Assembly: GCA_017417465.1 (NCBI GenBank)
Contig: JAFPZD010000099.1
Location: forward strand, 1 to 50,823
From: Prevotella sp.
GTDB taxonomy: Bacteria > Bacteroidota > Bacteroidia > Bacteroidales > Bacteroidaceae
DNA: 50,823 nucleotides
Direction: 5' to 3'
In this document: piece by piece, positions 1 to 50,823 of the stretch
Numbering within the stretch: the first letter of the stretch is position 1
How the letters are laid out: each line of letters starts with the position of its first letter
Notes under the pieces: model-generated
Told to the model about the DNA's origin: nothing
Databases searched by the model: none
What the model saw: the letters and a program-made list of their open reading frames with translations, nothing else
Position numbers and translations under genes: made by a program

Positions 1-199
1 CGAACGGATGATTTCGCTGTATTGATAACCATACAGCCTGCATCTCATACCGAGAGTTGAGTCGATTACAGATGAGAGATTGGAGTCAAATAGCTCCATT
101 ATTGAAAAAATTCCTCCAAAAGGAGAGAGTTTCTCAGATTTTATTGCTACCTTTACCATGTCTGTCGGGTTTGATACATATTTTGATTTGCAACACTAA
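1..199 (+). pseudogene. 3' end of an unrecognised gene, possibly frameshifted
   Basis: The frame that reads codons from position 29 to a TAA at 197-199 is open and protein-like, ending in FDTYFDLQH. It is closed upstream by TGA-TAA at 23-28. A neighbouring frame is open from position 1 to a TGA at 58-60 (ending PASHTES), so one indel near 25-60 would join the two into one coding tail. A perfect hairpin lies 30 bases beyond the stop, which supports a real gene end here. I do not recognise the family. It could be the intact end of a short gene, a decayed gene, or chance. The start is outside the window. Confidence 0.3.
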
Positions 200-228
200 G
201 ATAGGTGAAAAATCTGACATGGCAAAAT

Positions 229-253
229 CCTGAGCAACTTTTTGTTGCTCAGG
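229..253. terminator. Perfect 10-bp hairpin, likely terminator of the upstream gene
   Basis: CCTGAGCAAC and GTTGCTCAGG are exact inverted copies around a TTTTT loop. There is no strong T-run on either side, so termination would be inefficient or factor-assisted. The position, 30 bases after the stop at 199, fits a gene end. Confidence 0.5.
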
Positions 254-281
254 TACTTAAAAAGTTATATTTGTAATAGTG

Positions 282-308
282 TTGCGGAATTAAGGTTATA
301 TACTTTTG
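282..308 (+). promoter_or_regulatory. Putative Bacteroidetes promoter for the secreted protein at 367
   Basis: A -7 box TACTTTTG (301-308) matches TAnnTTTG. A TTG at 282-284 is a possible -33 element with a slightly short spacer of 16. The leader to the ATG at 367 is about 50 bases, A-rich and without a Shine-Dalgarno motif, typical of the phylum. Confidence 0.5.
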
Positions 309-366
309 TCCCCGCCTAAACGGAATAAACTCACTTTTAATAATTTACTAACAAAACAACAGCAAA

Positions 367-2964
367 ATGAAAAAACTATTTATGAAATCGCTCCTCGTAG
401 TGGCTGGGCTGCTCGTCGGGGCAAGTGCGTGGGCAGATGTAACTAGCATCTATGAACGCGGTACAACAACTGCTTGGTCTAATGATGATTTGGATGATTG
501 GACTGCCTCTTATTGTACACCGACTATTAATGGAGGTTTGAATGTTAGTACAACTAATGCAGGATGGACTTGCACGAAGTCTATCACTACTTCTAAAGAT
601 GCTATTGTTACCCTGAAAGCTACCTTAAAGACAGGTGGCGCAAGCGGGCGTAGTGGCTCTTATGACTATGTCAAAATTGGTGGCGTGAGTGTACGGTTTA
701 ATGAGCAAGATAAAGTCGCTTCAGTTGATGTGGACGGCACAAGTACTAATCTGGATTTAACTTACAACCGCACTACTGCATATTCGATTGAAATTGTTAT
801 CGATAAAGCTACTGGTGCAGTCTCGTATAGTGTTGGTGGCGCTACGGGAAGCACAGTTTCTACTACTGCGATTGCCAATGTCGAATTCGGACATTATAAG
901 GCTGGGCGCGAGAATTATGGTATCAATCCTGTGCTTCAGAAAATAGAAGTCTCAGAAGAAGCTCAGACTGTTTCAACTGCAAACTATACACTTAACTATG
1001 TTGCAGACGAGGCTGTAATAAAGAGTGAGGTTTTGACAGGCGTTATAGGTAATTCCATTACGCTTACCAATGACCAGAAGGCAAACTTTACAAAGGATGA
1101 CGTGACCTATATCTACGACAGTGACGATTCAGCTAATAAGACCGTTGCATCTGATGGTAGCACAGTTGTTACTTTGAACTACCATGCAGCATCTGAATGG
1201 GCCTACTCTGTTGTGAGTAACCTTGGCGCCACGATTGCTTCTGGTACGGTCACTGAGGGCACTTCAGCTCAGTTTGGCTATCCCCAGTATGTCAACAAAG
1301 AAGGAACCCTCTACGAGGCAGCAAAGAGCCTTGCCGGTTCAGCAGGTTTCTATCTGATGAATTTCACACCCACGAAGGATAATGATGTGATGACTATTGA
1401 TTACTCGGAAACTGGCATCAAGGGTGTTGTTTTCTACACTGAGGCTGAGGATATTGAAGGCATCACTAAGAACAATGGCAATAACACCAATATCCGTTGC
1501 TCGGGTGCGTGGGGTGGCTACGCAGAGGATGAAGTGAAGCTTACGACTCTTGACGCAGGGCGTTACCATGTCTATGGTCAGGTTTGGGGTAATGCTGGCA
1601 CTACCTTCCAGCTGACTGCTGGCGGTAAGACCATTTGGGAGAAGGCTACTGTTGGCTATTTGGACAATGCATCTGCTGTATTTGATTTCGCAGAAGAGAC
1701 TGACATTATGATACCTGCAGCTGGTGCAAACGGCAAGGTGATGGACCTCTTCTACATTCGGAAACTGGGCGAACACATTGCAAACATGTCTATCATTGGT
1801 GATTTCACAGAGACTGCTTGGAGTGAGGATCAAGAGCTTGCTATGACTCAGGATTCAGATAACCAGGCTGTATGGACACTCGTTGTCGATAATTTCGTTG
1901 CTGAATCTAAAAATTATCAGTACAAGACTAGAGCTAACCATAATTGGAACGACTACATTCTGCCAGGTGGTACTGAAAACAAGTCAATCACACTGACTGC
2001 CGGTACTTACAAGCTGACCTTCACCGTTAATACGACTGATAATACGCTCGATCTCGTTGCCGAGAAACAGGTTGACTACACTGTCGTTGGCTGCTTCAAC
2101 AATGATGCAACAGCTTCGTTCTTCGGTACTGCATGGGATGTTAACAACAATGACAACAATCTGGTTTCCAACGGCGATGGCACCTACAGCAAGACGTATA
2201 CAAGTGTTGCCTTAGAGGCTGGCACTATAAAGTACAAGGTTGTTGAAGGCCACAGCTGGGACATTGCCACATGGGGATTCAACAAGACCGATAGTAATCC
2301 TGATGGTAACGCTGATTATGGTGTGAACGCAGCTGGTACTTATGACATCACCTTCACATTCAATCCCATCAACACACTTAGCAATGGCTTCAATCTGACT
2401 TGTGAAGTAACGGCTACTCCCACCACCGTTTCCAAAACCATCAGTGCTGCTGGTTATGCAACTTACTGCTCGCCTTACGCTCTCGACTTCTCGAACGTAA
2501 CAGGTCTGAAGGCATACATCGCTGATGCTAACGGTGCTGCAGTAAGCTTCACGCAGGTTCAGGATGTTCCCGCCAATACGGGTGTGCTGCTGAAGGGTGA
2601 GGCTGGCGAGTACAATATCGCCGTAGCTGCAAGCAGCGAAACAAATGTAGCGAACAATGCTTTCATCGGTGTGCTTGAGAATACTCAGGTTGCCGCTGGC
2701 GCTTTCGTTCTGATGAATGGTGATCTGGGCGTTGGCTTCTACAAGACAACTCAGGAGTTCACCGTCGGTGCAAATACTGCTTATCTGCCTGCTCTGCCTG
2801 GTGGCGCCCGTTTCTTCGGCTTCGACTCGAACGTGTCGACGAGCATCAACACGGTTGCTGCCGAGCAGCACAATGGTGAGGTTTACAACCTGCAGGGTCA
2901 GCGCATCGTTGCTCCCGCAAAGGGCCTGTACATCGTGAACGGTAAGAAGGTCGTGCTTAAGTAA
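367..2964 (+). CDS. Large secreted multidomain protein with sorting-type C-terminal tail
   Basis: 865 residues. Residues 1-23 are a classical signal peptide ending ASAWA. What follows is all-beta in character: a lectin-like N-terminal part (about 30-200); a segment around 355-465 resembling a carbohydrate-binding module (FYTEAEDIEG to the IPAAGANGKVMDLFYIRK region); two SusE/X25-like modules at about 473-565 (IIGDFTETAW) and 570-685 (VVGCFNNDAT); a domain at 690-830 that opens SAAGYATYCSPYALDF, common in Prevotella exported proteins; and a tail from about 835 (VYNLQGQRIV, then GLYIVNGKKVVLK) resembling type IX secretion sorting signals. No catalytic motif is visible, so glycan or surface binding is the best inference. 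It is followed by a strong hairpin and a small-peptide gene. Confidence 0.7.
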   Translation: MKKLFMKSLLVVAGLLVGASAWADVTSIYERGTTTAWSNDDLDDWTASYCTPTINGGLNVSTTNAGWTCTKSITTSKDAIVTLKATLKTGGASGRSGSYDYVKIGGVSVRFNEQDKVASVDVDGTSTNLDLTYNRTTAYSIEIVIDKATGAVSYSVGGATGSTVSTTAIANVEFGHYKAGRENYGINPVLQKIEVSEEAQTVSTANYTLNYVADEAVIKSEVLTGVIGNSITLTNDQKANFTKDDVTYIYDSDDSANKTVASDGSTVVTLNYHAASEWAYSVVSNLGATIASGTVTEGTSAQFGYPQYVNKEGTLYEAAKSLAGSAGFYLMNFTPTKDNDVMTIDYSETGIKGVVFYTEAEDIEGITKNNGNNTNIRCSGAWGGYAEDEVKLTTLDAGRYHVYGQVWGNAGTTFQLTAGGKTIWEKATVGYLDNASAVFDFAEETDIMIPAAGANGKVMDLFYIRKLGEHIANMSIIGDFTETAWSEDQELAMTQDSDNQAVWTLVVDNFVAESKNYQYKTRANHNWNDYILPGGTENKSITLTAGTYKLTFTVNTTDNTLDLVAEKQVDYTVVGCFNNDATASFFGTAWDVNNNDNNLVSNGDGTYSKTYTSVALEAGTIKYKVVEGHSWDIATWGFNKTDSNPDGNADYGVNAAGTYDITFTFNPINTLSNGFNLTCEVTATPTTVSKTISAAGYATYCSPYALDFSNVTGLKAYIADANGAAVSFTQVQDVPANTGVLLKGEAGEYNIAVAASSETNVANNAFIGVLENTQVAAGAFVLMNGDLGVGFYKTTQEFTVGANTAYLPALPGGARFFGFDSNVSTSINTVAAEQHNGEVYNLQGQRIVAPAKGLYIVNGKKVVLK

Positions 2965-2979
2965 GAGAGGATCAGGCTT

Positions 2980-3013
2980 GCTCGAACTCTTCCAAATGCG
3001 GAAGAGTTCGAGC
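2980..3013 (+). terminator. 14-bp perfect hairpin between the secreted protein and the small peptide gene
   Basis: GCTCGAACTCTTCC and GGAAGAGTTCGAGC pair exactly around a 6-base loop. No T-run follows, and the next gene starts 44 bases later with no obvious promoter of its own. It may therefore be an mRNA-stabilising or partial-termination hairpin setting the ratio of the two products. Confidence 0.55.
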
Positions 3014-3057
3014 GAAGCTCAAAATATTCAAGAAATCAATAAAAAGAGAAAAGTAAT

Positions 3058-3261
3058 ATGAAAGCAATATATCAGAAACCGAATACTGAAATCATGTTCG
3101 TCGCTATGGATCAGCACCTCATGCAGGCCTCAAAGACAGGTGGACTGTTGGGTGGTGGTGATAACCCCCAAAACCTGGATCTGGACAACGCTGGAGAAAC
3201 AAGCGGGACCTCTAACAACCTGTCACGTAGTTTCTCTGTTTGGGGCGACGACGAGGATTAA
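3058..3261 (+). CDS. Small hypothetical protein with glycine-rich centre and acidic tail
   Basis: 67 residues opening MKAIYQKPNTEIMFVAMDQH, then a Gly-rich stretch (GGLLGGGDNP), an Asn/Ser/Thr-rich part and the acidic end WGDDED. There is no signal peptide, lipobox or membrane segment. Small Prevotella proteins of this plan (a K-x-Y-x-x-P-x-T-x-I-like opening and a W/D/E-rich end) are familiar as unannotated ORFs, but I know of no assigned function. It lies 93 bases after the secreted protein gene and is closed by a good terminator at 3307-3346, so the two are probably co-transcribed. Coding use looks genuine, with an A-rich leader ending in AAAGTAAT directly before the ATG. Confidence 0.6.
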   Translation: MKAIYQKPNTEIMFVAMDQHLMQASKTGGLLGGGDNPQNLDLDNAGETSGTSNNLSRSFSVWGDDED

Positions 3262-3306
3262 TAAGATTTGTTGCAGGCTTGCCTGCTGACTACCGATAAG
3301 CATGTT

Positions 3307-3346
3307 GCGGCGGCTATCCCTTGGGATGGCCGCCGCTGCTGTTTTT
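3307..3346 (+). terminator. Rho-independent terminator after the small peptide gene
   Basis: GCGGCGGCTATCCC pairs with GGGATGGCCGCCGC (one G-T wobble) around a TT loop and is followed by TGCTGTTTTT. This is the classical GC-rich stem plus T-run, 45 bases after the stop at 3261. Confidence 0.8.
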
Positions 3347-3416
3347 AGAGCTCGGGCATCGGCAGGGTGTGTCATCAATGGAGTTTTGGAACTGATGCGA
3401 AAAAGACTTCAATAAA

Positions 3417-3448
3417 TTTGTGAGTTTCAAAAATAATGCTTATCTTTG
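3417..3448 (+). promoter_or_regulatory. Promoter for the aminopeptidase gene
   Basis: TTTG (3417-3420), a 20-base spacer and TATCTTTG (3441-3448) form a near-consensus Bacteroidetes sigma-ABfr promoter. The leader to the ATG at 3531 is about 75 bases and ends in the A-rich sequence usual for this phylum. Confidence 0.75.
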
Positions 3449-3530
3449 CGCACCGTAATCTACTTTACTGCCATATCTCTTTTATTCCTGATATTTGAAT
3501 TAATAACTAAAAATAAATAAGAACAAGCGT

Positions 3531-5384
3531 ATGAATAATCCTGTAAACCAACGACTGGAAGCGCTGCGCGAGGTGATGCGCCGCGAGCGGCTTGCCGCCT
3601 TTATCTTTCCGAGCACTGACCCGCATCAGGGCGAATATATTCCCGACCACTGGAAGGGACGTGAGTTTATCTCGGGCTTTAACGGCTCGGCCGGCACGGC
3701 GGTGGTGACGATGGAGAGTGCTGCACTGTGGACCGACTCGCGCTACTTCATCGCTGCCGAGGAGCAGCTGAAGGGTACGGAGTTCCAGCTGATGAAGCTG
3801 AAGATGCCGGGCACGCCGACCATCGCTGAGTGGCTTAACTCTCAACTCTCAAATTTCAAATCTCAATTCTCCACTGAGGTAGGTATCGACGGATGGTGCA
3901 GCTCGGCCAACAGCGTGAAGGAGCTGATAGGCGAGTTGCGCAAGGAAGGCGGCTTCACGTTGCGCACCAACCTGGACCCGCTGGCGCAGATATGGTCGGG
4001 ACGTCCGCCTATTCCCCAGAACAAGGTTGAGGTGTTCCCGCTGACGTATGCCGGTGAGCCGTCGCATGCAAAGATTGCCCGTATTCGTACAGCCCTGCAC
4101 AAGCGTCATGCCGACGGCATGCTGATGGCCTCGCTCGACGACATCGCGTGGACGCTGAACCTGCGTGGCACGGATGTGCATTGCAATCCCGTGTTCGTGA
4201 GCTACCTGCTGATCAGTTCGACGACCGTTACCTTATATATAAATAAGGAGAAGCTCACACCGGAGGTGACGAGCTACCTGAAGGCTGAGGGCGTGACGGT
4301 GGACGACTACGAGCACGTGACGAAGGGACTGAAGGACTACTTTGAGTATAACATCCTGCTCGACCCCGACGAGGTGAACTATGCGCTGTATCATGTGGTG
4401 CGGAGCAAGGAGCTGTGGAGCAAGGAACCCGTTGGTAGCCGCATCGTCGAGGAGGAGTCGCCCGTGAAGCGGATGAAGACGGTGAAGAACGCCACTGAGA
4501 TTGCGGGTTTTAAGTCGGCGATGCTGAAAGACGGCATCGCCATGGTGAAGTTCCTGTGCTGGTTGGACGGACTGACTGGAAATTCCGGACAATCCGGACT
4601 GTCCGGAATAACAGAAATCAGTGTTGACCGCAAGCTGACGGCGCTGCGTGCTGAGCAGCCGCTGTACAGGGATATCTCGTTCGATACCATCGCAGGCTAT
4701 GGTGTGCATGCCGCCATCGTGCATTATGAGGCGACGGCGGAGACCGACATCCCGTTGGAGCCCCACGGACTGTTGCTGCTCGACAGTGGTGCCCAGTATC
4801 TCGATGGTACGACGGACATCACCCGTACCATCGCCATGGGTCCGCTGACCGACCAGGAGCGGCTTATCTACACGCTGGTGCTGAAAGGGCACATCCAGAT
4901 TGAGCTGTGTAAGTTCCCGTCGGGTGCCAGTGGCACGCAGATTGACATTCTGGCACGAAAGGACATGTGGCGTGAGGGACTGAACTACCTCCACGGCACG
5001 GGACACGGTGTGGGCACCTACCTGAACGTGCATGAGGGGCCCCACCAGTTCCGCATGGAGTGGAAGCCTGCGCCGCTGGTTGCCGGCATGACCATCACCG
5101 ACGAGCCGGGTATCTACCTGCCGGGACGCTGTGGCGCCCGCATCGAGAACACGTTGCTCATCGTGCCATATAAAGAGACGGAGTTCGGCGAGTTCCTGCA
5201 GTTTGAGTCGCTGACGCTCTGCCCCATCGACAAGCGGCCCATCATCGTCGACATGCTCACCGACGAGGAGCTACAGTGGCTGAACGACTACCACCAGATG
5301 GTTTATGAAAAGCTGGCGCCGCATCTTGATGCCGACGAGCAGGCCTGGCTGAAAGAAGCCTGCAAGGCGGTGGAGACCTCTTAA
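3531..5384 (+). CDS. Xaa-Pro aminopeptidase, M24B family
   Basis: 617 residues, the length of the large (aminopeptidase P1-like) cytoplasmic form. It has two creatinase-like N-terminal domains (about 1-315) and a C-terminal pita-bread metallopeptidase domain. Dinuclear metal ligands are visible: Asp in LLDSGAQYLDGTTDITRT (two), His in HGTGHGVGTYLNVHEGP, and Glu in TDEPGIYLPGRCGARIENT (two). It should release N-terminal residues preceding proline in peptide turnover. It stands alone behind its own promoter. Two low-complexity stretches interrupt otherwise conserved sequence: residues about 103-114 (NSQLSNFKSQFS), from a 7-bp-period repeat, and about 350-360 (NSGQSGLSG), from a TCCGGA-rich palindrome. 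Both keep the frame. Confidence 0.9.
   Translation: MNNPVNQRLEALREVMRRERLAAFIFPSTDPHQGEYIPDHWKGREFISGFNGSAGTAVVTMESAALWTDSRYFIAAEEQLKGTEFQLMKLKMPGTPTIAEWLNSQLSNFKSQFSTEVGIDGWCSSANSVKELIGELRKEGGFTLRTNLDPLAQIWSGRPPIPQNKVEVFPLTYAGEPSHAKIARIRTALHKRHADGMLMASLDDIAWTLNLRGTDVHCNPVFVSYLLISSTTVTLYINKEKLTPEVTSYLKAEGVTVDDYEHVTKGLKDYFEYNILLDPDEVNYALYHVVRSKELWSKEPVGSRIVEEESPVKRMKTVKNATEIAGFKSAMLKDGIAMVKFLCWLDGLTGNSGQSGLSGITEISVDRKLTALRAEQPLYRDISFDTIAGYGVHAAIVHYEATAETDIPLEPHGLLLLDSGAQYLDGTTDITRTIAMGPLTDQERLIYTLVLKGHIQIELCKFPSGASGTQIDILARKDMWREGLNYLHGTGHGVGTYLNVHEGPHQFRMEWKPAPLVAGMTITDEPGIYLPGRCGARIENTLLIVPYKETEFGEFLQFESLTLCPIDKRPIIVDMLTDEELQWLNDYHQMVYEKLAPHLDADEQAWLKEACKAVETS
3837..3872 (+). repeat. 7-bp-period repeat inside the aminopeptidase gene
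   Basis: Five degenerate heptamers (AACTCTC, AACTCTC, AAATTTC, AAATCTC, AATTCTC) lie in frame and encode NSQLSNFKSQFS. The pattern matches the heptamer repeats of intergenic spacers elsewhere in the window. Confidence 0.6.
4582..4609. repeat. TCCGGA-rich palindrome inside the aminopeptidase gene
   Basis: ATTCCGGAC (4582-4590) and GTCCGGAAT (4601-4609) are exact inverted copies around a loop containing a further TCCGGACT. It encodes part of NSGQSGLSG, a low-complexity loop just inside the catalytic half. Confidence 0.6.
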
Positions 5385-5575
5385 AACAACGAATTAGACG
5401 AATTAGACGAATTTTACGAATGAGACAAGTTTTACGAATTACATAAATTTGCTACGCACAGACAATCGCCGCTGCGGTGAAAATTTGTGGCATCAATTAT
5501 AATTCGTACAATTCGTGATATTCGTCTTAAAAATATAATTCGTACAATTCGTGATATTCGTCTTAATTCGTTGTT
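5385..5575. repeat. GAATT/AATTC-rich intergenic repeat block
   Basis: This gap holds no gene. It begins with about 9-bp repeats of ACGAATTAG and ends with two exact 33-base direct copies (5498-5530 and 5534-5566) of a TATAATTCGTACAATT-type unit. The outer edges AACAACGAATTA (5385-5396) and TAATTCGTTGTT (5564-5575) are inverted copies, so the transcript could fold into a long hairpin ending the upstream gene. Confidence 0.7.
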
Positions 5576-5584
5576 AAGTAGAAA

Positions 5585-5605
5585 TTAAAAATAACTTGGT
5601 ATTGT
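5585..5605 (+). promoter_or_regulatory. 21-base motif shared with the region before the TlpA gene at 37284
   Basis: A 21-base sequence with core AAAAATAACTTGGTATTGT is repeated exactly at 37251-37271. Here it lies 193 bases before the lipoprotein start at 5799; there it lies 12 bases before a start. It may be a promoter or regulator site or a short interspersed repeat; two copies cannot decide. A weaker hairpin, GTTGCCA (about 5695) with TGGCAAC and then a T-run, follows. Confidence 0.4.
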
Positions 5606-5798
5606 ATTGAAAGAAATCAGAAAGAATTAGAAAGAATCATTTCCAACAATGAGAAAAATATATCTTTTAATTTCTGGATGTAATTTTTTCTAATTGTTGC
5701 CAATTTCTTTCATTGAAAATAGTGGCAACCTATTTTTTATCATTACTAAAAAGAAAAAGGTGGGAAAGTTCAATTACATAAAAAACTAACGAGAAAAG

Positions 5799-6581
5799 AT
5801 GAAGAAGTTAATGGTTTTGTTTTGTGTGCCGCTGCTGATGGTGGCATGCGGTAAGGCACCGGCAGAGCGGGCGAGTGAAGGCAATGAGGTCGTAGCAGGT
5901 TATGAGGCGGGCCAGACTGTTCGGTTTGAATTCGATGAAGAGCGCCTCAGTTGCCATATCGTGGCCGAGACGCCGGAGGCACCGCTGCGGGAGGCCGTCG
6001 GCGAGTGGCTCTGCGAGGTGCTCGGCGGCTATTATGAGGGTGACGTCAGCGACCTGCAGCAGGCGGTGGACTTCTATGGCCATGCCATGACCGACACCCT
6101 GCGAAAGGAACTCGCCGACATTCGCCCAGAGGCGGAGGTAGCCTTCGAGGCGACAATGGAGAAAGCCTACGAGACGGATGCCTTTGTCACCTATACGTAT
6201 TCCACCTACTACAACCTTGGCGGTGCTCATCCCACGAGCAGCGAGGAGGGTGCCACGTTCCGCAAGAGCGATGGGCGGCGCCTGACGTGGGACGTCATTC
6301 GTCGCGACCGGCAGTATCAGTTCAGTCAGCTGCTCATCGCGCACTTGAAGGATTACTTCGACATGGCTGACGACGAGCTGATGCAAGCGCTTGGCGAGCA
6401 GGCCTACTTCAACCCGCCACTGCCGCGCACGCCGCCAATGTTCTTTGAGAATGGCATGGTGTTCGTCTATCAGCAGTACGAGATTGAGAGCTACGCCATG
6501 GGCATGCCTGGCGACACGATAGGCTACGACCGCATTGCCCCGATGTTGACGACATGGGCGCGCCGACTCGTTGGCCAATAA
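5799..6581 (+). CDS. Lipoprotein with DUF3298/RsiV-like domain
   Basis: 260 residues. Residues 1-17 are a lipoprotein signal with lipobox LMVAC, so the mature protein is anchored from Cys17. The rest resembles the DUF4163/DUF3298 pair known from RsiV-type anti-sigma factors and many Bacteroidetes lipoproteins; the diagnostic stretch is TYSTYYNLGGAHPTS near residue 140, followed by a conserved region with R-L-T-W. The family is proposed to bind lysozyme-like or cell-wall ligands in RsiV, but that role cannot be transferred to this protein. It appears monocistronic: a repeat block lies upstream and a new promoter follows 15 bases after the stop. Confidence 0.75.
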   Translation: MKKLMVLFCVPLLMVACGKAPAERASEGNEVVAGYEAGQTVRFEFDEERLSCHIVAETPEAPLREAVGEWLCEVLGGYYEGDVSDLQQAVDFYGHAMTDTLRKELADIRPEAEVAFEATMEKAYETDAFVTYTYSTYYNLGGAHPTSSEEGATFRKSDGRRLTWDVIRRDRQYQFSQLLIAHLKDYFDMADDELMQALGEQAYFNPPLPRTPPMFFENGMVFVYQQYEIESYAMGMPGDTIGYDRIAPMLTTWARRLVGQ

Positions 6582-6596
6582 AAAAACGGTGAATTG

Positions 6597-6628
6597 TTTG
6601 GCGTTTTCGAAAAGATTACGTATCTTTG
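6597..6628 (+). promoter_or_regulatory. Promoter of the ATPase / partner-switching operon
   Basis: TTTG (6597-6600), 20 bases, TATCTTTG (6621-6628). The inferred transcript begins near 6635, so the whole palindromic repeat element at 6644-6806 lies inside its 5' untranslated region. Confidence 0.75.
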
Positions 6629-6643
6629 CCGATGAATTGCTAA

Positions 6644-6806
6644 AACTCAACTTTCAAGTTGAGTTAGGAGTTGAGGAGTAAGGAGTTGAGGAGGTAAAGT
6701 AGAATACCTCTACTGCTCTAAGATCCTGCAAAAGGAGCGGTTTAATGGAGGAGTGGGTCTATTCTACTTTACCTCCACATCTCCTCTACTCCTTTACTCC
6801 TGAAAG
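6644..6806 (+). repeat. Palindromic interspersed element, copy 1 (GGAGGTAAAGTA family)
   Basis: It opens with the palindrome AACTCAACTTTCAAGTTGAGTT, split here as AACTCAAC and GTTGAGTT around TTTCAA. It continues with heptamer-like GGAGTTGA runs. The core has inverted arms GGAGGTAAAGTAGAATA and TATTCTACTTTACCTCC around about 55 bases, and it closes with TCTACTCCTTTACTCCTGAA. Copies are at 12260-12500 (inverted) and 21590-21707 (right half). Here it forms most of an operon leader. Confidence 0.75.
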
Positions 6807-6850
6807 TGGAGCGTATGCGAAACTTGAATAACAAACAAAATACAAGAACT

Positions 6851-8413
6851 ATGTACGACAAAGAACAAGGGCTCTACATTGCCCACTGCGAGAATGGACC
6901 ACTGAGTATAATAGGTAAGATGGCCAACCGCCACGGACTGATAGCGGGTGCCACGGGTACCGGAAAGACCGTTACGCTGCAGGTGATGGCCGAGACGTTC
7001 TGTCAGGTCGGCGTTCCCTGTTTTATGGCCGACATGAAAGGTGACCTGAGCGGCATCTCCCAGGTGGGCAAGATGAGCGGCTTCATTGAGAAGCGTCTGC
7101 CGGAGTTCTTCCCCAACGGTCTGAACGAAGACTTCCAGGCCTGTCCGGTCCGTTTCTTCGATGTGTATGGCGAGCAGGGTCACCCCATGCGTGCCACCGT
7201 CAGCCAGATGGGTCCGCAGCTGCTGTCGCGTCTGTTGGGCCTCAACGAGACGCAGGACGGTGTGCTGAACATCGTGTTCCGCATTGCCGATGACCGTGGC
7301 CTGCTGATTCTCGACCTGAAAGACCTGCGCTCGATGCTCGACTTTGTGTCGAAGAACGCCAAGGATTACACGACGAAGTACGGTAACATCTCAGCCGCCA
7401 CTGTCGGCGCCATCCAGCGTGCCCTGCTGCAGTTGGAGGCTCAGGGTGCCGACCAATTCTTTGGCGAGCCAGCATTCGACATTCAGGATTTGCTGCAGAC
7501 CGAGGGCGGCAAGGGCGTGATGAACGTGCTGGCCGCCGACAAGCTGATGCTGCAGCCGAAACTCTACTCAACCTTCCTGCTGTGGCTGCTCAGCGAGCTC
7601 TACAGCACGCTGCCCGAGGTCGGCGACCTGCCGCTGCCGAAGCTGGTGTTCTTCTTCGACGAGGCACACATGCTGTTCGACGGCACCAGCAAAGCCCTGC
7701 TCGACAAGATTGAGCAGGTCATCCGACTCATCCGCTCCAAGGGCGTGGGCATCTACTTCGTCACTCAGAACCCGACCGATATCCCCGAGGTGATCCTCGG
7801 ACAGCTCGGCAACCGCGTGCAGCATGCCCTGCGTGCCTATACGCCGAAAGACCAGAAAGCAGTGAAGGTGGCCGCCGACACGTTCCGTGCCAATCCCGCC
7901 TTCAAGACCGACGAGGCCATTATGAACCTGGAGACCGGCGAGGCCCTCGTCAGCTTCCTCGACGAGAAAGGCGCACCGAGTATTGTTGAGCGTGCAAAGA
8001 TTCTGTTCCCGCTGAGCCAGATAGGTGCCATCACCGAGGGACAGCGTTCCGACATCATCCACCAGAGCCGCATCTACGGCAAGTACGACACGATGGTCGA
8101 CCGTGAGAGTGCCTACGAGATACTGATGGCTGAGCATGAGGCTGCCGCTGCTGCTGCCGAGGAAGAGGCTGCCGGCAAGGCCGAGAAGAAGAAACCCGGC
8201 ATGATGAGTAAGGTGTGGAAGGCCATTCTCACCGCTGTCACCTCGACGCTGGCCACCATCCTGGGTACCTACGTCAGCGACAAGGTAACGGGTAAGAAGA
8301 CCAAGAGCAAGACGTCGACCACCGGTCGTGTGGTAAAGAACGCCACCAGCGCTGCCACCCGCACCATTACCAAGGAGCTGACGCGCGACATCCTGGGGAA
8401 CTTGACGAAGTAA
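6851..8413 (+). CDS. DUF853/HerA-like (YjgR-type) ATPase
   Basis: 520 residues from the ATG at 6851, chosen because an A-rich leader (CAAAATACAAGAACT) directly precedes it; an upstream in-frame start at 6806 would add 15 unlikely residues. Walker A GATGTGKT is near residue 33 after an N-terminal HAS-barrel-like strand. Walker B is [11 protein letters not shown] near 275, and an arginine/sensor region with [11 protein letters not shown] follows. The last 80 residues are Ala/Glu/Lys-rich ([20 protein letters not shown]), then basic, and probably coiled. The family resembles the HerA/FtsK motor clade, but its substrate is unknown. It ends 13 bases before the phosphatase gene, so it is probably in the same operon. 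Confidence 0.85.
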
Positions 8414-8426
8414 TCCCCACCAATGA

Positions 8427-10667
8427 ATGAGTAAAACGAGACTGAAGCGATGGATAAATAGCCTGCAGACCAAGTCTACGCTGGCTATTATTATCACGGC
8501 CGGCGTCCTGTTAGAAGTGACGTCGGCAGTGCAGTATTTCTATGCCCGCAATGGCATCCGCAAGGAGGTGCGGCAGCGTGCCGAGAATGAGCTGCGGATA
8601 AAAAGCCTTGAGATTCGCAATGTGCTCACCGCCGTTGAGGTGGCCATCGAGAATGTGCGATGGGAGGTAGAGAAGAATCTCGCTTATCCCGACTCGATGT
8701 GGAGCATCGGCCAGCGTCTGGTGGAGCATAATCCCGTCATCGTAGGTTGCTCGCCCGCTTTCGAGCCCAACTATTTTCCTTCGAAGGGACACTATTTCGA
8801 GCCTTACACCGTCCGCAATGCCGATGGCACGATTGACAAGCGGCAGATAGGTTCTGCGCAGCACGACTATCTGCAGGCAGAGTGGTATACGGCGACGAAG
8901 CAGAGTGGGCGAGGGCACTGGAGCGAGCCTTACTACGACGATGCTGGTGCACTGATGATGCTGTGTACCTACGCTGTGCCCATTCGCGACGCGGCGGGTG
9001 CCATCGTCGGCGTGCTGGGTGCCGACGTGTCGTTAGAGTGGCTGGGCAGCGTCATCAATGCACATAACTTTTATCCTTCGTCCTTCAACTTGCTGCTCTC
9101 GCGTACTGGCCAGTTGATGGTGTGTCCCGTTGAGAGCCTCGTGCTGAAGCGTACCATCCAGGACATGACGGCCGGTATGGAGGACACCGTCGCTGATGCC
9201 GTCAACCGGCAGATGCTGGATGGCAAGAGCGGTTATGCCACGGTGAGAGAGAACGACGGTAAGAAGAACTACGTGTTCTTTGCACCCGTCGACACGCTGA
9301 GCGACGGGCGCCAGGACAGCGAGCGGTTAGGGTGGTCGATGGCCATCGTCTGCAGTGACCGTGAGATCTTCTACAGTCTGCGGCAGGTGGGCTTCAACCT
9401 TATGCTGCTGATGATTGCTGGCCTCGCCTTGCTGGCGTTTATCATCAGCCGCACCATTCGTGGCTTCAACCGTCTGCAGGCTGTCACCAGCGAGAAAGAG
9501 CGCATCGGCAGTGAGCTGCGTATTGCCAGCAACATTCAGATGGGCATGCTGCCAAAGACCTTTCCGCCCTTCCCCGATCGCGATGACGTGGAGGTCTATG
9601 GCTCTGTGGTGTCTGCCAAGGAAGTGGGTGGCGATCTGTTCGACTTCTACATTCGCGACGAGAAGATGTTCTTCTGCATTGGCGACGTGTCGGGCAAGGG
9701 TGTGCCCGCCTCGTTAGTGATGGCCGTTACGCGCAGTCTCTTCCGTACCGTCTCGGCTCACGAGTCGGCTCCCGATCGCGTAGTGACACAGTTGAACGAT
9801 GCGATGGCCGACATGAACGACTCTAACATGTTCGTAACCTTCTTCTTAGGGGTGCTCGACCTGCCGACGGGGCGGCTGCGCTACTGTAATGCCGGCCACG
9901 ACGCCCCCCTGCTGGTGGGTAGAGGCGTCGGACGCCTGCCCGTCGAGTCGAACATTCCTTTGGGCGTGATGCCTGGCTGGAAGTATACATCGCAAGAGGT
10001 CATCGTCAATCCCCACACCACCATCTTCCTTTATACCGACGGACTGACCGAGGCTGAGGACGGCAATCATCAGCAGTTTGGCGAAGAGCGGCTCATGGCA
10101 GTGGCACGGCAAGAGCTGGCTGCTGGGCGCCAGCTGCCAAAGACCCTCATCGAGAACATGAGCGCTGAGGTCCACCAGTTTGTGGGCGATGCTGAGCAGA
10201 GCGACGACCTGACGATGCTCGCCATCCAGTATACCAAGGAGCAGCGCGCCGAGTCGCTGAACCGCAGCATCACGTTGCCTAATGACGTTGGCGAGGTGCC
10301 GCGTCTGGCAACTTTTGTCGATGAGGTCTGCGATACGCTCGGCATTGACGGCGCCACGACGATGCAGATGAACCTGGCCCTTGAGGAGGCTGTGGTCAAC
10401 GTGATGAACTACGCCTATCCGCCGGGCACTCCCGGCGAGGTGGTGGTCGAGGCCCACGCCAACGATGTGCGCCTGAAGTTTATCATTAGCGACAGTGGTG
10501 TACCGTTCGACCCCACCGCCAAGGGCGAGGTTGACACGACGCTTTCTGTCGAAGAGCGCGGCATCGGCGGCTTAGGCATCCACCTTGTCCGCCAGATCAT
10601 GGACTCAATGAACTACGAGCGCGTCGATGGGCGTAACATCCTCACACTACGTAAAAAACTAATGTGA
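8427..10667 (+). CDS. Cache - PP2C (SpoIIE-type) phosphatase - HATPase signalling protein
   Basis: 746 residues. A first membrane helix at about 18-40 and a second at about 325-345 (LMLLMIAGLALLAFIISRTI) bracket a periplasmic dCache-like sensor, whose typical signature is the WYTATKQSGRGHWSEPYYD and GVLGADVSLEWL region. A SpoIIE/RsbU-type PP2C domain follows at about 380-610, with metal motifs GGDLFDFY, GDVSGKG, CNAGHDAP, YTDGLTEA and SDDLTML. A GHKL ATPase domain of the RsbW type ends the chain (N-box ALEEAVVNVMNYAYPPG, G-box ERGIGGLGIHLV). Phosphatase and anti-sigma-type kinase are thus fused in one chain, which should act on STAS partners such as the two encoded next. Gene 10735 starts 67 bases downstream. 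Confidence 0.85.
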   Translation: MSKTRLKRWINSLQTKSTLAIIITAGVLLEVTSAVQYFYARNGIRKEVRQRAENELRIKSLEIRNVLTAVEVAIENVRWEVEKNLAYPDSMWSIGQRLVEHNPVIVGCSPAFEPNYFPSKGHYFEPYTVRNADGTIDKRQIGSAQHDYLQAEWYTATKQSGRGHWSEPYYDDAGALMMLCTYAVPIRDAAGAIVGVLGADVSLEWLGSVINAHNFYPSSFNLLLSRTGQLMVCPVESLVLKRTIQDMTAGMEDTVADAVNRQMLDGKSGYATVRENDGKKNYVFFAPVDTLSDGRQDSERLGWSMAIVCSDREIFYSLRQVGFNLMLLMIAGLALLAFIISRTIRGFNRLQAVTSEKERIGSELRIASNIQMGMLPKTFPPFPDRDDVEVYGSVVSAKEVGGDLFDFYIRDEKMFFCIGDVSGKGVPASLVMAVTRSLFRTVSAHESAPDRVVTQLNDAMADMNDSNMFVTFFLGVLDLPTGRLRYCNAGHDAPLLVGRGVGRLPVESNIPLGVMPGWKYTSQEVIVNPHTTIFLYTDGLTEAEDGNHQQFGEERLMAVARQELAAGRQLPKTLIENMSAEVHQFVGDAEQSDDLTMLAIQYTKEQRAESLNRSITLPNDVGEVPRLATFVDEVCDTLGIDGATTMQMNLALEEAVVNVMNYAYPPGTPGEVVVEAHANDVRLKFIISDSGVPFDPTAKGEVDTTLSVEERGIGGLGIHLVRQIMDSMNYERVDGRNILTLRKKLM

Positions 10668-10682
10668 TTTGACGATTTCGTC

Positions 10683-10734
10683 TCTCATTTTCCATCTTTC
10701 ATCTTTCATCTTTCATCTTTCATCTCTCATCTCC
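10683..10734 (+). repeat. (ATCTTTC)n heptamer repeat directly before the STAS start codon
   Basis: Four to six copies of a 7-bp unit (ATCTTTC and variants) end two or three bases before the ATG at 10735. An upstream TTG start at 10669 reads through the repeat in frame, so copy-number change would shift that longer form but only alter leader length for the ATG form. Confidence 0.65.
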
Positions 10735-11037
10735 ATGACTACTACCATTCAAGAACAGGACGGCAACATGGTTGCCATTTTCGATGGACGCCTTGACACG
10801 GCCGCCGCATCAGAAACTGAGAAAGCCCTGCAGCCGCTCCTCGACTGCACTGGCCACAATATTGTGTTCGACTGCCGCAAGCTGGAGTATATCTCTTCCA
10901 GTGGGCTGCGCCTGCTGCTCGCTGTGCTAAAGAATGCCAAGCCCAAAGGCAGCCGCGTCATGATCAAGGACGCTAATGCCGATATCCGCAGGGTGCTCGA
11001 CATGACCGGCTTTACGAACCTGTTCGAAATGATTTGA
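10735..11037 (+). CDS. STAS-domain anti-sigma factor antagonist (SpoIIAA/RsbV type)
   Basis: 100 residues, the normal length of a lone STAS domain. The start was chosen at 10735 because upstream sequence is a heptamer repeat. The signature strand-loop DCRKLEYISSSGLRLLLAVL carries the serine pair (SSSG) that is phosphorylated in SpoIIAA/RsbV homologues. In such systems the dephosphorylated STAS protein binds and sequesters the RsbW-like kinase. Here the phosphatase and the kinase-like HATPase are fused in the gene before, and a second STAS protein follows after 19 bases, so this is probably the direct switch partner. Target regulator unknown. Confidence 0.85.
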   Translation: MTTTIQEQDGNMVAIFDGRLDTAAASETEKALQPLLDCTGHNIVFDCRKLEYISSSGLRLLLAVLKNAKPKGSRVMIKDANADIRRVLDMTGFTNLFEMI

Positions 11038-11056
11038 ATAACTATAGATTCTTGCC

Positions 11057-12271
11057 ATGAACGTAACTGTTAACAACCGAGAGGGAGTGGTGACGCTGAC
11101 GCTTTGCGGACGTCTCGACACGTCTGCCGCCGCGCAGACGATGGCAGAGATTGACCGCCTGCTGGCCGCCAACTCTCAACTTACTGCTCCCGGCACTCAG
11201 CTTGTCTGCGACCTGGCCGGTGTGGACTATATCTCAAGTTCCGGCCTGCGCATCATGCTGTCGTTGGCCAAGCGTTATAAGAACTTCCGCCTTGTCGAAG
11301 TGCAGCCTGCTGTCTACGACGTGTTTGCCATGACGGGCTTCTCGAAAATCATGACTGTCGAGAAAGCCTTGCGGCGCCTAAACATCGATGGCTGCGAGGT
11401 CATTGGCCAAGGCGGCGTGGGCACCGTCTACCGTATCGGCGACGACACCATTCTCAAAGTGTTCCGCGAGGGAACCACCATCAGCGAGGTGAATCATGAG
11501 ATTACCATGGCGAAAGAGGCCTTTGTGCTCGGCATGCCCACCGCCATCTCGTTCGACACCGTCCGCGTGGGGAACCAGTACGGGCTGGTCTACGAGCTGC
11601 TGCGGGCTCACACGTTGAGTGCGTGCATCCGTCGGCAGCCAGAGCGCATCGACGAGTTTGCCCAAAGCTACGCCAACTTGTTCCGACAGCTCCATGCCAT
11701 CGAAGTGCCCACCGTCGGCAACGCTATTCCCAATGCCATGGAGAACGAACTGAAAGCCATCCATGCCATCAGCTGTTACTTCGATGCACCGTCTGTCGAC
11801 CTGCTGCTGCGCATCGCTGAAAACATTCCTCAGGGACACCGCCTGCTGCACTGTGACCTGCAGACTAAGAACGCCATGATACAGGGCGGCGAGCTGATGC
11901 TCATTGACATGGGTGAGGTGGGCTATGGCCATCCGCTCATCGACCTGGCACATTCCTATTCGGCCATGATGACACTCGTGGGCGACTACGAGGCCATCGT
12001 CGGCTTGCCCAAGGCTTACGCCAACGACGTTTGGCGGCGCATGATTGGCTATTATTTCGAGGGCGAGCCTGCCGATGTCGTTGCCCACCGCAAGGAACAG
12101 ATCGCTGTGGCCAGCGTCGTGCGCAACTTCAGCTGGTTGTCGCTTAGCGACTCGTTCCCCGAGGCAGTCATCAGCGAGTGCCAGCAAGTCTTCAGTGAGC
12201 GCGTGGCGAAGCGGAAAGACTATCTCCTCGGCGTGAGCGCCACATTCGGCGACTGGGAAGTAAAGGAGTAA
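11057..12271 (+). CDS. STAS domain fused to an APH-like protein kinase
   Basis: 404 residues in two modules. Residues 1-112 are a second STAS domain with DLAGVDYISSSGLRIMLSLA, including the phosphorylatable SSSG. Residues from about 113 form an aminoglycoside phosphotransferase/kinase-like fold: a glycine loop GQGGVGTVYRIGDD, the lysine of ILKVF, the catalytic loop HCDLQTKN (H-x-D-x4-N) and metal motif LIDMGEVGYG in place of DFG. Substrate could be a protein or small molecule; the fusion and operon suggest a role in signalling and not antibiotic resistance. A related STAS-free kinase family is known in Fibrobacter and Bacteroidetes, from memory. The gene ends directly in a heptamer repeat, so the final residues (about FGDWEVKE) grade into repeat sequence. 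Confidence 0.8.
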   Translation: MNVTVNNREGVVTLTLCGRLDTSAAAQTMAEIDRLLAANSQLTAPGTQLVCDLAGVDYISSSGLRIMLSLAKRYKNFRLVEVQPAVYDVFAMTGFSKIMTVEKALRRLNIDGCEVIGQGGVGTVYRIGDDTILKVFREGTTISEVNHEITMAKEAFVLGMPTAISFDTVRVGNQYGLVYELLRAHTLSACIRRQPERIDEFAQSYANLFRQLHAIEVPTVGNAIPNAMENELKAIHAISCYFDAPSVDLLLRIAENIPQGHRLLHCDLQTKNAMIQGGELMLIDMGEVGYGHPLIDLAHSYSAMMTLVGDYEAIVGLPKAYANDVWRRMIGYYFEGEPADVVAHRKEQIAVASVVRNFSWLSLSDSFPEAVISECQQVFSERVAKRKDYLLGVSATFGDWEVKE

Positions 12272-12500
12272 GGAGGTAAAGGAGTAAGGAGTAAGGAGGT
12301 AAAGGAGTAAGGAGGTAAAGGAGTAAGGAGGCAAAGGAGTAAGGAGGTAAAGGAGTAAGGAGTAAGGAGTTGAGGAGGTAAAGTAAAATAGACATACCCC
12401 ATCAAATCGCTCCTTTTGCAGGATTACAGGGCAGTAGAGGTATTCTACTTTACCTCCACAACTCCCCAACTACTCTACTCCTTACTCAACTAGTTGAGTT
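12260..12500 (-). repeat. Palindromic interspersed element, copy 2 (inverted)
   Basis: Read on the minus strand it matches copy 1 at 6644 closely: it opens AACTCAACTAGTTGAGTAAGG, split as AACTCAAC and GTTGAGTAAGG around TA. The core is bounded by GGAGGTAAAGTAGAATACC and a matching inverted arm, with the shared internal stretch ATCCTGCAAAAGGAGCG. Its far end is an expanded run of AGGAGTA/AGGAGGTAA heptamers (12266-12380) that begins inside the last codons of the kinase gene. Confidence 0.75.
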
Positions 12501-12602
12501 AAACCCAAACGCGTATAAAGCATTTCCTTTACACCAGTAGAATATAAAGCTGCTATTTATAGAGGAAATCGGTCTTTAGTACAAGAGACTGCGTTTGGGT
12601 TT
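12501..12602. mobile_element. 102-bp MITE-like element with perfect 12-bp terminal inverted repeats
   Basis: The ends are AAACCCAAACGC and GCGTTTGGGTTT, exact inverted copies. The interior (TATAAAGCATTTCC to GAGGAAATCGGTC) recurs inverted at 13461-13537 in a longer element. No coding capacity and no clear target-site duplication were seen. It may be a short deleted derivative of the longer element. Confidence 0.55.
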
Positions 12603-12744
12603 AATTCTTCACTTTTTGTGTATACGTCTGTGTATCAGGCGAATGTGGTGAAGGGTTTGTTTCGTATGTCCTGCCCTTGGTGAATAAGTGGCTTCTGGGT
12701 AGTTGACAAGGGCTCGTTGCTATCATTATTTCTGTTCTTAACTG

Positions 12745-12801
12745 AAAAACATCCTGTATACCCTGCATACCCTACACGTGCAGGGTATGCAGGATGTTTT
12801 T
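12745..12801. terminator. Bidirectional terminator-like hairpin beside the 21-bp array
   Basis: The inner stem CTGCATACCCT / AGGGTATGCAG surrounds a loop containing CACGTG. The outer feet AAAAACATCC and GGATGTTTTT pair across a bulge and give T-runs on both strands. It lies between convergent genes ending at 12271 (+) and 13536 (-). The foot sequence recurs in hairpins at 38581 and 38858. Confidence 0.65.
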
Positions 12802-12804
12802 CGT

Positions 12805-12909
12805 TTTATTCTCGGGTTTTACGAGTTTATTCTCGGGTTTTACGAGTTTATTCTCGGGTTTCGCGTTTTTATTCTCGGGTTTTACGAGTTTATTCTCGGG
12901 AATTAAACT
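12805..12909. repeat. Tandem array of five 21-bp units (TTTATTCTCGGG type)
   Basis: Units start at 12805, 12826, 12847, 12868 and 12889. The consensus is TTTATTCTCGGG followed by TTTTACGAG; the third unit has TTTCGCGTT and the fifth changes to AATTAAACTCG. There is no spacer. The unit core is shared with the array at 38659-38805, 26 kb away. An open frame across it (FYSRVLRVYSR-like) is a consequence of the 21-bp period, not evidence of a gene. Confidence 0.85.
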
Positions 12910-12923
12910 CGTAAGTCATAGGT

Positions 12924-13106
12924 TTACGACTCGTAAATGGCATACTTACGACCTGCAAATGGCATACTTACGACCCGTAAATGGCATACTTACGACCCGT
13001 AAATGGCATACTTACAACCCGTAAACAGCTTACTTACGATTCGTAAATGGCATACTTACGATTCGTAAATGGCATACTTACGATTCGTAAATGGCATACT
13101 TACGAC
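12924..13106. repeat. Tandem array of eight 22-bp units with internal palindrome
   Basis: Eight units run from 12924 to 13099, plus a 7-base partial copy. The consensus is TTACGAYYCGTAA then ATGGCATAC. Each unit contains TTACG-3-CGTAA inverted arms, and the first and last groups differ by CC versus TT in the centre. It follows the 21-bp array after 14 bases. It looks like a row of binding sites, one per 22 bp. Confidence 0.85.
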
Positions 13107-13184
13107 ATGAGCTATAGAGCAGAAACAAGGCAATGATATAGCAGTTGACCTATTTGTACACTTTCCTTCACGTTTCTAGAGCAA

Positions 13185-13537
13185 CCGATGCCGTAGGCAT
13201 CGGCTGTGCCCTCAATGGCGAGTAAACACGCGGTTGGGTTGACCGAAGGAACCCTTCACCATAAGTGGCTTGCAATGAGCCTGTTACATTCGATGTGAAT
13301 GGTTTTGCATCTTTCCGAATCTTTTGCGAAGCAAGGGCTGAAAGGCTGGCGGAATGCTGCCGGGGAGCCCCACGAGGTAGAAAGCGCGATGTACCATAAG
13401 GCCGAATCGGTCGTTAGCACAAGAGACCTCCCCGGGGAGGTCTGTTACGGATATTGTTTCTAATGACCGATTTCCTCTATAAATAGCAGCTTTATATTCT
13501 ACTGGTATCAAGGAAATGCTTTATAATGGTTTGGGTT
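13185..13537 (-). repeat. Long interspersed repeat, possibly a MITE or non-coding element
   Basis: Its minus-strand start (13537-13461) matches the left three quarters of the element at 12501-12602. It then carries a perfect 20-bp palindrome AGACCTCCCCGGGGAGGTCT (13424-13443) and the segment TGGTGAAGGGTT, also present beyond the short element near 12647. It ends in the hairpin CCGATGCC-GTA-GGCATCGG (13185-13203), a motif shared with the REP-like repeats at 23326 and 50654. A 75-codon minus-strand frame at 13284-13511 lies wholly inside the repeat and is probably not a protein gene. Confidence 0.6.
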
Positions 13538-14237
13538 AAACATCCTCCAAGGCGTAGAACTGATAGTCGCGGACGATGCGCTGGAGGAAGAGGGTGGGGG
13601 AGGTCTCCTGCAGGTCGATGCCAAACTTCTGGCAGACTTTTTGGGCCAACTGTTCCGTACGCTGAGGCTGGTTCATGGTCAGCGTGCGGCGGATGACTTC
13701 CACCTGCTCCAGCGACAGGTCGGCAGCCTGCGGATAGCGGGGCGAGTAACCACGCGTCAGGTATTCGTAGTCGTCGAGCGACACCTGTATCTTCTTATAA
13801 TCTTGCAACTTGATGACCACCGTGCCCGCCGCCAGGTCGCCCAAACGCTGGTTGCTGCGGTTGACAATCATGACAATGAGTCCCAGAAACGAGAACGTCG
13901 GACCGTCGATGATCCATAGCAGCCACCGCAGCAGGTAGCTGCCCAGTGTGGGTGGCGTGCCGTCGAGCTTCACCACGCGCAGCCGCAGTGCCATCTTCCC
14001 TAAGCTCTGTCCACGGTTCAGCACCTCCATCAGCAGCGTGTAGAGCATGATGGGCATAAAGAGAAGTAGCATAGCGGCATTGAATCCTGCATTGTTCTCT
14101 ATGAGCAGCCAAGTCATGAACGTGCCGTAAGCCAGCAAGACAATCCAGTCGACCAGTTGTGCCAGCATGCGGTCGCCAACGCTGGCCGTAGGCTGTTCGA
14201 TATGTACATATTGGGAAGTAACGACCCCTGTTTCCAT
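13536..14237 (-). CDS. RDD family membrane protein
   Basis: 233 residues. The N-terminal half is an RDD domain: the first helix begins near ASVGDRMLAQLVDWIVLLAYG, a second near AAMLLLFMPIMLYTLL, then the conserved RGQSLGKMALRLRVV and a third helix near LLRWLLWIIDGPTF. The C-terminal 80 residues are soluble and charged. RDD proteins are inner-membrane proteins of uncertain function, often proposed as transporters. It is divergent from the SpoIIM-like gene across 90 bases. That pairing, and the MoxR/DUF58 genes beyond, is a recurrent Bacteroidetes cluster. Its stop overlaps the end of a repeat by two bases. Confidence 0.85.
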   Translation of the reverse strand: METGVVTSQYVHIEQPTASVGDRMLAQLVDWIVLLAYGTFMTWLLIENNAGFNAAMLLLFMPIMLYTLLMEVLNRGQSLGKMALRLRVVKLDGTPPTLGSYLLRWLLWIIDGPTFSFLGLIVMIVNRSNQRLGDLAAGTVVIKLQDYKKIQVSLDDYEYLTRGYSPRYPQAADLSLEQVEVIRRTLTMNQPQRTEQLAQKVCQKFGIDLQETSPTLFLQRIVRDYQFYALEDV

Positions 14238-14264
14238 CTTTTCTGCGTAGTTTTTCTGAAAATC

Positions 14265-14296
14265 GTTGCAAAATTAAGTTTTTTTTCTTACTTTTG
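14265..14296 (+). promoter_or_regulatory. Divergent promoter region of RDD and SpoIIM-like genes
   Basis: On the plus strand GTTG (14265-14268), 20 bases, TACTTTTG (14289-14296). On the minus strand TAATTTTG is at 14276-14269, so the -7 box for the RDD gene touches the -33 element of the SpoIIM gene. The two promoters probably compete for polymerase. The minus -33 element is not clear. Confidence 0.55.
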
Positions 14297-14327
14297 CGCC
14301 GGATTTGGCGAAAACTTTTCAGGAAAG

Positions 14328-15293
14328 ATGAAAGAAGTAACGTTTATCAGGCAGAACATCGACAAATGGCGGGGCTACGAGGCAGCAGTTGAAGGGACTG
14401 CGGTAGGTGGTCCCGACGTGATTGCCGATGCCTACATCGACGTTACCAGCGACCTGAGTTTCGCACAGACCCACTATCCGAGGTCGCGCATCACGCTCTA
14501 CCTGAACAACCTGGCGTCGGCCCTCCACAACGACATCTATCGTAACAAGCGCGAGCGGTGGAGCCGGCTGCTGACGTTCTGGACGGAGGAGGTGCCCGCG
14601 ACGATGTGGGAAGCCCGGCACGAGTTGTGCTGGTCGTTTGGCATCTTCGTTGCCAGTGCCCTCATCGGTGCGCTGTCGCAGTGGCTCGACCCTGACTTCT
14701 GCCGCCTCATCATGGGTAATGGCTATGTGGAGATGACGCTCGACAATATCCGCAACGGTGAGCCGATGAGCGTCTACAACTCGTCGCCTGAGACCAGCAT
14801 GTTCCTGGAGATCACGATGAACAATGTCTTCGTGTCGTTCCTCGTCTTCGTCATGGGCCTGCTCACCTCGTTGGGAACAGGCTTCCAGCTGCTGCGCAAC
14901 GGCATTATGATAGGCTGTTTCCAGATGTTCTTTGCGCAGCACGACCTGCTGTGGCAGTCGGTGCTCGCCGTATGGCTGCACGGCACGCTCGAGATTTCGG
15001 CCATCATCGTGGCAGGTGCCGCTGGCCTGGCCTTGGGCAACGGCTGGCTGTTTCCTGGCACCTATTCGCGTCTGGCGGCCTTCCGGCGTGGTGCGAAGCG
15101 TGGGCTGAAGATCGTCATTGGCACGGTGCCCATCTTCTGTGTGGCCGGCTTCATCGAGAGTTTCTGTACGCGCCATACGGAGTGGCCCGACGCCTTGCGG
15201 CTGACGGTTATCCTGCTGTCGGCGGCGTTCGTTGTTTGTTATTACATTTTATTACCTTATAAACGTTATGGAATTCGTAAGACCCAAGATTGA
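14328..15293 (+). CDS. Stage II sporulation protein M-like membrane protein (DUF95)
   Basis: 321 residues from the ATG at 14328, which follows the promoter at 14289-14296; longer readings would start upstream of transcription. The protein begins MKEVTFIRQNIDKW, common to the family. A cytoplasmic head contains the YPRSRITLYLNNLASALHNDIYR region, and a C-terminal half has five or so hydrophobic segments, including FLVFVMGLLTSLGTGFQLLRNG and LWLHG-like LHGTLEISAIIVAGAAGL. Bacteria without sporulation carry this family in envelope clusters; its biochemical role is unknown. Its 3' end overlaps the next gene by 26 bases. Confidence 0.85.
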   Translation: MKEVTFIRQNIDKWRGYEAAVEGTAVGGPDVIADAYIDVTSDLSFAQTHYPRSRITLYLNNLASALHNDIYRNKRERWSRLLTFWTEEVPATMWEARHELCWSFGIFVASALIGALSQWLDPDFCRLIMGNGYVEMTLDNIRNGEPMSVYNSSPETSMFLEITMNNVFVSFLVFVMGLLTSLGTGFQLLRNGIMIGCFQMFFAQHDLLWQSVLAVWLHGTLEISAIIVAGAAGLALGNGWLFPGTYSRLAAFRRGAKRGLKIVIGTVPIFCVAGFIESFCTRHTEWPDALRLTVILLSAAFVVCYYILLPYKRYGIRKTQD

Positions 15294-16248
15294 ATGGTAT
15301 CGCACGCGTACGTTCAGCGAAAAGATTTCTGACACCTTCGCTTTCATCCGTGAGTCGTGGCGTCCGATGCTAAAGTATTTCACTTACCTGCTGCTGCCAG
15401 TGAGCATCGTCATGGCTTTCTTCATGAACAATTTCATGGACAGCTACATGCGTACTGTCATGGGCGTGGTAGATGGAGGCATGTCGGGCGACGACTACTC
15501 GTCGCTGATAGCCTTTGGCCTGACGACGCTGGGCCTTGTAGTCGTTAGCGTTGTGGGCTCGGCCCTGCTGACGTCGCTGACCTTTGCCCTGATACGACTC
15601 TACAACCAGCGGGGTGAGCTGCGCTTAGAGGGACTGACGGGCCGCGAGCTGAAGCCAGTGCTGATGGCGATGCTGAGGCGTGTTGTCCGACTGTTGCTCG
15701 CCTGGATGCTTATCGTCGTGCTGGTGGGCGTGTTGCTGGCACTCCTCGCTGTGCTGATGGTCATGATCAGTCCGGTGCTGATGGTCGTAGAGATGCTACT
15801 GATCTACGCCCTTCTGCTGGCAGTTATTTTGCCGCTGTCGTTGGTAGTGCCCATCTACTTGCTGGAGGACGACATCAGTGTGCTGGAGGCTTTCCAGAAG
15901 GCGTGGCGGCTGGGCTTTGCCACCTGGGGCGGTGTGTTCGCCGTCGTTGTGGTGCTGACACTCATTGGCAGTGTCATTAGCTCGTTTACGTCGTTGCCGT
16001 GGTCGATTATGTTTTTTGCCAAGACGATGTTCACGCTCCGTGGTGAGACTGCTGGCGGATTTGTCGGTTCGATGGGTTACTCGTTCCTGCAGTATCTGAT
16101 GTGCATCGTGCAGTGCTTCTGCTCGCTGCTCATCTCTGTGATAACACTGGTGGGCATCACCGTGCAGTATGGTCATGCCAGCGACAAGATTGACGGCGTA
16201 GGCGTGGCAAAGAACATCGAGAAGTTCGACGAACTCGACGAGGTGTGA
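15268..16248 (+). CDS. Multi-spanning membrane protein of unknown function
   Basis: 326 residues from the ATG at 15268, inside the last codons of the SpoIIM gene; this overlap suggests translational coupling. It opens MEFVRPKIEWYRTRTFSEKI, then shows about six hydrophobic segments (e.g. YFTYLLLPVSIVMAFFMNNF, LLLAWMLIVVLVGVLLALLA, LLLAVILPLSLVVPIYLLED). A short conserved-looking loop, LEDDISVLEAFQKAWRLGFA, resembles the membrane region of glycerophosphodiesterase-like and YciC-like proteins, but I cannot assign it. Bacteroidetes clusters of this type commonly carry such a protein between SpoIIM and DUF4129. Confidence 0.75.
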   Translation: MEFVRPKIEWYRTRTFSEKISDTFAFIRESWRPMLKYFTYLLLPVSIVMAFFMNNFMDSYMRTVMGVVDGGMSGDDYSSLIAFGLTTLGLVVVSVVGSALLTSLTFALIRLYNQRGELRLEGLTGRELKPVLMAMLRRVVRLLLAWMLIVVLVGVLLALLAVLMVMISPVLMVVEMLLIYALLLAVILPLSLVVPIYLLEDDISVLEAFQKAWRLGFATWGGVFAVVVVLTLIGSVISSFTSLPWSIMFFAKTMFTLRGETAGGFVGSMGYSFLQYLMCIVQCFCSLLISVITLVGITVQYGHASDKIDGVGVAKNIEKFDELDEV

Positions 16249-16281
16249 GGGAAGTGAAGAGTTAATAGTGAAGAGTTAATA

Positions 16282-16947
16282 GTGAATAGTGACACGCTCC
16301 AGATAGACAGCGCGCAGATTGCCGTATGGCAGTCTGACAGCCGCTTCGACTACGACCGCGAACTCGTGGGCGGCAGCGAGAACTTGCTGCAATGGCTGGT
16401 GCGAAACGTGACCGACTGGCTGAAAGAGCAGTTGGGCGTGATGATTGGGAGCGACGTCGCTTACTATTCGCTGCTGGTCGTGGGCGGGCTGGTGTTGGTG
16501 TTCATCGCTTACCTGGTGTGGCGGCGCAGGTCACCATCCTTTATGCGCAAAAGCAGTAACGCAGCCTTGGACTATGAACTGGAGGAGGACACCATCTACG
16601 ATGTGGACTTCACTGCCGTTCTGGCCGCCGCTGAGCAGCATGGTGACTGGCGGCAGGTCGTCCGTCTGCTGTACCTTCAGACGCTACGTCTGCTGAACGA
16701 TGCCGGGCGCATTGACTGGCAGCCATCGAAGACACCGGCACAGTATGTGCGTGAGGTCGGCGAACAGTCGTTCACCGGCTTGTCGCACCATTTCGTGCGC
16801 ATCCGCTATGGTAACTTTGAGGCCACGGAAGCTGTCTGCCAGACGATGAAAGGACTGCAAGCACAGCTGAAACGTTCCTTGCAGGAGGAAACCGCTCGAC
16901 AGGCCGCCAGCCAGGATGCGAGCACGCAGAAAGGAGGGCAGGCATGA
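16282..16947 (+). CDS. DUF4129 domain protein, GTG start
   Basis: 221 residues. One membrane helix at about 58-77 (YYSLLVVGGLVLVFIAYLVW) separates a short exported N-terminus from the cytoplasmic DUF4129 domain (from about 100: LAAAEQHGDWRQVVRLLYLQ, then WQPSKTPAQYVREV). The likely start is GTG at 16282, because no ATG occurs until well inside the protein. The GTG lies within a GTTAATAGTGAAGA repeat, so its neighbourhood is repeat-derived. In homologous clusters DUF4129 proteins sit beside MoxR and DUF58 genes, and some carry transglutaminase domains, absent here. ATGA overlap with the next gene. Confidence 0.8.
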   Translation: MNSDTLQIDSAQIAVWQSDSRFDYDRELVGGSENLLQWLVRNVTDWLKEQLGVMIGSDVAYYSLLVVGGLVLVFIAYLVWRRRSPSFMRKSSNAALDYELEEDTIYDVDFTAVLAAAEQHGDWRQVVRLLYLQTLRLLNDAGRIDWQPSKTPAQYVREVGEQSFTGLSHHFVRIRYGNFEATEAVCQTMKGLQAQLKRSLQEETARQAASQDASTQKGGQA

Positions 16948-18191
16948 ACAAGAAGTTTGTCATCGGCATCGTGGCACTGCTCCTGCTGGTGTTCCTCTTC
17001 GAGTACCGCATGCCGCGCCACTTCGTGTGGGAGCCCACCTATAGCCAACGCGACCCACAGCCCTTCGGCTGTATGGTCTTCGACAGCGTGCTGGCAGCCT
17101 CGATGCCGCAAGGCTACAGTGTGACGCGCCAGACACTCTGGCAGATGCAGCACGACAGCACGTTCATGGCCCAGCGCCATGGCATCGTTATTCTGTTGGG
17201 AGAGCAAGCGATGGGCGAGACGGTCAGGAAGCAACTCTTCAAAATGGCTGAGGCAGGCAACATCGTATTGGTGGGCACGGCAACCTACGAGTTTGCCGAC
17301 ACCTTGGGCATCCATCAGCAGTGGAATAGTCAGATCAGTACGCCGCTGATTCCCACAAACAGTGTGAAGCGCGGCCACCTGAAGTGCTTCGCCGATGGCG
17401 ATTTTAAGGACACACAGCTGACGGCCTTCTCGCAATTGGTGAACTACGTGTTCTATACTTATACGGTGGAGGAAGCCGATTCCGACCAGATGCCGACGAA
17501 ACCACATACGCCGTTGGTCGCCTTCAAGGACTACGACGAATCAGCCTACAGCTACGTCGCGGCAACGTTTCCTGTTGGGAAGGGTGAGCTGATCCTGCTG
17601 ACGGCTCCGCTGCTGATGACTAACTACGGCATGCTCGACGATGATATCCGCATCGTCATCGGGCGCCTGATGAACCGCATGCGCCACCTGCCTGTGGTGC
17701 GCACCGAGGCTTATCTCGGCGGTACAGCGCAGACGGAGGAGTCGCCCTTCTACGTGCTGCTCCAGCGTCCGCCATTGCGATGGGCGCTCTACCTGACGGT
17801 ACTGACCATCCTGTTGCTGATGGTCTTTACTGCACGGCGGCGCCAGCGTGTCATTCCTGTTGTCACGCCACCCCAGAATGGCAATCTGGAATTTGTCAAA
17901 CTCATTGGCACTCTCTACTGGCAGGAAGGCGACCACCGTGGACTGGTGGAGAAGAAACTACTCTACACCGCTGAGGAGATTCGGCGCCTGACAGGTCTCG
18001 ACATCATGGACCCACAGGCCGGAAAGGAGACGGAGCAGCAGCTGGCCCGCCTGACGGGCATCGCCGTCGACGAGCTCCACTATATATTAAATAATGTACG
18101 CGAGGCGACGACGGGTCGCCATGTGGTCGACGAGCACGAGATGAAGACCCACATCGACAGCTTAGACAACATTCTTACAAAGCTGTCGTGA
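16944..18191 (+). CDS. DUF4350 domain membrane protein
   Basis: 415 residues; the ATG overlaps the preceding stop (ATGA). A helix at about 5-18 anchors the N-terminus, a long periplasmic DUF4350 domain follows (family signature around FGCMVFDSVLAASMPQGYSV and the LLGEQAMGE region), then a second helix near 280-298 (ALYLTVLTILLLMVFTARRR) and a cytoplasmic tail with helical repeats. DUF4350 resembles GldG-like/IFT52-type domains. It is a fixed member of the DUF4129-DUF4350-MoxR-DUF58 set, whose function is probably envelope assembly or stress tolerance. A 113-base spacer with ATAACGTTATAACG-like palindromic repeats separates it from MoxR. Confidence 0.8.
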   Translation: MNKKFVIGIVALLLLVFLFEYRMPRHFVWEPTYSQRDPQPFGCMVFDSVLAASMPQGYSVTRQTLWQMQHDSTFMAQRHGIVILLGEQAMGETVRKQLFKMAEAGNIVLVGTATYEFADTLGIHQQWNSQISTPLIPTNSVKRGHLKCFADGDFKDTQLTAFSQLVNYVFYTYTVEEADSDQMPTKPHTPLVAFKDYDESAYSYVAATFPVGKGELILLTAPLLMTNYGMLDDDIRIVIGRLMNRMRHLPVVRTEAYLGGTAQTEESPFYVLLQRPPLRWALYLTVLTILLLMVFTARRRQRVIPVVTPPQNGNLEFVKLIGTLYWQEGDHRGLVEKKLLYTAEEIRRLTGLDIMDPQAGKETEQQLARLTGIAVDELHYILNNVREATTGRHVVDEHEMKTHIDSLDNILTKLS

Positions 18192-18304
18192 CGCTTTCGT
18201 TATCGCGCGACCTCGTTATAACGAAATAACGTGATAACGTTTTAACGAGCGATTAAGACAACAAGACATCAAGACAAGAAGACATCAAAACAAGAATATA
18301 AAAA
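18192..18304. repeat. CGTTATAACG-type spacer repeat before MoxR
   Basis: Short overlapping palindromes of GTTATAAC/ATAACG type fill 18196-18250, followed by an 8-bp repeat (AGACATCA, AGACAAGA) to 18298. No gene or promoter is seen, so the operon probably reads through. Confidence 0.6.
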
Positions 18305-19267
18305 ATGGAACAGAGAACCGATTTGACACACTTTGCCGAGCGCGTGGAAACGATGCGACAGAGCATCGCACAAGTGGTGGTGGGACAGCAGGAGACCGTT
18401 GACCTGCTGCTGACGGCCATCCTCGCCAACGGCCACGTGCTGATTGAGGGCGTGCCCGGCGTGGCAAAGACACTGACGGCCCGCCTGCTGGCCCGCCTCA
18501 TCGACGCCCGTTTCAGCCGCGTGCAGTTCACACCCGACCTGATGCCGAGCGACGTCTTGGGCACCAACGTGTTCAACATGAAGACGCAGGACTTCGACTT
18601 CCACCGTGGACCTGTCTTTGCTGACATTGTGCTTGTCGATGAGATCAATCGTGCGCCGGCCAAGACGCAGGCTGCTCTCTTCGAGGTGATGGAGGAGCGA
18701 CAGGTGACCGTCGACGGCGTGACGCACTCCTTGGGACAGTTCTACACCATCATCGCCACGCAGAACCCTGTTGAGCAGGAGGGCACCTACAAGCTGCCGG
18801 AAGCCCAGACCGACCGCTTCATGATGAAGATCACGATGGGCTACCCCAACATCGACGAGGAGATTCAGATTCTGGAGCGTCATCACCAGAACCTGCAGCT
18901 GACGGCACTCAGCGACGTGCGCCCCGTGCTCACCAAAGATGAGCTCGTCGGGATGCGGCAACTACTCACGCAGGTGTTTGTCGACCCCGTGCTGATGCGC
19001 TACATCGTGGCCGTCGTGCAGCAGACGCGCCAGTCGAAAGCCGTCTATCTGGGAGCGTCGCCGCGTGCCTCCGTCGCCCTCTTGCAGGCATCGAAAGCTT
19101 TCGCACTGCTTCAGGGACGCGACTTCGTGACACCCGACGACGTGCGCCATGTGGCACCCGCCGTCCTGCAACACCGTCTCATCCTCACGGCAGAGGCCGA
19201 GATGGAGGGCCTCACGCCTGAGAAGGCCGTGAAGCGCCTGATAGAGAAAGTGGAGGTGCCAAAGTAA
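18305..19267 (+). CDS. MoxR family AAA+ ATPase
   Basis: 320 residues, the usual length. Walker A GVPGVAKT near residue 46, Walker B IVLVDEINRAPAKTQAALFE near 108 with the MoxR-typical insert MEERQVTVDG, sensor region IIATQNPVEQEGTYKLPEAQTDRF, and a C-terminal lid with conserved GASPRAS. MoxR proteins act as chaperone-like ATPases in assembling or activating complexes, often with VWA or DUF58 partners; the DUF58 gene follows. The gap to it (19268-19394) holds a further block of CGTTAT/ATAACG repeats and no start of another gene. Confidence 0.9.
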   Translation: MEQRTDLTHFAERVETMRQSIAQVVVGQQETVDLLLTAILANGHVLIEGVPGVAKTLTARLLARLIDARFSRVQFTPDLMPSDVLGTNVFNMKTQDFDFHRGPVFADIVLVDEINRAPAKTQAALFEVMEERQVTVDGVTHSLGQFYTIIATQNPVEQEGTYKLPEAQTDRFMMKITMGYPNIDEEIQILERHHQNLQLTALSDVRPVLTKDELVGMRQLLTQVFVDPVLMRYIVAVVQQTRQSKAVYLGASPRASVALLQASKAFALLQGRDFVTPDDVRHVAPAVLQHRLILTAEAEMEGLTPEKAVKRLIEKVEVPK

Positions 19268-19394
19268 TCACGTGTCGTTATAGCGTTTTAACGGAATAAC
19301 GTTATCACGAAGCCTCGTTATCCCGAAATAACGTTATAACGTTATCACGAAGCATCGTTATCCCGTTTTAACGACAACCGAAAAAAGAAGCGCA
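19268..19394. repeat. Tandem palindromic spacer repeat between MoxR and DUF58
   Basis: Two tandem copies of a unit containing CGTTATCCCG, ATAACG and GTTATCACGAAG occupy 19300-19370. Related sequence lies at 18196-18250, on the other side of the MoxR gene, so MoxR is flanked by the same repeat type. Confidence 0.65.
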
Positions 19395-20765
19395 ATGTAT
19401 CTCAGACGCCGGTTCTATCTGCTGATGACAGTGACCATCTTAGTGATGGCCGCAGGCTTTGCCGTGCCGACACTGTTTGTTGTGGGCAAGATGCTGCTGG
19501 TGCTGGTGGCACTGGCTGTTGTGGCCGACATCGTGCTGCTGTGGAACCGTCGTGGCATCAGAGCCGAGCGCTCGCTGCCCGAACGCTTCTCAAATGGCGA
19601 TGCCAATCCTGTGCGCATCCGTGTGGAGAGCTCCTACCCGTTTGACATTGACGTGGAAGTCATCGACGAGATTCCCGTGGTGTTCCAGCGGCGCGACGTG
19701 CTGTTCAGGGCACAGCTGGCCCCTGGCGGTGCTACTACCATCCGCTACGAGTTGACACCCACCCGCCGTGGCATCTATTGCTTCGGACGCGTCAGGGTGT
19801 TCGTCAGCACCGTGCTGGGCCTGGTGCAACGGCGCTTCACATGCTGTCAGGCACAGGACGTGAAGGTCTACCCCAGCTTCCTGATGCTGCGCCAGTATGA
19901 GCTGTTGGCCATGAGCAACCAGCTGAACGAGATGGGTATCAAGCGCATCCGTCGCATTGGTCATAACACCGACTTCGAACAGATTAAGGACTACATCGTC
20001 GGCGACGACTACCGCACCATCAACTGGCGGGCAACGGCACGCCGCTCGGTGGGCATGCCGCGCCTCATGGTGAACGTCTATCAGGAGGAACGCTCGCAGC
20101 AGGTCTACAACGTCATCGACAAAGGGCGCATGATGCAGCAGAGCTTCGCAGTGCAATCCGCATTCTCCTCCCCCTCGGGGAGGGTGGGAGAGGCTTCCAT
20201 GACGCTTCTCGACTATGCCATCAATGCCTCACTGGTGCTGAGCTATGTCGCCGTTAACAAGCAGGACAAGGCCGGACTTATCACCTTCAGCGATCAGTTT
20301 GGTACCTTCGTCCCCGCCTCCCGACAGGCAGGCCAGATGCGCATCCTCCAGGAGGCGCTCTATGCTGAGCAGACCACTCCCGAAAGTGGTGGCTTCAGGG
20401 AGACCAACTACTCGGCACTCCTCGCCGGACTCTCGCGGCATGTCGGCCGTCGCTCGCTCCTCATCCTCTACACATCGTTCACCTCGATGGCCGCCCTGCG
20501 CCGTCAGCTGCCTTTCCTCCGTCAGTTGTCACAGCGCCATCGGCTCCTTGTCGTCTATTTCGAGGACGAGGAACTGCGCGACTTCACGCAGTCCTCATCG
20601 TCTTCTACGGAGCAGTACTATCAGCGTACCATTGCCGGAAAGTTCCTCTACGAACAACGTTTGATTGCGCAGACCCTCCGTCAGTATGGTATCCTGTCGC
20701 TACTGACGTCGCCCCGCCAACTGTCTGTCAACGTCATCAACAAGTATCTGGAGATAGAACGTTGA
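19395..20765 (+). CDS. DUF58 domain membrane protein
   Basis: 456 residues. Two N-terminal helices (about 8-25 and 29-50) precede a cytoplasmic beta domain and the DUF58 core (residues about 195-230: GHNTDFEQIKDYIVGDDYRTINW, RATARR). The remainder forms a VWA-like fold. Near residues 252-270 the usual link between DKGRMM and SLLDYA-like sequence is extended by AFSSPSGRVGEAS, coming from a C/G-rich palindrome (20159-20203). This seems an in-frame repeat insertion. DUF58 proteins are partners of MoxR ATPases. It is the last gene of the run; a new promoter begins 20 bases after the stop. Confidence 0.85.
   Translation: MYLRRRFYLLMTVTILVMAAGFAVPTLFVVGKMLLVLVALAVVADIVLLWNRRGIRAERSLPERFSNGDANPVRIRVESSYPFDIDVEVIDEIPVVFQRRDVLFRAQLAPGGATTIRYELTPTRRGIYCFGRVRVFVSTVLGLVQRRFTCCQAQDVKVYPSFLMLRQYELLAMSNQLNEMGIKRIRRIGHNTDFEQIKDYIVGDDYRTINWRATARRSVGMPRLMVNVYQEERSQQVYNVIDKGRMMQQSFAVQSAFSSPSGRVGEASMTLLDYAINASLVLSYVAVNKQDKAGLITFSDQFGTFVPASRQAGQMRILQEALYAEQTTPESGGFRETNYSALLAGLSRHVGRRSLLILYTSFTSMAALRRQLPFLRQLSQRHRLLVVYFEDEELRDFTQSSSSSTEQYYQRTIAGKFLYEQRLIAQTLRQYGILSLLTSPRQLSVNVINKYLEIER
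20159..20203. repeat. CCTCCCC/GGGGAGG palindrome inside the DUF58 gene
   Basis: CCTCCCC-CTC-GGGGAGGGTGGGAGAGG lies in frame and encodes SSPSGRVGEA. The same kind of sequence (CCCCTCCC / GGGAGGGG) recurs intergenically at 21290-21490, as in many Bacteroidetes genomes. Confidence 0.6.
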
Positions 20766-20785
20766 GCGAAAAAAATGGGATAAGG

Positions 20786-20817
20786 TTTGGCGGTTCGGAA
20801 AATTGTTTGTACCTTTG
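20786..20817 (+). promoter_or_regulatory. Promoter of the DUF3467 gene
   Basis: TTTG (20786-20789), 20 bases, TACCTTTG (20810-20817) match the consensus. The leader to the ATG at 20938 is about 115 bases. Confidence 0.75.
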
Positions 20818-20937
20818 CAGCCAATTTGGCGAAAGGACGCTGGAGGTTGAAGATCGAAATTAAAGATTGAAAATCGTTCGACGTCCCCACCTGATAAACA
20901 AGAACAAATAGTCAATTAACGAAAAACATTAGAAACA

Positions 20938-21261
20938 ATGAACGACAAGAACGAACAGAAGCAGCAAGGTCTGCAGATTGAGTTGACACCTGACAAGGCT
21001 CAGGGCGAGTATTCAAACTTTGCCATTATCACACACTCCTCGTCGGAGTTTATCGTTGACTTCGCCCGCATGATGCCCGGCGTCCAGAAGGCACAGGTGC
21101 GCAGCCGCATCATCCTCGCTCCCGAGCATGCTAAGCGCCTGCTGGGTGCCCTTCAGGAGAACATCGCTCGCTACGAGCGCAGCTTCGGACAGATTAAGCT
21201 GCCGCAGCCGCAGGGTGAGCGCACCATCGCTCCCTTCAACGTTGGCAAGGGCGAAGCGTAA
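20938..21261 (+). CDS. DUF3467 domain protein
   Basis: 107 residues, cytoplasmic, with the DUF3467 pattern YSNFAIITHSSSEFIVDFAR and a conserved SRIILAPEHAKRLLGALQEN helix, then a proline-rich basic tail. The family is small, widespread and has no assigned role; it is often found as a lone gene, as here. An A-rich leader supports the start. No terminator follows directly; instead a C-rich repeat begins 8 bases after the stop. Confidence 0.85.
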   Translation: MNDKNEQKQQGLQIELTPDKAQGEYSNFAIITHSSSEFIVDFARMMPGVQKAQVRSRIILAPEHAKRLLGALQENIARYERSFGQIKLPQPQGERTIAPFNVGKGEA

Positions 21262-21268
21262 AGAACAA

Positions 21269-21495
21269 TAACCCACCACAAACCCACCCCCAATAAACCC
21301 ACCCCCAACCCCTCCCCAAGGGAGGGGGGCTGGTTAGTATGAAGGCGGAAGGAACCCACCACAAACCCACCCCCAACCCCTCCTCAAGTGAGGGTTGGGG
21401 GTGGTTAATATGAAGGCGAAAGGTTCGGGAATTATCAGCGGAAGAACTATATAAGCCCCCCTCCCTTGGGGAGGGGCTGGGGGTGGGTTTTAGGG
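21269..21495. repeat. C-rich direct and inverted repeats
   Basis: Two direct copies (from 21269 and from 21352, 83 bases apart) of AACCCACCACAAACCCACCC-type sequence each end in a CCCCTCC / GGAGGGG palindrome. A third palindrome lies at 21450-21490. The minus strand is G-rich with several runs of three or more G and could form quadruplexes. No gene is visible. Confidence 0.7.
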
Positions 21496-21507
21496 TTTAA
21501 AAAAAAG

Positions 21508-21545
21508 GCCCCATCAGTGTGACCGTCACGGCCGACTGATGGGGC
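21508..21545 (-). terminator. Terminator of the minus-strand TlpA gene
   Basis: GCCCCATCAGT and ACTGATGGGGC form an 11-bp stem; on the minus strand the stem is followed by CTTTTTTTT (plus-strand A-run at 21499-21506). It lies about 170 bases beyond the stop at 21714. Confidence 0.75.
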
Positions 21546-21589
21546 AAATACTTATGGAGAGATTATAAGGGATAATTCCTTTTTGGGGT

Positions 21590-21707
21590 GGGGAAACCTT
21601 TTAGTGTTCCCCCTTCATCGTTCTGAGATCCACGAGAAGGAGCGCACAGATGGAGGGTGTCTATTCTATTTTACCTCCACATCTCCTCTAGTCCTTCACT
21701 CCTGAAG
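21590..21707 (+). repeat. Palindromic interspersed element, copy 3 (right half)
   Basis: It shares with copy 1 an internal GAGATCC, then AGAAGGAGCG, the arm TCTATTCTATTTTACCTCC and the tail ACATCTCCTCTAGTCCTTCACTCCTGAA. The left arm is missing or degraded, so the full palindrome cannot form. It lies just beyond the 3' end of the minus-strand TlpA gene. Confidence 0.6.
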
Positions 21708-21713
21708 CTTGGA

Positions 21714-22835
21714 TTACTTCTTCCCAAACAGGCTGTCGAGCAGCTCGTAGAAAGCGGGATCCTCGCCAACGATAGTCTTCACGATCTTACCCTCGGGCGA
21801 GAGGATAATCTTTGTGGGGTATCCCTGAATGCCGAAGTCTTCCTTCACCGTGCTCTCGTTGGGGCAGTAGACGTGGAGCCAGGGCAGCTCGTTCTCCTTG
21901 ACGGCATTCTTCCACTTGTCCTCAGTGTCGTTGCAGTCGATGCCAAGAATTTCGAACTTGCCGGCATACTTCTTATAGTAGTTCTTCATCTCGGGGAAGC
22001 CCTTGATGCACCATCCGCACCATGAACCCCAGAAGTCGAGGATGACATACTTGCCGCGCAGCGACGACAGCGTCAGGGGCTGGCCGTTGATGTCGTTCAG
22101 CGTGAAGTCGGGGGCTTCGACACCCTCTGCCTGCTTGGCAGCCGACTCTTCCTCAGCTTTCTTCTGAGCCTCCATGCGGTCGATGACAGCCTGATAGTAA
22201 GGCTTCATGCGGCCGTTCTTCACCTTCTCGCTAAGCAGTGCCACGGCTTCGGCCATCTTCTCAGGCTTCAACTCGGGGATGAGCGTGGCGACAGCTTCCA
22301 GGTCGGGGTGGGTCTTGATGAAGTCCATCACCTTATTTTCCATTTCCTGCTGGATGGGGGTGATGGCAGCCTCATAGATCTTCATCACGGAGTCTTGGGG
22401 CACGCCCTGCTCCATCATCTTCATGCAGTTGCCCTGAATCTCCTTGGCGGGCTTCTGAGCCTCCTCGAGCATGAGGTCGACCTCGTGGTAGCCCTGGTAG
22501 AACTGTGAACCGTTGTAGTCGAAGCGTTCGTTAACATCGCCTGTCAGTTCCAGTGTCTCGCCTGGAACGGCTACAAACTGCAGTGATGCGCCCTGTTCAC
22601 CGCGGAAGCACTGCGGCTCAATGATGAAGTAAGTGCTGACGGTGTCGACGTTGAGTGTGAACTCGAACTTGCCGTCCTGTACGAGCACGGTGTCGCGACT
22701 CTCACGGTCGTTCTGGTTCATGACGATGAGCGTGTCGCCCAGGTTCTTCAGGTCACCTTTCACGGTGAGGGTCTTGTCGGCGGTACAGCCAGCGATGATG
22801 GCTGCCAGTGCCAATGCGGAAATGATTTTCTTCAT
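21714..22835 (-). CDS. TlpA-like thiol-disulfide lipoprotein with DUF4369
   Basis: 373 residues. The signal ends in lipobox IIAGC (Cys16), so it is tethered facing the periplasm. DUF4369 occupies about 20-130, a helical linker about 130-235, and a TlpA/ResA-like thioredoxin domain the rest, with active site WGSWCGWCIKGFPEM. The motif CGWC and a cis-Pro loop (YPTKIIL) are intact. It probably reduces exported thiol proteins or heme/cytochrome partners, but the substrate is unknown. Upstream at 22918-22938 is a 21-base motif shared with the other minus-strand TlpA gene. Confidence 0.88.
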   Translation of the reverse strand: MKKIISALALAAIIAGCTADKTLTVKGDLKNLGDTLIVMNQNDRESRDTVLVQDGKFEFTLNVDTVSTYFIIEPQCFRGEQGASLQFVAVPGETLELTGDVNERFDYNGSQFYQGYHEVDLMLEEAQKPAKEIQGNCMKMMEQGVPQDSVMKIYEAAITPIQQEMENKVMDFIKTHPDLEAVATLIPELKPEKMAEAVALLSEKVKNGRMKPYYQAVIDRMEAQKKAEEESAAKQAEGVEAPDFTLNDINGQPLTLSSLRGKYVILDFWGSWCGWCIKGFPEMKNYYKKYAGKFEILGIDCNDTEDKWKNAVKENELPWLHVYCPNESTVKEDFGIQGYPTKIILSPEGKIVKTIVGEDPAFYELLDSLFGKK

Positions 22836-22917
22836 GTTGTTTGTTTTGGGGATGAGTTTCGTTATTGTCTTTTATAGTTATAACGTCTTTCCCCTTCGAA
22901 AAGAGTCTAAAGCAGCA

Positions 22918-22938
22918 ATTATTTATGCTTCTTTAACG
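22918..22938 (-). promoter_or_regulatory. Motif shared upstream of two TlpA/DUF4369 genes
   Basis: On the minus strand CGTTAAAGAAGCATAA followed by ATAAT is 83 bases before the start at 22835. A near copy with three changes is at 40107-40127, 101 bases before the start at 40006. Similar distance and orientation suggest a shared promoter or operator, perhaps for an alternative sigma factor. Confidence 0.45.
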
Positions 22939-23055
22939 GACACTCGTTGGGAATGACTTGAAAGAAGGTTTTGAGAAGTAAGACAAAAAAGAATTAGCCG
23001 TCTCGAAATTTTTATTAAAAACAGCGTAAAACACCGTTTAAAACAGCGTAAAGCA

Positions 23056-23223
23056 CAGCCTGCCGACACCCGCACGCCCGCCCAGCGTCATGCCCTTCTC
23101 TGCCTGCTGCGCACCCTCTGTGCCGACTACCCTCAGGCCGAAATCGTCGGCCACCGCGACCTGCCCTGGGTGCGCAAGGACTGTCCCTGCTTCGATGCCC
23201 GCGCCGAGTACGCCGACCTGTAG
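23056..23223 (+). pseudogene. Remnant of an N-acetylmuramoyl-L-alanine amidase
   Basis: The frame ending at the TAG 23221-23223 reads DTRTPAQRHALLCLLRTL, then EIVGHRDLPWVRKDCPCFDA, which is the C-terminal end of phage-type amidase 2 proteins common in Bacteroidetes (zinc-ligand His in GHRD; a conserved cysteine pair DCPCFD). Nothing upstream of about 23056 continues the family: the preceding sequence consists of AAACAGCGTAAA repeats. So only about 55 residues survive. A terminator follows directly, as after an intact gene. Confidence 0.75.
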
Positions 23224-23227
23224 ATAT

Positions 23228-23268
23228 CGATGCGCCGCGTTCTGGATTCAGGACGCGGCGCATCGTTT
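23228..23268 (+). terminator. Terminator of the amidase remnant
   Basis: CGATGCGCCGCGT and ACGCGGCGCATCG are exact 13-bp inverted copies around a 12-base loop, followed by TTTC. Confidence 0.7.
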
Positions 23269-23325
23269 CATCGACCTGCTTGGTTTCTAATTGTGGCGAA
23301 TTCGCCATAATTAAGTAATGATATT

Positions 23326-23461
23326 CAAGTTTCGCAAGTTCTGCACAGCCGATGCCGTAGGCATCAGACAATGGTAGCCAGACATTTTGATGGCTGGTAA
23401 TAGTTTTAGCGTAGTGAGCGTGCCGTAGGTACGCGACAAGGGTTGAATGCTGTCGCGTACC
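23326..23461. repeat. REP-like interspersed palindromic repeat, copy A
   Basis: A 43-base stretch (23329-23371), including GATGCC-GTA-GGCATC, is identical to 50680-50722. A 24-base stretch (23416-23439, GAGCGTGCCGTAGGTACGCG and on) is identical to 50800-50823. The end forms a 12-bp hairpin AGGTACGCGACA / TGTCGCGTACCT. A short palindrome TGGCGAATTCGCCA (about 23294) lies just upstream. No transposase is nearby. Confidence 0.75.
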
Positions 23462-23602
23462 TAAGCCCCAAATACACATCGACCAGATATGAGCAAGCTC
23501 AAAAGAAGGCAAAAGAAAGGCCCTTCACTAATGTAAAAGGCTTTTTCTGTTAATAATTATTATATTATGATTATTATAGTATGATAATTAAAATATGATA
23601 AT

Positions 23603-23610
23603 TATCTTTG
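23603..23610 (+). promoter_or_regulatory. -7 box that fixes the start of the AAA ATPase gene
   Basis: TATCTTTG matches TAnnTTTG. It lies after the longer in-frame ATG at 23595, so that codon would be upstream of transcription; the ATG at 23631 is preferred. A -33 box is not evident in the AT-rich run of ATGATAATTA-like repeats upstream. Confidence 0.55.
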
Positions 23611-23630
23611 TGGCCAAAAATGGCAAACGT

Positions 23631-24752
23631 ATGGTAAACAATCCTTTTATCCTTTATGGCTACGAGTCGGAAGCGTATTTCTGCGACCGTAAAGATGAGA
23701 CTGACCATTTGATCAGTTTGATAGAGAATGGCAATAATGTGGCATTGATTGCACCGCGTCGCATGGGAAAGACGGGACTGATAGAAAACATCTTTCACCA
23801 GCCGAAAGTCAGAAAGAAATACTATACCTTCCTCATTGACATTTATGCCACTAAGAACATGGAAGATATGATTGTGGCTATGGGCAGTAGTATGATGTCA
23901 GCGCTGCGGCCTTGGGGCACCAAGGTGATGAAGAAGTTCACAGACTTCCTCGCCTCCTTACGCAGCGGCATTTCTTTCGATTACATGGGTAATCCTTCAT
24001 GGAATGTGGAAGTTGGTGACGTCCATGCCCCTCGGGCAACGCTTGATGAGATATTCCAATACATCGAGGCTGCCGATAAACCGTGCATCGTTGCAATTGA
24101 CGAGTTCCAGGCTGTCAGCCAATATCCTGACGGCAATGCAGAAGCCTTGCTTCGCACCCATGTCCAGCGTTGCCGCAACGCCAACTTTATCTTCTCTGGC
24201 TCACAGCGGACGATGATGGCCGAGATGTTCAATAGTCCTGCCCGGCCCTTCTACCAGAGCACGTCGATGATGAATCTTGACTGTATTCCGATGGACAAAT
24301 ACTGCCTGTTTGCCCAGAAGCATTTCAAGTCAGCCGACAAGACACTTCCCGCCATTGTGTTCCAGACGGTGTATCAGCGGTTTGATGGTGTCACATGGTA
24401 TGTACAGCGCGTTATGAACGAACTCTTTGCCATATCCTCGCCCGGTTCAACCTGCACTGTGGAGATGATAGACATTGCCATTGACAACATCCTGCGTGCC
24501 AACGAATTCAACTATCAGTCGTTGTTATTCCAACTACCGCCCAAACAGAAAATGCTGCTGATTGCCATCTGTAAGGCAGGTAAGGCTACCGCCCTCACGT
24601 CGGCAGCGTTCATCCGTCGCTGGCATCTTCCCTCGACGAGCAGCGTTCAGTCAGCCATCAAAGGACTGCTTGAAAAGAGTTTCGTCACCTCCTCTCTTGG
24701 CGTTTATGAAGTCTATGACAAATTCTTTTCCTTGTGGCTCCTGCGTCAGTAG
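23631..24752 (+). CDS. AAA ATPase of the archaeal-type ATPase_2 group
   Basis: 373 residues from 23631. It opens NNPFILYGYESEAYFCDRKDE, with Walker A LIAPRRMGKTGLI near residue 45 and Walker B CIVAIDEFQAVSQYPDGN near 155, then FIFSGSQRTMMAEM and a C-terminal winged-helix-like region ending KSFVTSSLGVYEVYDKFFSLWL. This group (STAND-related, MNPF-type) is common and multi-copy in Bacteroidetes; most have no known role, and some sit in defence or mobile contexts. Here it lies between an amidase remnant with a REP-like repeat and the sigma factor gene, in AT-rich surroundings, which suggests an acquired segment. Confidence 0.8.
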   Translation: MVNNPFILYGYESEAYFCDRKDETDHLISLIENGNNVALIAPRRMGKTGLIENIFHQPKVRKKYYTFLIDIYATKNMEDMIVAMGSSMMSALRPWGTKVMKKFTDFLASLRSGISFDYMGNPSWNVEVGDVHAPRATLDEIFQYIEAADKPCIVAIDEFQAVSQYPDGNAEALLRTHVQRCRNANFIFSGSQRTMMAEMFNSPARPFYQSTSMMNLDCIPMDKYCLFAQKHFKSADKTLPAIVFQTVYQRFDGVTWYVQRVMNELFAISSPGSTCTVEMIDIAIDNILRANEFNYQSLLFQLPPKQKMLLIAICKAGKATALTSAAFIRRWHLPSTSSVQSAIKGLLEKSFVTSSLGVYEVYDKFFSLWLLRQ

Positions 24753-24808
24753 CAACCCCGGCGTCTAAGCCATGAAGCGTGAAGCAGTTTTTTATGGCCA
24801 CATACCGT

Positions 24809-24918
24809 AATAAACCGTGTAGAACCGTGGTGCAACGAAAAAGGGACCAAATATTTTGCTGTTTGAAATTTATGTTGTACCTTTGCAGCCGTTGAGTCAC
24901 GGTTCTACACGGTTTATT
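24809..24918 (+). promoter_or_regulatory. Promoter of the sigma factor gene inside a 21-bp inverted repeat
   Basis: TTTG (24855-24858), 19 bases, TACCTTTG (24878-24885) is a consensus promoter. It is bracketed by perfect 21-bp inverted copies, AATAAACCGTGTAGAACCGTG (24809-24829, here written with its final G as the 21st base omitted from the count) and its complement at 24898-24918. The inner unit ACCGTGTnnAACCGTG recurs inside the following FecR gene at 25821-25846. The arms could be operator half-sites or a transcript hairpin. Confidence 0.6.
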
Positions 24919-24949
24919 ACTGGACGTGGGCATAAAAACTGACAGGCAG

Positions 24950-25495
24950 ATGGCAACCATCATTCGCATCGACAAGCAGACGGCTTTCGAGCGCTGTTTC
25001 CGCGACAACTACCAGCCGCTGTGCTACTTCGCCGCCTCGAAACTGGGTGACGACGTGGCCGCTGAGGACGTTGTGCAGGAGGTTTTTGTCCGCCTGCTGA
25101 AGGGTGACCATCAGTTCGACAGCGAGGTTCGCCTGCGCAATTTCCTCTACACCGCCGTCCACAACCAGTGCATCGACCGCCTGCGCCACCAGCAGCGCGT
25201 TGTAGCGGTGCCAGTGGAGCAGGCCAATAGCCAGTTCGACGACGAGACTGAGGCCCGCATCGTGCGTGCCGAGCTGCTGCGTCAGATAGCCGATGCCATC
25301 AGCCAGCTGTCGGAACGGCAGCGCGACGTGTTCCGCTTGGCGTATATAGAGGACAAGGGCAACGCCGAGATTGCCGAGCTGTTAGGTATGCAGGTGAACA
25401 CGGTGAAGGTGCAGAAGCAGCGGGCCAAGCAGCGTCTGCGCGAACTGCTGGGCGATGTCTATCCCCTTCTTTTCCTCTTTTTACATCATTTGTAA
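24950..25495 (+). CDS. ECF RNA polymerase sigma factor
   Basis: 181 residues from the ATG at 24950. Region 2 (CFRDNYQPLCYFAASKLGDD, AEDVVQEVFVRLL, LRNFLYTAVHNQCIDRLR) and region 4 (LSERQRDVFRLAYIEDKGNA, EIAELLGMQVNTVKVQKQR) are complete. It is a Bacteroidetes-type sigma-70 factor of the FecI-like class. A FecR-type anti-sigma gene follows after 86 bases and then a SusC-like receptor with an STN domain, the classical order for cell-surface signalling. The start used here follows a promoter with a leader of about 60 bases. Confidence 0.9.
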   Translation: MATIIRIDKQTAFERCFRDNYQPLCYFAASKLGDDVAAEDVVQEVFVRLLKGDHQFDSEVRLRNFLYTAVHNQCIDRLRHQQRVVAVPVEQANSQFDDETEARIVRAELLRQIADAISQLSERQRDVFRLAYIEDKGNAEIAELLGMQVNTVKVQKQRAKQRLRELLGDVYPLLFLFLHHL

Positions 25496-25581
25496 TTCAC
25501 AATTCATCGTTTTCGTTCTGTCAAGTGTAGTCCTTTTGTAGCCTTTATACGTTATAAAAGAAAACAAAAGTACTACGCATC

Positions 25582-26808
25582 ATGAACAATCCCATACAAT
25601 TTGCACGTAAAATGCTCGACTTCATGAGAGGTGAACTCGATGAAGAAGAGTCTAAAGCTATGCGGCAAACCATCGATGCCAACGAACAGCTGAAAGCAAT
25701 CGAGCACGACTTTGCCGACAAAGAATACATCAGTCGCGAGATGTCGCGCATGCAGTCCTTCGATGTTGAGGCTGCGCTCAGCCGTGTGCTGGAGAGCATC
25801 AACGTCCAAGAGCCCACGTCCCGTGTACAACCGTGTGAAACCGTGGCCACTCCTCATCTCCTCACCTCCTCATCTCCTCACCTCCTCATCAAGGTTGCCG
25901 CTGCCGTGGCCCTGTTGCTGGCTGTCGGCGGAGCCATCTGGTTCCACCAGTATGCGAAAGTGACGCCACCCGAGCTGTCGCAGGATGTGCTGACCGCTAT
26001 CACCCGTGGCGAGAAGAGTGGCAGGGTCATGGCCACTACACAACTCCTTGACCCCACATCTCCTCAACTTGTCGACTCAACATCTCCTCAACTCCTTGAC
26101 CCCTCAGCAGCTCCACAGCGCAGTGCGTGGGTGGCGCGCGTCATGGAGAGTTTGGAGGATGACTCCAAGGACGAGGTGCGCCAGATGGGCATCACCACCC
26201 GTTCGGCCAACGAGTACTGGCTGTCGCTTCCCGACGGCTCGTTGGTACACCTTAATTATAATACGCGCGTGATATACCCAGAGGTGTTTGTAGGCCAGAC
26301 ACGTGACGTCATCCTTGAGGGCGAGGCCTACTTCATGGTTGCCAAGGACCGCCGCCACCCGTTTGTCGTGCATACGGCGGCAGGCGAAACCCGCGTCTAT
26401 GGCACCGAGTTCAACATCAATACCCGCGAGGACACCACCGAGGTGGTGCTCGTGCGAGGCAGCATCAGTGTGACGCCGACGAATGGCAGTGAGCAGATGC
26501 TCACCCCAGGCCAAAAATGTTCATTGTTCAATGCTCAATGTTCATTGGAAGAAGTCGACACTGCTCCCTATGTGGCCTGGAACACCGGTACCTTCGTCTT
26601 CGACAACGTGCCATTGCAGCAGCTCATGGATGTGCTCAGCCACTGGTACGGCTTCGAGGTGTCGTTCGTCAGCGAGGAGGCACGTGAGAAGCACTTTACT
26701 GGCGAGCTCGACCGTTATGGCTCTATCAAGCCTACGCTGGAAGCCATTGCCAATGTGACGGGGCTGCACCTTTACATCGAAAACGGTGCTATTGTTATTG
26801 AGAATTGA
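25582..26808 (+). CDS. FecR-type anti-sigma factor with repeat-derived insertions
   Basis: 408 residues. The cytoplasmic anti-sigma region (about 1-95) binds the sigma factor; one helix follows (VAAAVALLLAVGGAIWF, about 110-127); then the periplasmic FecR domain (VHLNYNTRVIYPEVF to DVILEGEAYFMV and VYGTEFNINTRED) and a C-terminal DUF4974 (YGFEVSFVSEEAREKHFTGE). Three low-complexity stretches interrupt it in frame: 25821-25890 (CCGTGT and CCTCAT units, just before the helix), 26040-26105 (CTCCTCAACTCCTTGACC-like) and 26517-26548 (GTTCAAT heptamers). They encode TSSSPHLL, TSPQLLDPS and SLFNAQCSLEE. FecR homologues lack these, so they look like secondary insertions. Confidence 0.85.
   Translation: MNNPIQFARKMLDFMRGELDEEESKAMRQTIDANEQLKAIEHDFADKEYISREMSRMQSFDVEAALSRVLESINVQEPTSRVQPCETVATPHLLTSSSPHLLIKVAAAVALLLAVGGAIWFHQYAKVTPPELSQDVLTAITRGEKSGRVMATTQLLDPTSPQLVDSTSPQLLDPSAAPQRSAWVARVMESLEDDSKDEVRQMGITTRSANEYWLSLPDGSLVHLNYNTRVIYPEVFVGQTRDVILEGEAYFMVAKDRRHPFVVHTAAGETRVYGTEFNINTREDTTEVVLVRGSISVTPTNGSEQMLTPGQKCSLFNAQCSLEEVDTAPYVAWNTGTFVFDNVPLQQLMDVLSHWYGFEVSFVSEEAREKHFTGELDRYGSIKPTLEAIANVTGLHLYIENGAIVIEN
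25821..25890 (+). repeat. CCGTGT and CCTCAT repeats inside the FecR gene
   Basis: Three CCGTGT/CCGTGG units (25821-25846) repeat the motif of the inverted repeat around the sigma promoter. They run into four to five 8-bp units of CTCCTCAT type. All are in frame. Confidence 0.6.
26517..26548 (+). repeat. GTTCAAT heptamers inside the FecR gene
   Basis: GTTCATT, GTTCAAT, GCTCAAT, GTTCATT lie in frame. The same heptamer forms a pure array at 28797-28880. Confidence 0.7.
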
Positions 26809-26857
26809 GAATTGGGAATTGTGAATTGAGAATTGGGAATTGTGAATTGAGAATTGA
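26805..26857 (+). repeat. AATTGxG heptamer spacer repeat
   Basis: About seven units of AATTGAG, AATTGGG and AATTGTG, beginning inside the FecR stop codon region and ending 8 bases before the next ATG at 26866. Confidence 0.8.
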
Positions 26858-26865
26858 CACCTGAT

Positions 26866-28785
26866 ATGAAGAAACTACTAACCTTGTGCTTGCTCCTGAT
26901 GGCAACTGTGGCCATGAGCGGAGCCGTGAAGAAAACGAACCTGAAAGTGCTCTATGTGGGAGGCCACTCGAACATGGAGACCTATGCCACCGACTACGAC
27001 TCAGTGGCCAATGCCCGCAGCATCGAGGAGCGCAAAGCCTCCTTCGAGCAGTTCCTCAACACCTATTTCACTACGGTCAAGGTCATCGATGCCCGCGACT
27101 ACAGCTACCTGATGAGCAACGACTACGATGTCACCGTGATGGACGGACAGCCGAACCCGATAGAGCCGCGCCATGACATCATGGACGGCCAGCGCATCGT
27201 GAAGCGCATCGAGGCCAAATACTTCCCCGACGACTTCGACCGCCCCGTGCTGACCATCGCCGAGCTGGGCAAGACCATCGGCGGACGGCTGGGCCTGAAG
27301 ACCGACTGGTACTGTCTCTGTCTGGACCAGTGGGCACTGGGCATGCGCACCGAGCACCCCATCTTCAAAGGCCCCTACAAGGTGACCATGACCCTCGTGG
27401 ACCGTCCCACACCCGACGGTGCCAAGGAGTTTGCACCGATGGTGGGGCAGACCCTGCCCGACATGACGCCGATGTGGCGCGTCAACACGAAGGGCTACAT
27501 GACCGACCCCAACTTCAAGGTGGGCATGGTGAGTCGTCCCTGGGGCTTCGAGGACTCGCCCGAGGCTGAGTGGATCTCGAGTGGCAACTGTGCCAAGTCG
27601 ATTGACGCCATGGCTCTGGGACGCCACGGCAGCTTCTTCCACTGGGGCTTTGCCGCTGCACCAATGGACATGACCGACGAGGCCAAGCCGCTGCTGGCCA
27701 ATGCTATCGTCTACATCTCGAAGTTTGCAGGCCAGAAAATCATTGCCCGCAAGCTCTATGAGGGTATTGCCACCCGCATCGAGGCCAAGGAGAATGCCTA
27801 CCGTGTGACACGCCAGTGCTACGATGACTATAAGGCAAGCATCGAGGATTTCAATAGCAGGATGCAGCACTTCGCCGACTCGATCAAGGCGGTGGCTGCC
27901 GCCGGTGGCACGGTAGGCGAGCGCGAGGCTATGTACCTGCAGTGGCAACCGCAGCCGATACCTTCGCGTGAGGACTTCCTCCGCGAGATGGCTGGTCCGC
28001 TCTACAATGACTTTGGCACCAACGAGGCAGACTACGCGAAGTATTATGCTGAGAACACACCTTACTTCTACGGTGAGTTTGGCAGCTACGGCCTGAAGCT
28101 CGACGAGGATGCCAAGAGTCTTGCTATTCCCAACAACTCGCTGTCGTTGCTCGAGAAGGCCATCGACCTGTGGATGACCGGCAAAGATGTCGACAAGGGA
28201 CGCCGTCTCTTAGAGCGCTACACCCTGCTGCGCTACGACACGCCCCAGCAGTATCGCCAGTGGATCACCAAGAACCACGACCGCCTGTTCTTCACCGAGA
28301 GTGGCGGCTGGGTATGGCTGGTCAATAGTCAGGACAAGAACGTGGAAGGCAACGACTACGGGGTGCTCCACTACAACGAGGTGCCCGAACGCCCGAAGCC
28401 CGCCATCAGCCAGGAACCCGACCGCATGAACCCCGTGGTCGTCTCGGCCATGGTGGCCGACCGTCCCGGCGGGAAGGACCTCGTCATCCGCATCAAGATG
28501 CTTGCCGGCTGGCACATCTACGGCTATGTCAGCGAGCAGGACCCCTACATTCCCACCACATTCGATATCGAGTTGCCCGAAGGCTGGCAGAAGGATGGCG
28601 ACATGCAGTTGCCTCGCTTCCGCACTGAGCCTACGGGCACTACGCTTTATGAGGGCGACGTCGTGCTGCGCCAGCCGCTGAAGGGCAGTGGCCACGGCAC
28701 GTTGCGCCTGACCGTTAATTACCAGACGTGCGACAATCATGCCTGTCTGCCACCCCGCGACGTTGTGTTCACACTGGAGATTTGA
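26866..28785 (+). CDS. Secreted protein with ThuA-like N-terminus and DsbD-alpha-like C-terminus
   Basis: 639 residues from the ATG at 26866 with a signal peptide (MKKLLTLCLLLMATVAMSGA). Residues about 25-300 begin LKVLYVGGHSNME and contain HPIFKGP and related motifs of the ThuA/class I amidotransferase-like fold, a weak assignment. A helical middle follows. The last 110 residues match the DsbD N-terminal domain: WHIYGYV near 545 and YQTCDNHACLPP near 625, with the cysteine pair that passes electrons in DsbD. There is no DsbD membrane core, so it must be reduced by another protein. Its place between the anti-sigma gene and the SusC gene is unusual and links the locus to thiol chemistry. Confidence 0.65.
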   Translation: MKKLLTLCLLLMATVAMSGAVKKTNLKVLYVGGHSNMETYATDYDSVANARSIEERKASFEQFLNTYFTTVKVIDARDYSYLMSNDYDVTVMDGQPNPIEPRHDIMDGQRIVKRIEAKYFPDDFDRPVLTIAELGKTIGGRLGLKTDWYCLCLDQWALGMRTEHPIFKGPYKVTMTLVDRPTPDGAKEFAPMVGQTLPDMTPMWRVNTKGYMTDPNFKVGMVSRPWGFEDSPEAEWISSGNCAKSIDAMALGRHGSFFHWGFAAAPMDMTDEAKPLLANAIVYISKFAGQKIIARKLYEGIATRIEAKENAYRVTRQCYDDYKASIEDFNSRMQHFADSIKAVAAAGGTVGEREAMYLQWQPQPIPSREDFLREMAGPLYNDFGTNEADYAKYYAENTPYFYGEFGSYGLKLDEDAKSLAIPNNSLSLLEKAIDLWMTGKDVDKGRRLLERYTLLRYDTPQQYRQWITKNHDRLFFTESGGWVWLVNSQDKNVEGNDYGVLHYNEVPERPKPAISQEPDRMNPVVVSAMVADRPGGKDLVIRIKMLAGWHIYGYVSEQDPYIPTTFDIELPEGWQKDGDMQLPRFRTEPTGTTLYEGDVVLRQPLKGSGHGTLRLTVNYQTCDNHACLPPRDVVFTLEI

Positions 28786-28796
28786 GACTGGAACCC

Positions 28797-28880
28797 CTCA
28801 ATGTTCAATGCTCAATGTTCAATGTTCAATGTTCAATGTTCAATGTTCAATGCTCAATGTTCAATGGTCAATGTTCAATG
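28797..28880 (+). repeat. (TTCAATG)n heptamer array before the SusC gene
   Basis: About eleven near-perfect TTCAATG units (variants GCTCAATG and GGTCAATG) fill the spacer. The remaining 47 bases to the ATG at 28928 are A-rich leader. Confidence 0.85.
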
Positions 28881-28927
28881 AAAAAAACGAAAAAGCAACA
28901 TAGTATTAACCAAAAAACTACGAGAGT

Positions 28928-31900
28928 ATGAAACAAACGAAAAGAGCCAAACGACTGCTTGCCCTTGTTTGTGCGATGCTGATGACGCTGAGCCTCTCAG
29001 CACAGCCTGCCGACAAGAAGCGAGTGACGCTGGACATGCACAATGTCACAGTGAAGGAGTTCTTCGCGGAAGTGAAGAAACAGACGGGACTCAACTTCAT
29101 GTACGATGCCGACGTGGCCGCCAAGTGGCCCAAGGTGAGCATCAAGGCAGACAAGAGACCCGCCGACGAGACCATCGACCAGGTGGTCACCTCTATCGGC
29201 TGTAACTACAGCATTAAGGACAACATTGTCACTGTCACCGAGCAACAGCTCAGCGGTCGCACGCGTACCATTAAGGGTTACGTCCGCGACACTGATGGCA
29301 TGCCGCTGATTGGCGTTCCCGTCTGCATTGGCGAGAGCCGTGTCTGCACGGTCACCGATGCCGACGGTTTCTACACGTTCGACATTCCCACCGAGCGCAC
29401 ATCGCTGAAATTCTCGTACGTGGGCATGGAGAACAGCTACGTGACGATTGCCGCCGGACAGGCACCCGTGACGCGTGATATCACCCTCTCTTCGGGCGTC
29501 GCCCTGAAAGACGTCGTCGTCACTGGTATCTACACCCGTAACAAGGAGAGCTTCACCGGTTCTGCCGCCACCTATACGGCCAAGGAACTGAAGGAGATGG
29601 GTACGAGCAACGTGCTCCAGTCGCTGAAGACCCTCGACCCGGCTTTCGCTATCATCGAGGACACACAGTTCGGCTCCGACCCCAACCGCCTGCCGAATAT
29701 GGAGATTCGCGGTAAGTCGAGCATGCTGGGTCAGCGCGACGAACTGTCGGCCGACCCCAACCAGCCGCTCTTCATCCTCGATGGCTTCGAGAGCTCGCTG
29801 CAGGCCATCAACGACCTCGACATCAACCGCATCGAGAGTATCACCATCCTGAAGGACGCCGCCTCCACCGCCATCTACGGTTCGAAGGCTGCCAACGGTG
29901 TGGTGGTCGTCGAGACGGTGAAGCCGAAGGCCGGCCAGCTGCAGGTGAGCTACACGGGCAACTTCAACATGACGGTGCCCGACCTGTCGTCGTACGACAT
30001 GATGAACGCTCCTGAGAAGATTGAGTTCGAGCGCCTCTCGGGCCGCTATGACCCCGACATTGTCGAGACCGCCAACCAGACGCAGACCTCCATCGAGCTG
30101 ACCGAGAACTACTACGCCCGTCTGAACTCTATCGCCCAGGGCGTGAACACCGACTGGCTGGCACAGCCCGTCCGTGTGGGTGTGAACCAGAAGCACTCGC
30201 TCTACGTGCAGGGCGGTAGCGAGACCTTCATGTTTGGCATCGGTGGCATGTACAACGGCCAGACCGGTGTGATGAAGGGCTCTGACCGTGAGGTCTTCAG
30301 CGGCAACCTCGACATGATTTATCGTGTAAAGAAGTTCCAGTTCTCGAACAAGTTCTCACTGAGCAATGCCGACTATAACAATCCGCTGGTGGGCTTCTCG
30401 GAGTATGTGCAGGCCAACCCCTACTACCGCATCTACGACAGTGAGGGCATGCTGACACAGTGGCTCGAGTACAACAACGATGTGCAGATGGCCAACCCTC
30501 TGTGGAACGCCTCGCTCAACAGCCGCAACCACGGCAACACGCTTACCCTGAGCGACCACTTCCAGGCTGAGTGGACACCTAACGAGATGTGGAAGGCCCG
30601 CGCCCGCTTCGGCGTCAGCTATAACACCGACGACACTGAGATTTTCACTTCGCCCGACAATACCAACCAGATCCTGAATAAGCCCAACGGCCGCCGTGGC
30701 GAGTATACGAAGGACAATATGCACGCCCTGTCGTACGAGGGCGACTTTAGCTTGACGTTTGCCAAGCTGTTTGCCGACGTGCATCGCCTGAATGCCGTCC
30801 TTGGTGGTGACATGTATCACATGAAGACCACGATGGAAGGCTACACCGCTGAGGGCTTCCCCCAGGGCGACTTCACACGCCCCTCGTTCGCATCGGGCTA
30901 TCTGAAGGATGGCTATCCCACCTATTACGATGCCATTACCCGTTCGCTGAATGGTTACCTGAACCTCGGCTATGCCTTCATGGACCGCTACCTGCTCGAC
31001 TTCTCGCTGCGTGAGAATGGCTCAAGCGTCTTCGGTAGCACCGCGAAGTGGAACACCACATGGTCGGTGGGTCTGGGATGGAACATCCACACCGAGCCGT
31101 TCATCCGTAATAACTTCAAGTGGATCGACTACTTCAAGCTCCGTGGCTCATGGGGTAACCCCGGTAACCAGAGCTTCGACTCCGGCCGCACGCTGATCAC
31201 CTACGCCTTACAGTCGGGTACGCTGAACTACTTTGGTATCGGCGCACTGGCCCAACAGATTGGTAACCCCAACCTGAAGTGGCAGATTACGCAGGATAAG
31301 AACGTCGGTCTCGACCTGACGCTCTTCGACACACGCTTGTCGTTCACCGTCGACTACTACCACAAGGTGACCGACCCGCTGCTCATCGGCATCACCATGC
31401 CGCTGTCGTCGGGTACCACCGAGTACTTCTCGAACGCTGGTAAGCAGACCTCGCAGGGTCTGACCTTCACCGCCCAGTACTACATCCTGAAGAACCTCGA
31501 GAAGCGCATCATGTGGAGCATCCGCGCCACCGGTCGTACGCAGGACAACAAGATTGACGGCATCGGCAACAAGCTCGACGCCTTCAACAACAGCGGCCGC
31601 GGCTCCAGCACCACTCGCTACTTCGACGGTGCCGACCCCGAGGACATCTGGGTGGTGAAGTCGGCAGGCATCGACCCCTCGACGGGTAAGGAGCTGTTCT
31701 ACGACCTGAACGGTAACTACACCTTCGACTATAGTTACGACAACGAGCAGGTCTGTGGTAACATCCGTCCCGACCTGGAAGGCGTCCTCGGCACGTCGTT
31801 CACCTATGGCGGCTTCACCGCTGGCGTGAACTTCCGCTATCAGCTGGGTGCCGACGTGTTCAACACGGCCCTGTGGAACAAGGTCGAGAACATCAACTTC

Positions 31901-32221
31901 CTGTACAACCAGGACCGCCGCGCACTCTACGACCGCTGGCATAAGGCTGGCGACGTCGTGCCGTTCAAGGACGTGCGCGACCAGAACCCGTCGCCAATGA
32001 CCTCACGTTTCATCCAGAACGAGAAGACCCTCACCCTGGAGTCCGTACACTTGGAGTACCAGTTCTTCAGCGACAGCTGGATCAGGCACCTTGGACTGGG
32101 TAGCCTCCGCTTCTTTGCTGACGCCCGCGACCTGGTGCGTCTCTCTACCATCCGTGCTGAGCGCGGTACGTCCTATCCGTATGCACGTACCATCGAGGCA
32201 GGTATCTCGCTGAATTTCTAA
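28928..32221 (+). CDS. SusC/RagA-like TonB-dependent receptor with STN domain
   Basis: 1097 residues. Signal peptide to about 26 (LMTLSLSA). An STN domain (about 33-90: VTLDMHNVTVKEFFAEVKKQ) that contacts FecR-type anti-sigma factors, then a carboxypeptidase-like beta domain (GYVRDTDGMPLIGV), a plug with LKDVVVTGIYTRNKESFTG and the SusC signature SILKDAASTAIYGSKAANG near 310, and a beta-barrel to the end (final residues TIEAGISLNF). It imports a ligand across the outer membrane with the SusD protein encoded next. The STN domain and upstream sigma/FecR pair predict ligand-induced transcription. Confidence 0.92.
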   Translation: MKQTKRAKRLLALVCAMLMTLSLSAQPADKKRVTLDMHNVTVKEFFAEVKKQTGLNFMYDADVAAKWPKVSIKADKRPADETIDQVVTSIGCNYSIKDNIVTVTEQQLSGRTRTIKGYVRDTDGMPLIGVPVCIGESRVCTVTDADGFYTFDIPTERTSLKFSYVGMENSYVTIAAGQAPVTRDITLSSGVALKDVVVTGIYTRNKESFTGSAATYTAKELKEMGTSNVLQSLKTLDPAFAIIEDTQFGSDPNRLPNMEIRGKSSMLGQRDELSADPNQPLFILDGFESSLQAINDLDINRIESITILKDAASTAIYGSKAANGVVVVETVKPKAGQLQVSYTGNFNMTVPDLSSYDMMNAPEKIEFERLSGRYDPDIVETANQTQTSIELTENYYARLNSIAQGVNTDWLAQPVRVGVNQKHSLYVQGGSETFMFGIGGMYNGQTGVMKGSDREVFSGNLDMIYRVKKFQFSNKFSLSNADYNNPLVGFSEYVQANPYYRIYDSEGMLTQWLEYNNDVQMANPLWNASLNSRNHGNTLTLSDHFQAEWTPNEMWKARARFGVSYNTDDTEIFTSPDNTNQILNKPNGRRGEYTKDNMHALSYEGDFSLTFAKLFADVHRLNAVLGGDMYHMKTTMEGYTAEGFPQGDFTRPSFASGYLKDGYPTYYDAITRSLNGYLNLGYAFMDRYLLDFSLRENGSSVFGSTAKWNTTWSVGLGWNIHTEPFIRNNFKWIDYFKLRGSWGNPGNQSFDSGRTLITYALQSGTLNYFGIGALAQQIGNPNLKWQITQDKNVGLDLTLFDTRLSFTVDYYHKVTDPLLIGITMPLSSGTTEYFSNAGKQTSQGLTFTAQYYILKNLEKRIMWSIRATGRTQDNKIDGIGNKLDAFNNSGRGSSTTRYFDGADPEDIWVVKSAGIDPSTGKELFYDLNGNYTFDYSYDNEQVCGNIRPDLEGVLGTSFTYGGFTAGVNFRYQLGADVFNTALWNKVENINFLYNQDRRALYDRWHKAGDVVPFKDVRDQNPSPMTSRFIQNEKTLTLESVHLEYQFFSDSWIRHLGLGSLRFFADARDLVRLSTIRAERGTSYPYARTIEAGISLNF

Positions 32222-32244
32222 TTGATAATTGATAACTGATAATT

Positions 32245-33801
32245 ATGAGTACAAAGATATATAATAAGGTAAAGGCGACACTGTCCTACTTACTCCTTAC
32301 TCCGCTGCTCTTTACTACTGTATCCTGCGACGACTATCTCGATGTGACGCCCAGCGACAAGCAGACCGCCGCACAGGTGTTCGCCAACAAGGCCGGATTC
32401 TACACGGTGGCCAACGGTATCTACGACGGACTGGCCAGCGATGCGCTGTATGGCCGTCAGATGACTTGGGAGGCTGTCGACGTCATGTCGCAAGGCTACA
32501 GCACGAGCAACAGTGCCCAGTATCTCAAGTCGCTCGCTGCCTGCAGCTACACCGACAACTATGCCTCGCCCGTGCTTGCCAGCATTTGGACGAAGGCCTA
32601 TGAGCTGATTATGAATTGCAACCTGCTGATCGACCAGATTGACCATCAGCAAGGCATGCTGACTTCGGCCGAAGCCAGCGTCCTGAAGGGCGAGATGCTC
32701 GCCGTGCGTGCGTTCCTGCACCTCGACATGCTCCGCCTCTTTGGACCGTCGCCCGCTTATGGCACCGACCAGCTGGCCATTCCCTACAACGAGTCGGTCG
32801 ATGTGTTTGCCCACGATCTTCTCAGCATCAAGGATGCTGGCGAGAAGATCATCCGTGACCTCGACCAGGCCGAGCAACTGCTGCAGCAGGATCCCATCAT
32901 TGAGAACGGTCCGATGATGAGTCCTCCGGAAGGCATCGAGAGCGTGCAGCAGCGCTATCGCCAGTACCGCATGAACTACTATGCCGTCATCGCCCTGAAG
33001 GCTCGCGCCTATCTCTGGGTGGGTGACCTTGTCAACGCCAAGGCTCAGGCTTTGCGGCTGATTAACGACAGCAAGGTGCAGCAGATGTTCCCTGCCGTCG
33101 ACCCGAACAAGCTTCTGGCCAACACCTCGAACCCCGACCGCGTGTTCTCCTCGGAAGTGCTGATGGGCATCTACGACAAGGATCGCAACCAGGTCTTTAC
33201 CGACTTCTTTGCCTCCTCGGCCGTAAAGACGCAGCGCCTGCAGCCCCGTGCCGATTTCATTACCGGTGAATACGGACTGTTTGCCAACCTGTTCCTCGGC
33301 GTCGAGTCGAACGACTACCGTTACCAGGCCCAGTGGGAGGCAGCTTCAGGAACGGGTGCCCAGGGCCACAGCTTCATTAAGTATAAGGAGATCGACCAGC
33401 CCGACCCGGACGACGAGGACTCTGAGTACTACTATGCTAAGATGATTCCGCTGGTGAAGATGCAGGAGATGTATCTCATTGCCTGCGAGAGCTCTGAGGA
33501 CGTCACTGAGAAGGTCTACTGGCTCAACCAGGCCCGCATACGCCGTGGTCTCTACGACCTGGAAATGGTGGGCATGACCGACTATTACGTCATGTACTGG
33601 GACTATGGCTACGGCAACGTGTTTGTCTCCAACGAGTATCGCCGCGAGTTCTGGGGCGAGGGCCAGTGGTTCTACTTCGCCAAGCGTGTCGACATCGTTG
33701 GCTATGGTTTTGGAGCAGGTTATTATTTCGACAATGGCGCCGATATGGCTGTCGCGCAGTTCGACATTAAGCCGCCGCTGCCTGCTGGTGAAATGAAGTG
33801 A
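32245..33801 (+). CDS. SusD/RagB-like outer membrane lipoprotein
   Basis: 518 residues with lipobox TTVSC near residue 29, followed by DDYLDVTPSDKQTA. The N-terminal TPR-like region contains GEMLAVRAFLHLDMLRLFG, a SusD signature, and the C-terminus has RREFWGEGQWFYFAKRV. It caps the SusC barrel and binds substrate. The ATG at 32245 follows a spacer of ATTGATA heptamers. Codons 13-25 contain a CTTACTCCTTACTCC run, again repeat-like, in the signal peptide. Confidence 0.92.
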   Translation: MSTKIYNKVKATLSYLLLTPLLFTTVSCDDYLDVTPSDKQTAAQVFANKAGFYTVANGIYDGLASDALYGRQMTWEAVDVMSQGYSTSNSAQYLKSLAACSYTDNYASPVLASIWTKAYELIMNCNLLIDQIDHQQGMLTSAEASVLKGEMLAVRAFLHLDMLRLFGPSPAYGTDQLAIPYNESVDVFAHDLLSIKDAGEKIIRDLDQAEQLLQQDPIIENGPMMSPPEGIESVQQRYRQYRMNYYAVIALKARAYLWVGDLVNAKAQALRLINDSKVQQMFPAVDPNKLLANTSNPDRVFSSEVLMGIYDKDRNQVFTDFFASSAVKTQRLQPRADFITGEYGLFANLFLGVESNDYRYQAQWEAASGTGAQGHSFIKYKEIDQPDPDDEDSEYYYAKMIPLVKMQEMYLIACESSEDVTEKVYWLNQARIRRGLYDLEMVGMTDYYVMYWDYGYGNVFVSNEYRREFWGEGQWFYFAKRVDIVGYGFGAGYYFDNGADMAVAQFDIKPPLPAGEMK

Positions 33802-33841
33802 TAAGTGATAAGTGAACAATGAAAACAAAAGTAGAAAAACT

Positions 33842-34678
33842 ATGAAGAAGATATTATTATTAGCAGTGCTGGCCGTGGTCTCGTTCGTGGCCTGCGACCG
33901 CGACGAGGTGAATACCTTCGACAGCGACGATGCCTGCATCTATTTCCAGACGGGTGTTCAGAAACGTTTCTTCCTGAACATCGACGAGTATTGGGATACG
34001 CTGCGATATACTTTCAGTAAGGAGAACGTTGACGTGATGACGCATGTGGAAACATGCCGCCTGCGCACATTGGGTAAGGTGCGTGACTACGACCGCCCCG
34101 TGCGCGTAGTGGTCGATGCCGAGAACACTACCGCCGTAGAAGGCGTACACTACAGGGTTGACCTCAACAATGTGGTTGTTCCCGCTGGTGCCGCCGAGGT
34201 GGAGATTCCCGTCACCTTCCTGCGCGACAAGAGCTTGCGCGAAACAGAGTTCCGCCTGATGCTTAAGGTGGAGGCCAACGAGAACTTCAAGGTGCCGTTT
34301 ACGCGCCAGAAGAATACGAACATCTATTACTCTGCCGGTGACACTATCATGGCCGACCGCTTCCTGTTCATGGTCAACGAGTTCTACTCCATTCCTTTCC
34401 AGTGGGAAATGTTTGGACTGGACGCCCTGGGACCATGGACCATCACGAAGCAGCGCGTGATTGACGACCTGCTCGGTTTCACGGCCTACGACTGGAGTCA
34501 AGAGGGTTGGCGAGCTGGCGACGCCAAGATTCTGCCTGCTCGCTTCCCCTACATCGCCATCAAGGTGCGCAACTACCTTCAGGAGATGGCCGACAACGGC
34601 ACGCCGGTGCTCGACGAGGACGGCAGCTACATGCAGTTGGGCGACGCCTATAAGGTAGACTATTCGAAGTATTTATAA
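33842..34678 (+). CDS. DUF4843 lipoprotein
   Basis: 278 residues from the ATG at 33842 with lipobox FVAC at residue 18. The sequence DEVNTFDSDDACIYFQTG and the Calx-beta-like DYDRPVRVVVDAENTTAVEGVHY region are typical of DUF4843. It is a surface lipoprotein found right after SusD in many SusCD loci, usually with a PKD-like lipoprotein next, as here. It is probably an accessory binding protein. A 40-base spacer with an AGTGATA heptamer repeat precedes it. Confidence 0.85.
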   Translation: MKKILLLAVLAVVSFVACDRDEVNTFDSDDACIYFQTGVQKRFFLNIDEYWDTLRYTFSKENVDVMTHVETCRLRTLGKVRDYDRPVRVVVDAENTTAVEGVHYRVDLNNVVVPAGAAEVEIPVTFLRDKSLRETEFRLMLKVEANENFKVPFTRQKNTNIYYSAGDTIMADRFLFMVNEFYSIPFQWEMFGLDALGPWTITKQRVIDDLLGFTAYDWSQEGWRAGDAKILPARFPYIAIKVRNYLQEMADNGTPVLDEDGSYMQLGDAYKVDYSKYL

Positions 34679-34697
34679 TGTAAGGAGGAACAAGAAT

Positions 34698-36338
34698 ATG
34701 AAAAAGATATTATTTGCCCTGTTGGCTGTACTGCCGCTTTTCACAGCCTGTATTGAGGACGACGGCAACTACAACTATACCGAGACGGCTGAAATCAGCA
34801 TTGAGAACATCCCCCAGCTGACCGAGGTGCTGGCCTATGTTGACCATGTGAAGCTGTCGCCGAGGTTTATTTCTTCCATTGAGGGGGAGATTAAGCCTAA
34901 TGACCCGAACTACACCGTGCAGTATCGTTTCGGACACAAGGGTATGGGTAGCATGGGCGTCGACTCCGTGGCCATGAAATCCATCGTATGGGAAGACTGG
35001 ACACCGGCTTCGGGCTTCGACATCGACCACCACGTGGAATACAGCACGGGTGCCTACTTGCTTTGGGTGACCATCACCGACAACCGTAACGGCTCGGTGA
35101 CCTCCAAGCAGTTCGAGATTACCATTGGCTCGACCACCTACGAGGGCTGGCTCGTACTCTGTGACGAGGGCAGCGACGAGCGTGTCCGATTGGACATGAT
35201 CTCCAAGATTTCAAGCACCCGCACGGAGGCAGTCCACGACATTGCTGCCGGCCTGCCCCTGTTGCACCATGCCACCTGCATTCATCCCTTCACGCAGGGC
35301 TCCACCCCCGGCGACCAAGTCTATCTGTTCAGCCGCGAAGGCTCATACCAGCTGGATGCAGAATCGCTGGAGTCAGAACCCGAACTGGAATACAACAACC
35401 TGCGATTCTCGTTCGACCCGGGCGAGACCATCATCAAGGAAGACCTGCTGGCTGGCTCCACCGACGGGTGGCTGCAGAAGTACAAGGTCTGCTTTGGCGA
35501 GACGGGCAACGCCTACCTGTTTGCCGACGGTACATACGGTGCCTGCTTCTCGCTGCCCATCAACACGACTGTCGAGGGTGGCCAGCCCGAGTTCCGCGTG
35601 GCACCCTATATGGGTTACAACTGGACACGCCCCTGGGACGCCTCCTACGCCAGCAACATCCTGTTCTACGACATCGACAACCGCCGCTTCATGGTGTTCC
35701 TCGGTGGCACGGACTTTGCCGACGACGGACGCCTGCAGCTCAATGTCATTGCCGACCCGACAGCTTCGGAGCCACAGCTCTTCTCCTATTCCACCGGCAA
35801 GGACTTCGTCTACATGCAGAGCACACGCCGAAGCAACGGACTGGTCTACGCTATTCTGCAGGACCCTGCCACCGGCAAGCGCAGCATCTACGGCATCAAC
35901 CTCGGCGGCTCGACCATCGTGCAAGAGCTGTTCATCGACAATGTGGATGCCCCGGGCTTCGAGCAGGCCACGCAGTTTGCATTCGACAACCGCTTCCCAC
36001 TGCTGTTCTACAGCGTAGGTTCGAAGCTCTATCTCTACAACCTCGGCACGAAGCAGGCGAAAGAGCTGGAGACAGGCCTGGGCAGCGACGAGATTACGAA
36101 GTTGAAGTTTAACCTCTACCGTGCTCCCGACTACTCGAATCTGGCCAACCAAAGCGAGGAGTTCATGAACCAGCAGTACCGGCTCACCGTCTGCTCGTAC
36201 AATAGCGGCGACGTGAATGGCGGTAAGGTGACGTTCTATGACGTGGACGGTGTCAGCAACAACATCACGAAGGGTGAGCAGTACGCAGGCTTCGCAAAGA
36301 TTGTGGACATCGCTTATCGTGAGCGTGAAAACGACTAA
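34698..36338 (+). CDS. PKD-like family lipoprotein
   Basis: 546 residues. Lipobox LFTAC at residue 18, then IEDDGNYNYTETAEISIENI as in this family. PKD-like strands occupy about 25-140, and the rest (IRF-type beta-propeller pattern: YLFSREGSYQLDAE, YLFADGTYGACFS, LFYDIDNRRFMVFL, LYLYNLGTKQ) suggests a seven-bladed beta-propeller. It probably binds ligand at the outer surface for the SusCD complex. It lies 19 bases from DUF4843 and 9 bases from the next TlpA gene, so one operon is likely. Confidence 0.82.
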   Translation: MKKILFALLAVLPLFTACIEDDGNYNYTETAEISIENIPQLTEVLAYVDHVKLSPRFISSIEGEIKPNDPNYTVQYRFGHKGMGSMGVDSVAMKSIVWEDWTPASGFDIDHHVEYSTGAYLLWVTITDNRNGSVTSKQFEITIGSTTYEGWLVLCDEGSDERVRLDMISKISSTRTEAVHDIAAGLPLLHHATCIHPFTQGSTPGDQVYLFSREGSYQLDAESLESEPELEYNNLRFSFDPGETIIKEDLLAGSTDGWLQKYKVCFGETGNAYLFADGTYGACFSLPINTTVEGGQPEFRVAPYMGYNWTRPWDASYASNILFYDIDNRRFMVFLGGTDFADDGRLQLNVIADPTASEPQLFSYSTGKDFVYMQSTRRSNGLVYAILQDPATGKRSIYGINLGGSTIVQELFIDNVDAPGFEQATQFAFDNRFPLLFYSVGSKLYLYNLGTKQAKELETGLGSDEITKLKFNLYRAPDYSNLANQSEEFMNQQYRLTVCSYNSGDVNGGKVTFYDVDGVSNNITKGEQYAGFAKIVDIAYREREND

Positions 36339-36347
36339 AAATGACTT

Positions 36348-37241
36348 ATGACGATGAAGAAACTAATGATAATCGCAGCCATGGCACTCTCGACGCTGAG
36401 TGCCATGGCTCAGCCACAGCAACGCGAGCTGTCGGCAGCCGACAAGATTCAGATGGATATGCAGAATGCATTCTTTGCCGGCATGGGTGATGTGTTGCAA
36501 AAATTGGAGGAGCTGAACAAGGCCTACTATGAGACGGATAACCGGGATTCTGTCGCTGAACTGATGAAGCCATGGCAGAAAATCTATATGGAACGTCAGA
36601 AGGCGTACATGGAGAAATATCCCTCCACGGCACTGGCTTCAGCCTTCCTGCGCGCTGAACTCGGTCGTATGTCCGTCGATGAAATGAAAGCGGCCTACGG
36701 AAAGCTCGACGAGACCGCCCGAGAGACCTCGTCGGGTAAGGAGATGGCTAAAGAGATTGCCACGCTGGAGCGTGTAGCTCCCGGTAATCCTGCACCAGAA
36801 ATTGCCAAGGACGACTTCGTGACGGGCAAGCCTTTCAGCTTGTCATCGCTGAAAGGCAAGGTTGTGCTGCTCGACTTCTGGGCTTCATGGTGCAAGCCGT
36901 GCCGTGCCAGCAATCCCCATGTGAAGGCACTCTACGACAAGTACAGCAAGAAGGGCTTTGACGTGGTCTACGTGGCCGACAACGACAGTAATCCCGACCA
37001 GGCGCTGAAAGCCATCGACGAGGACGGCATCAAGAAGTACCACCACGTGCTCCGTGGCCTGAAGCACAGGACGAGTGCAGAGGGACAGTTTGCCGGTTAC
37101 GACGACAGCGAGGATGTGAGCAAGCTCTATGCCGTTCACTTCCTGCCCACGAAGTACCTTATCGACCGCGACGGTAACATCATCGGCATGGTCGACGACG
37201 AGTCGCTTGACGCCAAACTCAAGGAGATTTTCGGATTCTAA
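36348..37241 (+). CDS. Secreted TlpA-like thiol-disulfide protein
   Basis: 297 residues; an alternative ATG two codons on. Signal peptide to about 22 (LSAMAQ), no lipobox. A helical region (about 25-140) precedes a TlpA/ResA thioredoxin domain from about 148, with active site WASWCKPCRASNPH and a cis-Pro loop HFLPTKYLIDRDG. No DUF4369 domain. It is in the SusCD operon, so its likely partner is a cysteine-containing component of the locus or its ligand. Confidence 0.88.
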   Translation: MTMKKLMIIAAMALSTLSAMAQPQQRELSAADKIQMDMQNAFFAGMGDVLQKLEELNKAYYETDNRDSVAELMKPWQKIYMERQKAYMEKYPSTALASAFLRAELGRMSVDEMKAAYGKLDETARETSSGKEMAKEIATLERVAPGNPAPEIAKDDFVTGKPFSLSSLKGKVVLLDFWASWCKPCRASNPHVKALYDKYSKKGFDVVYVADNDSNPDQALKAIDEDGIKKYHHVLRGLKHRTSAEGQFAGYDDSEDVSKLYAVHFLPTKYLIDRDGNIIGMVDDESLDAKLKEIFGF

Positions 37242-37250
37242 GAAGAAGTT

Positions 37251-37271
37251 TTAAAAATAACTTGGTATTGT
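37251..37271 (+). promoter_or_regulatory. Second copy of the AAAAATAACTTGGTATTGT motif
   Basis: Exact 21-base copy of 5585-5605, 12 bases before the ATG at 37284. At so short a distance it would be a leader, a promoter of a leaderless-type transcript, or an interspersed repeat. Confidence 0.45.
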
Positions 37272-37283
37272 TCTAAAACTATT

Positions 37284-38456
37284 ATGATAGAAATGAAAAA
37301 AACTATTCTTTTCGCAGCCTTGGCCGTCGTAGTGGCCGCCAGCTGCACCAGTGAGGGTAACAAATATGTAGTTAATGGCAATGTCGGTGGCGACCAGGAT
37401 GGTAAGACCGTCTATCTGAGCTATCAGGTGGGCGACAGCGCCGTGATTGACAGCGTCGTGATTGCCGACGGTAAGTTTACGTTCAAAGGAACCCTCGACC
37501 GCCCCTATCGTGGTGCCGCCATTCTTATCGGCAACATGAACGATCGGCAGAACCGCCCCGACTACCGCCAGGTGGCCCTCGAGCCTGGAACCATCACCGT
37601 CAATGCTGAGTCTGGCAAGCTGACCGATGCTACCATCACTGGCGGCAAGACACAGACTGAGATGAATGAGCTGCTTGCCCAGCTGAAACCCATGACCGAC
37701 AAGTTCCAGGAGTTCAACGAGAAGTACTATGCCATTACCACGCAGGAGGGCAAGGACTCGCTGAATGCGCTCATGGAGCCGGTGCGTAAGGCGTATGGTG
37801 AGATCTGCTCTAACTTCTACAAGACCAACACTGCCAGCTATCTGGCTCCCTACTACCTCCGCATGGACATGGGCGATATGAGCTACGAGGACATTAAGGC
37901 TGTCTACGACGCTTTTTCCGATGATGTGAAGCTTTATGGCGACGGCATTGAGGAGGTGAAGAAGGAACTCGACGCCCTGGAGCGCATACAGCCGGGCAAG
38001 GAGGCTCCCGACTTCACCGCCAAGGACATCAACGGCAACGACTTCACGCTCTCGAGTCTGAAAGGTAAAGTGGTCATCATCGACTTCTGGGCCTCGTGGT
38101 GCGTGCCCTGCCGCAAGAGCAATCCCCACATGTTGGAGCTCTACAAGAAGTATCACGACCAGGGCCTCGAGATGGTCTACGTCAGTGACGACGACAATGC
38201 CGAGGACAAGTGGCGCAAGGCCGTCGAGGAGGACAAGCTCACGGGCGAAGGCTTCCACCACGTGTTGCGCGGCCTGAAGTGGGACCGTTCGAAGGGCATG
38301 GCTGGCATCGACCACACCAACGACATCTCTGACAAGTACGCCATCCACTACCTGCCCACGAAGTACCTCATCGACCGCGAGGGTAAGATGGTGTGCAAGA
38401 TCAATGAGGGCGAAGACGACAAGCTGGATGCCCAGATTGAGGCACTGCTGAAGTAA
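37284..38456 (+). CDS. TlpA-like thiol-disulfide lipoprotein with DUF4369
   Basis: 390 residues; the codon at 37293 is an equally good start and gives a cleaner signal peptide (MKKTILFAALAVVVAASC, lipobox AASC). DUF4369 spans about 22-140, a linker with helices about 140-240, and the thioredoxin domain the rest, with WASWCVPCRKSNPHM and HYLPTKYLIDREG. Paralogous to the gene before it (the same CxPC R-x-SNPH environment), from which it probably arose by duplication. End of the SusCD-type run; a hairpin terminator lies 125 bases beyond. Confidence 0.88.
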   Translation: MIEMKKTILFAALAVVVAASCTSEGNKYVVNGNVGGDQDGKTVYLSYQVGDSAVIDSVVIADGKFTFKGTLDRPYRGAAILIGNMNDRQNRPDYRQVALEPGTITVNAESGKLTDATITGGKTQTEMNELLAQLKPMTDKFQEFNEKYYAITTQEGKDSLNALMEPVRKAYGEICSNFYKTNTASYLAPYYLRMDMGDMSYEDIKAVYDAFSDDVKLYGDGIEEVKKELDALERIQPGKEAPDFTAKDINGNDFTLSSLKGKVVIIDFWASWCVPCRKSNPHMLELYKKYHDQGLEMVYVSDDDNAEDKWRKAVEEDKLTGEGFHHVLRGLKWDRSKGMAGIDHTNDISDKYAIHYLPTKYLIDREGKMVCKINEGEDDKLDAQIEALLK

Positions 38457-38580
38457 CGTTATTCAACTTTCTCAAGTTGGGTAGTAAGAACTATCTCTAA
38501 CTACAGAAGTTCTTCGCAGAGCGAAGCGGCAAAGCCGAGCGGAACGAAAGCGAAATTTGAATAACGTCATTACTCGTTTA

Positions 38581-38631
38581 AACCAAAAAGCATCCTACCC
38601 CTAAACTTGGGGGGTAGGATGCTTTTCGGTT
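38581..38631 (+). terminator. Strong hairpin at the 3' end of the SusCD-type operon
   Basis: AAAAGCATCCTACCCC and GGGGTAGGATGCTTTT are exact 16-bp inverted copies around a 9-base loop; outer AACC/GGTT also pair. The plus strand ends in CTTTTCGG. It marks the left side of the convergent repeat region. Before it, 38511-38565 holds a GAAGCGGCAAAGCCGAGCGG-like piece related to the REP-like repeat at 50730. Confidence 0.75.
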
Positions 38632-38658
38632 AATCTCTGTGTTCGCGAGATGAATCCT

Positions 38659-38805
38659 GAATCTCGGTTTTTGCGATTTTATTCTCGGGAATTGCGAGCT
38701 GAATCTCGGGAATTGCGAGCTGAATCTCGAGAGTTGTGAGCTGAATCTCGAGAGTTGCGAGCTGAATCTCGAGAGTTGCGAGCTGAATCTCGAGAGTTGT
38801 GAGCT
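38659..38805. repeat. Tandem array of seven 21-bp units (GAATCTCGAGAG type)
   Basis: Units start at 38659, 38680, 38701, 38722, 38743, 38764 and 38785. The consensus is GAATCTCGAGAGTTGCGAGCT, given here without its first base; the two oldest-looking units read ATTCTCGGGAATTGCGAG, the same core as the array at 12805. No spacers. It lies between the + strand TlpA gene and the - strand TlpA gene, flanked by terminators on both sides. Confidence 0.85.
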
Positions 38806-38857
38806 GAAAAAGGGTGGGTATAGAAAAGACAAAAAGTATTCGAATTAACAAAAAAAC

Positions 38858-38921
38858 ATCCCGCTCATCCCGCTCATCCTGCACCCAAACTTAGGTGCAG
38901 GATGAGCGGGATGAGCGGGAT
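38858..38921 (-). terminator. 28-bp perfect hairpin terminating the minus-strand TlpA gene
   Basis: ATCCCGCTCATCCCGCTC and then ATCCTGCACC pair exactly with the right arm around an 8-base loop. On the minus strand the stem is followed by GTTTTTTTG. The stem is built from ATCCCGCTC repeats of 9 bp. It is 8 bases beyond the stop at 38930. Confidence 0.85.
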
Positions 38922-38929
38922 AACTAGTT

Positions 38930-40006
38930 CTATTTCCCCCCGAACGCCTTGTCGAGGAAGTCGTAGAACTCGGGTGACTCGCCGACAACGACCTTGGCGA
39001 TGCGGCCCTCAGGGTCGATGACGATCTTCGTGGGATAGCCTTTGACACCGTAGAGGTCGCTGACATCGGTTGTCTCCTTCGATTGGCGGACGTGTCGCCA
39101 GTTGGCTTCGTGCGTCTTTACGGCCTCGCGCCACTTCTCCTCAGTGTCGTTACAGTCGATGCCAAGGATTTCGAGCTTATCCTTATATTTATTATAGTAC
39201 GCGCGCATGTCGGGGAAACCCTTGATGCACCATGAGCACCAGGACCCCCAGAAGTCGAGGACCACGTACTTGCCGCGCAGGCTGCTCAGTGAGAGCGGCG
39301 TGCCGTCGAGCTGTGGCAGCGTGAAGTCGGGGGCGAGGGCTTCTTCGACAATCTTCTTGGCGTTCGCCTCACGCTGCTCCTTCGATTCGAGACTCTTCAG
39401 CAGCGGCATGTAGTAGTACTGCATGCGCCCCTCGCGCACCGACGGGTCGAAAAGCTGGATGGCCGCCTTCATATCGGCAACGGTCTGGAACACGCCGACG
39501 AGCGTCATGGCGGCCTCCTGAGTGGGGTGCGCCTTGATGTAGTCGAGGACGTTGGCCTGCAGCTCCTTCATCTTGTCCTCACGGTTGTCGCGTGTGATGC
39601 TCTCGTAGATGCTGTTCGTTACGGCCTGTGCCTGCTGGCAGTCGGTATAGAACGGTGCACCGCCGACAGTGTACTTGTCGATGGAGCCGTTGACTACGAC
39701 ATCCTCGCCGGGCATCAGCGTGACCTGTATCACCTTCATGCTCAGCATCTGTCCCGGCTTGGGATTGGGCTTGCCCCTCATAAGCATCGTGCTGACGTGC
39801 TCAGGGGAGATGGTAAACTCGAAGTTGCCGTTGGTCATCGGGTAGACGCCATGGGTGCGTGGGTTGTCGAGGTTCATGTCAATCACGTCGACCATCAGTG
39901 AGTCGCCATCGACATCAAGATGTCCGCTGACGCGGGTGGGGGTGCCTTGAGCACCGGCCAGCATGGCCATGACGCTGGCCATCATCAGTAAAACGGTTCT
40001 TTTCAT
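38930..40006 (-). CDS. Secreted TlpA-like thiol-disulfide protein with DUF4369
   Basis: 358 residues, with a signal peptide ending AMLAGAQ and no lipobox, so probably soluble in the periplasm. DUF4369 at about 25-125, a helical linker, and a thioredoxin domain with active site WGSWCSWCIKGFPDM, close to the CGWC gene at 21714-22835 (both have WCIKGFP), and YPTKIVIDPEG at the cis-Pro. These two minus-strand genes are paralogues and share the upstream motif. Both are distinct from the SusCD-operon pair. The closing sequence FYDFLDKAFGGK ends just before the terminator. Confidence 0.88.
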   Translation of the reverse strand: MKRTVLLMMASVMAMLAGAQGTPTRVSGHLDVDGDSLMVDVIDMNLDNPRTHGVYPMTNGNFEFTISPEHVSTMLMRGKPNPKPGQMLSMKVIQVTLMPGEDVVVNGSIDKYTVGGAPFYTDCQQAQAVTNSIYESITRDNREDKMKELQANVLDYIKAHPTQEAAMTLVGVFQTVADMKAAIQLFDPSVREGRMQYYYMPLLKSLESKEQREANAKKIVEEALAPDFTLPQLDGTPLSLSSLRGKYVVLDFWGSWCSWCIKGFPDMRAYYNKYKDKLEILGIDCNDTEEKWREAVKTHEANWRHVRQSKETTDVSDLYGVKGYPTKIVIDPEGRIAKVVVGESPEFYDFLDKAFGGK

Positions 40007-40106
40007 ACGTTGTTTCTGCCTTTTTAGTTTGACAATTTGTTCATCTTTGATATTCTAATAACGAAGAAACAGCGGAAAAAGGGGCATCGGACAACCGTTT
40101 ATTTTG

Positions 40107-40127
40107 ATTGCTTATGCTTTTTTAACG
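40107..40127 (-). promoter_or_regulatory. Second copy of the motif upstream of TlpA/DUF4369 genes
   Basis: On the minus strand CGTTAAAAAAGCATAA then GCAAT; three differences from 22918-22938 in 21 bases. It is 101 bases before the start at 40006. The rest of 40007-40290 holds no gene. Confidence 0.45.
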
Positions 40128-40291
40128 CTATGCAGGCGGATGATGGATGCAAAAGCTCAGAAGGGCGCTCGTTAATACGATAAAATACGCACATGGATGA
40201 CGAAATCAACGACGTTTTCGCTTAAACGATGTTTCTTCGTGTTATATTTTCTTAAATAGAAGTCCCAAAAACAGGTTTTGGATGAAAGATG

Positions 40292-40323
40292 TTAGGTGGT
40301 TTCAAATAAAATGTGTACCTTTG
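40292..40323 (+). promoter_or_regulatory. Promoter of the str operon
   Basis: TACCTTTG (40316-40323) is a perfect -7 box. At the right distance the -33 element is only TTAG (40292-40295). The leader to rpsL is about 100 bases and ends in a long A-rich run, typical of strongly translated Bacteroidetes genes. Confidence 0.65.
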
Positions 40324-40425
40324 CAGCCCGAATTGCCCTCGCACCGTAAAGGGCAGACTATCGCATGTCGAAACATATACAATAATATATATAATAAACA
40401 AAAATCAAAAACAAAAAAAACAATT

Positions 40426-40809
40426 ATGCCTACAATTTCACAATTGGTACGCAAAGGCAGAAAGGTGATCGTAGACAAGTCGAAGTCACCCGCGCTGGAC
40501 AACTGTCCGCAGCGCCGTGGCGTCTGTGTACGCGTCTACACCACGACACCTAAAAAGCCTAATTCGGCAATGCGTAAAGTTGCCCGTGTCCGCTTGACTA
40601 ACCAGAAGGAAGTCAACAGTTACATTCCCGGTGAGGGTCACAACCTGCAGGAGCACAGCATCGTGCTCGTTCGCGGTGGACGTGTGAAGGACCTCCCCGG
40701 CGTACGCTATCACATCGTCCGCGGTACGCTCGATACCGCCGGTGTCGCTAACCGCCTGCAGCGCCGCTCCAAGTACGGAGCCAAGCGCCCGAAGAAGGCC
40801 AAGAAGTAA
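40426..40809 (+). CDS. rpsL: 30S ribosomal protein S12
   Basis: 127 residues from the ATG at 40426; a longer reading from 40282 begins upstream of the promoter and is rejected. The sequence [31 protein letters not shown] and [13 protein letters not shown] is fully typical. The lysines whose change gives streptomycin resistance (in PKKPNSA and RVKDLPG) are wild type. S12 sits at the decoding centre of the small subunit. First gene of the str operon; a 277-base spacer follows, unusually long for this operon. Confidence 0.98.
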
Positions 40810-40814
40810 GAAGA

Positions 40815-40930
40815 GTTGGTGAGTTTTTGAGTTTTTAAGTTTGTGAGTGCTCGGTGATGAGCAGGCTCAAAACGAAGGAGGAACTCAAGGAACTCAAAAA
40901 CTCAAAAACTTACAAAACTCAGAAAACTTA
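40815..40930 (+). repeat. Long imperfect inverted repeat between rpsL and rpsG
   Basis: GAGTTTTTGAGTTTTTAAG-type sequence at 40821-40848 and ACTCAAAAACTCAAAAACTT-type sequence at 40892-40920 are near-inverted copies made of 8-bp units. The transcript could form a long A-U-rich hairpin. The rest of the gap to rpsG (40931-41086) holds no gene or promoter I can see. Confidence 0.6.
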
Positions 40931-41086
40931 AACGAAAAAACCGTTTTGCTGGAGATTCTTGATGTAAGGACGCAAACAATAACGAAGCGCGTCATCAGAA
41001 AAGGTTGAGTAAATGCCCGAGAGCGTGGCGTTGAAGACACAGACAAAGAACAGCCCCAAGCAGACAAAAATCATTCAAAACAAACA

Positions 41087-41563
41087 ATGAGAAAAGCAAA
41101 ACCCAAGAAGCGCGTGATCCTTCCCGATCCCGTTTTCAACGACAAGAAAGTGTCGAAATTTGTGAACCACCTGATGTACGACGGCAAGAAGTCGAAGTCG
41201 TACGAGATCTTCTACAACTCGCTGGAGATTGTAAAGAACAAGATGAAGGATGCTGATAAGACTCCGCTGGAGATCTGGAAGCAGGCCCTGGACAACATCA
41301 CCCCGCAGGTCGAGGTGAAGAGCCGTCGTATCGGCGGTGCCACCTTCCAGGTGCCCACTGAGATTCGCCCGGACCGTAAGGAGAGCGTCTCGATGAAGAA
41401 CATGATTCAGTTTGCCCGCAAGCGCAGTGGCAAGTCGATGGCTGAGAAGCTCTCGGCAGAGATTATGGACGCCTTCAACAACCAGGGCGGCGCTTTCAAG
41501 CGTAAGGAGGATATGCACCGCATGGCCGAGGCCAACCGTGCCTTCGCCCACTTCCGCTTCTAA
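41087..41563 (+). CDS. rpsG: 30S ribosomal protein S7
   Basis: 158 residues, normal length, starting [19 protein letters not shown]. The conserved centre [19 protein letters not shown] and the C-terminal [10 protein letters not shown] are intact. S7 nucleates assembly of the 3' domain of 16S rRNA and in many bacteria regulates the operon by binding the rpsL-rpsG mRNA spacer. The A-rich leader (ATTCAAAACAAACA) matches other ribosomal genes. fusA follows after 144 bases. Confidence 0.98.
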
Positions 41564-41707
41564 TACGATTAGCTTTTGCTCTCGCACAGACTACGGGGGA
41601 GGCCCCACGGTGCTCCCCCCGTTTTTTTTTCAATCATAATGACCCTCCTGTGCGAGTAATAGGTAGAAAGACGACACAGGATAACGAATAGAGAAAGAAT
41701 AGAAAGC

Positions 41708-43834
41708 ATGGCAACACAAGATTTGCACCTGACGCGCAACATCGGTATCATGGCTCACATCGATGCCGGTAAAACCACCACGTCGGAGCGCATACTGTTC
41801 TATACTGGCAAAACGCACAAGATCGGCGAAGTGCACGACGGTGCGGCCACCATGGACTGGATGGCTCAGGAACAGGAGCGTGGCATCACCATTACCTCGG
41901 CAGCTACTACGTGCTACTGGGAATGGAACAAGAAGAAATACAAGATTAATCTCATCGACACACCGGGACACGTCGACTTCACCGCCGAGGTGGAGCGCTC
42001 GTTGCGTGTGCTCGATGGTGCCGTCGCCACCTACTCGGCCGCTGACGGCGTGCAGCCACAGTCAGAGACCGTCTGGCGTCAGGCTGACAAGTACAATGTG
42101 CCTCGTATAGGTTACGTGAACAAGATGGACCGCTCGGGCGCCGACTTCTTTGAGACGGTGCAGCAGATGCGCGACATCCTGGGAGCCAACCCTGTGGTCA
42201 TCCAGGTGCCCATCGGTGCCGAGGAGAACTTCAAGGGCGTGGTCGACCTCATCAAGATGAAGGCCATCCTGTGGCACGATGAGACCATGGGTGCCGAATA
42301 CGATATTGAGGACATTCCCCAGGATCTCATCGAGGAGTGCGACGAGTGGCGCAACAAGCTGCTCGAAGCCGCTGCCGAGTATGACGAGGCCCTGATGGAG
42401 AAATACTTCGACGATCCTGCCTCCATCACTGAAGCAGAAATCATTGCCGCCATTCGTAAGGGCACCTGCGACATGCAGTGCACGCCCATGGTGTGCGGCT
42501 CAAGCTATAAGAACAAGGGCGTGCAGCCCCTGCTCGACTATGTGTGCGCATTCCTGCCCGCACCCGTCGACATCGACGTCATCAAAGGCATGAACCCCAA
42601 CACCGACGAGGAAGAGGACCGTCGTCCTAGCGAGGATGATCCCACAGCCGCCCTCGCCTTTAAGATTGCCACCGACCCGTTCATGGGTCGCCTGGTGTTC
42701 TTCCGTGTCTATTCAGGCTCGGTAAAGGCCGGCAGCTACGTCTTCAATCCCCGTTCGGGCAAGAAGGAGCGCATCAGCCGCCTCTTCCAGATGAACTCGA
42801 ACAAGGAGATTCCTATGGACAGCATAGACGCTGGCGACATTGGCGCTGGCGTGGGCTTCAAGGATATCCACACTGGCGACACCCTCTGCGACGAGGACAA
42901 GCCCATCGTGCTCGAGTCGATGACGTTCCCCGACACGGTCATCTCGATTGCCGTGGAGCCGAAGTCGCAGGCCGACATTGCCAAGCTGGACAACGGACTG
43001 GCTAAGCTGGCCGAGGAAGACCCGACGTTCACCGTCCGCACCGACGAGCAGTCGGGACAGACCATCATCTCGGGTATGGGTGAGCTGCACCTCGACATCA
43101 TCATCGACCGTCTGAAGCGCGAGTTCAAGGTGGAGTGCAACCAGGGTAAGCCTCAGGTGAACTACAAGGAAGCCATCACCAAGACCGTCGAGATTGACGA
43201 GACCTACAAGAAGCAGTCCGGCGGACGTGGTAAGTACGCCAAGATGCTCGTGCAGGTGGGACCTGTCGATGACGACTGGAACATCAAGGAGAATGGCGGA
43301 CTGCAGTTTGTCAACGAGGTGAAGGGTGGCAACATCCCCAAGGAGTTCATTCCCAGCATCCAGAAGGGCTTCGAGGCTGCCATGAAGAACGGTATCCTCG
43401 GTGGCTATCCCCTGGATTCGCTGAAGGTCACTGTCGTCGATGGTGCCTACCACCCAGTCGACTCCGACCAGCTGTCGTTCGAGATCGCTGCCCAGATGGC
43501 CTACAAGGAGGCTTGCGCAAAGGCTAAGCCTGTGCTGATGGAGCCCATCATGAAGCTCGAGGTGGTGACACCCGAGGAGAACATGGGCGACGTCATCGGC
43601 GACCTGAACAAGCGCCGCGGACAGGTGGAGGGCATGGACGAGGCCCGCTCGGGTGCCCGCGTCATCAAGGCTCAGGTGCCCCTGTCGGAGATGTTCGGCT
43701 ATGTCACCGCCCTGCGCACCATCACCAGCGGTCGTGCCACCAGCTCCATGGAGTACGACCACCACGCACCGCTCGTCAGCTCCATCGCCAAGGCTGTCCT
43801 CACCGAAGCCGGCGGACGTGCTGACCTGGTGTAA
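41708..43834 (+). CDS. fusA: Elongation factor G
   Basis: 708 residues, with the usual five domains. G1 [10 protein letters not shown]2 near [12 protein letters not shown]3 DTPGHVDF and G4 NKMDRSG are all intact. Domain IV and V sequence ([34 protein letters not shown]) is normal. It drives translocation during translation. The spacer before it includes CTCCCCCCGTTTTTTTTTC near 41617, which reads like a weak terminator after rpsG. In this phylum tuf is not between fusA and rpsJ, and it is absent here too. Confidence 0.98.
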
Positions 43835-43881
43835 GTGGAAAGTGAAGAGGAGGGCAAAAAACATAAAAAGTCGACGAAAAG

Positions 43882-43913
43882 TTTGGAGGTTACGAGAAAA
43901 GTTCGTACCTTTG
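43882..43913 (+). promoter_or_regulatory. Promoter of rpsJ
   Basis: TTTG (43882-43885), 20 bases, TACCTTTG (43906-43913). So rpsJ can be transcribed apart from fusA. The leader contains a TAAATTGT heptamer-like repeat at 43961-43995. Confidence 0.75.
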
Positions 43914-44001
43914 CAGCCCCAAAAGAAAACTCCGCTGAGCAAATGACTCTTTAGCGGCAGTAAATAGTAAATCGTAAATTGTTAAATTGTAAATTAAAAC
44001 A

Positions 44002-44307
44002 ATGAGTCAAAAAATTCGTATCAAGCTGAAGAGCTACGACCACAAATTGGTCGACAAGTCAGCAGAGAAAATCGTGAAGGCCGTCAAGGCCACGGGTGCA
44101 GTCATCAGCGGTCCTATCCCCCTGCCCACCCACAAGCGTATCTACACCGTCAACCGCTCGACCTTCGTCAACAAGAAGGCCCGCGAGCAGTTCCAGCTCA
44201 GCGACTACAAGCGCCTCATCGACATCTACTCGTCGACGGCTAAGACTGTGGACGCCCTGATGAAGCTCGAACTCCCCAGCGGCGTGGAGGTTGAAATCAA
44301 GGTATAG
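44002..44307 (+). CDS. rpsJ: 30S ribosomal protein S10
   Basis: 101 residues; typical S10 sequence ([51 protein letters not shown]). It functions in the small subunit and as NusE in antitermination. It has its own promoter and a strong terminator directly after it. rplC, which normally follows in this operon, is not in the next 6.5 kb; a nuclease-type ATPase and a surface protein lie there instead. Confidence 0.98.
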
Positions 44308-44343
44308 TCCAAGCTACAAAAAGGTTGACTATCATAAAAAAAC

Positions 44344-44375
44344 GGGCGAATCGTTTGGCGATTCGCCCGCTTTTT
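44344..44375 (+). terminator. Terminator after rpsJ
   Basis: GGGCGAATCG and CGATTCGCCC pair around TTTGG, followed by GCTTTTTC. The loop TTTG also sits 20 bases before a TAACTTTG box (44378-44385), so it doubles as a potential -33 element. Confidence 0.85.
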
Positions 44376-44551
44376 CGTAACTTTGGCTTCGCCGAAGTTA
44401 CTTTCACTCGGAAATGAAAAGAAAAAATAGTTTTTCTTTTGCATTTCTCTCGTTTTTTCGTAACTTTGGCTTCGCCGAAGTTACTTTCACTCGGAAATGA
44501 AAAGAAAAAATAGTTTTTCTTTTGCATTTCTCTCGTTTTTTCGTAACTTTG
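44371..44551 (+). promoter_or_regulatory. Triplicated promoter unit, 83-bp period
   Basis: TAACTTTG occurs at 44378, 44461 and 44544, exactly 83 bases apart. The intervening sequence (GGCTTCGCCGAAGTTACTTTC to GCATTTCTCTCGTTTTTTC) is duplicated exactly. Copies two and three each have TTTG 19 bases before the box (44438-44441 and 44521-44524); copy one uses the terminator loop. In copies one and two the box is followed by GGCTTCGCCGAAGTTA, making TAACTTTGGC-TTC-GCCGAAGTTA nearly palindromic. The third, which leads into the gene, is followed by CTTTGCACCGCAAAG, a 6-bp hairpin. Confidence 0.75.
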
Positions 44552-44571
44552 CACCGCAAAGAGTAATGATT

Positions 44572-46326
44572 ATGGAGATCGGCAAGCCAAAACGTATACC
44601 TTACGGGATGCAGAACTGGGAGGACGTGCGTCTCGACAACTACTACTATGTAGACAAGACCCGTTTCATCCAGGAGATTGAGGGCAGTAATAAGTATTTC
44701 TTCTTCATTCGACCGCGCCGCTTCGGCAAGTCGTTGCTGATGAATATGCTGCGCCAGTACTACGACGTGCGCAAGGCCGACCTCTTCGAGCGGCTTTTCG
44801 GCGACCTATGGATAGGAAGCCACCCCACACCGACGCACAACAAGTATCTGGTGCTCTATCTGAACTTCTCGCTCATCGCAGGCGGGATAGAGGGATATGA
44901 GGAAGAGCTGAACGACTATTGCCGTCTGATGACCGACGACTTCTGTTATCGTTATGCCGACTTGTTGCCTGAGGGGGCAAAGGATGGCCTAAAGGAACAA
45001 AAGACGGCCAGAGGGATGATGAACTATATCGACCTTATGGCCCGCCGCACCGGCCAGCAGATATACCTCTTCATCGACGAGTACGACCATTTCACGAATG
45101 ACATTCTGGCGAACCCCGCCACTGAAGTCGCCTACAAAGCGCAGACCCACGGCACGGGGGCCTTCCGCGAGTTCTTTAACGCCTTGAAGGGGGGCACCGA
45201 CAGTGCCATCAAGCGGCTGTTCATCACCGGCGTGTCACCTGTGACGATGGACGACCTGACCAGCGGATTCAACATCGGCACAAACTACACCACGCAGCCG
45301 GAGTTCAATGCCATGGTGGGATTCACTGAACAGGAGGTGCGCGAGATGCTGGACTACTACCGGCAGTTTTACACCTTCAGCCACACCACCGACCAGCTGA
45401 TAGAGGTGATGAAGCCGTGGTACGACAACTATTGCTTCTCAGTAAAATGTCTCAACGACTCACCCATGTACAATAGCGACATGGTGCTCTACTTCGTCGA
45501 TAACTATATTCGCAACGACGGAGAACTGCCCGAGAAGATGCTCGACGCGAACATCCGCACCGACTACAACAAGCTGCGGATGCTCATACGTAAGGACCGG
45601 GGCTTCGAGCATAATGCCAGCATCATACAGCACATCGTGGAGACCGGTGGCATCGCCGCCGACCTGAAGGACCATTTCCCCTCTGAGAGCATCACCGACC
45701 CCGACAACTTCGTGTCGCTGCTCTATTACTTTGGTATGCTCTCCATAGCGGGCAGGAGCGGGCTCAGGGGCATCAAGTTCCGCATCCCCAACCAGGTGGT
45801 GCGCGAGCAGCTATATGGCTATCTGACACGGGCCTATCAGGAGAACGACCTCTCGCTCGACAGCCGTTCCCGCGATATATTGATGGACAACATGGCCCTC
45901 TATGGCGACTGGCATCCTTACTTCGACTACATCGCCGAGACGCTGCGTCGCTTCTCCTCACAGCGCGACAAGCAGAAGGGCGAGGCATACGTCCACGGCT
46001 TCACCTTGGCGCAGACATGCCTCAACAACATCTACCTGCCCATCAGCGAGCTCGACGCGGGGGTTGGCAACGGCTATGCCGACATCTACCTGCAGCCGCG
46101 CCTCGGTGTCTATCCCGACATCGCCCACAGCTATGTCCTCGAGCTGAAGTACCTGCCGGGCAGTGCCACCGACACCGACGTGGCACGTGCCCGCGAGACC
46201 GCCATCGGTCAGCTCACCCGCTACGCCAATGCCGTGGCCATAGAGCGAACCTACAAACCCACACAGCTCCACCGCCTCATCCTACTGTGGCGTGGCATGG
46301 AGCTGGCAGTGGCAGAAGAGTTTTAA
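44572..46326 (+). CDS. AAA-ATPase / PD-(D/E)XK nuclease family protein (DUF1703 type)
   Basis: 584 residues from 44572 (44566 is two codons longer; earlier starts precede the promoter at 44544). N-terminal AAA-like domain: IPYGMQNWEDVRLDNYYYVD, Walker A-like RPRRFGKSLLMNML, Walker B-like IYLFIDEYDHF. The C-terminal domain carries GYADIYLQP and SYVLELKYLPG, the Asp and Glu-x-Lys of a PD-(D/E)XK nuclease fold. The family is multi-copy and often variable in Bacteroidetes; function is unknown, though mobile-DNA or defence roles have been suggested. It lies directly behind rpsJ under a triplicated promoter. Confidence 0.88.
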   Translation: MEIGKPKRIPYGMQNWEDVRLDNYYYVDKTRFIQEIEGSNKYFFFIRPRRFGKSLLMNMLRQYYDVRKADLFERLFGDLWIGSHPTPTHNKYLVLYLNFSLIAGGIEGYEEELNDYCRLMTDDFCYRYADLLPEGAKDGLKEQKTARGMMNYIDLMARRTGQQIYLFIDEYDHFTNDILANPATEVAYKAQTHGTGAFREFFNALKGGTDSAIKRLFITGVSPVTMDDLTSGFNIGTNYTTQPEFNAMVGFTEQEVREMLDYYRQFYTFSHTTDQLIEVMKPWYDNYCFSVKCLNDSPMYNSDMVLYFVDNYIRNDGELPEKMLDANIRTDYNKLRMLIRKDRGFEHNASIIQHIVETGGIAADLKDHFPSESITDPDNFVSLLYYFGMLSIAGRSGLRGIKFRIPNQVVREQLYGYLTRAYQENDLSLDSRSRDILMDNMALYGDWHPYFDYIAETLRRFSSQRDKQKGEAYVHGFTLAQTCLNNIYLPISELDAGVGNGYADIYLQPRLGVYPDIAHSYVLELKYLPGSATDTDVARARETAIGQLTRYANAVAIERTYKPTQLHRLILLWRGMELAVAEEF

Positions 46327-46365
46327 CCATTTTAGAAGAAGCTTCTATGATTAAGTATAACATTA

Positions 46366-46376
46366 CCCCCCCCCCC
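46366..46376 (+). repeat. Homopolymer tract of 11 C
   Basis: Eleven consecutive C after CATTA, 40 bases beyond the nuclease gene. Such tracts slip during replication. It is 164 bases before the surface protein start and outside any gene I can support. Confidence 0.8.
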
Positions 46377-46434
46377 ACAAATTCTCGTAATTCGCTAATT
46401 ATTAGCGATTTATATACTGTCTATACCAAAGTGT

Positions 46435-46478
46435 ACGAGGCACGTCTGTAACCTGTCATGGGTACAGTCGTGCCTCGT
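46435..46478 (+). terminator. Terminator after the AAA/nuclease gene
   Basis: ACGAGGCACG and CGTGCCTCGT form a 10-bp stem, with inner CTGT/ACAG pairing. A TTCGTGAATATCTTTTTT sequence follows. A small palindrome TCGCTAA-TTA-TTAGCGA lies at about 46391-46409. Confidence 0.7.
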
Positions 46479-46539
46479 TTCGTGAATATCTTTTTTGCCT
46501 GATCATATATTATACATATTATTAACCAACAAAAAAATT

Positions 46540-49500
46540 ATGCTTATGAAAAAGTTATTTCTTTCATTAGTGATGATGCTCACGGCCACTTCGGCGGCGT
46601 GGGCACAGTATGTCGAGCAGGATGGACTTTGGTTCAGCCTACATGACACAAACCCCAAGTACGCACAGGTGGAGGAACCCGAATCGGGCTCCTACTCTGG
46701 CGAAATCAACATTCCTTCGGTCGTCAGCTATGGCGGCGAGGACTACCCGGTGACATACATTGGCTGGAATGCCTTCAAGGAGTCAGCCGTCACCAAGGTC
46801 ACCATCCCCAGCTCGGTGACGCACATCCTCGGCTCTGCTTTCCAAGGTTGTGCCAGCTTGACGGAAGTCAACTTGTCCGAAGGACTTGAGTATATCAGTT
46901 CCTATGTCTTCCAAGGCAGTGCTGTCACCTCCCTTACCATCCCTGGCACGGTGACCAGTATCCAGACTTTTGCCATGGAAGCCATGACGAGCCTTACCAA
47001 GCTGACCTTCGCGTATGGTACGGAGGAGTTGGCTTTGGATTGGACTGTTTTTAACGGCACCAACAACGTCACCGAGTTGGTTGTCGACCGCTATTATACT
47101 TTTGGTAACGGTAATGGTATCAGTTACAGCACTGTCAAGAAGGTCACCTTCGGCGAACATCTCACCACGATACCATACAGTGTTTGTCAAGGTATGTCGC
47201 TGAACGAGCTGAACGTGGGTGCCAACGTCACCGCCATTGACAGATACGCTTTTGCGGACTGCACGCTACCCGAGGGCTACAATTTCCCCTTTACCCAAAT
47301 CAAGGAGATAAAGGAGGGGGCATTCTACCCCACCAAAAACCTGCCAGCCAATCTCGACCTGTCGGGCGTGGAGACCATAGAGAGTATGGCCTTCGCCAAC
47401 TGTGCAATACAAACTGTAAAGTTGGGCAGCAGCCTGACTACATTAGGTAATGGTGCCTTCAGTTATTGTGACCAACTCACCGCTATCAACATTCCTGGTA
47501 GCATCAACAGCTTTACCGCCGCTACGTTCCAGTATTGCACCGCCCTGACGAATGTCACCTTCGATTACGGCAGCACGGCGCTTACCCTCGAGGACGGCAC
47601 GTTCAGCTATGCTACGAATCTCACCATCGACCGTACCATTAGCGGCACCACACCCTTCAGCACCACGGCTGTGACGAAGGTCGCCCTCGGCTCGCACATG
47701 GCTTCGACATCGGCCATACAGAGCCTCAACCTGAGCCAGTATACCGGCCTGACCGAGTTAGAGCTGTTAGAAGGCTGGACAACGGTTCCAAGCAATGCCT
47801 TCATGGATATTGCCACCGTGACAACACTCACGCTGCCAAATGGACTGAAGACTATCGGTTATCAAGCCTTCTCAGGTTGCACAGGTCTGACCTCCGTCAA
47901 CTTGCCTGATGGTTTGGAGACGATTGGAGACGGAGCTTTCCGCAATTGTACTGCTACGTTCAATGGTGTTCCCAGTACGGTGACAAGCATTGGCCAGTCG
48001 GCTTTCTCTGGCTGCACAGGCCTAACCGGTGCCCTCGTCGTTCCTGCAGGTGTGACACAATTAGGCGGTTCTACATTCTCTGGTACGGGTATTACGTCAG
48101 TCACCATTCCTGGAACTGTCACAACAATTAGTCAAAGTGACTTCGGCAACTGTGCAAACCTGACGAGTGTCACGCTGCTCAGTGGTGAGAATAAGCTGAC
48201 CATAGGTAAGAGATGTTTCTATAACAGTAACAACATCACCGACGTGACGATAGACCGCGATTTCACCTATTACAACGATTTAGAGAAGAATCGCTCTCCG
48301 TTTAATACTGCTATTGAGCGTGTCACCTTCGGCAGCAATGTGACTCGAGTCGGCGACAGGGCACTTGCAAGCTGCAGGAGTCTGAAAGATGTCGTTCTGC
48401 CAGATAACATCACCACGATAGGCGTGGAGGCATTCAAATGGTCTGAACCCCAAACCCTCACCCTGAGCAAGAACCTGACAACCGTTGAGGACTATGGATT
48501 CTATGGCATGATAGGCTCTGCTTTACCTACGCTCACTCTGCCCATGAATATGAGTGCGGTTGGCAAACAGGCATACTATGATATCCCTAACTTGACGGGC
48601 GTATATGTGCCTTGGATTGACCCCCTGTTTGCTCTGGCTAACGACACGGAGTCGGAGAAGACCTTCAGCTATGCTACCAATCAGACGCTGTGGATTCCCG
48701 GTGGTACGCTGGCAAGCTATCAGGCAGCCGACGGCTGGAAGCGCTTCCAAAACTTCGACTACTGGAGCTTCGTGGTGAACGCCACCGTCGCTGGTAAGGG
48801 TCAGTTAGACGTGGCCAACGGCGAGGCAGTACATGCTAACGGCACGAACACCGCAAAGAGCGTCACAGGCACACAGTTGGTGGAAGCCGGTGCTGGCGAG
48901 ACTGTCAGCGGCCTCTTCGTCCGCGAGAAGGACGTTACCTTCACCTCTACTCCTGCACGCGGCTATGAGCTGAGCTCCCTGACTGCCAACGGCACCGATG
49001 TCAAGGCTGCCGGCAAGGTGGCAAATCTGCTGGCCGACCAGAATATCGCTGCCGAGTTTACACCTATTATATATAACATTACGTACAACAACCTGCTGAA
49101 CGGCGTCGTTGACCCGGCCAACCCCGCCACCTACACCGTGGAGGACGCTGCCATCACGCTGGCGAACCCCACCCGTACGGGCTACACCTTCGAGGGATGG
49201 ACAGGTACCGACATCGAGGGAACAGCTATGGAGGTGACCATCGCCGCAAGCTCGATAGGCGACCGTGAGTACACTGCCACGTGGAAGCCCATCGTCTACG
49301 ACATCACCTACGACCTCGCAGGCGGCTCTGTGGCGACTCCCAACCCGGACAAGTACACCATCGAGACGGCCGACTTCACCCTGACCAACCCGACGAAGCT
49401 GGGCTACACCTTCCTTGGCTGGACAGGCACCGACCTGGCAGAGCCAACAACTGAGGTGCTCATTGCCAAAGGCAGCACGGGCGACCGCAGCTACACCGCC

Positions 49501-50388
49501 ACATGGAAGGCCAACACCTACAAGGTGAGCTTCAAGGCCAATGGCGGCGAGGGCGAGATGGCCGACCAGCCGTTCACCTACGACGAGGCAGCAAAGGCTC
49601 TTACGGCCAACGCCTTCACCCGCACGGGCTACACCTACAAGGGCTGGAACACGAAGGCCGACGGTAGCGGCACGGCATACGAGGACGGCCAGGAGGTGCA
49701 GAACCTGACGTCGAAGGCTGACGACACGGTGACGCTCTATGCCCAGTGGGAGGTCATCACTTATGCTATCAGCTACGATCTCGACGGTGGCACCGTGGAC
49801 GGTGAGAATCCTACGGCGTACACTGCAGAGAGCACCTTCACGCTGCTGAACCCCACCAAGGAGGGCTATGACTTCACTGGTTGGACGGGCACCGGTCTTG
49901 ACAAGCCTACCATGACAGTGGTCATCGCCAAGGGTTCTACCGGTGACCGTGCATATAAGGCCACGTGGGAGCTGAAGCAGTATGCCGTGACCATCGAGAC
50001 GACAGAGAACGGCACCGTGGAGGCATCGACGCTGACGCCGAAGCACGGCGAGCAGGTGGTCATCACCGTTACGCCCGACGAAGGCTGCAAACTGGTGTCG
50101 CTGACCGTCAATGGTGAGGATGTCACAGAGCAGGTGGTCGATGGAAAGTACACCATCGAGAGCGTCACCGCTGACGTCACCGTCACGGCTGTCTTCGCCA
50201 TGACCTTAATTGCAGGCGACGTCAATGGTGACGGCACAGTAGGCATCGGCGACATTGTGGCTGTCACTAACGTCATGGCCGGTATTGAGCAGGACGGAGC
50301 CGTCAAGGCTCGCGCCGATGTGAACCACGACGGTGAGGTCGGTATTGGCGACATTGTGGCCATTACCAACATCATGGCTGGTTTATAA
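46540..50388 (+). CDS. BspA-like surface protein: LRR, InlB-type repeats and dockerin-like end
   Basis: 1282 residues from 46540 (46546 is possible). Signal peptide to about 22 (LTATSAAWA). Residues about 60-760 are LRR_5/BspA-type leucine-rich repeats (e.g. VTKVTIPSSVTHILGSAFQG, LTSVNLPDGLETIGDGAFRN). About 765-845 is a beta-rich link. Residues about 845-1145 hold four InlB-B/Flg_new repeats, each with TRTGYTFEGW- or TKLGYTFLGW-type motifs. About 1150-1220 is another beta domain. The end (1224-1282) has two calcium-loop motifs, DVNGDGTVGIGDIV and DVNHDGEVGIGDIV, like a dockerin I pair. There is no LPxTG or type IX tail. Probably an adhesin or a component of an extracellular complex. Confidence 0.9.
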   Translation: MLMKKLFLSLVMMLTATSAAWAQYVEQDGLWFSLHDTNPKYAQVEEPESGSYSGEINIPSVVSYGGEDYPVTYIGWNAFKESAVTKVTIPSSVTHILGSAFQGCASLTEVNLSEGLEYISSYVFQGSAVTSLTIPGTVTSIQTFAMEAMTSLTKLTFAYGTEELALDWTVFNGTNNVTELVVDRYYTFGNGNGISYSTVKKVTFGEHLTTIPYSVCQGMSLNELNVGANVTAIDRYAFADCTLPEGYNFPFTQIKEIKEGAFYPTKNLPANLDLSGVETIESMAFANCAIQTVKLGSSLTTLGNGAFSYCDQLTAINIPGSINSFTAATFQYCTALTNVTFDYGSTALTLEDGTFSYATNLTIDRTISGTTPFSTTAVTKVALGSHMASTSAIQSLNLSQYTGLTELELLEGWTTVPSNAFMDIATVTTLTLPNGLKTIGYQAFSGCTGLTSVNLPDGLETIGDGAFRNCTATFNGVPSTVTSIGQSAFSGCTGLTGALVVPAGVTQLGGSTFSGTGITSVTIPGTVTTISQSDFGNCANLTSVTLLSGENKLTIGKRCFYNSNNITDVTIDRDFTYYNDLEKNRSPFNTAIERVTFGSNVTRVGDRALASCRSLKDVVLPDNITTIGVEAFKWSEPQTLTLSKNLTTVEDYGFYGMIGSALPTLTLPMNMSAVGKQAYYDIPNLTGVYVPWIDPLFALANDTESEKTFSYATNQTLWIPGGTLASYQAADGWKRFQNFDYWSFVVNATVAGKGQLDVANGEAVHANGTNTAKSVTGTQLVEAGAGETVSGLFVREKDVTFTSTPARGYELSSLTANGTDVKAAGKVANLLADQNIAAEFTPIIYNITYNNLLNGVVDPANPATYTVEDAAITLANPTRTGYTFEGWTGTDIEGTAMEVTIAASSIGDREYTATWKPIVYDITYDLAGGSVATPNPDKYTIETADFTLTNPTKLGYTFLGWTGTDLAEPTTEVLIAKGSTGDRSYTATWKANTYKVSFKANGGEGEMADQPFTYDEAAKALTANAFTRTGYTYKGWNTKADGSGTAYEDGQEVQNLTSKADDTVTLYAQWEVITYAISYDLDGGTVDGENPTAYTAESTFTLLNPTKEGYDFTGWTGTGLDKPTMTVVIAKGSTGDRAYKATWELKQYAVTIETTENGTVEASTLTPKHGEQVVITVTPDEGCKLVSLTVNGEDVTEQVVDGKYTIESVTADVTVTAVFAMTLIAGDVNGDGTVGIGDIVAVTNVMAGIEQDGAVKARADVNHDGEVGIGDIVAITNIMAGL

Positions 50389-50400
50389 TGACCTCTTAAT

Positions 50401-50442
50401 ACAACGAATTCTTGCTACCGAAGGGACGCAAGAATTCGTTGT
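50401..50442 (+). terminator. Terminator after the surface protein gene
   Basis: ACAACGAATTCTTGC and GCAAGAATTCGTTGT are exact 15-bp inverted copies around 12 bases, 12 bases beyond the stop. No long T-run follows (TTAAAAGG). Confidence 0.7.
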
Positions 50443-50468
50443 TAAAAGGAAAGGAAATGATATACATG

Positions 50469-50501
50469 TTGGCACAAGACGCTGAAAACGTCTTGTGCCA
50501 A
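50469..50501. terminator. Second hairpin, 13-bp stem
   Basis: TTGGCACAAGACG and CGTCTTGTGCCAA pair exactly around CTGAAAA. It may be a back-up terminator or one serving a gene beyond the window. Confidence 0.55.
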
Positions 50502-50547
50502 CTTGCATAGTCAGCTCTGCTATACATCTATAGTTTTTTCAAAAAGT

Positions 50548-50630
50548 AATATCACTAATATCACACACGACGTATGTCTATGTTACACAACAGGTTAAAG
50601 TGTGATATTAATGGTGATATTGTGATATTA
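50548..50630. repeat. TGTGATATTA inverted repeats
   Basis: AATATCACTAATATCACAC (50548-50566) is inverted at 50600-50621 with three extra bases in the centre. TGTGATATTA occurs again at 50621-50630. It looks like a cluster of operator-type sites, or a hairpin with a 33-base loop. No gene is visible in this end of the window. Confidence 0.55.
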
Positions 50631-50653
50631 AAAATCGGAATTTAACAAATATT

Positions 50654-50823
50654 GGGCAAGTTTCGCAAGTTCTGTGCATGTTTCGCAAGTTCTGCACAGC
50701 CGATGCCGTAGGCATCAGACAAGGTTCTTCGCGAAGCGAAGCGTCGCAAGCGCCGAGCGGCCACCCATTGAAATGGCTGGTAGCAGGGGGCGGTGTAACG
50801 AGCGTGCCGTAGGTACGCGACAA
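50654..50823. repeat. REP-like interspersed palindromic repeat, copy B (runs off the end)
   Basis: TTTCGCAAGTTCTG occurs twice (50661 and 50681) before the 43-base block shared with 23329-23371. GAAGCGAAGCGTCGCAAGCG and a CATTGAAATGGCTGG palindrome follow, then the 24-base block shared with 23416-23439. The minus-strand frame of 71 codons here is repeat-derived. By analogy with copy A, the right hairpin should lie just beyond the window. Confidence 0.7.

Follow-up and report, generated by a model that had tools for sequence, protein, structure and literature searches.

Two short tandem arrays lie far apart in one Prevotella contig, each between convergent genes and each next to a hairpin. They raise the question whether such arrays are traces of local slippage or copies of a defined element, and, if the latter, what the element would be for. 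The window is the whole stretch of DNA that was analysed, 50,823 nucleotides, which is contig C236 of a draft genome of 4.42 Mb in 278 contigs (90.8% complete, 5.53% contamination). Its EF-G shares 95% identity with that of a metagenome-assembled genome titled Prevotella sp. Tb.RUG.323, hence a Prevotella-like organism. This genome is called G000 or the own genome below; other genomes are denoted G0xx, contigs Cxxx and loci Lxxx.

The arrays of the window

TRF recovered both arrays with the 21-bp period given in the initial annotation, the first at 12805-12900 (4.6 copies, score 164), with a fifth, partly inverted unit ending at about 12909-12912, and the second at 38657-38808 (7.2 copies, score 185). 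The gene calls likewise agreed that both lie between convergent genes, 11057-12271 (+) and 13536-14237 (-) for the first, 37284-38456 (+) and 38930-40006 (-) for the second. The common core that had been described applies to part of the units: ATTCTCGGG is present in all five units of the first array and in only one unit of the second, the rest of which mostly read AATCTCGAG. An extra array, absent from the earlier description, follows right after the first, within about 25 bases (12924-13106, period 22, 8.3 copies, score 275). The nine-base core alone, with at most one mismatch, gave 14 matches in the window against a shuffled mean of 10.2, which is not unusual; the unusual feature of the window is the tandem arrangement, not the frequency of the core. 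Within the 21-bp units of the own genome position 12, which was in no search pattern, is T at 99%, and position 18 carries 0.18 bit. No Rfam family was found in the window at gathering score, and a known RNA family was rejected on this basis. The coordinates of the features are collected in Table 1.

Table 1. Array-associated features of the window and the TTACC loci of the same genome.
Feature	Position	Strand	Remarks
Left 82-bp inverted repeat, bounds the type-A composite	12498-12579	+	91% identical to the reverse complement of 13460-13541
Type-A left module	12594-12740	+	here TTTAATTCTTCAC, some other copies AACCCTTCAC...GTGAAGGGTT; alignment of copies
Long hairpin with A-tract and T-tract feet, bidirectional terminator-like	12744-12802	.	
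21-bp array, five units	12805-12909	+	last unit partly inverted, could pair with the preceding unit
22-bp array, 8.3 units of TTACGACCCGTAAATGGCATAC	12924-13106	+	dyad TTACG...CGTAA
Type-A right module	13107-13433	+	13034-13433 97% identical to L069 4633-5031; matches also in L083, L085, L071
Right 82-bp inverted repeat	13460-13541	-	overlaps the stop codon of the RDD-family gene 13536-14237 (-)
Left hairpin, type-B composite	38581-38631	.	
Left link, type-B composite	38632-38656	+	resembled in some other copies, with L067, L076, L084, L087 matching from 38616 or 38630-38634 on
21-bp array, about 7 units, AATCTCGAG type	38657-38808	+	
Right link, array to right hairpin	38809-38857	+	recognisable in most of the 14 rows of the alignment; L080 largely lost, L081 poor match
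Right hairpin, 9-bp repeats in each arm	38858-38921	.	arms vary by locus, complementarity kept
TTACC loci	L198 6085-6177; L208 13990-14100; L336-L341		

Some other features of the window were recorded along the way. In the protein of 11057-12271, Pfam places a STAS domain at the N terminus and an APH-type phosphotransferase domain behind it. Both convergent genes at the second array encode AhpC/TSA-Redoxin family proteins, and the gene at 38930-40006 has two more relatives on the contig, at 21717-22352 and 36498-37205. AAGGAGT-type repeats occur at a gene end (12256-12497) and at 6657-6801, and 12351-12491 is 84% identical to the reverse complement of 6657-6801. Another dispersed palindrome family, with arms made of approximately 9-bp tandem repeats of the ACGAATTAA type, is represented at 5389-5566 and in L068 (5179-5248), L083 (4555-4624) and L090 (5210-5279). 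An 83-bp direct repeat (44371-44551, 2.2 copies, 100% identity) follows gene 44002-44307, which is in the rpsJ position, and overlaps the start of the next open frame, whose product has AAA-ATPase_like and PDDEXK_9 domains.

An array family dispersed in one genome

A search of the own genome with a two-unit, in-register pattern gave 129 matches (75 and 54 by strand) and none with the reversed pattern, and at least 32 arrays of two or more units were extracted. The genome-wide copies and the empty control bear out the earlier proposal of a defined, dispersed composite of hairpin and array; slippage at a single locus is ruled out by the dispersal and by the period peak described below. Among 59 other genomes (35 of the same genus, 24 others of the same order) there was no such array, only three single matches that seem unrelated to the unit, the reversed control giving four. 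A stricter two-unit pattern had no match in 84,980 species genomes or viral contigs, a collection from which the window's own record was possibly left out. Nothing similar turned up among 50,697 phage and 72,556 plasmid records (distant mode), and a phage or plasmid origin of the window array was rejected on that ground. As far as these searches reach, the 21-bp sequence of the initial annotation occurs in its own genome alone; relatives share the architecture and the pitch.

The copies differ in their surroundings. Type A spans 12498-13541 in the window and recurs, in some cases cut by contig ends, at L069, L071, L078, L061, L083, L085 and L075; it consists of a left module, a hairpin and a 21-bp array, to which most copies add a 22-bp array and some a right module. 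At least 141 of the 147 bases of the left module are covered at seven places of the genome, the window included, with 89-100% identity, and four more places match partially. In type B, found at 38581-38921 and in about a dozen other copies, the array has a hairpin at one end or at both, and the links can be recognised. Further arrays have neighbours unlike those of types A and B, thus one array type occurs in several different surroundings. Units related to the 22-bp array of the window (TTACGA...CATAC) are present elsewhere in the own genome, and a similar unit, TGCCATACTTACGAGGAGTAAA, was seen in G034 (L230).

The description that suits the window composite best is that of a BOX- or MITE-like element carrying such arrays together with terminator-like hairpins. 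One reading of the arrays is that they are selfish or neutral repeats: they would be parts of non-autonomous BOX/MITE-like composites dependent on a transposase acting in trans, would change by slippage or unequal exchange and be homogenised by gene conversion, and their pitch would reflect a preference of the duplication process. We take this as a serious possibility, although one that we would not call probable. The dispersed composites with inverted ends speak for it, as does the array copy number, which differs between otherwise similar copies (window versus L069). A point against it is that for 4 of 29 own-genome arrays nothing similar was found in 0.69 Mb of that genome; membership in a multi-copy element was therefore not seen for all arrays. 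By inspection, the arrays of the window family are not visibly more conserved than their flanks.

Hairpins

The hairpins reported beside the arrays are present at 12744-12802, 38581-38631 and 38858-38921; the third departs from the reported form, having a left A-tract without a right T-tract, that is, a T-tract for the minus strand only. The hairpin at 12744-12802 combines a G+C stem with a T-tract on both strands, and because of its A and T feet it is predicted to be a likely two-way intrinsic terminator. A long hairpin was found within 150 bp at 22 of the 32 own-genome sites, and two of the ten sites without one lie within 30 bp of a contig end; the hairpin is a common companion, as had been suggested, without being an obligatory one.

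The hairpin arms are mostly made of 9-bp repeats, which vary from locus to locus yet remain complementary. Two-sided changes occurred in 14 of 28 pairs among 14 sequences, and 96.9% of the cells were paired, compared to 32-49% when the arms were slid by one to three columns. Since the 14 hairpins were chosen by their resemblance to those of the window and the structure was derived from the same 14, it is the covariation that is the informative part of this result.

When the right link and hairpin were built into a covariance model, the own genome yielded 87 matches, with both strands of a hairpin counted separately. With stricter filters, the model matched in the 60 genomes of the genus-wide set only the own genome, G022 (35), G075 (43), G034 (4) and G006 (1). 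It must be noted that all genus-wide pattern and covariance-model searches drew on this same set, thus they are not independent samples. Six hairpin-adjacent loci of G022, G075 and G034 were inspected for arrays, and five had a 21-bp pitch with a sequence unrelated to that of the window; the locus from G006 carried a 22-bp array. Because these loci kept the pitch with unrelated units, a wider TRF survey was made.

A 21-23 bp class in Prevotella

TRF and a codon-usage gene caller were run on approximately 0.4 Mb from each of four genomes, on 20 kb from each of 20 more species, and on 44 named Prevotellaceae-like loci, which were sorted by record title and EF-G identity (two are titled Bacteroidales bacterium) and may overlap with the other genomes sampled. 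The gene caller, which is our own, recovered 37 of 39 annotated CDS in one 50-kb stretch of E. coli. Arrays or hairpins had already been seen on the contigs from which the own-genome, G022 and G075 stretches were taken. No selection for repeats was involved for G024, the 20 other species and the 44 named loci, which are referred to as the unchosen sets. Genic arrays, arrays with internal sub-periods and low-complexity arrays were removed before counting, which reduced 333 intergenic arrays to 175 in the six sets (124 to 63 in the own genome). Before filtering, a 7-bp period is another frequent class in these genomes; in the window it is seen at 28798-28880, 26797-26857, 10676-10736 and 16253-16292 (e.g. 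TCAATGT x 11.9).

Of the 175 intergenic arrays without sub-period, 89 have a period of 21-23 bp, about two turns of DNA (31 with 21, 54 with 22 and 4 with 23 bp), and the neighbouring periods of 20 and 24 bp account for three and five. The unchosen sets gave 41 of 69: five of nine in G024, 15 of 29 in the 20 species and 21 of 31 in the 44 loci. The peak is not confined to the genus, since 9 of 22 arrays in other loci with Bacteroidales titles, and four of seven in a small sample of the same order (three of them at 23 bp), also fall in this range; other Bacteroidota and the remaining loci gave none of five, and the E. coli control none of two in 200 kb. Order-1 Markov resampling of 429 kb of intergenic sequence, done three times, yielded 5, 2 and 7 arrays (1, 0 and 3 at 21-23 bp), compared to 147 (77) in the real sequence. 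The two-turn period, noticed originally at two loci, is therefore a real preference in many Prevotella species.

The units differ between species while the pitch stays. G075 and G034 have a unit in common, CACGAGNGGC, with 22+21 and 4+3 matches, respectively, and none in the other 58 genomes. Unrelated units also coexist inside one genome, thus one protein cannot serve all arrays.

Anatomy of the units

The units of the 21-23 bp class are dyad-symmetric. The mean best stem of 89 units was 4.48, compared to 3.46 (sd 0.09) after shuffling, and the 41 units of the unchosen sets gave 4.76 versus 3.58 (sd 0.13), while 37 units of other periods (14-35 bp) gave 3.54 versus 3.38 (sd 0.13), i.e. they are not dyad-symmetric. 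Some units have no clear dyad (stem 2-3). Purine content shows power at 22 bp (z 7.1), as dyads would give. A sharp peak at 21-23 bp, with dyad units in that class only, is unlike slippage and counts against the arrays being selfish repeats; we know of no general slippage mechanism that yields such a peak with dyads solely there.

The distinction between core and spacer is clearest in G022, whose unit consists of AAAGGTSACCTTT and eight further bases. A two-unit pattern had 95 matches per strand, the pattern being palindromic, and none in 59 other genomes. A search for the core alone (at most two mismatches, free distance) found 20 sites in 395 kb, with nine neighbouring pairs at four loci, all at 21 bp, and the core distances up to 130 bp were solely 21, 42, 63 and 84. 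Five of the eight spacer positions (15-19) are near random (0.1-0.6 bit), whereas positions 14, 20 and 21 are not; the conservation of the core in this search is partly built in, because the sites were found by searching for it with two mismatches allowed. In the eight motif-free TRF arrays of G022 the core differed at 30 of 330 positions and the spacer at 47 of 198. A core kept better than its spacer at a fixed pitch, as in an array of protein sites, is thus found in G022; it is weaker in the other sets.

Over all sets, the 33 dyad arrays were off consensus at 109 of 1314 core positions (8.3%) and 115 of 767 spacer positions (15.0%), the core being better in 26 arrays and worse in seven. The difference of 0.07 compares with a rotated-column control that had a mean of 0.00, sd 0.02, and 0.05 as the largest of 200 values. 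Outside G000 and G022, stems of at least 5 retained the difference (core 9.8%, spacer 15.2% mismatch, p 0.009), but with stems of 4 it was gone (10.2% versus 11.0%, p 0.32), which weakens the generality of core conservation. The better-kept cores and the exact pitch of G022 would not be expected from drift, and this is a further difficulty for the selfish explanation. Pitch, dyads, core conservation and change between species, taken together, fit sites of a dimeric protein better than drift.

In A/T content, the units have more power than expected at about 11 bp (z 4.0); the other harmonics tested show no excess. Such phasing could point to a supercoil sink: phased arrays would be preferred sites of gyrase or some other protein that wraps DNA, and the positive supercoils that arise between convergent genes would be removed there, an argument already made for REP in E. 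coli. The convergent bias reported below and the constancy of pitch with changing sequence would agree with this, and REP elements are described as gyrase targets in parts of a study of these repeats (PMC3733652). We nevertheless consider it distinctly improbable, since the conservation of palindromic cores within a species suggests that the bases themselves are recognised.

The TTACC family

Another family of the own genome, referred to as TTACC and with the 22-bp unit TCTTACCACTTAAGTCGCAAGT, is present at eight loci, with three to five exact units at each, and allows comparison of arrays with their flanks. The array cores (18 of 22 positions) are almost invariant: deviations from the common unit number 2 in 630 positions, and a single further one falls outside the cores. 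Where right flanks match, their identity over 120 bp is 74-87%, and for one left-flank match it is 88%; three of the eight left flanks match no other, and the all-pair means, which include unrelated pairs, are 50% (left) and 60% (right). An early impression of a "naked" array without shared flanks was wrong: the flanks are partly homologous but diverged. The identity of the arrays is in part built in, as the sites were found by searching for the unit with 3 mismatches in 20 allowed, and strongly diverged arrays would be missed; of 36 matches, 25 had no mismatch, nine had one, one had two and one had three. A possible 6-bp repeat, of the kind that a target-site duplication would leave, was seen at the C206 locus and none at C254.

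For this family, where the arrays are conserved far better than their flanks, there are two candidate causes, selection that preserves the array or a process that rewrites it. The arrays could be recent conversions, which would suit selfish repeats. They could also be written from a template, a reverse transcriptase or another enzyme adding identical 22-nt units at many loci from one source, and near-identical units at eight loci with diverged flanks are what such an activity would leave. No single-copy template with up to three mismatches was found outside the arrays in this 90.8% complete genome, however, and no other evidence points to templated writing, which we regard as highly improbable. 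Outside the arrays, the search at up to three mismatches gave only one match, with three mismatches (reversed control 1 and 1). No TTACC site was therefore found outside the arrays above the control level, which makes a classical regulon unlikely. With at most two mismatches, the site occurs 35 times in the own genome, three times in G081 and once in G073, and is absent from the other 57 genomes.

Position relative to genes

The tail-to-tail setting proposed in the initial annotation is right as a tendency and is not exclusive. Of 20 own-genome 21-bp arrays with called neighbours on both sides 13 are convergent (two of these share one gap), seven codirectional and none divergent. Pooling the six sets (n=78) gave 28 convergent, 44 codirectional and six divergent locations, with 11.9% convergent (p 4e-8) and 20.1% divergent (p 0.002) expected by intergenic length. 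Without the own genome, the convergent share was 14 of 52 versus 10.5% (p 7e-4) and the divergent 5 of 52 versus 19.7% (p 0.04). In the unchosen sets the convergent excess was retained (8 of 36 versus 8.9%, p 0.013), while the divergent depletion was not significant (4 of 36 versus 17.5%, p 0.22).

This bias can be read in more than one way. Parts of a study on pneumococcus report convergent enrichment for BOX, RUP, SPRITE and IS elements, where it is taken as tolerance (PMC3049150), and the selfish reading gains from this parallel: the elements would accumulate downstream of genes because they are not tolerated in promoters or in coding sequence. A bias common to all these elements is weak evidence of function, and the location bias does not separate function from tolerance. 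REP elements, according to parts of another study, lie mainly between codirectional and convergent genes, and RNA and gyrase roles are discussed for them (PMC3733652).

The hairpin turned out to be weak as a general companion beyond the own genome. It was present within 150 bp at none of 11 arrays in G022, two of eight in G075 and none of five in G024, and at 1 of 15 and 2 of 21 in the wider sets, under a strict loop limit. Downstream of rpsJ, 4 of 37 loci (L269, L271, L280 and L281) carry a 21-22 bp array, with unrelated sequences; this is too few to claim rpsJ ends as a preferred site. At these four ends, as read from the sequences, a terminator-like hairpin stands between the stop codon and the array. 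The order stop codon, terminator, array is striking there but failed as a general rule: among 88 arrays, a terminator came before in 21, after in 16, on both sides in ten and on neither in 41, compared to 28, 17, 7.5 and 36 with random placement.

These observations bear on a possible RNA role, namely that the units are tandem mini-hairpins in 3' untranslated regions, which would stabilise transcripts or aid termination, on both strands between convergent genes. The inverted-repeat units and the downstream bias are compatible with this, in 25 of 88 cases no more than 60 bp separate the start of the array from the stop codon of a gene that faces it, and REP elements are argued to act partly as RNA in sections of PMC3733652. 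The fixed two-turn pitch would be left unexplained, however, and the array at 38657-38808, together with several other type-B arrays, lies between two hairpins; the hairpin that precedes the array at the four rpsJ ends is a similar obstacle. Moreover, the dyad centre comprises 0-1 bases in 22 of the 36 units whose stem is 5 or longer, and 3-4 bases in only eight. We consider the RNA role improbable.

Comparison with known repeat systems

It is useful to compare the arrays with described systems. The BOX element of Streptococcus pneumoniae (boxA-boxB(n)-boxC) is, in the parts of PMC3049150 that describe it, a modular, dispersed intergenic repeat with variable tandem units between two different hairpin-capable end modules, and it is overrepresented between convergent genes. 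Several type-B copies have the order hairpin, link, 21-bp(n), link, hairpin and can be set beside BOX by this layout alone; the Prevotella arrays differ in having 21-22 bp dyad units, a species-specific unit sequence and a constant pitch. REP/BIME elements are also short palindromes downstream of genes, sometimes in tandem, with a GTAG or CGTC tag beside the stem, as far as the relevant parts of PMC3733652 describe them. In contrast, the array-side hairpin feet lack GTAG and CGTC, having by inspection A/T tracts next to ATCC/GGAT, and the Prevotella arrays have a fixed two-turn pitch. A RAYT/REP origin was rejected, as the feet have no tags and the Y1/RAYT transposase family PF01797 does not seem to track the arrays (two hits in G000, one below the cut-off in G022, two in each of G075 and G034 with one over it, none in G024).

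The type-A composite resembles a MITE in that its window copy has inverted ends of 82 bp, L061 and L078 have inverted quasi-palindromic ends by inspection, and there are about seven dispersed copies of the left module; unlike MITEs, some arrays were not seen in such elements. The layout is not that of a CRISPR array: the units abut, with 2-9 bp between palindromes in place of unique full-length spacers. Plasmid iterons, partition-site arrays (parC/parS) and matS are either arrays of sites near a two-turn pitch or dispersed palindromes kept at many loci, whereas the arrays described here are chromosomal, occupy dozens of loci and differ in sequence in each species. The sites of TnsB and MuA at transposon ends are spaced 22 bp, but the Prevotella arrays do not stand at both ends of an element in opposite orientation, and their units are palindromic. 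We noticed no paper on such arrays in the open-licence literature.

A possible role for the arrays

The explanation we lean to, tentatively and short of calling it probable, is that the arrays are species-specific platforms of operator-like sites for a putative dimeric DNA-binding protein. Each unit, a short inverted repeat, would provide the half-sites for a symmetric, probably dimeric protein, and units two helical turns apart would place neighbouring dimers on one face of the DNA, where binding could be cooperative. As the specificity of the protein shifted between species the palindrome would shift with it, and the geometry would be kept. The arrays would be tolerated or kept mainly downstream of genes; in the own genome, BOX- or MITE-like composites with terminator-like hairpins would carry and multiply them. 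The hairpins flanking the array at 38657-38808 would each be placed to stop the gene on its own side. We infer binding by a protein, its dimeric state and its species specificity from this geometry, and an architectural role, as roadblock, domain anchor or supercoil sink, seems to us a better guess than control of a nearby promoter.

It is unusual for bacterial repeats to keep a constant pitch while their sequence changes: lineages share the geometry, not the sequence. If the arrays are selfish, they represent a minisatellite class with an unexplained size rule. If a protein reads them, one of the most common genera of gut and rumen would possess a new nucleoid or termination factor, and the palindromes of each species could serve as ready baits in the search for it. 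In its widest form, which we consider doubtful, the proposal is that Prevotellaceae, and perhaps other Bacteroidales, may possess a new chromosome-wide architecture system, in which dozens of intergenic platforms of two-turn dimer sites would serve a fast-evolving putative DNA-binding protein, each species having palindromes of its own.
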